Translations under genes and position numbers: made by a program
Origin: Melioribacteraceae bacterium
Lineage (GTDB): Bacteria > Bacteroidota > Ignavibacteria > Ignavibacteriales > Melioribacteraceae
DNA length: 46,379 nt
Direction of reading: 5' to 3'
NCBI GenBank assembly: GCA_022181065.1
Contig: BQMY01000102.1
Location: forward strand, 1-46,379
Shown: piece by piece, positions 1 through 46,379 of the stretch
How positions within the stretch are numbered: position 1 is the stretch's first letter
How the letters are laid out: each line of letters opens with the position of its first letter
Notes under the pieces: generated by a model
What the model saw: only the letters and a program-made list of their open reading frames with translations
What the model was told of the DNA's origin: nothing
The model's database searches: none

Positions 1-1155
1 TCTGTTATTTACAACCTGCTGTACTTCCTGACCTAACGCGTTAAATACACGCAATGTAACATCAGCTTCTGTTGGAAGAGCAAATGAAATATTTGTTGTA
101 GGGTTGAACGGGTTTGGATAGTTCTGTGATACCGCGTATTCTGTTGGAACAATGTTTTCAACAGCAATTACATCGCTGTATTCAAATGCGCCATCAAAAT
201 CAATTTGTTTTAGTCTGTACTCAACTGCTTCAGCGTCAATACCATTCAAATTATCTGTGAAAGAATATAGTGCTGTTTCTGTTGTAGTACCTTTACCATC
301 TACATATCCGATGGTTGACCAGTCAGAGTTAATTTTTCTTTCAACTTCAAAACCCTTATTATTAGTTTCGGTTGCGGTTTCCCAGTTAAGTTCAATTGCC
401 GCGCCTTTCTGAACAGCGGTAAATGAACTGAGTTCAACAGGTACGTTATAATCTGTAATAACAACAAAATCATCAACAAAAAGAATAAACGCGTCAGAAG
501 AAACACAGTTGATCGCGATATGAACGTTCTGGTTGTCATATGCGGAAAGATCAAAAGTATATTCGGTCCATTCTATTGGAGCTTCTTCGTAAGGTGAAGC
601 TGAAATGAATGTAAAGTCACCTTGGTTGGTACCTGTAGTTGAAACACCAACGTTAAATCTTTCAAGACCGTACTGATCTGTGTATGATTTTGCCCAGAAT
701 TTAACTTCACTATTCAATCCTAGCGCGAGAGATGGAGTGATCATCCAGTCATTATTTACAATACCACCTGATGGTACACTCGCGAAGAAAGCAATATATT
801 TTTCACCGGAATGTGCATCAGCACCAGTTAAAACCGGTTCAGTCTGATTTGGATTAAAAACTATTCCCGCCATTGCGGCACCGGAGTTAGGGAAAGTAGT
901 ACCGGTAAAACCATATGTTGGCAAACCATCACCATCAATCTGGATCCATGGAGAGAAAGTTAGAGCAAAATCATCATAAGATTCAAAATCATCATTAAGA
1001 ATTTCTTCAGGAGCCCTTGGATTATCAGAAATTACACCTGTACCAGGCACACCATCCGGTAAATATTGAACATCGGTAACTTCCTGTTTTCTCTCCTGCG
1101 CGAAAAGAGTAACAGATATTGCAACGATAAATAAAATTGTGAGGAATTTTTGCAT
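1..1155 (-). CDS. T9SS-sorted secreted protein, cleaved-adhesin-like (3' end outside window)
   Basis: The reading frame opens with ATG at 1153-1155 and stays open for 385 codons to the left edge, so the C-terminus is missing. The N-terminus (MQKFLTILFIVAISVTLFAQ) is a signal peptide. The middle has features of cleaved-adhesin or concanavalin-like modules: DDFESYDDF, GWMI-like NDWMITPSL, the LNSEVKFWAKS strand and a FVDDFVV strand near residue 255. Then comes a VELSSFTA..LNWETATETNNKGFEVER segment that commonly precedes sorting domains in this lineage, followed by SQNYPNPFNPTT, the start of a type IX secretion sorting domain. Known for the family: such proteins cross the outer membrane through T9SS and are released or attached to the surface. 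The specific substrate is unknown. Only the last part of the sorting domain seems to be missing. Confidence 0.85.
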   Translation of the reverse strand, partial: MQKFLTILFIVAISVTLFAQERKQEVTDVQYLPDGVPGTGVISDNPRAPEEILNDDFESYDDFALTFSPWIQIDGDGLPTYGFTGTTFPNSGAAMAGIVFNPNQTEPVLTGADAHSGEKYIAFFASVPSGGIVNNDWMITPSLALGLNSEVKFWAKSYTDQYGLERFNVGVSTTGTNQGDFTFISASPYEEAPIEWTEYTFDLSAYDNQNVHIAINCVSSDAFILFVDDFVVITDYNVPVELSSFTAVQKGAAIELNWETATETNNKGFEVERKINSDWSTIGYVDGKGTTTETALYSFTDNLNGIDAEAVEYRLKQIDFDGAFEYSDVIAVENIVPTEYAVSQNYPNPFNPTTNISFALPTEADVTLRVFNALGQEVQQVVNNR

Positions 1156-1243
1156 ATAATACTCCATATTTATAGGTAGTTAATAGGTTAGTGACAAAAT
1201 TAATAAGATTTATTTATAAATCAACCTTAATCCGAAAAAGAGA

Positions 1244-2434
1244 TTATTTTTTCGCCAGCCAGAGCTCAGGATTTTCATTCTTTCTTCCGTCCCATACTTC
1301 AAAATGTAGAACTTTACCCTCTATACTCTCCGCAACGTTTGCGATCACATCCCCGGCTGTCACATTCGCTCCTTCACGAACAGAAATATTATTTACGTGA
1401 CCGTAAACGGTTCTGTAATTATCATTATGATTTACAATTATAATACTTCCATATCCGGGAATCCACTCAATTGCCGAGATTACACCGGAAGCAACTACAC
1501 GAACATCAGAAGAATTCATTGCCCGGATGTCCACACCGTAGTTCACAGTAACAGTTTTAAGTTTAGGGTTTTTATTATTCCCGAACTTCCGCACAATCGT
1601 ACCTTTATATAGAGGCCATTCAAGTTTACCTCTTAGAGTCTGTAATTTTGTGTTCCCTTTGTAACTAAAGTCGGGTATCTCCTCTTTCTCCTTTTCGGAG
1701 GAAGCCAATCTTCTTGCCTCCGCTTCCCGAATCAATTTGGAAATCAGGTCTTTAATCGCCAACTGTGCTTTTCTTTTTTCATCAATTTCCGTTTCAAGAT
1801 TATGCTGATTTTTTTTCAATTTTGCCAGGAGAATCTGTTTCTCATTCCTGTTTTTATCAATGATATCAGCCTCTTTGCGTTTTTTCTCAATAATGAGCTG
1901 TTTCTGATTTTTAACTTCCTGCAAGTCTGCTTTCTGATTATTTGCGGTATTAATGGAATTTTCCAGATCTGATTTTACATCTGCGTATGCGTCATGCAAA
2001 AATTCCATGTTTTTGTATCGGAGATACATCTCATTGAGGGAGTTGGCACTGAAGATGTATTTCAGTTCGCTTCTACCCGCTTTTTTATATTGCCAGACTA
2101 TATATCGGGAGTAGGAATCTTTCAGCATGCCAATATCTTGCTCATGACTATTGATTTGACGTGTTAACTGATTTATTCTTTGGGTAGCTCTGTATTCTTC
2201 TGCCTTGAGTTCATTGATAAGTTTATTCAAAAGGAGTTCTTCTTTTTTCAATTTCTCAAGATGGGTATAAGTATTTTCTTCCTCTACCGAGAGAGAATTC
2301 AGTTCACCCTGCAATGAAGAGATTTCGGATTGCAATCGGGCAAGTTTTTGATTTTCTTTATCAATCTCCCCGGACTGGGCAAATCCGGATGAAGAGAAAA
2401 TCAGTAAAATAAAATAAACTTTTACATATCCCAT
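1244..2434 (-). CDS. EnvC-like murein hydrolase activator (degenerate M23/LytM)
   Basis: 396 residues: signal peptide (ending FAQSG), a long coiled coil of about residues 22-250 rich in K/E/Q heptads, and a LytM/M23 domain at about 275-392. The metal site looks degenerate. The usual HxxxD ligand motif reads NYGVD, and the usual HxH motif reads VLHFEV, so two of the conserved histidines are replaced; a YGH motif is still present. In the EnvC/NlpD group such LytM domains do not cut peptidoglycan but activate amidases, so a role in daughter-cell separation is inferred. The start overlaps the end of the DUF4292 gene by 13 bp, and the TPR and rsgA genes lie upstream in the same direction, which indicates one operon. 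A weakly active endopeptidase cannot be excluded. Confidence 0.85.
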   Translation of the reverse strand: MGYVKVYFILLIFSSSGFAQSGEIDKENQKLARLQSEISSLQGELNSLSVEEENTYTHLEKLKKEELLLNKLINELKAEEYRATQRINQLTRQINSHEQDIGMLKDSYSRYIVWQYKKAGRSELKYIFSANSLNEMYLRYKNMEFLHDAYADVKSDLENSINTANNQKADLQEVKNQKQLIIEKKRKEADIIDKNRNEKQILLAKLKKNQHNLETEIDEKRKAQLAIKDLISKLIREAEARRLASSEKEKEEIPDFSYKGNTKLQTLRGKLEWPLYKGTIVRKFGNNKNPKLKTVTVNYGVDIRAMNSSDVRVVASGVISAIEWIPGYGSIIIVNHNDNYRTVYGHVNNISVREGANVTAGDVIANVAESIEGKVLHFEVWDGRKNENPELWLAKK

Positions 2435-3213
2435 TCCACTATTTCCGCGTCGTTCGGATAATCCAGATTAAAAGGTCCGACAGGTTCGTTAATCTCAATA
2501 CTTCGGTACTCTATTGTAACTTCCTGCGATTTTTCTTCATTCTTAACCGTTGTGAAGTAAGGAATCGCAACTTCATCGTATAACTTGAACCGTTTATACT
2601 CACTCTCAAAATAATTTTCGTTTTCAAGATTTTGCAGGATATATTCTGTTATAGCAAGATTTTGAGTAGAAATTCGATACAGACTTTTTTTGCCGGCGGG
2701 TTTGTCAACATATGAGAGAAGATAATGATCCTCAAATACTTCATAACCTGTTGGTACCTTCCGTAGCTTGTCAGTGAGATTCACACTCCCGGCAAACGCG
2801 TCCATCAAATCATCAAATGAAAGGTTTACTTTGAAAATTCGATTAATTATATCCTCTCCATTACTACCCTTGTAAACCTTGTTTCTCAAAACATCATGGA
2901 ATACAAACGATTTGCCGGTCACCAGCGCCTGAGCCAGATCAATACCAAAAGGTCCGTAAACGCTAAATTTAATAGTATCCGGTTTCTGGAGCATTACCTC
3001 AAAATTTGCTTTCGCTTCAAACTCCGGTGAAACAACATTCATAACTCCGGTAGCTTTGAACGATTTTACTTTACGTCGGTTTGCCTCAAGTTTTTTAATT
3101 AGTCGCTCGGAAGGTAAATTTGCCTCTTCATACGCCGGCTTGGAAGGAACACAAGCTTCAGCTATAAAAATACCCAATAGTAAAATCGTGATCTTAAAAA
3201 ATCTGCTTTTCAA
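2422..3213 (-). CDS. DUF4292-family lipoprotein, LolB-like
   Basis: 263 residues with a lipoprotein signal ending in a lipobox-like IAEAC (Cys about residue 21). The body is a run of amphipathic beta strands (for example FKATGVMNV, KANFEVMLQKPDTIKFSVYGPFGID) typical of DUF4292, which I recall being grouped with the LolA/LolB fold. Proteins of this kind are candidate outer-membrane lipoprotein receptors in Bacteroidota. The gene lies between a TPR lipoprotein (ATGA overlap at 3210-3213) and the EnvC-like gene (13-bp overlap), an arrangement seen in Bacteroidota, so translational coupling is likely. The LolB role is inference from fold and setting; the window also carries LolCDE-type genes at 34.4-37.5 kb. 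Confidence 0.8.
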   Translation of the reverse strand: MKSRFFKITILLLGIFIAEACVPSKPAYEEANLPSERLIKKLEANRRKVKSFKATGVMNVVSPEFEAKANFEVMLQKPDTIKFSVYGPFGIDLAQALVTGKSFVFHDVLRNKVYKGSNGEDIINRIFKVNLSFDDLMDAFAGSVNLTDKLRKVPTGYEVFEDHYLLSYVDKPAGKKSLYRISTQNLAITEYILQNLENENYFESEYKRFKLYDEVAIPYFTTVKNEEKSQEVTIEYRSIEINEPVGPFNLDYPNDAEIVEWDM

Positions 3214-5009
3214 ATTTCACCTTTTTCAATTTTTTTGATTAGATTTTCGTTTGACTCATCAAGGGTGAGCGCCTTCTTCCAATATTCTAATGCCTTCACC
3301 GGATCAGCTTTTTTGAAATATACATCACCAAGGTGTTCCCAAACTTCTGCGCTATCACCATTTTGGTCGAGGGAAAGTCTGATAAATTTTTCCGCGTTCT
3401 CATAATCCCCTCTCTGGAAGTAAATCCATCCTTTGGTGTCAAGATAGGAAGCGTTATTCGGGTCTGCTTCGAGCGCGACATTGACCATTCTCAACGCTCT
3501 ATCAAGTTGGATGCCCCTCTCGGAAAGTGAGTAAGCATAGTTATTCAACACGAGGGCATCCGTCGAATCCAGACTCATAGCTTTTTCATAGAATTCATCA
3601 CATTTTTCAAAATTACCCAAATTATCGTAAATCATTCCAATAGTACCCCAGATTTGGGCGTTATCAGGGTCAATATTCAATGTTTTTTTAAGATAAATTA
3701 ATGCTTCATCACTATTACCCAATCTGTTGAGTGTAAACCCGTAAGCATAGTTGGCAGTAAAATCATTCGGCTGCAGATCAGCGGCTTTCTTCAGGTGTGG
3801 TTCGGCTTCCGCATGCTGTTCCTGTTGGCCTAAACACAAGCCAAGCAGAAGATTCACCGCGAAATGATCAGGAAAGTTTACCTCCGCTTTTTCCATATTT
3901 TCGATAGCACGGTCGTAATGCTCTCCATCAAAGAGTAAACCACCCAATCTAATCCACAAATCTACATTCCATTCGGCAAGACGTGTAGCTTCTTCAAAAT
4001 AATCATATGCAAGCGAATCTTTCTCCCGCATCAGATATCCCTCTGCTAGAAACGATTTTACCTGCCAGTCAGAGCTATCACTATCGATAGTTTCGAGAAC
4101 GGTCATAGCAAGATCATATACATTGCTGTCTCGCACCGCGGTGTTGAGCATGATGCCTCCTATGGCGACCTTCTGCTCAAAATTTATCGATGATTCCCTG
4201 ATCAAAGTTTTATAAACCTCTCCGGCTTCAGTATATCTGTTAAGTCCCATAAGAGCTTGAGCTTTGTACTCAATTAACAGAACATCTTCGGGGAAGACTT
4301 GAAGCTGCTCTTCGGTAGTTGATAAAGCATTATCAAACATCAGATTTTTGATGTACGCTTCGATGAGCAGTTTCTGTAAATCAAGATTTGAGGGATTAAG
4401 CTCAAGCAATTCCTCTACGGTACTAATTGTAGCTTCGATATCGCCGAGCTTCTCGTTTATCTCCGCAATTTTGACCAGCACGTTCCACTCCGGTCCAGTC
4501 TGATCGAGCAATTTTTTATAAACTTCAAGTGCTTTTGTAGGTTTATTGTTTTCGTAATTTTTGGCAAGATTATAGTAAGCGTTCAGTTCTGTACTATCAG
4601 ACTTGATAATTCTTTGATAAGCAAGTGCTGACGAATCAGGCAGACCTGCGGTGGTATATATTGTCGCTAATAAATAGTTATAATCTACATTGAGCGAATC
4701 TCCTTCTACAGCTTTTTTAGCATGATGGAGCGAATTCGCGAATCTGTCTAACCTGTAATAATTCTTCGCAAGCGCGTAATGAATACCCGGTTGTGGATCG
4801 AGTTTAAGAGCATCCTGAAATTCAAGGATCGCGTTTGCGTAACTTCCTTTCATTTCGAGCATCGTCCCGTCAATAAATTTTGACTGAGCTTCAGCAGCTT
4901 TATCCTCATTATTTTCCTGAAGTTCAACAATTTCCTGTTCCTGTATATTTTCAGAAGAGCTGCACGCAACAAAAAACAGGACAAGTAAAATTCCGGCAAA
5001 ATATTTCAT
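3210..5009 (-). CDS. TPR-repeat lipoprotein
   Basis: I place the start at ATG 5007-5009: it has a GAGG ribosome site 10 nt upstream and opens directly into the lipoprotein signal MKYFAGILLVLFFVAC (lipobox FVAC). An upstream in-frame ATG at 5039 has no ribosome site and would put a charged stretch before the signal. The mature protein, about 580 residues, is almost entirely tetratricopeptide repeats, with repeated units such as YYNLAKNYEN, YALAKNYYRL, VWEHLGDVYFKKADP and LNNYAYSLSERG. TPR superhelices hold protein partners, so a periplasmic scaffold tethered to a membrane is likely. It is the second gene of the rsgA-TPR-DUF4292-envC run, 65 nt after rsgA, and overlaps the next gene by ATGA. 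Confidence 0.85.
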   Translation of the reverse strand: MKYFAGILLVLFFVACSSSENIQEQEIVELQENNEDKAAEAQSKFIDGTMLEMKGSYANAILEFQDALKLDPQPGIHYALAKNYYRLDRFANSLHHAKKAVEGDSLNVDYNYLLATIYTTAGLPDSSALAYQRIIKSDSTELNAYYNLAKNYENNKPTKALEVYKKLLDQTGPEWNVLVKIAEINEKLGDIEATISTVEELLELNPSNLDLQKLLIEAYIKNLMFDNALSTTEEQLQVFPEDVLLIEYKAQALMGLNRYTEAGEVYKTLIRESSINFEQKVAIGGIMLNTAVRDSNVYDLAMTVLETIDSDSSDWQVKSFLAEGYLMREKDSLAYDYFEEATRLAEWNVDLWIRLGGLLFDGEHYDRAIENMEKAEVNFPDHFAVNLLLGLCLGQQEQHAEAEPHLKKAADLQPNDFTANYAYGFTLNRLGNSDEALIYLKKTLNIDPDNAQIWGTIGMIYDNLGNFEKCDEFYEKAMSLDSTDALVLNNYAYSLSERGIQLDRALRMVNVALEADPNNASYLDTKGWIYFQRGDYENAEKFIRLSLDQNGDSAEVWEHLGDVYFKKADPVKALEYWKKALTLDESNENLIKKIEKGEI

Positions 5010-5074
5010 ATATAAATAACCTCTATTATTCTTTGTCATGTTTACACACCATTGGATGACAAAGTTTCATTAAC

Positions 5075-6031
5075 CTAAAAATTTATATCATCTTCTATTG
5101 TTTCGAGCATGTTGAGATAGCTTTCGTATCGTTCAACGGATATTTCCTCATCTTCAACCGCGTCTCTAACCGCGCATCCCGGCTCATGAAAATGCGTACA
5201 AGTATTAAATTTGCATTGATTGAGAAAATCACCGAACTCGACAAAATAGTGTCCTAAATCTTCTTTTTTGATTCCAAACGGCTCAATCTCTCTGATACCG
5301 GGAGTATCAATTATCCTTACACCTTCTTCCGGTTCAGCCATAACCGCCGTTACAGTTGTGTGCTTCCCTTTCCTGTGTAGATCGCTTATATCGCCCACCC
5401 GGAACTCCAGTTCGGGATATAACGAGTTAAGTATTGACGATTTGCCTACCCCCGATTGTCCCCAAAAGATTGAAGTACTTTCTGCAAGATGTTCTCTTAT
5501 CTCTTCAATCCCTTCACCGGTTTCAGCGGAAACGAGTATCACCGAATACCCAAGATTTTCATATAATGCCCCCCAGGGTTCTATGAGGTTTTCCTCGTCC
5601 AGATCAACTTTATTGATTATTATATTTATATCAATGTGAGAACTCTCTCCGGTTACAATAAGTCGGTCAAGCAACTTGTTGTTGAATACAGGATCATATA
5701 CACTTGTAATTATAAACAGATTATCAACATTTGCCGCAATTACCTGTTCAAGTCGTTCTCCTCTGACTCCTGCTCCTTTAATTCTTGGCGACTTTCGTGA
5801 TATATAATTATGGCGATTTTCAACATCCTCAATAACACCTGAGCCATCATTATTTTCATTGAACTTTACATTATCCCCAACAATCGCAATATCAAGATTG
5901 TAAAGTTTATCCTTTTTCAGATTAAAACTTTTTTTTAACCTTCCCCGAATCGAACAGCGATACTCTGATCCCTCATCATCGATAACGTAAATATCTTTAC
6001 TCTCTACCTTATATACTCTACCGTTTTTCAT
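5075..6031 (-). CDS. rsgA: Small ribosomal subunit biogenesis GTPase RsgA
   Basis: 318 residues with the circularly permuted GTPase order that marks RsgA/YloQ: an OB-fold N-terminus, then G4 NKVD (140-143), G1 GQSGVGKS (191-198), HTT (224-226, G2) and G3 DTPG (242-245). The C-terminal zinc knuckle is complete, with C273, C278, H280 and C286 in the expected C-x4-C-x-H-x5-C spacing. The protein acts late in 30S maturation in the cytoplasm, and the 30S subunit stimulates its GTP hydrolysis. It is the first gene of the envelope operon that follows, with no terminator seen before the TPR gene. A terminator of the preceding transcription unit lies just upstream at 6049-6080. Confidence 0.97.
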   Translation of the reverse strand: MKNGRVYKVESKDIYVIDDEGSEYRCSIRGRLKKSFNLKKDKLYNLDIAIVGDNVKFNENNDGSGVIEDVENRHNYISRKSPRIKGAGVRGERLEQVIAANVDNLFIITSVYDPVFNNKLLDRLIVTGESSHIDINIIINKVDLDEENLIEPWGALYENLGYSVILVSAETGEGIEEIREHLAESTSIFWGQSGVGKSSILNSLYPELEFRVGDISDLHRKGKHTTVTAVMAEPEEGVRIIDTPGIREIEPFGIKKEDLGHYFVEFGDFLNQCKFNTCTHFHEPGCAVRDAVEDEEISVERYESYLNMLETIEDDINF

Positions 6032-6048
6032 TCACTCAGATAATATAT

Positions 6049-6080
6049 AAAAAAAGCATCCCGTTAAGATAAGATGCTTT
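6049..6080 (-). terminator. Rho-independent terminator
   Basis: On the minus strand an 8-bp stem (AAAGCATC with GATGCTTT, 6053-6080, 12-nt loop) runs into a T-rich tract. It sits downstream of the 6151-6579 lipoprotein gene and just upstream of rsgA, so it should end the 6.1-9.8 kb operon. Confidence 0.75.
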
Positions 6081-6150
6081 AAAGATTAAAATCAATTTTA
6101 TGCCTTTTATGTCAAAAATTATTTCTGCCGGATTCGTTTATTATAATATG

Positions 6151-6579
6151 CTAATTAAGTAATCGGAAATGTTTAACTGCCTGTCCACAATAAATTCTTG
6201 GATAATTTAGGAGGCGATAATCAGGATCATCAATAGAGTCATTAACATTACTTAAAAGTATTATAAAAGTTGCCGGAATTACAGTATGAGTTGCACCACT
6301 ACCATGACTACAAGATGTTTGAGGTCCTCTGTACCATGCCTGAGCAACAACAACACCTTCAACTTTCAATCTATCCAGTTCTTCGACCGGATTGATATCT
6401 TCTTTATAATCCTTAAACTTGCGAGAATAATAAATGCCCGGAGGAAAATAGTATTCACTGTTTGTATCAATTGTTTCAAGATTTTGTGAATCTTGTGGAT
6501 ACTGAGTGGCAAAATCACATCCATTCAAGAATGTCAAAACAGCTACACTAATTATAACTACCAGTGCTCCCTTTTTCAC
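6151..6579 (-). CDS. Small lipoprotein of unknown function
   Basis: 142 residues. A hydrophobic N-terminus (MKKGALVVIISVAVLTFLNGC) gives a clear lipobox LNGC with Cys21. I do not recognise the rest. It contains a Cys/His-rich patch, TSCSHGSGATHT, and a later YCGQA, so a metal site or disulfide is possible but unproven. It is the last gene of a four-gene minus-strand run, 25 nt after the FadL-like gene and followed by a terminator. Its place behind an outer-membrane channel and two other lipoproteins suggests it acts at the outer membrane. Confidence 0.75.
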   Translation of the reverse strand: MKKGALVVIISVAVLTFLNGCDFATQYPQDSQNLETIDTNSEYYFPPGIYYSRKFKDYKEDINPVEELDRLKVEGVVVAQAWYRGPQTSCSHGSGATHTVIPATFIILLSNVNDSIDDPDYRLLNYPRIYCGQAVKHFRLLN

Positions 6580-6604
6580 AATGCCCTCTCTGTGAAATTA
6601 CAAA

Positions 6605-8038
6605 TTAATACCTGTATAAAACTGTCATCACAAAATTATGCCTGGTGATATCCTGATATGTTCTTGAATCTCCCGGATTGCCGTAATTGTCACCAACACT
6701 CTCCCACCAACCATAAGCATATGCCAAATCAAACGATAACTTGCTCTGTGGGAGCACGCCCAAACCGAAGGTCAAATATTTCTTGTTAAACTCGGAAGGG
6801 TCTCCTTCAAAAGGTGAAGGTTTATAAATAAATCCGGCGCGTACCCGGGTGTTGACTACCGGTAAATTTACCTCGGCACCCAGATTGTAATTCAGAACTC
6901 CACGCATAAGAGTTTCAATTTCATCGTTTAAGGATGTTCTTTCAATGACATCTGTAAGTCCTTCTGTAAACTCCATTTGAGTGTAGTCAATGAATGTTAA
7001 ATTTCCAGTTAAAATGACCGGATTCAAACTAACTGAAGCACCACCGGAAAACTCAAACGGAGTAGCTATTTCGTAGCTGTATTCTTCTTCAACAGGCGGA
7101 TCAAACTCGAATCTGGCATCAGCAAACTCGCTATATCCGTCAACTATATACTTCTCATCTATACTGTAATATGACGGGAATTTAACCGTAAACCCGTATC
7201 TCGCAATATCTTGCATCTTGTACATTAAGCCAAGTTTTAGCTCGTAGCCGCTAAGCTCCCAATCAATAATATCATTCATGTGAAAAGTCTGAAAATCAGA
7301 GGTGGCAGCAACATCCTGAACAATCTGCAGATTTGATCCGTAATTATTCCTGGTATCATCTTCATAATATTTGTTATCACTGATGAAACTTCCGCCAATA
7401 AAGTTTATTGTGGCTCCAACAAATACATCTTTCGCCGCTTCAACTGCTCCTGCAAATGACCATTTATTGATGCTCCCTTCCTGCTCAACCGTTCCGCTCT
7501 GGTTCAACTTGCCATTTATTATTGTGGACTGATTCGTCGAACTCCCTTCCGATAAGTATAATTCCCAGGTGAGCGGATCGTTAAACCCGACAAGATGTTC
7601 AATCTTTGACGTGCTCCCGCCGTTGAAGCCATTAAAACTCATTACGGAATTAAAACTTTTACTCCTTGAAAAACCTGCCGCGAACACCATGCTTCCCCTC
7701 ATCGTTGGAAGTGGAAATACAAATCCTACCTGTCCTAAATCAGTTGAGGAGTTACTTTCGGAAGTTGAAGAATTGAAAAAATTTGTAGTATTTGAAAATG
7801 AATTGTAATTGATGCTCCCGGCAAATTCCATACTTCTCATTAACCCCAAACCTGCGGGATTAAAAAATACAGCCGAATAATCATCACTTAAAGCGTCGTA
7901 AGCGTTTCCCATACCGAGAGCACGGGCATTTGAACCAAGACCCGGATCTGAGATACGAAGCGCGTCATTAAAATTTTGGGCATAGAGAGGGACTGATATA
8001 GAAAATATCAGACTCAGGAACAACATAAACGATTTCAT
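6605..8038 (-). CDS. Outer-membrane channel, OmpP1/FadL/TodX family
   Basis: 477 residues with a signal peptide (ending LYAQ), then the family's N-terminal pattern: GLGSNARALGMGNAYDALSDD followed by SAVFFNPAGLG (about residues 34-66). The rest is alternating amphipathic beta strands ending in an aromatic residue (VLYRY), as expected of an outer-membrane barrel. Characterised FadL/TodX proteins admit long-chain fatty acids or aromatic hydrocarbons by lateral diffusion; the ligand here is unknown, and many Bacteroidota relatives have no assigned substrate. Its ATG overlaps the stop of the upstream heme-motif lipoprotein as TAATG, so the two are translationally coupled. Confidence 0.85.
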   Translation of the reverse strand: MKSFMLFLSLIFSISVPLYAQNFNDALRISDPGLGSNARALGMGNAYDALSDDYSAVFFNPAGLGLMRSMEFAGSINYNSFSNTTNFFNSSTSESNSSTDLGQVGFVFPLPTMRGSMVFAAGFSRSKSFNSVMSFNGFNGGSTSKIEHLVGFNDPLTWELYLSEGSSTNQSTIINGKLNQSGTVEQEGSINKWSFAGAVEAAKDVFVGATINFIGGSFISDNKYYEDDTRNNYGSNLQIVQDVAATSDFQTFHMNDIIDWELSGYELKLGLMYKMQDIARYGFTVKFPSYYSIDEKYIVDGYSEFADARFEFDPPVEEEYSYEIATPFEFSGGASVSLNPVILTGNLTFIDYTQMEFTEGLTDVIERTSLNDEIETLMRGVLNYNLGAEVNLPVVNTRVRAGFIYKPSPFEGDPSEFNKKYLTFGLGVLPQSKLSFDLAYAYGWWESVGDNYGNPGDSRTYQDITRHNFVMTVLYRY

Positions 8039-8601
8039 TATTTTCTCCCGCTTTTTCTACCATTGTTACTGTTTCTGGATTTACCGGGGTCATTAGGTCT
8101 GTCAGCGGAACTTCTTTTTGCGTTATTGCTTCCATCTCCCGAAGGATTGGTATTTGTTCGTTCTTTTGTTTTTGTGCCACTGCTTCCACTCTGAGTGGGT
8201 GTACCTGGGTATATAACAGGTGGTGCTGAAGAATTGTAACCTCTTGATGGAACAAAATAGCCTTCCTCATTTTCAGTGTAACCACCATCAGTATATTCAT
8301 AAACCATCGGTGTAAATCTGTACCACCAGCCCACTTCACCATAAAACAAGGCGATATTACTCAAACTATCCGAGTAGAACTTCATATCGCCGTATGTTTT
8401 TTCCGGAGAATAAAGCGGCATTAAATCAAATTCATCTATCTCGCCGGTTGAATGGCACTCCGCGCAGTCATCGGTATAATCAACTCTCTGAGCATGATAT
8501 TGACCATCAACAACTCCTTTTACTACAGGATGTTCACGAATTGTATAACACGCGGTACTCATTAAAATTAGTGACAATATTACCAGCGAATTCTTTAACA
8601 T
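8038..8601 (-). CDS. Lipoprotein with a single CxxCH heme motif
   Basis: 187 residues. Lipoprotein signal with lipobox MSTAC (Cys18). Near the N-terminus is one canonical c-type heme motif, CAECH (C46, C49, H50), inside YTDDCAECHSTGE. No other family is recognisable. The middle has an aromatic stretch (GWWYRFTPMVYEY), and the last 45 or so residues are low-complexity and basic (Ser/Asn/Gly/Arg/Lys), like the tail of the neighbouring lipoprotein at 8605-9849. A covalently bound heme would make it an outer-membrane monoheme protein; a zinc or redox-disulfide role for the CxxCH is the alternative. It begins 3 nt after the upstream gene and overlaps the FadL-like gene. Confidence 0.75.
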   Translation of the reverse strand: MLKNSLVILSLILMSTACYTIREHPVVKGVVDGQYHAQRVDYTDDCAECHSTGEIDEFDLMPLYSPEKTYGDMKFYSDSLSNIALFYGEVGWWYRFTPMVYEYTDGGYTENEEGYFVPSRGYNSSAPPVIYPGTPTQSGSSGTKTKERTNTNPSGDGSNNAKRSSADRPNDPGKSRNSNNGRKSGRK

Positions 8602-8604
8602 AAA

Positions 8605-9849
8605 TTATCTCCTTGAACTTCCTCTGGATGATGAAGATGAACGTGAGGAAGAGCTTGATCTCGTTCCTGAACTTCTGCTGCCGGATGAACTTTTCGGTCT
8701 TGAGTAACTGCTACCGCTTGATTTGCTTTTTGGTCTGCTGTAGCTTTTGGAAGATGAACCTCTGCTGCTATTGCTTTTAGGCTTATAGCTTCTCGATGGG
8801 CTAGAGTAACTCTTCGACCTTGATGAGGAACTTTTTGGTCTTGTATAAGATTTTGAGCCGCTCGAATTTCTCTTGTAACCCTTGTACGAACGTGTTGAAC
8901 TTGAGGATTTACTTCTAGCCGCCGGTTCATCATTTCTGTTCGAAGATTTACTTCGAGCAGAAGAAGATTTGGTTCTCGTACCACGGTCATTTTTGGCGCT
9001 GCCGGTCTTTTCCCTTTTCACAACGGGATTTCTTCCTGAACTTTTCCTGTCATCAACATCAATCCTGGCACCGGTCGGAGTCCTTCCGTTGGATGCAGCA
9101 GGTCTTCCAAGATCCGAAGTAGAACCTCTACCTACATTTGGGTTTCTTGATGTTGATGTGGTAGTTCCTGACCGACCAACAATGCTGGTTTGTCTTCCGG
9201 AATCCCCTCCGGTACGAGTAACTGAAGGTCTGCTATCCGATCTTGAGACAGTAGAACCACCCCGACTAATACCTGAACTTCTCCCACCATGACTATTTCT
9301 TGAGCCGGCGAGATAATTATCGCGATACTTATATTTCGGGTTATTGTAGTTCGTAGCATAAGCAGGTGAATACCAAGACCACGGATTATAACCGGTATGC
9401 CACCAGCTATAGTGATAATGGTGATGCCAGTGCCATGAAGGGTAATTCCACCACGATGTATAATATCCGCCGTACCATCCTGTGTAATACCATGGATCAT
9501 AGTAAAACGGGTCATAAACACCAATCACAACAGTTGTTGACGGGTAATATCCTGAAAGATATCTCCTGTAATATCTTCTGGGTGAATCATAATATACGTC
9601 AGAAGTATATGAAGCTTCGCCGCCGTAATACTCATCCTCATAATATTCTTCTGATTCATAATCATAATAGCGTTCACCATCATCTTCAGCGTAATACTCA
9701 TCAGCATACTCATCCGAGTACGCCTCTGAAGAGTATCCGCGATCATAATCTTCTGACGGTTCGTACCTCTCTTTAACGCTAAGTTGTGTGTAACAGCCGG
9801 TTAAACTGAAGGCAGCAATTAGAATTGTTACTTTTATTAATAATTTCAT
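8605..9849 (-). CDS. Tyr/Trp/His-rich lipoprotein with a basic Ser/Arg tail
   Basis: I place the start at ATG 9847-9849, which has an AGAGG ribosome site about 7 nt upstream and begins directly with the lipoprotein signal MKLLIKVTILIAAFSLTGC (Cys19). An in-frame upstream start at 9891 would add 14 residues before the signal. The 414-residue protein has three compositional zones: an acidic Tyr-rich segment (about 28-75, for example YYEDEYYGG), an aromatic and histidine segment (about 90-165, including WHWHHHYHYSWW), and a long basic tail of Ser, Arg, Lys and Gly (about 180-414, SRSKSSS-like repeats). I recognise no catalytic domain. The zones suggest a surface protein that binds metal, heme or polyanions; this is inference. 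Confidence 0.75.
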   Translation of the reverse strand: MKLLIKVTILIAAFSLTGCYTQLSVKERYEPSEDYDRGYSSEAYSDEYADEYYAEDDGERYYDYESEEYYEDEYYGGEASYTSDVYYDSPRRYYRRYLSGYYPSTTVVIGVYDPFYYDPWYYTGWYGGYYTSWWNYPSWHWHHHYHYSWWHTGYNPWSWYSPAYATNYNNPKYKYRDNYLAGSRNSHGGRSSGISRGGSTVSRSDSRPSVTRTGGDSGRQTSIVGRSGTTTSTSRNPNVGRGSTSDLGRPAASNGRTPTGARIDVDDRKSSGRNPVVKREKTGSAKNDRGTRTKSSSARSKSSNRNDEPAARSKSSSSTRSYKGYKRNSSGSKSYTRPKSSSSRSKSYSSPSRSYKPKSNSSRGSSSKSYSRPKSKSSGSSYSRPKSSSGSRSSGTRSSSSSRSSSSSRGSSRR

Positions 9850-9898
9850 GACAGACCTCTTTACTTCTAATGACCAAAAATAATTAGTCAATAATCAT

Positions 9899-9917
9899 GC
9901 CTCTTTAAAAATGAGGC
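9899..9917 (-). terminator. Possible weak terminator or attenuator hairpin
   Basis: Stem GCCTC/GAGGC with a 9-nt A/T-rich loop, between the outer-membrane protein gene ending at 9992 and the lipoprotein start at 9849. The tract that follows on the minus strand is only partly T-rich, so this may be a weak terminator or have no function. Confidence 0.3.
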
Positions 9918-9991
9918 TTTCAATATGTATAACAAAATATTCGTAAAAATTGTTTAATATATTGAACACATATTGTACTAAAAAGTCAACA

Positions 9992-10768
9992 CTAAAAAAT
10001 TGGTTGTATATATTCTACGAAAAGTGCTCTGTCAGCTTTGTTGCTGTTAATCTTTTTATTGTCAAGCATGTCTCTCAGATCAAGACCAAGTGTAAAGCCG
10101 TCACCAACCGACCATCGGATTCCCATATTAAGATATCCATCACCTTCACCGAGAGATTTTCCCGTATTATCATTGTTCGCAAAATCGTATTCGGCGATAA
10201 ACGAAACCTGATTACCAATCGTTTTTTCTAATCCTATAGCCGCGTTAAGGTCTTTGTCTTCATCCTGACGCTCAAGTGAGTAGTTGACAGTTCCATGAAG
10301 AACCAGATAACCCAGGAATTCAAATGTCTTTGACACACCCGCGTAAAACCCCGGAGATTTTATTTCATATCGTTCCAGAGCATCAAAATAGGCACCCTTA
10401 CCCTGTGAATCAAAACCGATTGTAAGTGCAGGCATACCGGTTGTTTCATCGAATAATCTTGCCCTTACATTTAATCCGGGCATTTTATACCAGTCGATCA
10501 CGCCTGAACCAATAACGTTCGCACCACCGTATGAGATACCAAAACTGAAGTTCTCAAAAACACCAACCTCAATTTTAGATATAACTACACCGTTTGGAAG
10601 GTTATTAGCTGTCACACCAACATAACCCTTATTGAGAATACCCGCCGAAGGTACATCGATTATAGAGCGGTACTCATATTTGGCGCCGTAACCGGCAGTT
10701 CCCTGAGCGTTTAATGAAACAAAAGAGAGTAAAAATATTACAAAAAACAGAGTCGATCTTTTACTCAT
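9992..10768 (-). CDS. YjbH-like outer-membrane beta-barrel protein
   Basis: I choose ATG 10766-10768 because a GGAG ribosome site lies 6 nt upstream; a TTG four codons earlier overlaps that site. 258 residues: signal peptide (ending LNAQG), then repeated amphipathic strands (GYVGVTANNLPNGVV, FSFGISYGGANVIG, NVRARLFDE, VSFIAEYDFANN) and a terminal aromatic residue (YIQPIF). The pattern of a model bacterial barrel with an N-terminal YEYRSIIDVPSAG segment resembles the YjbH-like outer-membrane proteins of this phylum, and the function is unknown. The start overlaps the end of the upstream one-TM gene by 8 bp, so it belongs to the cysS transcription unit. Confidence 0.7.
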   Translation of the reverse strand: MSKRSTLFFVIFLLSFVSLNAQGTAGYGAKYEYRSIIDVPSAGILNKGYVGVTANNLPNGVVISKIEVGVFENFSFGISYGGANVIGSGVIDWYKMPGLNVRARLFDETTGMPALTIGFDSQGKGAYFDALERYEIKSPGFYAGVSKTFEFLGYLVLHGTVNYSLERQDEDKDLNAAIGLEKTIGNQVSFIAEYDFANNDNTGKSLGEGDGYLNMGIRWSVGDGFTLGLDLRDMLDNKKINSNKADRALFVEYIQPIF

Positions 10769-11147
10769 TATATTCTCCAATTTCTATTTTAATGACATTG
10801 GTTGACAAAAAATACTCACTGTTTGAATGGATTACAATCTCGCCCGGTTTATCTAAAACCTTAAACGAAACTGATTTTTCTGTTCGGGAAATAGTTGGGG
10901 TATCAATCAGATCAACATTTTTTTCCAAACTAAATTCCACCTCAAAATCCCTGAACGGCACCCTATATCCCCAAACATTCAAGGGAATATAACTAATTGT
11001 AACATTACTTCGTGGAACAATTTTTTTCCCGGGTGATATTTGCGGTTTCAGTTCGTAAATACTGAAAAAAAAGTGCCAGACCAAAAATCCTGCAGTAAGC
11101 AAAATTATAGCGGCTAACAGAATAACCGCTATTTTCGAAAATTCCAT
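10761..11147 (-). CDS. Single-TM protein of unknown function
   Basis: 128 residues. One N-terminal transmembrane helix (KIAVILLAAIILLTAGFLVWHFFF, about 5-28) followed by about 100 residues of beta-rich sequence (NVTISYIPLNVWGYRVPF, FEVEFSLEKNVDLID, SVSFKVLDKPGEIVI), which reads like an immunoglobulin-type sandwich on the periplasmic side. No family is recognised. It starts 1 nt after the cysS stop and overlaps the following outer-membrane protein gene by 8 bp, so it is coupled to both. It may work with that outer-membrane protein. Confidence 0.7.
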   Translation of the reverse strand: MEFSKIAVILLAAIILLTAGFLVWHFFFSIYELKPQISPGKKIVPRSNVTISYIPLNVWGYRVPFRDFEVEFSLEKNVDLIDTPTISRTEKSVSFKVLDKPGEIVIHSNSEYFLSTNVIKIEIGEYNE

Positions 11148-11148
11148 T

Positions 11149-12561
11149 TTAATTTTCTATTTTGTAAGTGGTTCCCGTTTTGCTATCCTGCAAAACTACA
11201 CCTATATCTTTCAGCTTATCTCTGATAGAGTCAGCGAGCGCATAGTTTTTATTCTGCTTTGCTTCGGTTCTCAGTTCAATAAATGTATTTATAAGTTTAT
11301 CAAGCAGACCGGAATCAGCTTCTTCAACTTTTTCGTTTCCGTTTACGGTAACAATCCCAAGTACATCATCTGCTGTTTTTGTCATAAACTCAATCGATTT
11401 ATTAAAAAACTCTTTTCCCGGATTTTCATTCGCATTTAAGTAAGCATTGAATTCTTTAACAAAATCGTAGACAACCGCCACTGCTTTGGGAGAATTGAAA
11501 TCATCATCCATCGCAGCTTCGAAAGAGCTGTAGAATTTATCAAAATCGAATGTGAAATCACCATCCGCTGATGATTGTAATCCTTCTTTCATTCTATCTG
11601 CGGCATTCTTCAATTTCATACTCCCCTTCGCCGCGGAAGCAAGTAAATCTTCGCTAAACGCCAAAGGTCCGCCATAGTGAGTTTGAGTATATAATAATCT
11701 TAGCGCCTCGGCAGGGTATTTCTTTAGTACTTCGCGTGCTGTGAAGAAATTACCCAAAGATTTGGACATCTTTTCCTGATTGATATTCAAAAACCCGAAA
11801 TGCATCCAGTATTTCACAAAATCTTTATGGGTGGCCGCTTCGCTCTGCGCGATCTCATTCTCGTGATGCGGGAAGATCAGATCATTACCACCAGCATGAA
11901 TATCGATAGTCTCTCCGAGATGTTTCATACTCATCGCCGAGCACTCAATATGCCAGCCGGGTCTTCCGCCACCCCAGGGGCTATCCCACGCCGGTTCGTT
12001 TGGTTTGGCTTTTTTCCAGAGTGAAAAATCAAGTGGATTTTCTTTCTCGTCGTTAATTTCTATTCGGGCGCCTACTTCCAGCTCATCGGTCTTTTTACCG
12101 CTAAGTTTCCCGTAGCCTTTAAAATTGTTCACATTAAAAAACACATTACCGTCAACATTATACGCCGCGCCATTCTCTTCCAGTTTTTTAACGAGCCCTA
12201 CAATTTCATCCATATGCTCTGTAGCTTTAGGATAAACTGTGGCAGGTTTGATCTTCAATCTGGTAATATCATCCATGAACGCTTTGGAATATTTATCCGC
12301 AACGTTACCGGCTTCAACACCTTCCTCGTTCGATTTTTTAATTATTTTATCATCCACATCAGTTAGGTTCATAACATATTTTACGTTATAGCCTTTGTAC
12401 TCAAGATATTTTCTTATTACGTCAGCCATAATAAATGAACGCGCGTTACCAATATGAAAATAGTCGTAAACCGTAGGTCCGCACACGTACATATTAACGT
12501 TAGGCGGATTTATCGGAGTGAATTCCTCTTTTTTCCTCGTAAGGGTATTATAGATCAGCAT
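11149..12561 (-). CDS. cysS: Cysteinyl-tRNA synthetase
   Basis: Class I aminoacyl-tRNA synthetase that charges tRNA-Cys. The start is ATG 12559-12561 (GGAG ribosome site 5 nt upstream), giving 470 residues, normal for the family; a longer frame upstream lacks these signals. Visible motifs: CGPTVYD with zinc-ligand Cys27, HIGN (36-39), ECSAM and PHHENE with further zinc ligands, and KMSKS (about residue 263). The C-terminal alpha-helical anticodon region follows. The gene leads a minus-strand unit with two envelope genes and diverges from the SirB1-like gene at 12743. Confidence 0.97.
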   Translation of the reverse strand: MLIYNTLTRKKEEFTPINPPNVNMYVCGPTVYDYFHIGNARSFIMADVIRKYLEYKGYNVKYVMNLTDVDDKIIKKSNEEGVEAGNVADKYSKAFMDDITRLKIKPATVYPKATEHMDEIVGLVKKLEENGAAYNVDGNVFFNVNNFKGYGKLSGKKTDELEVGARIEINDEKENPLDFSLWKKAKPNEPAWDSPWGGGRPGWHIECSAMSMKHLGETIDIHAGGNDLIFPHHENEIAQSEAATHKDFVKYWMHFGFLNINQEKMSKSLGNFFTAREVLKKYPAEALRLLYTQTHYGGPLAFSEDLLASAAKGSMKLKNAADRMKEGLQSSADGDFTFDFDKFYSSFEAAMDDDFNSPKAVAVVYDFVKEFNAYLNANENPGKEFFNKSIEFMTKTADDVLGIVTVNGNEKVEEADSGLLDKLINTFIELRTEAKQNKNYALADSIRDKLKDIGVVLQDSKTGTTYKIEN

Positions 12562-12742
12562 TAAAACTCCAAATTCGCTTGCTAAAGAAAAATTATAAAT
12601 AATCTTACTTAAATTAAACAAACATTGTAAAATATAACAATTATTTACCCCGGAGTTTTGTATTTTGGGATTTGAATAAAAGAGATTATTGTCTCCTGAC
12701 TTGGCTCAATTGTTATTCTACATCACGTTTTTATTACACGAA

Positions 12743-13603
12743 ATGAGTTATGTTAAAGTAAGAAAATCAGAGCAGATGAGAATGAGTAAACAAAGTGAAC
12801 TGAAGTTTGTCGTAAGTCTTCTTGATGATAAAACTCCCGACGTTAGGGAGAATATAATCAACAAGCTCAGAGAATATGGACCTGAACTTGAAATGGATAT
12901 TAACGAACTGGGGATTGTTATACCTGAGGGTGGCGCGGAACTTCTTGCGCCTATATACAAAGACTACCGAAAAAAATATATACTTGCCCGATGGGAAACC
13001 GCGCTTTCAGCTCTCACTTTTTCAGAAAAAATTGAAAATATTCTCTACTTGCTCGAATGTTATCATCACGGAAGACTAAATTGCCGAAACTTTTTCCATT
13101 TGCTTGATGACCTGAAACTCAATTTTCAAAAGTTATATCCTGATGGAGACGAAATTGACCTCTCAAACTTTTTATTCAAGATAAAAGGGATTTCAGGCGC
13201 AAAAGAAGATTACTACAATCCACTAAACTCAAGCATCATTTACGCAATCCAAAACAACAGGGGATTGCCCATTACCCTTGCGCTGATATATATACTTATC
13301 GGCAAACGCCTCGGTTTTAATATTGAAGGGGTGAATTTCCCGGGTCATTTCCTCGCGAGAACTTATATCAAAAACGAACCGGTACTAATTGATGGTTTTA
13401 ACGGCGGGAAAATACTTCAAAAAGCTGACATAGCTCTTCTGGCAGATAAAGAAACTATAAACTCTATCTTTGATATAATTGACAGAACCACACCGGCAGA
13501 ATTAATTATCAAGCGAATATTGAACAATCTTATTAATTCGGCAAAAAACCGAAATGATATGCCCTCAATAGATTTTTTCCGTCAGCTACTCAAACTGTCG
13601 TAA
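12743..13603 (+). CDS. SirB1-like / transglutaminase-core-2 protein
   Basis: 286 residues from ATG 12743; later in-frame ATGs at 12776 and 12782 are equally possible because no strong ribosome site is seen. The region NSSIIYAIQNNRGLPITLAL followed by IGKRLGF, PGHFLAR and DGFNGG is the signature of SirB1-type transglutaminase-core proteins. The PGHF histidine and the DGF aspartate correspond to the usual His and Asp, but no catalytic Cys is seen at the expected place, so it is probably not an active transglutaminase. The TPR part found in some relatives is missing. The function of the family is not well defined. It is monocistronic, diverges from cysS and converges on pntB. Confidence 0.75.
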   Translation: MSYVKVRKSEQMRMSKQSELKFVVSLLDDKTPDVRENIINKLREYGPELEMDINELGIVIPEGGAELLAPIYKDYRKKYILARWETALSALTFSEKIENILYLLECYHHGRLNCRNFFHLLDDLKLNFQKLYPDGDEIDLSNFLFKIKGISGAKEDYYNPLNSSIIYAIQNNRGLPITLALIYILIGKRLGFNIEGVNFPGHFLARTYIKNEPVLIDGFNGGKILQKADIALLADKETINSIFDIIDRTTPAELIIKRILNNLINSAKNRNDMPSIDFFRQLLKLS

Positions 13604-13615
13604 CCCAGAGTCTTT

Positions 13616-13643
13616 AAACAAAAACAGCCGCCCGAAGGCGGCT
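13616..13643 (-). terminator. Terminator of the transhydrogenase operon
   Basis: A perfect 7-bp GC-rich stem, AGCCGCC with GGCGGCT, closed on the minus strand by a stable TTCG loop and followed there by a T-rich tract (complement of 13616-13625). It lies between convergent genes; the T tract makes it best suited to ending the minus-strand pnt transcript. Confidence 0.85.
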
Positions 13644-13663
13644 CGTACACTCCAATAAACAGA

Positions 13664-15064
13664 CTATAAAGCTTTTATTTCATTTACAAGTTTGGAAACG
13701 GCATCCTTCGCGTCACCAAAATACATCATTGTGTTATCGTAGAAGAACAACTCATTTGATATACCGGCATAACCAACATTCATAGAACGTTTATTCATAA
13801 TAACTGTTTTTGCGTAATCAACGTTCAATATCGGCATACCATATATCGGACTGCTTTGATCATGCCGGGCAGCAGGATTCACAACATCGTTAGCACCAAT
13901 AATAAACGCGACATCAGTATTGCTGAAATCATCATTAATATCTTCCAGCGCGTAAAGTTTGTCGTAATCTATGTTAGCCTCGGCTAAAAGTACGTTCATA
14001 TGTCCTGGCATTCGTCCTGCCACAGGATGAATCGCAAAGCGTACCTTGATCCCTTTTTTCTCAAGAGCGTTAGTGAGATCCCTGATCGCGTGCTGAGCCT
14101 GCGCGACAGCCATACCGTAACCCGGAACAATAACAACACTACTTGCTGTGTCAAAAATCATCGCGGCTTCTTCAGCATCGACAGATTTAACCGGTTTTTG
14201 CGGAGCGTCTTTCGCGCCACCGGCAGCTGCGGGCGCTGAACCGGCTGAATCCCAACCACCAAGAAGTACATTCATTAATGAACGGTTCATACCCCGACAC
14301 ATTATCATTGTCAGGATGAATCCGGACGCGCCAACGAGGGCACCAGCGATAATTAACACATTGTTACCCAGTACAAATCCGGTAGCTGAAGCAGCCAGAC
14401 CCGAATAAGAGTTCAACAATGATACGGCAACAGGCATATCAGCACCACCAATCGGCAGCACTAGCAATACGCCAAGCACAAGTGAAACACCTACTATTAC
14501 GAGCAGAATGTTTATTTCCATCGGATTTATAACAATATAAGCGCCGCCGGCAATCACCGCCATAAGAAGAATAAAGTTTATTGGATGCTGAAGAGGATAT
14601 TTCACAACTGCGCCTGTAACAATACCCTGTAGTTTACCAAACGCGATAAATGAACCGGTTAAAGTTACAGAACCAATAAGGATACTAAGTATAATGGTTA
14701 TAGTAGTGTTAACTTCAAACATCATTGTCGGTTCATTCAGTATTTTGAAGTATTCCGATATTGCCACAAGTGCTGATGCACCGCCACCGAAACCATTCAG
14801 CAAACCTACCATTTGAGGCATTCCGGTCATCTGTACTTTTGTTGCCATGAGCGCGCCAATAGCGGAACCCAATACAAGTCCGATAATGATGTATGTAAAA
14901 GAGATAATCTGATGATCAAAAAGTGTTATAACAATTGCGAGCAGCATACCGATAGCTGCGAATTGATTACCAACACGTGCCGTCTTGGGAGAACCCAGTT
15001 TCTTAATTCCTAAAATGAAAAACACAGAAGAAATCAGATAAATAATATGCGACAATATTTCCAT
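13664..15064 (-). CDS. pntB: NAD(P) transhydrogenase, beta subunit
   Basis: 466 residues. The N-terminal half is a run of hydrophobic helices (proton channel, domain II); the C-terminal half (about 280-466) is the NADP(H)-binding domain III, with GYGMAVAQAQ, a conserved VAGRMPGHMNVLLAEA segment and GANDVVNPAA. In complex with the two alpha polypeptides it moves hydride between NADH and NADP+, driven by proton entry, and so supplies NADPH. Start ATG 15062-15064 has a GAGGT ribosome site. It is the last gene of the operon, ends in the terminator at 13616-13643, and starts 8 nt after the small alpha subunit. Confidence 0.96.
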   Translation of the reverse strand: MEILSHIIYLISSVFFILGIKKLGSPKTARVGNQFAAIGMLLAIVITLFDHQIISFTYIIIGLVLGSAIGALMATKVQMTGMPQMVGLLNGFGGGASALVAISEYFKILNEPTMMFEVNTTITIILSILIGSVTLTGSFIAFGKLQGIVTGAVVKYPLQHPINFILLMAVIAGGAYIVINPMEINILLVIVGVSLVLGVLLVLPIGGADMPVAVSLLNSYSGLAASATGFVLGNNVLIIAGALVGASGFILTMIMCRGMNRSLMNVLLGGWDSAGSAPAAAGGAKDAPQKPVKSVDAEEAAMIFDTASSVVIVPGYGMAVAQAQHAIRDLTNALEKKGIKVRFAIHPVAGRMPGHMNVLLAEANIDYDKLYALEDINDDFSNTDVAFIIGANDVVNPAARHDQSSPIYGMPILNVDYAKTVIMNKRSMNVGYAGISNELFFYDNTMMYFGDAKDAVSKLVNEIKAL

Positions 15065-15072
15065 TTTTTACC

Positions 15073-15357
15073 TCACTTCTTCTTGAACATTTTTAACATA
15101 CGATCTGTAACCATAAAACCTCCGACAACATTTATCGTCGCGAAGACAATGGCAATTACACCCAGGATCGTACTCAATGTGAGATTATCTGTGCCCGCAC
15201 TAATCAAGGCTCCGACAATCGTAATGCCCGATATCGCGTTCGATCCCGACATCAACGGTGTGTGCAGTGTTGGTGGTACTTTTGTAATTAACTCAAAACC
15301 CACAAACACGGCGAGTACAAAAACGTAGATTTGCATTAAAATATGAAATGTATCCAC
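15073..15357 (-). CDS. pntAB: NAD(P) transhydrogenase, alpha subunit 2 (membrane part)
   Basis: 94 residues with three to four hydrophobic helices and the conserved LMSGSNAISGI segment (about 40-50) of the transhydrogenase alpha C-terminal membrane domain. It forms the proton channel together with the PntB helices. The size and the split from the NAD-binding part are normal for the three-polypeptide form of the enzyme. It lies 11 nt after pntAA and 8 nt before pntB. Confidence 0.95.
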   Translation of the reverse strand: MDTFHILMQIYVFVLAVFVGFELITKVPPTLHTPLMSGSNAISGITIVGALISAGTDNLTLSTILGVIAIVFATINVVGGFMVTDRMLKMFKKK

Positions 15358-15368
15358 TTTCTCCTCCC

Positions 15369-16514
15369 CTAATTCAATAATTGTTTAGTTCGTTCATTGA
15401 TCACTTCCCCGTTATAAACGATAAGGGAGCCTTTAACTATTTCGTCTTCGAGGTTCAATTCAACATTATTTTCCTTACTGATATGTTCAAGCAAGCTCAG
15501 CAGGTTTTTGGAATATACTTCGCTTGAATTCACGGGCACCAGACTTGGGAGATTCGGCTCACCTATGATGTGAACACCATGCTTTTCAACCGTTGCGCCT
15601 TTTTCACTGACCTCGCAATTACCGCCAAACTCAACAGCCATATCAAGTACCACACTTCCCTTGCGCATATTCTTCACCATCTCCTCTGTAACAAGAACAG
15701 GTGCTTTTTTACCCGGAACCAGCGCGGTTGTAATAACAATATCGGCTTCGGTTACATGCTTGAAGATCAACTCTTTTTGTTTTTTAAGGAATTCTTCACT
15801 TGCTTCCTTCGCGTATCCGCCTTCATCCTGCATCACTTCATCGGTTTCAACCTCAATGAAACGACCACCAAGGCTCTGTACTTCCTCTTTTACAGTTGGA
15901 CGAATATCAGAAACTTCAACAATTGCTCCCAGTCGCTTGGCTGTACCCAGAGCCTGCAATCCCGCAACTCCGGCACCCATTATCACAACCTTCGCAGGTG
16001 AAATTGTTCCTGCTGCTGTCATCATTAAAGGAAATATTTTGCCAAGTTTATCAGCAGTCATCAGGACACTTTTATAACCGGCAATATTAGCTTGCGAACT
16101 TAGCGCGTCCATCTTTTGAGCAAGAGTGGTTCTGGGTATCGCTTCCATCGAGATAACATTAATACCCGCCTCAGCCGCTTTTTTAGCTACCTCGGGATAA
16201 TGAAGAGAATACATAAAAGTTATAAGTAGTGAGCCTTTTTTAATCATTTCAAGCTCATGCTTGCCTGTATCGGGATGATCGAGCGGTCGCTGAACTTTTA
16301 AGACTATATCCGCGACGTTGTATAGTTCCTCCGGAGATGTGAATATCTTTACTCCGGCTTTTTCATATAATTCATCAGGAAAGTTCGCGTTTAACCCGGC
16401 ACCTTTCTCGAGTCCAACTTCAAAACCCTTTTTTATCAGTTTTGCTGCTGTATCAGGTACCAGCGCCACACGGTTCTCTCCCTGCTGAATCTCTTTAGGA
16501 ACAGCTATAAGCAC
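15369..16514 (-). CDS. pntAA: NAD(P) transhydrogenase, alpha subunit 1 (NAD-binding)
   Basis: 381 residues with the alanine dehydrogenase/PNT fold. The N-terminal domain opens MLIAVPKEIQQGENRVAL; the Rossmann domain carries VVIMGAGVAGLQALGTAKRLGA (about 170-191) and the RQD-loop-type segment RTTLAQKMDALSSQANIAGY. It lacks membrane helices, which are encoded by the next gene. It binds NAD(H) on the cytoplasmic side of the complex. It could be confused with alanine dehydrogenase, but the following pntAB and pntB genes settle the identity. Confidence 0.95.
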   Translation of the reverse strand: MLIAVPKEIQQGENRVALVPDTAAKLIKKGFEVGLEKGAGLNANFPDELYEKAGVKIFTSPEELYNVADIVLKVQRPLDHPDTGKHELEMIKKGSLLITFMYSLHYPEVAKKAAEAGINVISMEAIPRTTLAQKMDALSSQANIAGYKSVLMTADKLGKIFPLMMTAAGTISPAKVVIMGAGVAGLQALGTAKRLGAIVEVSDIRPTVKEEVQSLGGRFIEVETDEVMQDEGGYAKEASEEFLKKQKELIFKHVTEADIVITTALVPGKKAPVLVTEEMVKNMRKGSVVLDMAVEFGGNCEVSEKGATVEKHGVHIIGEPNLPSLVPVNSSEVYSKNLLSLLEHISKENNVELNLEDEIVKGSLIVYNGEVINERTKQLLN

Positions 16515-16568
16515 AATAATACTCCTTATGTTTTTGAAATGTGATGATGGCAGGAAAAAATAGATTCA

Positions 16569-17030
16569 TTATTTACTATCAGAATTTTCCACATATTCTT
16601 TAAAAGACTTGCCAAATATTTGCTCCCAACCCTCCTTCAGGTATCGGGGAGTTTTATCCGAGATACTCCCGAAGTGAACATCAGTAATTTTTACAAGAGT
16701 ATTCGCTGCTTCAGGGCTTAATTCAATAGAAAGATAGGAAGTTGACGGTCCACCGAACTCCGGAAAAAGATAACCGCACAAATCAAGTTTTTTGTAATCA
16801 TCAATTCGGATAACAGTATACCATAAAATACCGTTATTGTTTTCACCCGATTCAAATAATCTGCCACCGGGAAATGCCTCGAAGATCATTTTGGTAGAAT
16901 CGGGGTTTGCAAAATATTCGTTGGTCCACCATTTATCCAGATTTCTGGTCAATGCGTCCCATACACGATTGACCGGAGCACTGATACTGAAACCAACCTT
17001 GATTTCCGCTTTATTCCGGCTGTTCTCCAT
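16569..17030 (-). CDS. SRPBCC / AHSA1-like protein
   Basis: 153 residues with the START-like hydrophobic cavity fold of the activator-of-Hsp90-ATPase (AHSA1) superfamily: VGFSISAPVNRVWDALT at the N-terminus, a WWTNEYF turn, GGRLFE, and a long C-terminal helix with YLKEGWEQIFGKSFKEYVE. Bacterial members bind varied hydrophobic ligands, and most have no known role. It sits 54 nt upstream of pntAA on the same strand, so cotranscription is possible, but a functional link to the transhydrogenase is not evident. Confidence 0.8.
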   Translation of the reverse strand: MENSRNKAEIKVGFSISAPVNRVWDALTRNLDKWWTNEYFANPDSTKMIFEAFPGGRLFESGENNNGILWYTVIRIDDYKKLDLCGYLFPEFGGPSTSYLSIELSPEAANTLVKITDVHFGSISDKTPRYLKEGWEQIFGKSFKEYVENSDSK

Positions 17031-17259
17031 AGCAATCCACTGTTAAATTTAGAAAACTTACCCAATATTTCGGTATTGTAAGTTAAATACAATATAATAT
17101 CTTTAATTAACTATTTCCTTAAATAATAATAATAAATTGCGGTTATTTGTTTGGCACACATTCTTTCATCGTTAATTTTGGTACTTTTGTCGAAAAATCA
17201 AGCAATTTCATCGGTAAAAGTTTTATCTTCGTCCTGATCAAGAAAAAAGACAAAATAAA

Positions 17260-17625
17260 ATGATATTAATCACAGAAGACGATTCAATCAGTCAGGCGAT
17301 ATTAAAAAAGCTTCTAAGCACAAATAATTACAAATATGAACTTGCTTCAAACGGGCAGGAAGCGATTGATAAGAGTAAAGCGCAAAAATTTGATGTTATC
17401 CTGATGGATATTCTAATGCCGAAAAAAGATGGTTTCACAGCAAGTGAAGAGATTCGCGCTTCAAATGATAATCCCAACTTCAACACGCCCATTATAGCGG
17501 TAACCTCCGAATCTTACCAGGATAATCGTGAGAGATTTGAACAGTGTGGAATAAACGATTTCCTTCCCAAACCGGTTAGAAAAGAATCACTTCTTAAAAA
17601 AATTGATCAATGGAAAGGTAAATAG
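17260..17625 (+). CDS. Stand-alone response-regulator receiver domain
   Basis: 121 residues, a complete CheY-like receiver domain and nothing else. The acidic pair is D7-D8, the phosphoacceptor D50 (VILMDILMP), then T82 and K104 (FLPKPV), all at the expected spacing. With no output domain it probably acts by protein contact, or as a phosphate sink or relay for a hybrid kinase elsewhere. No kinase gene is beside it. It is monocistronic, with about 230 nt of gene-free A/T-rich sequence upstream and the groS promoter downstream. Confidence 0.9.
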   Translation: MILITEDDSISQAILKKLLSTNNYKYELASNGQEAIDKSKAQKFDVILMDILMPKKDGFTASEEIRASNDNPNFNTPIIAVTSESYQDNRERFEQCGINDFLPKPVRKESLLKKIDQWKGK

Positions 17626-17725
17626 ATATTTTTCTTTTCATGAAACTTTTTTCCATTTAAATAATCTAACCTGAATTCATTACCTGATAATAGTAAAAAT
17701 CAGTCCAAAACTGCTCTTATACAAC

Positions 17726-17754
17726 TTGACAAAATATTTTCTTGTTGCTATATT
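17726..17754 (+). promoter_or_regulatory. Promoter of groS-groL
   Basis: TTGACA at 17726-17731 and TATATT at 17749-17754 with a 17-nt spacer, close to the classic sigma70 consensus rather than the TAnnTTTG type common in Bacteroidota. The -10 element overlaps the CIRCE operator, so a bound repressor would block it directly. Confidence 0.8.
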
Positions 17755-17779
17755 AGCACTCGCAATTAGAGAGTGCTAA
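17753..17779 (+). promoter_or_regulatory. CIRCE operator (HrcA binding site)
   Basis: TTAGCACTC at 17753-17761, a 9-nt spacer, and GAGTGCTAA at 17771-17779: a perfect match to the CIRCE inverted repeat. HrcA binds this element and represses groESL until heat shock depletes active HrcA. No hrcA gene is in the window. Confidence 0.97.
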
Positions 17780-17810
17780 TAACTAACAATAAATATTTTT
17801 GGAGGAAACT

Positions 17811-18107
17811 ATGTCAGATTTCAAGATTCAACCTCTCGGTGACCGTGTTATTGTAAAACCAAATGCTGCTGAAGAAAAAACTAAAGGTGGCATTATTCTA
17901 CCAGATACAGCCAAAGAAAAACCAATTGAAGGAACTGTTGTCGCGGTTGGTACCGGCAGAGTAAATGATGAAGGGAAAGTATTTGAACTGGCAGTTAAAA
18001 CAGGTGATTCTGTTCTTTATGGTAAATATGGCGGAACAGAAATCAATATTGATGGTGTAGAATATCTCATGATGAGAGAAAACGATATTTACGGAATTAT
18101 CAGATAA
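17811..18107 (+). CDS. groS: Co-chaperonin GroES
   Basis: 98 residues from ATG 17811, which has GGAGG 5 nt upstream; an upstream in-frame TTG overlaps that ribosome site. The sequence has the Cpn10 signature near the N-terminus ([12 protein letters not shown]) and a mobile loop [13 protein letters not shown] (about 25-37) that contacts GroEL. As a heptameric lid it closes the GroEL cavity during ATP-driven folding. It is followed 38 nt later by groL, and the pair is controlled by the CIRCE operator. Confidence 0.98.
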
Positions 18108-18121
18108 ATTTTTTTTAATAA

Positions 18122-19789
<1,668 letters not shown>

Positions 19790-19814
19790 TTCCATTCTCC
19801 ATAATCTATTTTTC

Positions 19815-19846
19815 AAGGGGTCGCTATTGTGACCCCTTCTTTGTTT
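19815..19846 (+). terminator. Terminator of groS-groL
   Basis: Eight-bp stem AAGGGGTC with GACCCCTT (19815-19838, 8-nt loop) followed by a T-rich run, 25 nt after the groL stop. Confidence 0.88.
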
Positions 19847-19936
19847 AAATAGCTTCATAGTCGAAAAACGGAGGATGAATTTCCCTTTGAAAGGAGACTT
19901 GAATACAAAAATAATACGAGTCGAAACAGGATTCTT

Positions 19937-20349
19937 TTGTCATGCCCAAGCCCCATCGGGCATCCAGTTTTTAAAATTGGCATATCCCCATCAGGATTGT
20001 TTGTGTAGCCTCCGTCTATTGACAAAATCTCTTCATCAAGGTGCTCCTTCTGAACCTGTGCGCCTCAGGCGTGGCGGTACTTAATAATCATTGTCATTCC
20101 CGTGAAAACGGGAATCCAGTCTTTTATGTTGGCACTTCTCAATCTGGGATGCTTTTGTAACAAAATCTCTTCTTCAAGGTCATCCTTCTGAACCTGTGCA
20201 CCTCAGGCGTGGCGGTACTTAATAATCATTGTCATTCCCGTGAAAACGGGAATCCAGTCTTTTATGTTGGCACTTCTCAATCTGGAATACTTTTGTAACA
20301 AAATCTCTTCTTCAAGGTCATCCTTCTGAACCTGTGCGCCTCAGGCGTA
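19937..20349. repeat. 138-bp tandem repeat with a conserved hairpin, plus a diverged copy
   Basis: Two nearly identical units (20022-20159 and 20160-20297) and a partial third (20298-20349) repeat with an exact period of 138 bp; for example AACCTGTG recurs at 20053, 20191 and 20329. Each full unit contains a hairpin, ATTCCCG-TGAAAA-CGGGAAT (20096-20115 and 20234-20253). A diverged unit precedes them: at 19942-19963 the stem reads ATGCCC/GGGCAT, followed by the same ATCCAGT and TTGGCA context. The stem thus keeps pairing although its bases change. It is non-coding, with function unknown. Confidence 0.85.
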
Positions 20350-20485
20350 GGAGGTGACTTTCAATCATACCCCATCAAACAATCCCGCCGATGGCGGAGT
20401 AAATTACCCTTTGAGAGGCGACTCAAAGATCAATAACCGGCTTTTTCAACAAACTCAGAACCACTATTGCGACCTTTTTTGTTTT

Positions 20486-20500
20486 TCACAACTTTTGTGA
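20486..20500. repeat. Short inverted repeat TCACAA-N3-TTGTGA
   Basis: Perfect 6-bp inverted repeat about 118 nt upstream of the 1353-residue protein gene. It could be an operator or a small hairpin followed by TTTATC. Its half-site order is opposite to the CRP/FNR consensus, so no regulator is assigned. Confidence 0.35.
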
Positions 20501-20617
20501 TTTATCTCACCATAACAATTATTCAATTCTCCATATCTTCCATTGCATTTACACATATTAAACGGTAACTTCAAAAACCTTTTATAATTAATAATTTATC
20601 TCTTTACAGGAGACCTC

Positions 20618-23600
20618 ATGAAAAAATTTTTCCCCATATTTTTCAGCTTTCTTCTAATTACTTCTTTTGCGTTTTCACAGCAAAAGGTGTATTCCCCTAA
20701 AAAAATTGCTAAACCGGTTGCGTTTGATAAAACTATTCCACTGCGTGATATGACCCCCATTCCTCCGCAGAAACGTGATCGCGCATGGAAAGACGCGGCT
20801 ATCCCTAATCAGGAACGTCGCCCTTCCAAAAGAAACAACAAATTTGATAATACCGACTCACAGATTGATCCTGTTTTACAAAATTTTTATGGTGAAGAAC
20901 TAAAAAACAATATCATCGCTAATTTTGATGGTGTTGCCAACCTTAATGGTGTGTACCCTCCCGATCCATGCGGTGATATAGGACCTAACCACTATATCCA
21001 GATGGTAAATATTTCATTCGCCATTTATAACAAATCGGGTGAAATCATGTATGGTCCGGTTGATAACTCAACCCTTTGGGATGGATTCCCCGGACCATGG
21101 TCAACTTCAAATGATGGCGACCCTATTGTTTTATATGATGAAGAAGCCGACAGATGGATGACAAGTCAGTTCGCGCTTCCAAACTTCCCCAGTGGTCCAT
21201 TTTACCAGTTAATGGCAATTTCGGAAACAGGTGACCCGTTAGGTTCATGGTATCGTTATGCTTATGAATTTGATGATATGCCTGATTATCCAAAATATGG
21301 TGTTTGGAATGACGCTTATTATATGTCAATAAACTTGTTCACATCCGGTTCATTGGGCTGGGGCGGTACCGGCGTTGTTGCTTTCGAAAGAGACAAGATG
21401 CTTCTTGGTGAAGAAGCCGATATGGTTTATTTTGAAACTGGTGCTTCTAACGACCCTGAAAGTTTCCTCCCTGCTGATTTTGATGGCACTCCTCCTCCTG
21501 CCGGCGCACCCGGATATTTTATTTACGCCGCTGAAGGTAGCAGTCTGGGTGGTCAGGATCGCCTCGAAATTTATGAATTCGATGTTGACTGGGAAAACAC
21601 TTCCAACAGTACATTTACCGGTCCAACTCAAATTATCACAGAACCTTTTGATATGGATTTCTGCTTCTCCCGTTCATGTATCCCTCAACCTGGCACAAGT
21701 CAGGGACTGGATGCTCTTTCAAGCAGACTTATGTACAGATTACAGTACAGAAATTTTGGCGATTATGAAGTAATGATGGCTAACCATACAGTTGATACCG
21801 ACGGTTCCCAGCATGCAGGTATCAGATGGTATGAACTTCGTAACTACGGAACCGGCTGGGAAATTTACCAGGAAGGTACATACGCGCCTGATAGCGAACA
21901 CCGCTGGATGGGTAGTATTGCAATGGATGCGCAGGGTAACATCGCTCTCGGTTACACTGTATCAAGTTCAAGCACTTACCCTTCTATCCGATATACAGGT
22001 AGAAGCGCAGGCGCACCACTTGGCGAAATGAGTTTTGAAGAAGTGGAATTGATTGCCGGAACCGGTTCGCAGACAGGTTCTGCCGCACGTTGGGGTGACT
22101 ACTCATGTATGTCTGTTGACCCGATTGATGGTGCTACATTCTGGTTCACTCATGAATATATGCAAACAACATCAACAAACGATTGGAAAACAAGAATTTC
22201 AGCTTTTGCTTTTGAAGAAGATGAAATCGCTCCGGATCCTGTAACCGATCTTGTGGTAACTGATATGACTTCAAATTCATTGACGATGGCATGGTCAGCT
22301 ACAGGTGACGACGGAATGACAGGAAATGCTTCCGGTTATGATATTCGTTACTCAACGACCGAAATTACCGATGCTAATTTCAATGACGCTCCTCAAGCGG
22401 TAAACTCAATTTTGCCGGCAGCTCCCGGTGAAGCGGAAAGCTTCCAAATTGATGGTCTTGAAATTGGGACAATGTATTATGTAGCTGTAAAGGTTATGGA
22501 TAACCTTTCAAACTTCTCAACGATTTCAAACGTTTCAACAGGTTCAACATGGCAGGCTCCTGAAATTGCTGCGAATCCCGAATCTGTTTACAATGAATTG
22601 AGTCCGAACTCCACAATGTTTGATACAATTAACATTTCGAACGGTTCATCTCATCAATCTACGCTTGATTACGCAGTTTCTTTGGAGAACAATACTTTCC
22701 CCGAGAACTCGGTAAAAGTTAAATTGACTCCAAAAGCACTCAATATCGAACAGGCAAATGAGAGCAAAGATAAACCTGCTGAAATCTTTGGTCAGGCGAT
22801 CGAAGGCGCGGGTGGTCCCGATTTATTCGGTTATCAGTGGATTGACAGTGATGAAGCCGGTGGTCCTGAATATGTATGGAATGATATTTCAGGTACAGGT
22901 ATGGTAGCTGACAACTGGACTCCTACAGGTACTTTCAGTGCGCTTGACGAAGGTTACGCTGGTCCTTTCGATCTTGGCTTTAATTTCAAATATTACGGTG
23001 AGGAATTCTCACAAGTTTATTTTGGATCCAACTGTTTTATAACATTCCAGGAATTCTCCGGTAACTCATATACAAATGATCAGATTCCGGATGGTGATTC
23101 TCCAAACGCTATTGTTGCCGCTATTTGGGATGATATGGATGGTGGTAATGGTGGTAATGTTTACTATCAGGCGGAAGCCGATAAATTTATCATCCAGTAC
23201 GATAACTGGGGCGAATATTTCGGATCCGGTACTTTCACATTCCAGGTTGTATTGCATAAATCAGGCAAGATAATGGTTTATTACAACTCATTGACAGGTG
23301 ATCTCACCAGCTCGACAGTCGGTATAGAAAACCCTGCCGGTGATGACGGTCTTCAGGTTGCCTACAACGCCGCTTATCTTGCAGACGAATTAGCAATCCA
23401 ATATTCAGCTGAACCTGAATGGATGTTTGTTAATCATAGCGGTGGCACACTCTATAACGGCAATGAAATAGATGTTGAACTGGAATTCGTAACAGAAGAA
23501 TTACCGGAAGGCATGTACAGCATGGATTTTGTTATCTCAAGCAATGATCCTGTAACCCCTCAAAAAGTTGTACCTGTTCAACTATTGGTTGGAAATAGCG

Positions 23601-24679
23601 GTATTCTTTGTGCAGGTGTTTCCTACGATGCCGGCTGGAATATAGTTTCTGTTCCTTATCTCGCGGACGACATGGCCGCGACCGCACTATTCCCTGCGGC
23701 TGCTACAAGTGCTTTCGCCTTTGATAATGGTTATGTTCAGGCAGATATGCTTGAAAATGGCGAAGGTTACTGGTTGAAATTCGACCAGAGCGGAAGCGCA
23801 CAGGTATGCGGTTCTCTGGTCAATGATGACATAACCCTCAATGCCGGCTGGAACCTTGTTGGTGTTTATGGTTCACCGGTAAGTACAGCTAATATCTCCA
23901 CCGATCCCGCCGGGATAATCGTATCTCCTTTTTACAGCTTCAACGCAGCATACCAGACAACCGATCTACTTCAAACAGGTGTTGGATACTGGGTTAAAAC
24001 TTCTGAAGCGGGAATGATGAGCTTTAGTGGCGCCGCCGCTAAAAAAGATGTTTCCGTTTCGCAGATCGGCGCTGACTGGACTTCAGTAACAATCACCGAC
24101 GCTAAAGGCGCAACTTCAACCTTGTACCTTAGCGAAAACAGCTTTAGTGCCGACGAATACCTGCTTCCTCCTGCTCCACCTGCAGGCGCGTTTGATGCAC
24201 GTTTCAGTGACGATTCTTTCGTAGCTCAAACAACAGGCAGAATTAAATTCACTACAGTTAACTATCCTGTGAAAATCCGAGTTAATGGTGACATCACCAG
24301 AATATCTGATGCATTCGGCGGTAAATTTGTCAATGCCAGTGTAAATTCAAATAAAGAAGTTGTTATTTCCAACTCAGCGGTTAACGAATTGGTTATTGCT
24401 ACAGGAACAGTTCCAACCGAATACGCCCTGTCGCAGAATTATCCTAATCCGTTCAACCCCTCAACTAAAATTGAGTTTTCACTACCGGAAGCTTCTCAGG
24501 TAACTCTGAAAGTCTATAACGTTCTTGGTGAAGTTGTGGCAGAATTATTGAACGCGCAAATAGATGCGGGATATCACGAAGTTGAATTTAATGCCGCGAA
24601 CCTTACTTCGGGTATCTACTTCTATAAAATTGAGTCAGGTTCATTCGCTGATATCAAAAAAATGATGCTTATTAAATAG
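20618..24679 (+). CDS. Large multidomain T9SS-sorted secreted protein
   Basis: 1353 residues. Signal peptide (MKKFFPIFFSFLLITSFAFSQ). The N-terminal part to about residue 530 resembles a beta-propeller-like region (PDPCGDIGPNHYIQMVN, then repeated W-containing strands). A fibronectin type III domain covers about 537-645 (PDPVTDLVVTDMTSNSLTMAW ... MYYVAVKVMDNLSN). About 650-1000 holds further beta-sandwich sequence. About 1000-1135 is a duplicated short module, each half with GWN-(I/L)-V-(S/G)-V and G-x-GYW-(L/V)-K. The T9SS sorting domain starts near 1268 (SQNYPNPFNPSTKIEFSLP) and ends KKMMLIK. No catalytic motif is recognised; a surface or released adhesin-like role is plausible. AGGAG lies 5 nt before ATG. 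It is monocistronic, with a strong terminator after it. Confidence 0.88.
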   Translation: MKKFFPIFFSFLLITSFAFSQQKVYSPKKIAKPVAFDKTIPLRDMTPIPPQKRDRAWKDAAIPNQERRPSKRNNKFDNTDSQIDPVLQNFYGEELKNNIIANFDGVANLNGVYPPDPCGDIGPNHYIQMVNISFAIYNKSGEIMYGPVDNSTLWDGFPGPWSTSNDGDPIVLYDEEADRWMTSQFALPNFPSGPFYQLMAISETGDPLGSWYRYAYEFDDMPDYPKYGVWNDAYYMSINLFTSGSLGWGGTGVVAFERDKMLLGEEADMVYFETGASNDPESFLPADFDGTPPPAGAPGYFIYAAEGSSLGGQDRLEIYEFDVDWENTSNSTFTGPTQIITEPFDMDFCFSRSCIPQPGTSQGLDALSSRLMYRLQYRNFGDYEVMMANHTVDTDGSQHAGIRWYELRNYGTGWEIYQEGTYAPDSEHRWMGSIAMDAQGNIALGYTVSSSSTYPSIRYTGRSAGAPLGEMSFEEVELIAGTGSQTGSAARWGDYSCMSVDPIDGATFWFTHEYMQTTSTNDWKTRISAFAFEEDEIAPDPVTDLVVTDMTSNSLTMAWSATGDDGMTGNASGYDIRYSTTEITDANFNDAPQAVNSILPAAPGEAESFQIDGLEIGTMYYVAVKVMDNLSNFSTISNVSTGSTWQAPEIAANPESVYNELSPNSTMFDTINISNGSSHQSTLDYAVSLENNTFPENSVKVKLTPKALNIEQANESKDKPAEIFGQAIEGAGGPDLFGYQWIDSDEAGGPEYVWNDISGTGMVADNWTPTGTFSALDEGYAGPFDLGFNFKYYGEEFSQVYFGSNCFITFQEFSGNSYTNDQIPDGDSPNAIVAAIWDDMDGGNGGNVYYQAEADKFIIQYDNWGEYFGSGTFTFQVVLHKSGKIMVYYNSLTGDLTSSTVGIENPAGDDGLQVAYNAAYLADELAIQYSAEPEWMFVNHSGGTLYNGNEIDVELEFVTEELPEGMYSMDFVISSNDPVTPQKVVPVQLLVGNSGILCAGVSYDAGWNIVSVPYLADDMAATALFPAAATSAFAFDNGYVQADMLENGEGYWLKFDQSGSAQVCGSLVNDDITLNAGWNLVGVYGSPVSTANISTDPAGIIVSPFYSFNAAYQTTDLLQTGVGYWVKTSEAGMMSFSGAAAKKDVSVSQIGADWTSVTITDAKGATSTLYLSENSFSADEYLLPPAPPAGAFDARFSDDSFVAQTTGRIKFTTVNYPVKIRVNGDITRISDAFGGKFVNASVNSNKEVVISNSAVNELVIATGTVPTEYALSQNYPNPFNPSTKIEFSLPEASQVTLKVYNVLGEVVAELLNAQIDAGYHEVEFNAANLTSGIYFYKIESGSFADIKKMMLIK

Positions 24680-24729
24680 TCTTTAGTCGCTGGTCAATGG
24701 TCTAAAGTCTAAGACATAATTAATATTTC

Positions 24730-24757
24730 AAAGGCTTCCTTCGGGAAGCCTTTTTTT
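24730..24757 (+). terminator. Terminator after the 1353-residue protein gene
   Basis: Perfect 10-bp stem AAAGGCTTCC with GGAAGCCTTT, TTCG tetraloop, then a T run. A textbook rho-independent terminator. Confidence 0.93.
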
Positions 24758-24836
24758 ATGGTCACTAAATGTTGACCTTGTAGTAAGTTTATTCTATTTT
24801 CTTTAAATTAAATCATCGGATTATCAATTGGAATTT

Positions 24837-25535
24837 ATGCGAAAACTTCTTCTACACTATCTATTGTTCTTCCTGTTTTCGGGTAAACTGTTTTCATTCC
24901 CCGGTGAAGAAGCTAAAATAATCACCTATTTTAACTCTGCTGATGTAAAAAAAATCGATTCACTTTGTGAGGTTATTTCCGCGGATCCTGCCACAACACC
25001 ATTCGACCGTCATTACTGCGCGGGTTTTGTACATAATTTTTTAGGCGAGTATTATCTTCAAAGAGATGATGAAATCTCTGAAAAACATCTTACTAAAGCT
25101 ATCACACATCTGGAAGAAGCTGTACTGATAAAACCGGACGCCGAATTATATGCTCTCCTTTCATCCGCCCAGGGCAAAATGGTGGCTCATGTTTCAATAT
25201 TTTCTAAAATGAGTGCCGGAAACAAGGCTGAATCTTATCTGCAAAAGGCAATGGAGCTGGATAGTAATAACATATATGTAAAATATGTGAACGCGATTGG
25301 TTTGATGCGTCGACCCGCATTATTTGGCGGCGACAAAGAATTAGCAGCAGAGATATTTACTGAAATTCTTGAAAAGTACGATACTTTCGAGCAGCCCGGG
25401 TTGGTATGGGTTAGCAAAGCACTAATTTACTTCAGGTTGTGGCAACTGGCTGATATGAACGACGAGCCGGAGGGAAAAAACAAACTGGAAAAATTACTGA
25501 GGGATCAATACCCGGAATTTAACCTTGAAAGATAA
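24837..25535 (+). CDS. Exported TPR-like protein of unknown function
   Basis: 232 residues from ATG 24837; an in-frame TTG three codons earlier is the only longer start. A signal peptide (MRKLLLHYLLFFLFSGKLFS) leads into an alpha-helical protein with TPR-like pairs, such as HLTKAITHLEEAVLIKPDAELYALLSSAQG and KAESYLQKAMELDSNN, and a conserved-looking RRPALFGGDKELAAEIFTEIL segment. No enzyme motif is seen. It is alone on the plus strand; its stop codon (25533-25535) directly abuts the stop of the convergent kinase gene. Confidence 0.75.
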   Translation: MRKLLLHYLLFFLFSGKLFSFPGEEAKIITYFNSADVKKIDSLCEVISADPATTPFDRHYCAGFVHNFLGEYYLQRDDEISEKHLTKAITHLEEAVLIKPDAELYALLSSAQGKMVAHVSIFSKMSAGNKAESYLQKAMELDSNNIYVKYVNAIGLMRRPALFGGDKELAAEIFTEILEKYDTFEQPGLVWVSKALIYFRLWQLADMNDEPEGKNKLEKLLRDQYPEFNLER

Positions 25536-26567
25536 TTACTTTTTCAACGCAAAAGAGAACTCACTCCCCTTTCCTAAAACACTTTTTACACTTATTTTCG
25601 ATTCATGCGCTTCGATGATATGCTTGACAATCGCCAGACCCAGACCTGTACCACCAACCGCGCGTGAACGATCCTTGTCAACACGGTAAAATCGTTCAAA
25701 TATTCTTAACTGATCCTCCTCGGATAGCCCGAATCCTGTGTCTTTAACAATTATTCTCGCGGTTTTATTTTCTTCCTCCTCGACAAGAACCTCAACACCA
25801 CCTTCTTCAGTATATTTTAACGCGTTCGAAAGCAAATTTACTAGTACCTGACGTAATTTCTTCTTATCTCCAAACACCTGAAGGTTATTTTTGATCGAAC
25901 CGACCTTCAATTCCAATCCCTTTTCTTCAGCAAAAGGTCTGAACTCTTCAACAAGTTCGGTGAGATACTCCTTGATATTAAAATACCGAAAGCTCATCCT
26001 CATCTGACCAGATTCTATCATGGAGATATCGATAAGATCATTGAGAAGATTATTAAGATTTTCAGTGTGCCTGGCTGCTTTTTCCAGGAATCCTCTGTTT
26101 ACACGCTCATCACTAATAGCTCCGTTAAGAAGCGTTTCAAGATATCCCTGAATGGCAAAAATAGGTGTTCGTAATTCATGCGAAACATTACCTAAAAATT
26201 CTGTCCTTACCTGTTCCAGTTTTTTCAGATTTATAATGTCATTTTGTGTGCGGAGAAACATTGCCTTAATCGCACCCTCAATTTCGTACAAATTACGACC
26301 AAGTTTAATTTCATCGGGTGAAATATATTCATTCTTGCGAATTGAGTTAAGAATAGTTTTTAACTGCTCCAGCTCGGTTCGTTTGCTCGCGCCCAAACGA
26401 TAAAGCAAAAGAAAATCAACTATCAACAGCAGGAAAGAGAATAATAATATTTCACGAAATGAAAACTGAAAGATGATTGAAATAAACAATATACTAAGCA
26501 ATGTAACATAAGTTACATCCTTGAAGTAAACTTTAGCTGAACCCAGGTTAATGCGGAGTTTATTCAT
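25536..26567 (-). CDS. Sensor histidine kinase, PhoR-like
   Basis: 343 residues from ATG 26565-26567, inside the last codons of the response-regulator gene (8-bp overlap ATGAATAA). Two close transmembrane helices (about 18-58) leave almost no periplasmic loop. A short linker follows, then HisKA with the H-box FLGNVSHELRTP (His130) and an HATPase domain with N-box NLLSNALKYTEEGG, G1 VKDTGFGLS and G2 GGTGLGLAIVKH. It autophosphorylates and passes phosphate to its partner regulator. The lack of a sensor loop recalls PhoR-type kinases that read transporter state, but the signal is unknown. The start overlap implies translational coupling. Confidence 0.9.
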   Translation of the reverse strand: MNKLRINLGSAKVYFKDVTYVTLLSILFISIIFQFSFREILLFSFLLLIVDFLLLYRLGASKRTELEQLKTILNSIRKNEYISPDEIKLGRNLYEIEGAIKAMFLRTQNDIINLKKLEQVRTEFLGNVSHELRTPIFAIQGYLETLLNGAISDERVNRGFLEKAARHTENLNNLLNDLIDISMIESGQMRMSFRYFNIKEYLTELVEEFRPFAEEKGLELKVGSIKNNLQVFGDKKKLRQVLVNLLSNALKYTEEGGVEVLVEEEENKTARIIVKDTGFGLSEEDQLRIFERFYRVDKDRSRAVGGTGLGLAIVKHIIEAHESKISVKSVLGKGSEFSFALKK

Positions 26568-27249
26568 CAGTCCTGAATCTATAACCCACACCTTTGATAG
26601 TTTCAATAATCCGGGAATGATCGCCTAATTTTTCCCTGATTTTCCTTACATGAACATCGATCGTTCTTTCAACAACATAAACATCACTGCCCCAAACATC
26701 CGAAAGAATTTTCTCACGCGGGAAAACTTTTCCGGGGTGAGCTGCAAGATAGCTTAAAATTTCAAATTCTTTCTTGGGGAAAACAGTAACTTCACCATCA
26801 ATAAGTATCTGGTATTTTTCACGGTCAATTTCCAGTGGTCCAGCTTTCAGAACTATATTCCCTGTTTCACCGGCAATGGCTTCTGCTTTGCGTAAATTTG
26901 ATTTTACTCTGGCTACAATTTTCTTTGGTGATACAGGTTTCTGAATAAAATCATCAGCACCCAGGTCAAGACCTTTAATCTCATCAACTTCGCTCGATTT
27001 TGCGGTGAGGAAAATAACCGGGATATTTTCGTGATCTTTATTTTCACGAAGCCGCGAACAGACTTCATATCCATCCATTTTAGGCATCATTACATCTAAA
27101 ATAATGAGGTCGGGTTTCTCCTTCACTTTATCGAGAGCCTCGACACCATCAAACGCGGTGATTACATCAAATCCCTCTTGTATAAGGTTGTACTGCAGAA
27201 ATTCAACAATATCCTTCTCATCATCAACGAGCAAGATTTTTGATTTCAT
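26560..27249 (-). CDS. OmpR/PhoB-family response regulator
   Basis: 229 residues. Receiver domain (1-120) with D9-D10, phosphoacceptor D52 (LIILDVMMPK), Thr in FLTAK and K in IQKPVSP. The C-terminal winged helix (about 130-226) has the OmpR-type pattern: FPKKEFEILSYLAAHPGKVFPREKIL, then VERTIDVHVRKIREKLGD and IKGVGYRF. It is closest in style to PhoB/PhoP regulators, which bind 11-bp direct repeats. A set of such repeats lies upstream of the TonB-dependent receptor at 45558-45601. It follows the oxidoreductase gene by 17 nt and overlaps the kinase gene. Confidence 0.93.
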   Translation of the reverse strand: MKSKILLVDDEKDIVEFLQYNLIQEGFDVITAFDGVEALDKVKEKPDLIILDVMMPKMDGYEVCSRLRENKDHENIPVIFLTAKSSEVDEIKGLDLGADDFIQKPVSPKKIVARVKSNLRKAEAIAGETGNIVLKAGPLEIDREKYQILIDGEVTVFPKKEFEILSYLAAHPGKVFPREKILSDVWGSDVYVVERTIDVHVRKIREKLGDHSRIIETIKGVGYRFRTDE

Positions 27250-27266
27250 AATTACCTTTGTTTTAG

Positions 27267-28253
27267 TTACTTATTATCATTTGCAAGAAGATATAAATTT
27301 TCCATGACACCCATGGTCTTTTTAGCTTCACTTATTGATGACAACACGGGATTATTACCAATTACCGCACCTGCAAAGTGCTTGATTTCATTCTCGTAAG
27401 ATTTATTGAACAACTTTGGACCTTTAAGTGGGGAAGCACCTGTAAGGTCTATTCTGGTTGAACCCATTTTTTTATAGGCTTTGAAAGGATTGAGATGTGC
27501 TGTACCTTCAGTTCCGTACAATGTTAACGCAAGCTGCTCTTTTTCTGAGAAAAGAGACCAGCTAACTTCAAAACTGATCGCAGATTTGTTTAGTTTGATC
27601 AAACCCGCCGCTGAATCCTCAACTGAATTTAATCTGTGATTGAAAATTTGCACAGCTCCACCGGTAGCTTCACTTCCTTCAAGAAACCAAAGAGCAAGAT
27701 CAATCAACGAAATTCCAAGATCAAGTAGTACGCCTCCCCCGGAAAGTCTTTTATCCAGAAACCAGGATTGTTCGCTGCTTTTTTTATGCAACCACGCAGT
27801 TCTAATATAAAAAATTTCACCCAAATCACCGCTATTAATTAAACTTTTTATTAGCATAGAATCCGGACGAAATCGCTGATTCATACCCACCATGGCTATG
27901 CGATTATTTTCGATGGAAGCTTTCTCAATATCTTCCATCTCAACAACCGATGTAGCACCCGGTTTTTCTATCAGGATATGTTTCCCGGCATTAAGCGCTT
28001 TTACAGATATATCACGGTGTGTGTTGGTTGGTGTGGCAATGATCACTGCCTCAATGCTCTCATCATTAAGCAAATCTTCCACTTGCCGATACTTCTTTGA
28101 AATTTTATACTTTTCACCGAAATGCTTTAATTTATTTTTATCCGTATCACAGATCCCCTCAAGCTCAGCATTCGGTAATTTTGCTATAATCGGGATGTGA
28201 ACAAGTTGTGCGATTCTGCCTAAACCAATAATTCCAATTTTAAGTTTGTTCAT
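27267..28253 (-). CDS. Gfo/Idh/MocA-family oxidoreductase
   Basis: 328 residues. N-terminal Rossmann fold with GIIGLGRIAQLVHIP (7-21), VIIATPTNTHR and the hallmark HILIEKPGA (Lys of EKP, about 93-101); the C-terminal domain has FAGAVIGN near the end. Members use NAD(P) to oxidise or reduce sugars, inositols or related compounds; the substrate cannot be told from sequence. The start overlaps the end of dxs by 14 bp, so the two are cotranscribed, although no pathway link is obvious. Confidence 0.88.
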   Translation of the reverse strand: MNKLKIGIIGLGRIAQLVHIPIIAKLPNAELEGICDTDKNKLKHFGEKYKISKKYRQVEDLLNDESIEAVIIATPTNTHRDISVKALNAGKHILIEKPGATSVVEMEDIEKASIENNRIAMVGMNQRFRPDSMLIKSLINSGDLGEIFYIRTAWLHKKSSEQSWFLDKRLSGGGVLLDLGISLIDLALWFLEGSEATGGAVQIFNHRLNSVEDSAAGLIKLNKSAISFEVSWSLFSEKEQLALTLYGTEGTAHLNPFKAYKKMGSTRIDLTGASPLKGPKLFNKSYENEIKHFAGAVIGNNPVLSSISEAKKTMGVMENLYLLANDNK

Positions 28254-30171
28254 TTAGTTTCACTCCGGCACCGACACCTGTTTTATTAAGTTTATCCAAT
28301 ATCTTTTCCGCCAAACCTTCAGCGTCAATTTTCAATATCTTGTGTAGTTCGGCTTGAGTTCCATGATCAACATACTCATCGGGCAAACCAAATCTTACTA
28401 CTTTGTTATCCAGATCGTGTTCCTGAAGGAATTCTAATACTCCGGCTCCAAAACCACCGACAATGGTATTCTCCTCGACAGTAAATATTATTTTGAACTT
28501 TTCACTGAAATCTTTGATCATTGATTCATCGAGCGGTTTGATAAAACGGGCATTAACTACGGTGATATTAATTCCCTTTTCAGCAAGCAATTCGGCTGCT
28601 GCCAGAGAGTAGCCTACCATTGTTCCGGTAGCAAAAACGAGAGCGTCAGAACCTTCTCTTAATATTTCCCACGAACCACGCTTGATCGACTGCAGTTCAG
28701 GTTTGAGTTCAACTCCATAACCGCTTCCACGCGGATATCTTATCGCTACAGGCCCCGAGTAATCATTGATCGCTGAATTCAGCATATGCCTTAGTTCATC
28801 TTCATCTTTAGGACTCATTACTGTGATATATGGAATCATTCGCAGATAAGTTAAATCAAATACACCATGATGCGTAGGTCCGTCCGCACCCACAAGACCG
28901 GCTCTGTCTATGGCAAATACCACATGTAATTTCTGAAGACTAACATCGTGAATTATCTGATCAAAACCACGCTGAAGAAATGATGAGTAAATTGCGACAA
29001 CAGGTTTTATGCCCTCGGTGGCTAAACCGGCTGCAAAAGTAACCGCGTGTTCCTCAGCGATTCCAACATCGAAATAATTTTCAGGATGGTCGTTCTGTAA
29101 AATATCCAGTCCGGTACCATCAGGCATTGCGGCAGTTATACCAACAACATCCTTATTCTTCGCAACTATTTCCGATAAAGTCTGTCCAAAAATCTTTGTG
29201 TAAGCAGGAGGACCCGATTTCTTGGGGAGTGCTTTCCCGGTATCCTTATCGAAAGGTGTTGAAGCGTGAAGTTTCTGCACATGTCCTTCAGCGGGTTTAT
29301 AACCTTTTCCTTTTTCTGTGATCACATGAACCAGAATTGGTCCGTTCAATTCCCTGACCTGTTCAAACATAGTTACAAGCTTAACAACATTATGCCCGTT
29401 AACCGGTCCGAAATACCGGAATCCAAGAGCTTCGAAAAGCATTCCAGGTGTGATGATCGCTTTAATGCCCGATTCAAGTCTGGCAGCTACCTTTCTGAGT
29501 CTGTCGCCAAAAGAATCCAGTTTACCGGTCAATTCCCAGATCGCGCCCTTGAATTTATTATATTCGGGGTGAGATATCATCTCACTGAAATACTTGGAAA
29601 TCTGCCAAACGTTTGGTGCAATGGACATATTGTTATCATTAAGAACAACCACAACGTTGCTTTTAAGAATACCTGAATTGTTCAGAGCCTCATAAGCCAT
29701 ACCGCCTGTCATGGCACCATCACCGATAACCGCTATGCTCTTTCTGTTATTTTTCTTCAGATCGTGTGCGACAGCCATACCAAGAGCAGCCGAAATAGAG
29801 GTTGAAGCGTGCCCGGCTCCGAAAGCGTCATATTCACTTTCGGTTCTTTTAAGAAATCCGCTGATACCATTTAATCTTCGGATGGTTTGCAGTTTATCAC
29901 GTCTTCCGGTTAAAATCTTGTGTGGATAAGCCTGATGCCCTGTATCCCAGACTATTTTATCCTCGGGAGTATTAAAAACTCTGTGAAGCGCAACCGTAAG
30001 CTCAACCGTTCCAAGTCCACCGCCAAAATGCCCGCCGATTTGTGAAATAACATCAACCATATACATACGTATTTCAGAGCAGACTGTCTTTAAATCGTTT
30101 ACATCAAGATTCCGAATATCTTTAGGTGAATCAATATTAAACAGAAATTTGTATTTACTTTTATCAACCAT
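28240..30171 (-). CDS. dxs: 1-deoxy-D-xylulose-5-phosphate synthase
   Basis: 643 residues, normal length. Thiamine-diphosphate enzyme that joins pyruvate and glyceraldehyde 3-phosphate, the first step of the MEP route to isoprenoids. Visible: GHQAYPHKILTGR (about 79), the thiamine-binding GDGAMTGGMAYEALNN (about 149-164), the catalytic Glu region GIAEEHAVTFAAG, and DRAGLVGADGPTHHG in the pyrimidine domain. It lies 12 nt after xseB. In many bacteria ispA stands between xseB and dxs; here it is absent. Confidence 0.97.
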   Translation of the reverse strand: MVDKSKYKFLFNIDSPKDIRNLDVNDLKTVCSEIRMYMVDVISQIGGHFGGGLGTVELTVALHRVFNTPEDKIVWDTGHQAYPHKILTGRRDKLQTIRRLNGISGFLKRTESEYDAFGAGHASTSISAALGMAVAHDLKKNNRKSIAVIGDGAMTGGMAYEALNNSGILKSNVVVVLNDNNMSIAPNVWQISKYFSEMISHPEYNKFKGAIWELTGKLDSFGDRLRKVAARLESGIKAIITPGMLFEALGFRYFGPVNGHNVVKLVTMFEQVRELNGPILVHVITEKGKGYKPAEGHVQKLHASTPFDKDTGKALPKKSGPPAYTKIFGQTLSEIVAKNKDVVGITAAMPDGTGLDILQNDHPENYFDVGIAEEHAVTFAAGLATEGIKPVVAIYSSFLQRGFDQIIHDVSLQKLHVVFAIDRAGLVGADGPTHHGVFDLTYLRMIPYITVMSPKDEDELRHMLNSAINDYSGPVAIRYPRGSGYGVELKPELQSIKRGSWEILREGSDALVFATGTMVGYSLAAAELLAEKGINITVVNARFIKPLDESMIKDFSEKFKIIFTVEENTIVGGFGAGVLEFLQEHDLDNKVVRFGLPDEYVDHGTQAELHKILKIDAEGLAEKILDKLNKTGVGAGVKLNEQT

Positions 30172-30183
30172 TAAAATACCACA

Positions 30184-30411
30184 TTAAGCTGTTTCATCAT
30201 TTTCGAGATCAGCATCGAGTTCTTTTTTTAGTTCAGTCACTTTTAACTCGGCGCTCTTTAACTTATTGTAACAAACTTTTGAGATTTTAATTCCCTCTTC
30301 ATAAAGTGAGATTGAATCATCCAGCCCCTGCTCTCCGGTTTCAAGAATATCGGAAATCTCCTGCAGTCTGGCGAGCATTTCTTCGAAAGATTTTTCTTTT
30401 TTATTTGCCAT
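30184..30411 (-). CDS. xseB: Exodeoxyribonuclease VII small subunit
   Basis: 75 residues, the usual size. It has the XseB helical-hairpin pattern SFEEMLARLQEISDILETGEQGLDDSISLYEEG followed by a second helix. Several copies bind the C-terminal helices of XseA to form exonuclease VII, which degrades single-stranded DNA. It overlaps the end of xseA by 11 bp. Confidence 0.96.
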   Translation of the reverse strand: MANKKEKSFEEMLARLQEISDILETGEQGLDDSISLYEEGIKISKVCYNKLKSAELKVTELKKELDADLENDETA

Positions 30412-31591
30412 TCCGGTTAATCTCTATCTCTTTATCATAAAATTGTATGTTAAAATTTTCTTCTGGATTAAATTCCCTGCCTTTACCAACACTAATGCCA
30501 TTTTGCCTGACAATCGAGAACCCTCTCTTTAAAGTTCCACTAATATCAAATCCCTTAATTGTCCTTTCAAGGTTTGAAAGATTATTCCTTACATCCTTCA
30601 GAGCAGATTTTGTATTGTTTTCAATCTTGTAAGATAAACCGTCAAGAGTTTGGTATCCGTTGCTGATTTTGTTCGCCACATTACGAAATCCGTACGATTC
30701 AGCCGCGATCTTTATTTCACGCGAAGTATCACTTATTTTTTTGGATATCGCACGATTGGAATTATATGAAAATTCATCAATAAAGGCAATCAGATCGGAT
30801 ATATCGGGTGTTGCCAGTTCCATAGCCGCAGAAGGAGTTGGTGCCCTGAGATCGGCAACGAAATCAGCGATTGTGAAATCGATTTCATGACCAACGCCAC
30901 TAATTATGGGTAGTTTCGACTGGAATATCGCGCGTGCCACTTTCTCCTCATTAAAACACCAAAGGTCTTCGAGAGAACCACCACCTCTACCAACAATCAG
31001 GAAGTCGATATCTTTTCTTTTGTTAAATTTCCTGATCGAATCGACAATATCCTCCGCGGCGCCTTCACCCTGTACCCTCGTAGGATAAATAACAAGCTCT
31101 ACCAGCGGAAACCTCCGCGTGGCAACCGAGATCATATCCTTGAAAGCCGCAGCGGTACTTGCTGTTACAATGCCGATCTTATTGGGAAAGCGAGGGAGAG
31201 GTTTCTTGTAGCGGTCATCAAACAACCCCTCATCGGAGAGTTTACGCTTCAATCTTTCAAATGCCGCCTGAAGTTCTCCCACCCCGGAGGGCTTCATTGA
31301 CTTCACATCAAGCTGATAGTTTCCTCTGGGGGGATAGACTGTTATTCTCCCCCTTACAATAACTTTCATGCCATCTTCAGGTGTGAAAAAGACGTAACTG
31401 TTCAACCCTTTCCACATTGTGCAGCTTATCTGGGCATTGGAGTCTTTAAGGGTAAAATACCAATGCCCTGAACCATGAGCCACAAAATTGGATATTTCAC
31501 CTTCAACCATTATATCAGCGAAATTATCCTCCAGCATATATTTGATCTGGGTGGTAATTTCACTTACTTTATGTACGAGTAACTTTGCCAT
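30401..31591 (-). CDS. xseA: Exodeoxyribonuclease VII large subunit
   Basis: 396 residues: an N-terminal OB-fold ([22 protein letters not shown]), the catalytic core with [31 protein letters not shown] and [28 protein letters not shown]-like [11 protein letters not shown], then a helical C-terminal region that carries XseB. It cuts single-stranded DNA from either end. It is the first gene of the six-gene minus-strand run xseA-xseB-dxs-oxidoreductase-regulator-kinase, and diverges from nrnA across a 172-bp A/T-rich spacer. Confidence 0.96.
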   Translation of the reverse strand: [396 protein letters not shown]

Positions 31592-31763
31592 TAAGATTCT
31601 ACAATAGTTATCTTTATTAGTTGCTAAGATAATGATATTATTAAACTTTTAATAACCGATTTCCATTTTCAATATTAAAAGATTTTACTACCTTAACAGA
31701 TTGATTTCAAAAAATTTACACTTAATTGCGATACTTCATCTTCTTTAATTTATTTGGTTCATA

Positions 31764-32750
31764 ATGGATTTTAAACCACTCCGTGAAATAATAGACGGGA
31801 ACCAAAATTTTGTCCTCACAACTCATGTAAATCCCGACGCGGACGCAATTGGTTCTGAAACAGCTTTATACATTGTGTTAAAAAAATTGGGCAAAACCGT
31901 ACATCTGATCAATTTTAGTAAAACACCCGATAACCTTCTCTTCCTGGATGTGGATGATGTTATTGAACAATACATCCCTGAGAAGCATGACGAAATAATC
32001 CTGAATACAGATGTTATTTTTATGCTCGATCTTAATCAGGCTACAAGGGTTGTAAAAATGGGAGAAATACTTAAAAAATCGGAATGCCCGATAGTTTGTA
32101 TCGATCACCACCAGGACCCCGATGATCTCCCTACTTTTCTTTTTACTGATGAAGAGGCTTGTGCCACTTCAGAAATATTGTACAGGTTCTTTGAAGAAAC
32201 TTCCATTGTTGAAATTGATACAGATATTGCAAATTCACTTTATGCCGGTATAATGACCGATACAGGTTCATTCCGCTATGAACGTACTTCGCCATATACC
32301 CATTACGTTGCCTCGAAGTTACTCGAATACAACATCGATCCGAATGAAATCTATATTTCAATATTTGAGAAAGGAAACGTAAACAGACTAAACTTACTAG
32401 GTCTTGCGCTAGCTTCACTCAAACTGGTTTATAACGGCAGACTCTGTTATATGACGATCAGACAGAGTGATCTTGACAAAACAGGCGCGAACGAATCTGA
32501 TGTGGATGGTTTCGTAAACTACTGCATGACAATCGCCGGTGTAAAAATTGGATTGCTATTTTTCGAATTAAAAGATGGACTGAAAGTCAGTTTCAGATCG
32601 CGCGGGGATATCCCGATAAATAAACTCGCCGGCGAATTTAACGGAGGCGGGCATTTTAACGCGTCCGGTTCCCGGTTATTTGATAAAGAATTGAACAGCG
32701 TACTGCCGGAAGTACTCGACGCTGCAGAAAAATATCTACCAGAGGAATGA
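31764..32750 (+). CDS. nrnA: DHH-family nanoRNase / pAp phosphatase (NrnA)
   Basis: 328 residues. DHH phosphoesterase with HVNPDADAIGSE (H21, D25, D27), the DHH triad (D114, H115, H116) and a DHHA1 domain containing the GGGH motif (294-297). Enzymes of this type degrade short oligoribonucleotides (2-5 nt) and in many species also hydrolyse 3',5'-bisphosphonucleotides to AMP. The gene lies 4 nt before pepA and is likely cotranscribed with it. Confidence 0.9.
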   Translation: MDFKPLREIIDGNQNFVLTTHVNPDADAIGSETALYIVLKKLGKTVHLINFSKTPDNLLFLDVDDVIEQYIPEKHDEIILNTDVIFMLDLNQATRVVKMGEILKKSECPIVCIDHHQDPDDLPTFLFTDEEACATSEILYRFFEETSIVEIDTDIANSLYAGIMTDTGSFRYERTSPYTHYVASKLLEYNIDPNEIYISIFEKGNVNRLNLLGLALASLKLVYNGRLCYMTIRQSDLDKTGANESDVDGFVNYCMTIAGVKIGLLFFELKDGLKVSFRSRGDIPINKLAGEFNGGGHFNASGSRLFDKELNSVLPEVLDAAEKYLPEE

Positions 32751-32754
32751 TATT

Positions 32755-34209
32755 ATGATTAATTACAGTTCTAGTGAGCTTAACGTATTTGATAAAAAAT
32801 CTTTGAACATCTTTCTTTTTAACAAAAAGAATTTGAATGAACCCGAAGAAGTTCTTACCAAATTTGAACTTGAAGCAGATAAGGAAATTCTTGGAGAAAT
32901 GATATCGGATGACGGTGAAGCGGTATTATTTCCAGTAAAAAGTGGAGGTAATTCTTCCACATTACTATTTTTCTCTGTTGACCAGTCAAAACAAAACGAA
33001 TTACGAAATACTGCGAGCAAACTAATTAAGTCGGTCAGAGGCAAAAAGTTCGAAAATATCTACCTGAACGTTTTCCCCGCGCTTAAAAATCCTTCTGTAA
33101 GCACTTTCAGGGAATTGCTCGAAGGAATGATGCTTGGCGAATACAAGTTTGATAAATATAAATCTTCAAAAGATGAAGAAAAACCGAAAAAACTAAATTT
33201 GGTATCATCTTTTGATCTCGAAAATGTAATTTCTGAAACAACCCTCCTATTTAATGGAGTTAACCTCTCGCGTGATTTATCTAATGAGCCTGCAAACGTT
33301 CTAACTCCCGAAACTTTCGCTTCAGAAGTAAAAAACAATCTTGAAAACGAATACACATCTGTTGAAGTTTTCGATGAAAAAATGCTTGAAGAGAAAAATT
33401 TCGGACTTATTCTCGCGGTTGGAAACGCAAGCGCCAATCCACCCAGATTGATAAAAATTCATTACAAACCCGAAAACGCCATAAAGAAAATCGTACTTGT
33501 CGGTAAAGGTGTTACATACGATTCAGGCGGACTTTCAATCAAAACCACTCCGGGAATGTTTGAAATGAAGGCTGATATGGCAGGCGCAGGTTCAGTTGCG
33601 GGAGCTATTTACGCAGCGTCTAAAAATAAACTTCCATACGAAATTATCGGACTCCTCCCCGCGGTCGAAAATATGCTTGCCGGAAACTCCTATAAACCTG
33701 GAGATGTTCTTACAGGCTACAAGGGTAAAACTGTTGAGATTGGTGATACCGACGCGGAAGGAAGACTTATACTGGCAGATGCTCTTGAATACGCAAACGA
33801 GTTTAAGCCTGATTATATAATCGACCTTGCTACACTTACAGGGGCGGCTTTTATATCTTTAGGTTTTCTTTATAGCGCGATGTTCACTGATAACGAGTTA
33901 CTAGCCGATACCTTTGATAGTGCAGGGAAATCTACTTATGAGCTGGTCTGGCAGCAACCACTAACAAAAGAATACAAATCACTTCTCGATACAAAAATGG
34001 CGGATATAGCCAATCTTGGACCGCGCCATTCAGGAGCTATCACAGCCGCGTTATTCCTGCAGCATTTTGTTGATGAAAAGATACCGTGGATGCACCTCGA
34101 TATTGCCGGGCCATCAATTAAGAATGATATACTCGATTACAATAAAAACTATAACACCGGCTACGGAGTAAGATTGATATATAAGGCATTAAAATCAGGG
34201 AAGTTATAA
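32755..34209 (+). CDS. pepA: Leucyl aminopeptidase, family M17
   Basis: 484 residues. Two-zinc aminopeptidase that removes N-terminal residues from peptides. Metal and catalytic residues are in place: KGVTYDSGG (K251, D256) and the M17 signature, here DTDAEGRL (331-338) instead of the usual NTDAEGRL. The N-terminal macro-like domain is divergent, as is common. Cytoplasmic, probably hexameric. No clear terminator follows; a dispersed palindromic repeat lies at 34286-34340 before the convergent lolD. Confidence 0.93.
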   Translation: MINYSSSELNVFDKKSLNIFLFNKKNLNEPEEVLTKFELEADKEILGEMISDDGEAVLFPVKSGGNSSTLLFFSVDQSKQNELRNTASKLIKSVRGKKFENIYLNVFPALKNPSVSTFRELLEGMMLGEYKFDKYKSSKDEEKPKKLNLVSSFDLENVISETTLLFNGVNLSRDLSNEPANVLTPETFASEVKNNLENEYTSVEVFDEKMLEEKNFGLILAVGNASANPPRLIKIHYKPENAIKKIVLVGKGVTYDSGGLSIKTTPGMFEMKADMAGAGSVAGAIYAASKNKLPYEIIGLLPAVENMLAGNSYKPGDVLTGYKGKTVEIGDTDAEGRLILADALEYANEFKPDYIIDLATLTGAAFISLGFLYSAMFTDNELLADTFDSAGKSTYELVWQQPLTKEYKSLLDTKMADIANLGPRHSGAITAALFLQHFVDEKIPWMHLDIAGPSIKNDILDYNKNYNTGYGVRLIYKALKSGKL

Positions 34210-34285
34210 ATTCTTGATTAAAAATCACTCCCCTATTGGCTGATTCGTGATGGGGGATTACTAAAATTAGTGGTAAAGACTCAGG

Positions 34286-34340
34286 ATCATCCTCCGTCTT
34301 CCGACTGCCGTCGGAATCCACCTCCTTCAGAAGGAGGACT
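34286..34340. repeat. Dispersed double-hairpin repeat, copy 1
   Basis: A 55-bp element with two palindromes: TTCCGAC-TGCC-GTCGGAA (34299-34316) and CCTCCTTCAGAAGGAGG (34321-34337), preceded by ATCATCCTCCG. A second copy lies inverted at 39335-39388. The first stem differs between the copies but stays paired. It sits between convergent pepA and lolD and may serve as a transcription barrier. Confidence 0.85.
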
Positions 34341-34382
34341 TAGAAACTAAGAATCCATTATTATCAATCATTGAGGTCAGTT

Positions 34383-35072
34383 TCAATTCTGTGTTACACT
34401 AAAAACTTTGCCATCTTTCATTTCAATCACCACGTCCGCGATTTTCATAAGCTCGGGATTATGGGTTACTATCAGCAATGTTTTTTTGAACTGGTCGCGT
34501 AATTTTATGAGCAGCTGATGGATCGACTCACTTGTTGCTGAATCGAGGTTTCCGGTTGGCTCGTCTGCAAAGATAATTTGAGGATCATTGATCAAAGCTC
34601 TGGCGATCGCAACTCGCTGCTGTTCACCTCCAGAAAGCTCGCTCGGTTTGTGTGTTAATCGCTCTGATAATCCGACAAGAGTCAATTTTTCTTCCGCCGC
34701 GGAGATCGCGTCACTTTTTGAAATGCCTCCGATGATCATGGGAATTGCAACATTTTCCGCCGCGGTAAATTCAGGCAGCAGATGGTGAAACTGAAATACA
34801 AATCCAATATGGTCATTTCTGAAAGATGCCAGTTGCTTATCCTTCATCGCTGATAGATTTTCACTCAACAGAGAAATATCACCCGAATCCGGCTTGTCAA
34901 GACCGCTCAGGATATGGAGCAGAGTGCTTTTCCCCGCTCCTGATGCGCCGATAATTACACTTATCTTGTTCGTTCTGACATCTATATCAACATCCTTCAA
35001 TACATGAAGCTGCTGTTTATTCGATTTCCTGAATATCTTGTTTATTTTTTTGCCGCTAAGTATAATATCCAT
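34383..35072 (-). CDS. lolD: ABC transporter ATPase, LolD-type
   Basis: 229 residues with Walker A GASGAGKST (about 42-50), signature LSGGEQQRVAIARAL and Walker B IIFADEPTGNLDS, characteristic of the MacB/LolD branch (GNLDS after the Walker B). It follows two FtsX-type permease genes by 7 nt, so LolCDE-type lipoprotein release from the inner membrane is the likely role. A MacB-type exporter is the alternative. The DUF4292 LolB-like gene in this window fits the first reading. Confidence 0.85.
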   Translation of the reverse strand: MDIILSGKKINKIFRKSNKQQLHVLKDVDIDVRTNKISVIIGASGAGKSTLLHILSGLDKPDSGDISLLSENLSAMKDKQLASFRNDHIGFVFQFHHLLPEFTAAENVAIPMIIGGISKSDAISAAEEKLTLVGLSERLTHKPSELSGGEQQRVAIARALINDPQIIFADEPTGNLDSATSESIHQLLIKLRDQFKKTLLIVTHNPELMKIADVVIEMKDGKVFSVTQN

Positions 35073-35079
35073 GATATAC

Positions 35080-36306
35080 TTATTCCCACTTGAGTGATTC
35101 TGTTATTCCGGTCTTCACTGCTCGCTTTGCCGGATACAAAGCTGAAATAAAAGAAAGGAAAAATGCCATTCCGCTTATCGCAAGTATATCACTGAACTGC
35201 ACAGTTACAGGTAAATAATCGATTATATATTTGCTTGGATCCAGCGGATAAATATTGTAATAAATTTGCAGATAGCATACCAGTAAACCGAGTATCATTC
35301 CGGTGATTGTGCCAACCAACCCGATAAGCATTCCCTCGAACATAAAAATCCGCAATATCGATTTTTCGTTGGCGCCAAGAGTACGTAAAATCGCTATATC
35401 TTTCTTTTTCTCCACTACGGTCATAGTTAGTGAGCCCAGAATATTAAATGTACCCACAGCCACGATCAAACTTAGAATTATATAGGCAGCCCATCTCTCA
35501 ATCAGCATCATACTGTACAAATCCCTGTGGAGGTCATACCAGGTTTCAACTTTTAATCCTGCTTCCGGAAATGATTGCAAGATGAGATTTTTCATCTTTT
35601 CTGAATTGTCGCTGTCTTTTAACTTGATATCAAGTCCGCTTACCCGGGAACCGAACCCCAGGATCTTTTGCCCTGCCAGTAAAGATGTGAACACAAGATT
35701 GTTATCATAATCACGATTGTTAGATTTATATATTCCTGTGATCTCGGCTGGCGCGTTTACCGGGAGCGCCAAACTAAAAAGAGTCTTTTCAATATTGTAG
35801 AATGAAGATATAAGGATTGTATCACCGGCAGATTTGGAAAGTTTAAGCCTCTGCGGAAATCCAATTACAATTTTTGCGATACTCTCTCCGCCCAGATCAG
35901 AACTTCCACTCATGATCATATCAGTCACGCCCCACCGCTCGTAATCGTGTATATCAACTCCCCTCAGCTCAACTATCTCGTATTTGGTACCTGTAAATAA
36001 TATCGATTTCCCTTCAACAAACGAGTAATAATCATTCACATCCTGATTTGATTTTACGAACTCCTCAACTTCAGGATATACATCAAACGGAGTATCAGAG
36101 GTGTAGGTAATTCTTACATTGGGATCGAAATTCATCAGCATCGAAGTCACAATCCCGCCGAAACCATTGAACACGGAAAGCATCACAACAAGTGCCGCCA
36201 CTCCAATCGTTATACCAACAGTTGAAAGAACAGAGATAACTGTGATAAGATTAACTCTTCTTTTTGATCTGAGATAACGATATGCAATAAAAAACTCGAA
36301 CATCAA
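35080..36306 (-). CDS. FtsX-type permease, LolC/E family
   Basis: 408 residues: one N-terminal TM helix (about 17-45), a large extracytoplasmic domain (to about 260), and three C-terminal TM helices with the family's cytoplasmic coupling segment VVEKKKDIAILRTLGANEKSI. It is the partner of the upstream permease, which it overlaps by ATGA at 36303-36306. With LolD it would extract lipoproteins from the inner membrane and pass them to a LolA carrier. The MacB-like alternative is less likely because two permeases are encoded. Confidence 0.85.
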   Translation of the reverse strand: MMFEFFIAYRYLRSKRRVNLITVISVLSTVGITIGVAALVVMLSVFNGFGGIVTSMLMNFDPNVRITYTSDTPFDVYPEVEEFVKSNQDVNDYYSFVEGKSILFTGTKYEIVELRGVDIHDYERWGVTDMIMSGSSDLGGESIAKIVIGFPQRLKLSKSAGDTILISSFYNIEKTLFSLALPVNAPAEITGIYKSNNRDYDNNLVFTSLLAGQKILGFGSRVSGLDIKLKDSDNSEKMKNLILQSFPEAGLKVETWYDLHRDLYSMMLIERWAAYIILSLIVAVGTFNILGSLTMTVVEKKKDIAILRTLGANEKSILRIFMFEGMLIGLVGTITGMILGLLVCYLQIYYNIYPLDPSKYIIDYLPVTVQFSDILAISGMAFFLSFISALYPAKRAVKTGITESLKWE

Positions 36307-37526
36307 TCGAACCTCAGAGCTGTGACGGGATTAACTCGTGCGGCGATCCTGCTCGGTATCCATGAAGCAAGAAGGCAGATCACGAAGGCAATTCCCGATA
36401 CCATCAGATAATAGAGCGGATTGAGATCAATGGGTACCTCGGTGAGAAAATAGACATCTGAAGGCAAACTGATTATATTAAAATTAAGCTGAATAATACT
36501 CAATGAAAAAGCAAAAAAGTTACCTAACGCTATTCCTGTCAGGGAGAGGATTATTCCCATCCTCACAAAGATTCCGGTAATTTGTGACGCTGAAGCCCCG
36601 AGAGATTTGAGAGTACCTATTGCGGATGTTTTTTCGATTATGATCATTAAAAGTGTACCGACAATATTAAACGCGGCAACAAGTGTAATTAAGCCCAGAA
36701 TGATTGGAATCGGCGCCTTTTGCAGCTCGAGCCATGTAAAAATATTTATATGTTCCCTGAATATAGTTCTCACATAAAATGGATAACCGAGAGCATCTGC
36801 CATTTCAACAGCCAACTCATTGATATTCTCTAACGAGTTTAACTTGATATTATACCCCGAAACCATATCATCCATATCCAGTAACTCAGCAGCGTGATCA
36901 AACGATATATATAATCGCTGATCATCATATTGAGCCATTCCGCTGGAGAAGATACCCCTTACTACAAATTGATCGACAACTGGCGGATTGCTGATTGACG
37001 GAGGTTTGTTATTCATCAGTGAGAATATCGTCAACTTGTCTCCAATTCCAACGAAAAGTTTATCCGCGAGTTTTTGCCCGACGACCACTCCCCTGTAATT
37101 ATCCTTCTCTGATACATCGTATTCACCGGAAACTATGAAGCGTGATATGTCGGCAGACGCGGAATCAGGCAATCCTATTAACTGAATTCCCTCATAGAAT
37201 TTTTTACTTTTAACTATTGAGCTTTTCGAGATAAATGGAGTTAACGAGGTAATCTTTTCTTTACCAATGGCTCCCAATTCAGTCTTGACATACAAAGAAC
37301 CCGGAATATCTCTCTTTCCGAATCCGGTAATGTAAATATGGGAGTTGAAATCAGTAATTTTCTCTGAAACAGCGTTCTCAAACCCGTCAAGAACAGTAAG
37401 AGCAATTATTAGTACAGCAACACCTATTGAAATTCCTCCAACAGAAATTACAGATATTAATGAAACCAGCCTCGAATCCTTACGCGACCTTAAATACTTT
37501 CCAACTATAAACGAGGCTAATGACAT
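36303..37526 (-). CDS. FtsX-type permease, LolC/E family
   Basis: 407 residues with the same layout as the next gene: N-terminal TM helix (VSVGGISIGVAVLIIALTVLDGF), a periplasmic domain, three C-terminal TM helices, and the coupling segment IIEKTSAIGTLKSLGASASQI. The pair forms a heterodimeric transporter with LolD. It begins 12 nt after the secreted phosphodiester glycosidase gene, so it is probably read through from that gene. Confidence 0.85.
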   Translation of the reverse strand: MSLASFIVGKYLRSRKDSRLVSLISVISVGGISIGVAVLIIALTVLDGFENAVSEKITDFNSHIYITGFGKRDIPGSLYVKTELGAIGKEKITSLTPFISKSSIVKSKKFYEGIQLIGLPDSASADISRFIVSGEYDVSEKDNYRGVVVGQKLADKLFVGIGDKLTIFSLMNNKPPSISNPPVVDQFVVRGIFSSGMAQYDDQRLYISFDHAAELLDMDDMVSGYNIKLNSLENINELAVEMADALGYPFYVRTIFREHINIFTWLELQKAPIPIILGLITLVAAFNIVGTLLMIIIEKTSAIGTLKSLGASASQITGIFVRMGIILSLTGIALGNFFAFSLSIIQLNFNIISLPSDVYFLTEVPIDLNPLYYLMVSGIAFVICLLASWIPSRIAARVNPVTALRFD

Positions 37527-37538
37527 TATTTAATATAC

Positions 37539-39182
37539 CTATTTCAAAAGGGTCATTTTTCGGGTTATACTTTTACCCGAAGCTGTAAGTCTGTAAAAAT
37601 AAATTCCTGAACCTAACTCTGAAGCATCAAAAGAAACTGAATAACTTCCCTTTAACTTGTAATCGTCAACCAATGTTTCAACTTTTCTGCCTAAAACATC
37701 AAAAACCTGCAATTTTACCATTCCATCTTTCGATAGATTATAATTGATACTTGTGACAGGATTAAAAGGATTAGGATAATTCTGGTCTAACCGGAATTCA
37801 TTCACAACAAGGCTTGTCTCTTCCACATTTGTGAGAGTACTGTCATAAGATACAAATCTGACTGCATCAGCTACCACAAATTTTTGTGGTCCCGCGCTTG
37901 AATTATCAGAAATAATAACACTCTCCGATCCGTCACCTGAAAAATTGTATATCCCAATCAACTGCCAGGAAGAACCATTTTTACTCTGATCAACCCTGAC
38001 AGTATCTTCTCCATCTGCATGCTTAATAATATAAGGTGTGTCAGATGCTCTGTTGGTGGAAGCAACCCACCAGCCATAAACTTCGTATTCAGCCGTGCCA
38101 CCAAGAACCGGTAAAAACTCGGCATAACTTTCCCCTGTGCCCGCTTCATTCAATAAAGCCGGAGTTGTACCGTAATACCCGGCGTTAGCTGTGGGAAACC
38201 ATCCCTCTCCGTTTTGTGAGGCATTATCATATTCTGTGTCGATTATCTCTTCATAAGCGGGAGTTTTGGGTAAATTCAACGAGTCCCTGTGAGTAACAGC
38301 AAAAATAACCGGAAGCGAACGGGATTGGGACAGATTGACAAATTGATTTCCCACCGCCATCTGTGATGAGCCGCCACCGTCAAGATTCATGGCTGCGACA
38401 CACCCCAGATCAATAAATTCCTGTGCCATTTCAGGAAGTGATAATCCCTCCGAGGAAACAGCCCGTCCATCAGCAACCATTAAAATAACATGATTATCTT
38501 CGGTGTAGCCCAATGCGGTGCGCGGATCACGATTATCAAGCCCAACACCTGATCCCCACATTACTTCCTCATTGTAAGTAATGTTAATTTCTCCATCTTT
38601 AACGAGAACTGGTCCACCGCCAATGCCAACAAGCAAATCATCATACGAAGTACCCTCATTAATCGCAGGTGGCGCAAGCGGATTGGGATCATTATTCACA
38701 TATGGTAACGGGGCTTCATAGGTATAAACATTTTCCGGTAAATTACCGAAGTGGTAAATCCAGTCCACGCTGAAACCAAAAGAACTATCCATGCTGAACA
38801 TGCTCCTCGCAACGGGATAAGATTTCCCGTTTCTGGTGACAGCTGATACATTCTGGGCTTTAACTTCACCGGGATAAATAACGGCTGAGTAAGATGTTGT
38901 TCCTCCAAAATATCCACCATTTACAGCCGCGATAGCACCGAACCTTTTTGTCAACACAGGAACTGTTGCAATATCTCCTGTGATATAAGGTCGAACTGCC
39001 AGATTTTCGTTGTTCATATCAACGTCAATATAATATGCTTCCAGTTTTGGTGAAGTTCTTTCACCTTTAAACAGCTTTACACCTTCGGCGAGAGTATAAT
39101 TTGATGATACATCTGTCCATGTAATTTCCTGCGTAAAAACCACGGACGTTAAACACAATAAAACAAAATAAAATTTGTACAT
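37539..39182 (-). CDS. Secreted phosphodiester glycosidase-family protein with T9SS sorting domain
   Basis: 547 residues. Signal peptide (ending VFTQ). A NAGPA-type phosphodiester glycosidase domain at about 20-300 shows AAVNGGYFGG (about 84), LGYTEDNHVILMVADGR and NLDGGGSSQMA (about 269-279), the conserved parts of that family. A beta-sandwich like the golvesin/xanthan-lyase C-terminal domain covers about 315-455 (YEVYGWWVAS, FVVADAVRFV). The T9SS sorting domain starts at DQNYPNPFNPVTSI (about 468) and ends MTLLK. Characterised relatives remove GlcNAc from phosphodiester-linked sugars; here a surface glycan or teichoic-type polymer is a guess. It lies first in line with lolC/E-lolD. Confidence 0.88.
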   Translation of the reverse strand: MYKFYFVLLCLTSVVFTQEITWTDVSSNYTLAEGVKLFKGERTSPKLEAYYIDVDMNNENLAVRPYITGDIATVPVLTKRFGAIAAVNGGYFGGTTSYSAVIYPGEVKAQNVSAVTRNGKSYPVARSMFSMDSSFGFSVDWIYHFGNLPENVYTYEAPLPYVNNDPNPLAPPAINEGTSYDDLLVGIGGGPVLVKDGEINITYNEEVMWGSGVGLDNRDPRTALGYTEDNHVILMVADGRAVSSEGLSLPEMAQEFIDLGCVAAMNLDGGGSSQMAVGNQFVNLSQSRSLPVIFAVTHRDSLNLPKTPAYEEIIDTEYDNASQNGEGWFPTANAGYYGTTPALLNEAGTGESYAEFLPVLGGTAEYEVYGWWVASTNRASDTPYIIKHADGEDTVRVDQSKNGSSWQLIGIYNFSGDGSESVIISDNSSAGPQKFVVADAVRFVSYDSTLTNVEETSLVVNEFRLDQNYPNPFNPVTSINYNLSKDGMVKLQVFDVLGRKVETLVDDYKLKGSYSVSFDASELGSGIYFYRLTASGKSITRKMTLLK

Positions 39183-39507
39183 AACGGTCTCCTATAAAGA
39201 TACCCAAATTTAAGAATCAATTTTGATATAGAAAAACGAAGGCAAAAAAAAGTGAATATTGTATTCTCCAAGGAGGTGGGGGCTGTCTCAAAAGGGAAGG
39301 ACTTTTGACCCTTGGCCAAGCTGCTGGTTTTAAAAGTCCTCCTTCTGAAGGAGGTGGATTCCAACGAAGTTGGAAGACGGAGGATGATTTATTGCATTTT
39401 TTGTGACTTTTGGTCATCCTCCATTCCAAGGGACTTGATAATCCGGACACGTGGTAACAGAGAGCAAACATTGAATTTAATACTTCATCTTACTGGCGAG
39501 AAAAGAC
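39183..39507. other. Gene-free region with repeats between two T9SS cargo genes
   Basis: About 325 bp between the glycosidase start (39182) and the terminator at 39508. It holds the inverted copy 2 of the double-hairpin repeat and further related fragments: CCAAGGAGGTGG at about 39270, CAAAAGG-type palindromic sequence near 39288-39305, and CATCCTCCATTCCAAGG near 39414. It must also contain the promoter of the glycosidase gene. No open frame here is convincing. Confidence 0.6.
39335..39388. repeat. Dispersed double-hairpin repeat, copy 2 (inverted)
   Basis: Reverse-complement copy of the 34286-34340 element: CCTCCTTCTGAAGGAGG (39338-39354) and TTCCAAC-GAA-GTTGGAA (39359-39375), ending GGAGGATGAT. 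The stem TTCCGAC/GTCGGAA of copy 1 is here TTCCAAC/GTTGGAA, a compensated base-pair change, and the loop differs in length. Confidence 0.85.
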
Positions 39508-39534
39508 AAAAAAAAGGGGTGCATAACGCACCCC
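39508..39534 (-). terminator. Terminator of the TonB receptor / T9SS cargo pair
   Basis: On the minus strand a 7-bp stem GGGGTGC/GCACCCC (39516-39534, 5-nt loop) is followed by a run of eight T (complement of 39508-39515), 35 nt after the stop of the 985-residue protein. Confidence 0.92.
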
Positions 39535-39568
39535 AAGGATTTGGAAGGAGAAAGGTATCAGGAAACTT

Positions 39569-42526
39569 TTATTTCAATAAAGTCATTTTTTTAGCAACTG
39601 CGTTGTTACCAACTTCCAATCTGTAGATGTAAAGACCTGATGCAATGTTACCAGCATTCCACTTAACATTTACAGTACCCGCAGCCTGATGTCCATTCAA
39701 CAATGTAGCTACTTTCTGACCAAGAATGTTATAAACAGAAAGTTTAACATTCGCTGCTTCAGGAATAGCGAAAGTAATAGTTGTTGTCGGGTTGAACGGG
39801 TTAGGATAATTCTGTTCAAGAACGATATCTTCGGGAACAAGTTCGTTATCAACCGAGATTGATTCAACACCAGTAACGATTTCTGTTAAACCGCTCCATG
39901 CAGGAGAAGTGTTTGGAAGTGTTGGATCCAAAGTCTGAGTATAAGGAGTTCTTGTAATACTTACTAATGCAGGATCTTCAATTGTGTTGTTACCTGCTGC
40001 CAGTGGAGCAACTTCGTAAGCGTTTGTTGTGATAGTTTCAAGTGTGTTACCAGCGCCGAAGTCGAACCAGATGTTATTGTTAAATACAATTTCGCCGGCT
40101 TCAAGTCTTTCTCTTGTATCAGCACCTGAAGTAAGGTCTTCAACTTTGATCGCTTTATCTTTGAAATCACCAAAGATAGAGTTAGAATAAACACCACCCC
40201 AGTAATCTCTGATGTTGAAAGCAGCGTTTTCGTTTGTGTAAGCACTGCTAACACCAGAACCTAACCATGTTGCGTTGAAAGTCTGGTTGAATGAATAAGG
40301 AGCAGCATCTTCAGGATCAGTACCACCATCATGCTCACCAAGAGAACCACCAAATGTTGATTCCTGAATAGCGAACAAGAACTGCATTTTACCTCTGTAA
40401 CCATTATCATGGTCAAAAGCGTCATCTGCGTTAAAAGCTGAAACAAGGTGTTTTGAATTAACTGTACCACCGAACCATTCATAACCATCGTCATCATTGT
40501 TGAATACTTCAACGTAATCGATAGTTGTAGTAGCACCAACAGCACCCATTGTAAGACCGTTAATTTCATCACCGGTACCAAGTTTGGAACCACCGTGACG
40601 GATAGAAACATAAGTTAAATAACCTGAGTTATCATAATCGTTAGTTCCACCGAACTGAGATTTAGGAGATTCAGGGATACCTTCGATATAGCTGATTCCG
40701 TCAGGAGTATTTACAGTCGCATCACCAAGAATGATCAAACCGCCCCAAAGCGCCGAAGTTGGAAGTGTAATATCTGTAGGATCAGCAACGTCATCAATTT
40801 CTGATGTAAAGATAATAGGATTAACACCTGTACCTTCAGCGTATATTTTCGCGCCGCGAGAAATGATAAGAGCTGATGCGTTTTCAGCAGCACCTTCTTT
40901 AGCTTTGATTACAGTACCGGCTTCAATATTAAGTTCTGCGCCTTCTTCAACATAAACAAAACCGTCAAGCATATATGTATTATCTGCTGTCCAGTAAACT
41001 TTGTCGCCTGCGTTAATATCATCGTCAGTAACAGTAACAGTATTAGCTGAAGTAGCATCGTCAACAAGATAACCATAATGATCGAGTGCTGTCCAACCTT
41101 TTAACCAGTTAGTCGAACCAAAAGCACCTTTGTAATTAACTCTTGTATAGAACATGTCGCCTTCAGGATAGTCGGCAAGGTTCTGGTAAGCAGGACCATC
41201 ATGTTCAGGTCTTGGATCAAGATCACCTGTATAAGGTGTTCTTGCAATACCGTTTAGAACAGGGTCTTCAATTGTGTTATTACCTGCTACCAAAGGAGCA
41301 ACTTCGTAAGCGTTTGATGTAATAGCTTCAAGTGTGTTGCCTGCACCAAAATTGAACCAGATATTGTTGTTAAATTCAATTTCACCGGCTTCTAATCTCA
41401 TTCTTGAGTCGTTACCTGATGCCAGGTCTTCAACTTTGATAGCTTTATCTTTGTAATCACCAAAGATTGAGTTATTGTATGTACCACCCCAATAATCTCT
41501 GATGTTGAATGCAGCGTTTTCGTTTGTATAAGGACCATCAACGCCTGAACCTAACCATGTTGCGTTGTAAGTATGATTATAAGAAAATGGTTCTGCATCT
41601 TCAGGATCTGTACCACCGTCATGCTCACCTAATGAACCACCAAAAGCTGATTCCTGGATAGCGAACAAGAACTGCATTTTACCTCTGTAACCATTGTCGT
41701 GGTCAAAAGCGTCGTCTGCGTTAAAAGCAGAAACTAAATATTTTGAGTTAACTGTACCACCGAACCATTCGTAACCGTCGTCATCATTATTGAAAACTTC
41801 GATATATTCAACAGTAGTACCTCTACCAACAGCACCCATAGTAAGACCGTTAATCTCATCGCCGGTACCAAGTTTTGAACCACCGTGACGAATAGAAACG
41901 TATCTTAAAACACCTGAATTATCATCATCATCCTGTCCACCAAACTGAGATTTTGGTGATTCCGGGATACCTTCGATATAACTGATGCCGTCAGGAGTAT
42001 TTACAGTAGCAGCACCAAGAACGATAACACCACCCCAAAGAGCTGATGTAGGAAGAGTGATGTCAGTAGGATCGTTTACGTCATCAATTACTGAAGTAAA
42101 AATAATAGGAGCATCTGCTGTACCTTCAGCGTAAATTTTTGCGCCACGGGAAATAATCAAAGCTGATGCGTTCTCGGCTGAACCTTCAGCGGCTTTAACA
42201 ACTGTACCTGCCTGAATATTAAGTACCGCACCTTCTTCAACATAAACAAAACCATCTATGATATAGGTGTTGTCTGCTGTCCAATACACAACGTCATTAG
42301 CGTTGATATCAGCGTCGGTTACAGTAACAGTATTAGATGATGTTGCGTTTTCCGCAAGGTAACCATAATGATCAAGGGCTGTCCAGCCTTTCATCCAGTT
42401 AGTTTTACCAAATGCACCTTTATAATTCACCTGATTCCAGAAAGGATCAAATGATGCCTGAGCACTTACAAAAGTCATAGCTGTAAATGTCAGCAAAATT
42501 AAAGTGGTGAAGAACGCTTTCTTCAT
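39569..42526 (-). CDS. Duplicated-domain secreted protein with T9SS sorting domain
   Basis: 985 residues from ATG 42524-42526, which has GGAG 6 nt upstream; an ATG four codons earlier overlaps that ribosome site. Signal peptide (MKKAFFTTLILLTFTAMTFVSA). Two copies of a domain of about 420 residues follow, offset by 430 residues (about 32-445 and 462-880). Each contains VNYKGAFG-x-TNW, WTALDHYGYL, IISRGAKIYAEGT, SIRHGGSKLGTGDEINGLT and NDDDGYEWFGGTVNSK. The spacing of short strands suggests a right-handed beta-helix. The T9SS sorting domain starts near 902 (EQNYPNPFNPTTT). No catalytic residues are recognised. It follows the TonB-dependent receptor by 31 nt and probably works with it at the cell surface. 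Confidence 0.88.
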   Translation of the reverse strand: MKKAFFTTLILLTFTAMTFVSAQASFDPFWNQVNYKGAFGKTNWMKGWTALDHYGYLAENATSSNTVTVTDADINANDVVYWTADNTYIIDGFVYVEEGAVLNIQAGTVVKAAEGSAENASALIISRGAKIYAEGTADAPIIFTSVIDDVNDPTDITLPTSALWGGVIVLGAATVNTPDGISYIEGIPESPKSQFGGQDDDDNSGVLRYVSIRHGGSKLGTGDEINGLTMGAVGRGTTVEYIEVFNNDDDGYEWFGGTVNSKYLVSAFNADDAFDHDNGYRGKMQFLFAIQESAFGGSLGEHDGGTDPEDAEPFSYNHTYNATWLGSGVDGPYTNENAAFNIRDYWGGTYNNSIFGDYKDKAIKVEDLASGNDSRMRLEAGEIEFNNNIWFNFGAGNTLEAITSNAYEVAPLVAGNNTIEDPVLNGIARTPYTGDLDPRPEHDGPAYQNLADYPEGDMFYTRVNYKGAFGSTNWLKGWTALDHYGYLVDDATSANTVTVTDDDINAGDKVYWTADNTYMLDGFVYVEEGAELNIEAGTVIKAKEGAAENASALIISRGAKIYAEGTGVNPIIFTSEIDDVADPTDITLPTSALWGGLIILGDATVNTPDGISYIEGIPESPKSQFGGTNDYDNSGYLTYVSIRHGGSKLGTGDEINGLTMGAVGATTTIDYVEVFNNDDDGYEWFGGTVNSKHLVSAFNADDAFDHDNGYRGKMQFLFAIQESTFGGSLGEHDGGTDPEDAAPYSFNQTFNATWLGSGVSSAYTNENAAFNIRDYWGGVYSNSIFGDFKDKAIKVEDLTSGADTRERLEAGEIVFNNNIWFDFGAGNTLETITTNAYEVAPLAAGNNTIEDPALVSITRTPYTQTLDPTLPNTSPAWSGLTEIVTGVESISVDNELVPEDIVLEQNYPNPFNPTTTITFAIPEAANVKLSVYNILGQKVATLLNGHQAAGTVNVKWNAGNIASGLYIYRLEVGNNAVAKKMTLLK

Positions 42527-42557
42527 GAATATCTCCATTTTTTGTTTGTGTTATTAG

Positions 42558-45494
42558 TTATAAACTATATTTAACACCCAAGGATATAGAAGTACCCTTC
42601 GTGGCTGCCTCATAGGTATATGTTGTACCTAGAAATTCCTGTGTTTTTTCTTCTTTGCTGTTCAGAAGATTTGTTATTGATACTTTTGCGGAAATATTAT
42701 CAATAATTGTTTTCGACAAGCTGAAGTTTAACAGATGGAACGGCTGTTCGTAAACGTCAGGCGCGCCGGAGAAACCAACTGCGATAAGGCGTTCTCCAAA
42801 TACGTTGTAGAACAATGATGCGTTCAATCCGTAATCATAATTATCATAGTTAAGGTTAAGATTTATCAGGTATGGAGACTGACCGTGGAAAGGTCTTACA
42901 TCATCCGCGCCCGGATCATATAATCTTAACAGATTCAATTCTTGTTCGGGTATTTTTACTTCCGAAGTAATAAATGAGACGTTGCCGCCGAATGTAAAAT
43001 CGCTCAACATTTCGGTAAGAAGATCAAGTCTTTCTCTCAATTCAAATTCAACACCGTAAACAATAGCTTCATTTACGTTATTCCATTTAAGCTTAACGGT
43101 ACTGTTGTTAAAGTCTGTGATCTGCAAAACTATCGGATCAACGAACTTTTTGTAAAAACCGCTAACTGCTATTATTTCTCCGGGACCTGTAAAATATTCA
43201 AATCTTAAATCGTAGTTATCTACCAAAGTTCTTTTAAGGTTTCTGTTACCAACGAAAACGTCACCTCCGTTAAAGTCGCGATTTTCAAAAAATGAAGCGA
43301 TCTCTCTATAGGTAGGTCTTGCAAGAGTTTTACCGAATGAAGCTCTTACGTTAACATCTTCAATAACATTATATATCATGTTTACTGAAGGAAGAATATC
43401 AGAAGTATTAACCTCCGCGGTTGAATCAGGTTCTTCGTTGAAGACTTTCATTCTGGTTTCTTCGTAACGAGCACCGGTGATAAGTCTGAGGTTATCGAGC
43501 AATGGGAGGTCAAACATCGCGTAAGTTGCGTTGATATCGCGGTTACCGGAATAATTACTTTTACTCTTGTCAAGTTCCTGGATGTAAACACCCATAATGT
43601 TATTTACTCTTTCGAAACCACCGAACCTGATTGTATCCTGACCTAGCAAGCCGGTATATTCATCAAAATATCGTTCAATATTACCATTCATTGTATCCAT
43701 AACAACGCTGAATGTCTGAGCGAAATTTTCATAACTGAAGGTTCTTTCGAGGAAGTCACGGCGTTTATTCTGGAAAAATCCCCCGACCTTTAGCGAGCTT
43801 TTCGCGTCAGTAAGGAAGTTGAATGGAATTGTGATATCGAGTTTGGCGCTTCTCTGGTTTTCTTTGGTATATCTGTAAAATCTTTCAGGATTTTCAGTAG
43901 TCTGTACAGAATAGTTTGTATCAATTATATTATCAAAATCATCATACTTATAAGTTCTCGACATATAGAAGTAACGAAGATCCGGCTCATCCTGGTTACT
44001 TTCGAGGAATGAACCCTGCCATTCAATTTTGACGTCAAGTAAATCTTTCAAAAAGTGCTGACCTTCCATCTGAACAGAGTATAATGATCTGTCTTTATAT
44101 CCTGTGTTATTAACTGACCATAAACCAGTACTTGAATATGGGAACTCACCACTTAACTCTTTAGCGAAACTTTCCCCGTTCTGGTTAAATAAACCATTAA
44201 CGCTCAGAATATGATTAGGTGTCAGTTTATAAGAACCCTTTAAGATCGCACCCCAGAGAACATCGTGTGAAGTTGATTTTTCATTAAAATTTTTCAGCAT
44301 GTCAAGCTGTCTTTTACTTGTATCTTTAACAGCTCTTTCCCAACGGCTATATTGACCATTTGTATAACCGCTAACACCATTTTTGTATGTTAAACTGGCA
44401 ATGAAACCAAACGGTCTGTCAAATACATCAACCTGGTTACCAATTGAAAGGGAGTAACTCTGATTTAATGGCGCGCCATTTGTAAACGGTCCAAACTTTG
44501 TATTATTAAATGCTTTAACAGCATCATTATTAGCCCGGGCGACTGAGTCCTTGTTAAATTCTTTTGACAATTCGAGGAAATTTCCCGCGATACCGGGTAT
44601 ATCTCTTGAACCGTCATCATACCCGAGAAAGTCAGTATCAGATGATATTACTTCAAGCATATCACCGTTACCGGTACTTTCTGAGTTATAAGTAGAAGAT
44701 GCCGAGAAGTTGAATGTCAATTTTTCGGGAAAGTTTTTTGTAGTAACGTCAACCGCGCCACCGGAAAAGTCACCCGGTTTGTCGGGTGTAAAACTTTTAA
44801 CAGCCTGAATATTTTCGATAAGAGATGACGGGATAATATCAACAGAACCCGAACGTTTGTAAGGATCAACAGATGGAATTTCAGCTCCGTTCAACTGTGT
44901 TGAGGTATATCTGTCGCCAAGACCGCGAACGTAAACTTCCTTACCTTCAACTACCGAGGCTCCTACGATCTGCTTTACAGCTTCAGCCGCGTTTCCACTT
45001 CCACTTCTGCTGAACTGTTCTGCGGAAATAGCGTCACTAACCTGAATTGATTTTTGTCTTTTTATAAGCAATCCGGCTTCCGAGTTCTGCACAGCCTTTG
45101 CTGTTACAACAACTTCCTCGGTCTGGATTGATTCCATATTCATTGTTATATCAAGCTTAACAACTTGCCCGGGTTCAACCACAACACCGGTAACAGATTT
45201 TTTCGCGTAACCGATCATTGAAAACACAACAGTATATGTACCTGCAGGAACCGCTTTAATAGTGTAGCGTCCTTCGATATCAGTTGCCGCCCCGAGAGAT
45301 GTTGTTTCAATAAAAACGTTCGCGCCAATCATGCCTTCACCAAAGTCGCCATCAATTACAAGACCGGTGATTGAACCTTTTTCCTGGGCGAATGCCGAGA
45401 ATGAAAAGATTAGAAATAAAATGAGGGTATTTCGAAATGAAATAAATTTAAGATGCTCTTCCGAGCGGGCGTAGAATTTTTTTAAATGTTGCAT
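42558..45494 (-). CDS. TonB-dependent receptor with N-terminal carboxypeptidase-regulatory-like domain
   Basis: 978 residues. Signal sequence at about 22-37 (ending FAQ), preceded by an unusually long charged n-region. A carboxypeptidase-D regulatory-like beta-sandwich covers about 40-125 (GSITGLVIDGDFGEGMIGANV, GTYTVVFSMIGYA); TonB-box-like TEEVVVTA at about 125; plug domain to about 250 (EVYVRGLGDRYTSTQLNGAEIPS). The beta-barrel ends in GVKYSL. It imports a bound ligand across the outer membrane, driven by TonB. No SusD gene follows, so it is not a standard SusCD pair; the next gene is the duplicated-domain T9SS cargo. ATG 45492-45494 has AAGGAG 11 nt upstream. Upstream lie four 11-bp repeats resembling a Pho box. 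Confidence 0.92.
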   Translation of the reverse strand: MQHLKKFYARSEEHLKFISFRNTLILFLIFSFSAFAQEKGSITGLVIDGDFGEGMIGANVFIETTSLGAATDIEGRYTIKAVPAGTYTVVFSMIGYAKKSVTGVVVEPGQVVKLDITMNMESIQTEEVVVTAKAVQNSEAGLLIKRQKSIQVSDAISAEQFSRSGSGNAAEAVKQIVGASVVEGKEVYVRGLGDRYTSTQLNGAEIPSVDPYKRSGSVDIIPSSLIENIQAVKSFTPDKPGDFSGGAVDVTTKNFPEKLTFNFSASSTYNSESTGNGDMLEVISSDTDFLGYDDGSRDIPGIAGNFLELSKEFNKDSVARANNDAVKAFNNTKFGPFTNGAPLNQSYSLSIGNQVDVFDRPFGFIASLTYKNGVSGYTNGQYSRWERAVKDTSKRQLDMLKNFNEKSTSHDVLWGAILKGSYKLTPNHILSVNGLFNQNGESFAKELSGEFPYSSTGLWSVNNTGYKDRSLYSVQMEGQHFLKDLLDVKIEWQGSFLESNQDEPDLRYFYMSRTYKYDDFDNIIDTNYSVQTTENPERFYRYTKENQRSAKLDITIPFNFLTDAKSSLKVGGFFQNKRRDFLERTFSYENFAQTFSVVMDTMNGNIERYFDEYTGLLGQDTIRFGGFERVNNIMGVYIQELDKSKSNYSGNRDINATYAMFDLPLLDNLRLITGARYEETRMKVFNEEPDSTAEVNTSDILPSVNMIYNVIEDVNVRASFGKTLARPTYREIASFFENRDFNGGDVFVGNRNLKRTLVDNYDLRFEYFTGPGEIIAVSGFYKKFVDPIVLQITDFNNSTVKLKWNNVNEAIVYGVEFELRERLDLLTEMLSDFTFGGNVSFITSEVKIPEQELNLLRLYDPGADDVRPFHGQSPYLINLNLNYDNYDYGLNASLFYNVFGERLIAVGFSGAPDVYEQPFHLLNFSLSKTIIDNISAKVSITNLLNSKEEKTQEFLGTTYTYEAATKGTSISLGVKYSL

Positions 45495-45557
45495 AAGGTT
45501 TATGTCTCCTTTTCTCCTTCCAAAAAGAAAATTTGTTTAGGTAGGAAACATAAGAAT

Positions 45558-45601
45558 GCAATATTAACTCATGATTAAGAGGGCGTTAAGAAATTGTTAA
45601 C
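45558..45601 (-). promoter_or_regulatory. Four 11-bp direct repeats, Pho-box-like
   Basis: TTAA cores at 45564, 45575, 45586 and 45597, exactly 11 bp apart. Read on the coding strand the units begin GTTAACA, CTTAACG, CTTAATC and GTTAATA. A looser TTAA follows 12 bp on, at 45609. PhoB/PhoP-family regulators bind direct repeats with this 11-bp period, and a TATGTT -10-like element lies about 10 nt downstream of the last core. The site is about 65-110 nt before the TonB-dependent receptor start. The regulator assignment is inference. Confidence 0.6.
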
Positions 45602-45664
45602 AAAAATCTTAAAAAGGTAATACGGGGAAAACTTTAGACTATAAAACTTTTATTCTGTCGATTA

Positions 45665-46379
45665 TTACTGGACGATAAGCTCTTCCCTTTTCCATTTTTT
45701 AAGATGAGATTTTATAAAATCAATAACTCTGTTATGTTCATCAGTACCACTGCCTTCCACCTTGAAAGCCTTACCAAAAGCTATGTGAATTTCCTTCGTG
45801 GTATCAATTTTACCTACATCCTTGATGAGTGAGCCGTTACCCCAGCAATCGGTAACCAGAGCTACCGGGACAACATAACAATCGTTTCGTTTGGCTAACT
45901 TTACACCAAGCGAGTTAAAACTTTTACTATCAAAAAACTTCGATCTGGTTTTTTGCGGAAATATAATTATACTTCTGCCATCTTCTATCATCTTCGCGCC
46001 TTCGGTCATTACAATTTTAAGGTCTTCACGAGGATTTGATCTCCCCACAAGAATAGGATGGCGGGCAGCGGCGATTGGTCCGAACAGAGGATATTTTGTA
46101 AGTTCCTGCTTGATAATATAAACCACATTTGTGATCGGCTGAATAAAACCGGGCAGCAGCATAGTTTCAGCCGTGCTCATATGGTTACCGATAAAAATTA
46201 CAGGTCGATCAAGCCCTTTGAAATTATCAAGACCTGTTACGTAAACCTGCGCACCAACTGATTCGAGCGCATGGAGCACATCAAATGAGGATGCGGTCCA
46301 GTTGAAACGGTGGTAAATTTTCCTTCTAACTTTAATATTCGATTTTGTAAGAATGCCTAAAAGACGTAAATAATAGGAA
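45665..46379 (-). CDS. PlsC-family lysophospholipid acyltransferase (5' end outside window)
   Basis: The frame is open from the stop at 45665-45667 to the right edge (238 codons); the upstream residues (YLRLLGILTKSNIKVRRKIY) read like the N-terminal part of the protein, so a start inside the window at the GTG 46279 is unlikely. The acyltransferase motifs are altered: block I is NHMSTAET (H-x4-E instead of H-x4-D) and block III FPQKTRS instead of FPEGTRS. Family members acylate lysophosphatidate or related lysophospholipids at the inner membrane. The altered blocks suggest a distinct subgroup. It is 170 nt upstream of the TonB receptor gene on the same strand, but the Pho-like site in between suggests separate control. 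Confidence 0.85.
   Translation of the reverse strand, partial: SYYLRLLGILTKSNIKVRRKIYHRFNWTASSFDVLHALESVGAQVYVTGLDNFKGLDRPVIFIGNHMSTAETMLLPGFIQPITNVVYIIKQELTKYPLFGPIAAARHPILVGRSNPREDLKIVMTEGAKMIEDGRSIIIFPQKTRSKFFDSKSFNSLGVKLAKRNDCYVVPVALVTDCWGNGSLIKDVGKIDTTKEIHIAFGKAFKVEGSGTDEHNRVIDFIKSHLKKWKREELIVQ

Follow-up and report, generated by a model that had tools for sequence, protein, structure and literature searches.

The window analysed here, i.e. the whole stretch of 46,379 nucleotides (positions 1 to 46,379 of contig BQMY01000102.1 of a Melioribacteraceae bacterium), carries close to its right-hand end the gene for a TonB-dependent receptor, the gene for a secreted partner protein and, in front of both, a row of short direct repeats. 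The features that matter for the following are:

45665..46378, (-) strand: acyltransferase gene upstream of the array, running off the window
45608..45612, (-) strand: possible fifth, degenerate unit TTAAG, with a TTAA at 45609, 12 bp upstream of the first unit
45563..45600, (-) strand: putative Pho-operator array of four TTAAC/T units with an 11-bp period, unit starts at 45600, 45589, 45578 and 45567
45545..45552, (-) strand: predicted -7 promoter element TATGTTTC, i.e. TAnnTTTG with one mismatch
42558..45494, (-) strand: TonB-dependent receptor of 978 aa (CarboxypepD_reg-like domain, plug and barrel)
39569..42538, (-) strand: T9SS-secreted protein of 989 aa, assigned to the ElpS/FII kind, with two tandem domains of ~430 aa and a Por_Secre_tail
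37539..39182, (-) strand: T9SS-secreted NAGPA-type phosphodiester glycosidase, downstream, a possible further member of the unit
26560..27249, (-) strand: PhoB-like response regulator, the presumed reader of the array
25536..26606, (-) strand: PhoR-like histidine kinase, overlapping phoB

The array and the genes behind it

Four TTAA cores (45564, 45575, 45586, 45597) follow one another at exact 11-bp steps in the 170-bp gap (45495-45664) between the acyltransferase and receptor genes. Read on the gene strand (-), the four units TTAACAATTTC, TTAACGCCCTC, TTAATCATGAG and TTAATATTGCA are of the TTAAC/T type, the final two being TTAAT; the array ends at -69 relative to the ATG of the receptor gene, and from the start of the last unit (45567) to that of TATGTTTC the distance is exactly 15 bp. 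The additional TTAA (45609) misses the register of the four cores by one base. A Pho box comprises at least two direct repeats at an 11-bp period, and here four units stand in register. The first-pass annotation, made from the letters alone, had described these cores at coordinates that proved exact, as a Pho-box-like array preceding a TonB receptor and a T9SS cargo protein, and both genes are confirmed. Its remark that the pattern is absent upstream of the other envelope genes in the window agrees with our result: a scan of the whole window returned no second set of three TTAAC units at 11 bp with at most two mismatches. In dinucleotide shuffles of 45495-45664, four TTAA at 11 bp arose once in 20,000, and four TTAA at any period from 7 to 24 nine times in 20,000. 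Elsewhere in the window, a 138-bp tandem repeat (20022-20348; 2.4 copies, 96% matching) occupies the gap before a 1353-aa gene.

The receptor scored 55.9 bits against the SusC-type model TIGR04056, the cut-off of which is 368.25 bits, and its secreted partner matched no SusD family in Pfam or NCBIfam (E 0.001); a SusD-like partner was rejected on this result. Inspected by eye, the N-terminus of the partner is a signal-like stretch without cysteine, i.e. without a lipoprotein anchor, and the C-terminus is a T9SS sorting domain. The two ~430-aa domain copies are 80% identical, in keeping with the duplicated-domain protein of the first-pass annotation. The first domain is predicted to fold as a right-handed beta-helix: its AlphaFold2 model (pLDDT 87.3) resembles lyases, epimerases and tailspikes (VIA-align Z ~19-22), and the fold assignment rests on this model and these Z scores, the Foldseek search with the model having given no match at E <=0.001 and the search of solved structures by sequence none at E 1. 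The first-pass annotation saw in it a secreted protein in place of SusD; by our analysis the partner is not an undescribed stand-in for SusD and probably a beta-helix protein of the ElpS/FII kind.

The pairing of receptor and secreted protein is nearly constant. Of the 80 named receptor loci, taken with flanks of up to 7 kb, 75 also encode a core homolog of the secreted protein, and it is missing from five (L193, L218, L223, L226 and L244). According to their record titles, the receptor loci belong to Melioribacteraceae, Ignavibacteria, Calditrichia, Saprospiraceae, Flavobacteria and Bacteroidales, and also to Gemmatimonadetes, Poribacteria, Verrucomicrobia and others. In relatives, the receptor gene often has the acyltransferase gene beside it. 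As a constant member the NAGPA-type glycosidase was rejected: its domain (residues 61-310) matched just L162 among the open frames of L150-L269.

Several further arrangements were seen around the pair. Close to the receptor pair in L164 (14010-15665) and L186 (5005-6657), both Pfam-tested, a PstS-type gene adjoins the gene of an M28-family peptidase, and genes of like size occupy the same place in several other loci. On a Pseudoalteromonas donghaensis replicon (L271), a large beta-helix homolog (4101-bp gene) has ExbB/ExbD/TonB genes on one side and a TonB receptor gene on the other, this receptor being 27% identical to the window receptor over about 900 positions. In L195 (9882-11511) the beta-helix gene is split in two open frames, perhaps by an assembly frameshift.

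Recurrence of the array in this genome and in relatives

The exact pattern of three TTAA cores occurs at eight places in the 4.9-Mb genome (11 overlapping matches per strand), compared to seven matches per strand for the reversed pattern, and three cores alone are therefore mildly unusual and prove little. Just three places have all four cores in register, i.e. the window array, C74:52530-52566 before a calcineurin-type phosphoesterase gene, and C95:35158-35194 before the gene for a T9SS-secreted choice-of-anchor-I protein. A three-core site on C120 lies between divergent genes, one product of which is T9SS-secreted with a 5'-nucleotidase C-terminal domain; at the sites on C21 (Piwi), C75 and C89 (efflux) no phosphate link is visible among the neighbouring genes. 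In the pst operon of this genome (C81: coaD, pstS, C, A, B, phoU), just two units (TTAAT, TTAAC) stand in register at the pstS promoter, and the set before phoU is imperfect; the best proof must therefore come from relatives. The exact composite TTAAC-N6-TTAAC-N10-TAnnTTTG has no match in this genome. Genome-wide searches with looser patterns were uninformative, both for the TTAAC pattern with two mismatches allowed (24+26 vs 21+20 in the control) and for variable gaps (8+13 vs 16+12). Because these genome-wide patterns are weak, we relied on conservation and on exact patterns in relatives.

The C74 site is in fact part of two adjacent arrays, of three and four units, 14 bp apart (C74:52494-52566; L013 9495-9567). 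On one side of this double array is the metallophosphoesterase gene and on the other a divergent sugar-acid-type cluster (glycerophosphotransferase-like protein, cytidylyltransferase, split transketolase, aminotransferase, SDR and KdsC-like phosphatase); the divergent phosphoesterase/glycerophosphotransferase-like order is seen again in L163. Further TTAAC rows lie near response-regulator genes, at C103:22714-22762 (regulator at C103:22900) and, with mixed 10/11-bp spacing, at C74:116007-116042 (RprY-like regulator at C74:117626).

The receptor was sought in this genome and 57 relatives (58 genomes), which gave, apart from the window receptor itself, ~33 orthologs, some of them partial, the best 29 of which (34-55% identical, two with short upstream DNA) were tested for the array. 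Three TTAAC units at 11 bp were present upstream of 27 of these 29 with at most two mismatches in 15 positions and upstream of 20 with at most one; the two exceptions have three (L064) and four (L076) mismatches. At six other periods between 8 and 14, a single one of 174 ortholog cells reached at most two mismatches. None of 20 paralogous TonB receptors of the same genomes, hand-picked from a much longer list of receptor matches, is preceded by the array.

In the 58 genomes the exact three-unit array has 45 matches compared to four for the control, an excess that goes against the idea that random A/T-rich intergenic DNA would be matched as often. The 45 matches form 31 clusters, of which (i) 16 lie at the receptor gene, one of them at a receptor fragment (G025:C288), (ii) 10 lie at pst loci, (iii) one is that of the metallophosphoesterase of the present genome and (iv) four lie elsewhere. 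At the pst loci, the arrays are located directly before pstS or before some other gene that comes first in the pst operon, such as that of a porin or of a phosphonate-binding protein; in G040, array and pst genes lie on opposite strands. The four arrays elsewhere comprise one before a CHAD gene (G024) and three (G053, G007, G023:C47) for which no phosphate tie was found, with GNAT, acetolactate decarboxylase and carbonic anhydrase genes nearby. The genome-wide scan proposed in the first-pass annotation thus does place array matches before pst and other phosphate genes, mainly in relatives.

Among 31 PBP/PstS-type genes, one of which (L107) has an uncertain frame, five have the array upstream with at most one mismatch at 11 bp, whereas the six other periods gave no such case. 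Among unlabelled neighbourhood genes, 18 of 169 also have the array (at most two mismatches); several of these head pst operons, and for others no role in phosphate metabolism is known. Of the 33 receptor matches, 13 have a PstS-type gene at a distance of no more than 10 kb.

The array was also sought in 46 loci, in 36 of which the gene for the secreted protein comes first, an order found in many Bacteroidota loci, and in 10 of which it lies downstream of the receptor gene. With at most two mismatches at 11 bp, the array precedes the secreted-protein gene in 17 of the 36, and is found in one of the 10 receptor-first loci (L269, two mismatches), with none in the 46 at six other periods. Among the secreted-protein-first arrays with at most three mismatches, a -7 element begins at +15 or +26 from the start of the last unit in 14 of 26, as a raw count without shuffle control. 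The operator thus tends to stand before whichever gene heads the operon.

These data bear directly on the possibility that the TTAA cores of the window array line up by chance, in intergenic DNA that is rich in A/T. Apart from the mild enrichment of three cores over the reversed pattern in this genome, which such a reading would accommodate, the rarity of the row in shuffles, its conservation before receptor orthologs, its absence before paralogous receptors and its fixed spacing to the -7 element in most cases (see below) speak against it; we reject a chance origin and regard its probability as negligible.

Promoter geometry and the candidate regulator

In Bacteroides the consensus of the -7 element is TANNTTTGY (PMC12632263). 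We determined the position of the best -7 match (TAnnTTTG, at most one mismatch) relative to the start of the last unit for 52 arrays before receptor genes (at most three mismatches), drawn from named and unnamed loci alike, a set in which the near-identical or repeated records L068/L196, L064/L190 and L077/L207 are all counted. The match lies at +15 in 35 of the 52, and 17 lack a best match there; three arrays with another distance still keep the 11-bp phase, one with +26 and two, identical in sequence, with +37. The window element, at +15, has one mismatch. In 500 shuffles, the maximum in any 5-position window was 10. A Pho box typically ends about 10 bp upstream of a -10/-7 element, and the 35 arrays have this arrangement. 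At sites away from the receptor and in other orientations (n = 31), the spacing is looser, with six at +15 and two at +26.

The composite TTAAC-N6-TTAAC-N10-TAnnTTTG, searched in 294 genomes of the class, has 35 matches compared to eight for the control, again an excess. The matches are spread over 32 genomes and 17 of 151 genera, and 30 loci were examined for gene content, leaving aside five of the 35 matches. Phosphorus-type genes follow the composite in 24 of these 30: four PBP/PstS-type genes, four receptor genes (the fourth, L301, assigned by coordinates), two genes for phosphate-selective porin O/P, one CHAD gene, two PhoB-like genes, one acid phosphatase gene, seven 5'-nucleotidase-like genes and three metallophosphoesterase genes. 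The last two groups are not independent because all come from one genus (g70), and of the seven 5'-nucleotidase-like genes one was checked with Pfam and six were assigned by BLAST at 23-25% identity to the 5'-nucleotidase-domain protein of the present genome. The loci not counted as phosphorus-type are L294 (BNR/sortilin), L298 (histidine kinase), L309, L310 (STAS) and, left uncounted without a Pfam test, L295 and L312.

The PhoB/PhoR-like pair that had been placed at 25.5-27.2 kb of the window is confirmed, with the PhoR-like kinase at 25536-26606 and the PhoB-like regulator at 26560-27249. The regulator is the best match of the genome to the PhoB model (about 226 bits), and among families it fits the Bacteroidetes PhoB model best (239.7 bits). 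Because it lies below the curated equivalog cut-offs of NF053854 (239.7 vs 270) and TIGR02154 (226.7 vs 296.2) and yet is the best PhoB match of the genome, we refer to it as PhoB-like. The three other full-length regulators of the genome have YycF or RprY as their best family.

OmpR-family regulators commonly bind direct repeats of this type. The array might therefore be the operator of another member of this family that shares the 11-bp head-to-tail binding, e.g. a YycF/MtrA-like regulator encoded on C104 or C79, both of which also exceed 200 bits on the PhoB model. Against this, 12 of 14 full-length regulators encoded in receptor or pst loci, a set that includes those of the near-duplicates L151 and L190, match the window PhoB best among the four candidates of the genome, most of them by clear margins, and the genes under the array are largely phosphate-related, making a different OmpR-family reader improbable. 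A PhoB ortholog is encoded just before the receptor in L151 and L158, and just before the pst operon in L183, where the array lies between the two.

By combining the conservation of the array, its recurrence before phosphate genes, the spacing to the -7 element and the identity of the best PhoB match, we conclude that the array is very probably a Pho operator read by PhoB, which would switch on the receptor and the beta-helix protein. The core idea of the first-pass annotation, a Pho-box-like array before an uptake pair, is thereby supported at the level of sequence, and we infer from the same data that PhoB binds to the array and that expression depends on phosphate. In Bacteroides fragilis, PhoB binds the pstC promoter, for which the accessible part of the report maps no site (PMC3547664).

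Comparison with known systems and a working model

The closest known operators are those of cyanobacteria and Escherichia coli. The SphR Pho box of cyanobacteria, CTTAACCT with a 3-bp linker (PMC1906773), has the same TTAAC core, the same 11-bp period and at least three tandem units before pst and phosphatase genes. It differs in that the arrays described here mostly have 3-6 units, that CT follows the core in the SphR box whereas here TTAAC is mostly followed by A (0.76) and next by T (0.53, 0.67), and that the last unit here usually lies 15 bp before the Bacteroidota -7 box TAnnTTTG. The Pho box of E. coli PhoB likewise consists of tandem 11-bp direct repeats (PMC4415409, PMC1906773), with the core CTGTCAT in place of TTAAC and a -10 element in place of the -7 box; E. 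coli Pho boxes lie 10 bp upstream of the -10 element (PMC1906773), a spacing equal to TTAAC plus 10 here. Among the matches listed in the open-access PMC literature, we found no description of the operator code and its -7 spacing for Bacteroidota or Ignavibacteria.

The receptor/secreted-protein pair, on the other hand, is already known in kind (ElpS/FII). According to the report on Caulobacter (PMC2996285), ElpS (cc0170) and the TonB receptor cc0171 adjoin type II secretion genes, ElpS is secreted at low phosphate and has no phosphatase activity of its own, and cc0171 is expressed both in rich and in poor media. The window pair resembles ElpS/cc0171 as a TonB receptor with a putative low-phosphate secreted protein; ElpS, however, is a lipoprotein released via T2SS, whereas the window protein carries its domain twice in tandem and ends in a T9SS tail. 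A Sphingomonas plasmid locus encodes homologs of both window proteins together with a T2SS, and its order of genes for secreted protein, TonB receptor and T2SS is that described for Caulobacter ElpS and relatives (PMC2996285). The core of the window protein is 38% identical to the Sphingomonas homolog over 240 aa (E 1e-31), and it is through this homolog that the likeness to ElpS/FII is drawn.

In Flavobacterium johnsoniae, a phoBR cluster encodes the low-phosphate-induced TonB-dependent transporter Fjoh_0545 and pectin-lyase-fold lipoprotein FII (Fjoh_0546), and FI-FIII, the models of which are polygalacturonase-like, are reported to be related to a low-phosphate Caulobacter lipoprotein (PMC8115612), presumably ElpS. 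This cluster resembles the window by description, i.e. in PhoBR, a TonB receptor and a pectin-lyase-fold exoprotein, and differs in that FII has a lipoprotein anchor and the window protein a T9SS tail; the main text of the paper, in which neither a motif nor a promoter nor a Pho box is mentioned, describes no operator. The neighbouring TonB receptor and the pectin-lyase-like beta-helix of the model are shared with ElpS/FII, and by the Sphingomonas homolog, the gene order and the predicted fold we provisionally assign the secreted partner to this kind.

We suggest the following mechanism: at low phosphate, PhoR would phosphorylate PhoB, and PhoB dimers would sit head-to-tail on the four 11-bp units, the last of which (TTAAC plus 10 bp to the -7 element) would support recruitment of RNA polymerase. 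The array would replace the -33 region, such that a promoter with a -7 box could do without a -33 box, and PhoB at the array would turn on expression of the TonB receptor and of the beta-helix protein exported by the T9SS. In our working model, which we consider evenly poised between being right and being wrong, the secreted protein would capture or process some phosphorus-containing ligand at the cell surface, and the receptor would then import it. Alternatively, PhoB could control the pair for a purpose other than phosphorus import, i.e. surface remodelling, attachment or glycan use needed at low phosphate. The modelled fold, which is that of polysaccharide lyases, epimerases and tailspikes, and the reported lack of phosphatase activity of Caulobacter ElpS itself (PMC2996285) fit this reading; the physical linkage of the pair, seen in many genomes, to pstSCAB-phoU and to genes of the PstS and phosphoesterase types speaks against it, and we regard a non-import role as a tentative possibility.

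In total, the sequence data show the array, its conservation, the -7 spacing at most receptor genes, the recurrence before pst, porin, phosphatase and phoB-like genes, and the near-constant pairing of receptor and secreted protein; the beta-helix fold is a prediction from the model. From these we lean slightly towards a broader scheme in which one operator code, i.e. two to six TTAAC units, one every 11 bp, of which the last lies 15 or 26 bp ahead of TAnnTTTG, would be common to the PhoB proteins of Ignavibacteria-type bacteria and of a large part of Bacteroidota. In this scheme the most constant target would be the receptor/beta-helix pair, acting in SusD-less uptake of a phosphorus compound at the outer membrane.

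Such a code would provide a readable phosphate-starvation operator for a large and mostly uncultured group, in which Pho regulons are otherwise guessed from gene content, and the composite motif could be used for listing candidate Pho genes in metagenomes. A widespread receptor/secreted-protein pair would be tied to phosphate starvation by operator, neighbourhood and conservation together, and the old question of what an ElpS-like protein and its receptor do would become directly testable.
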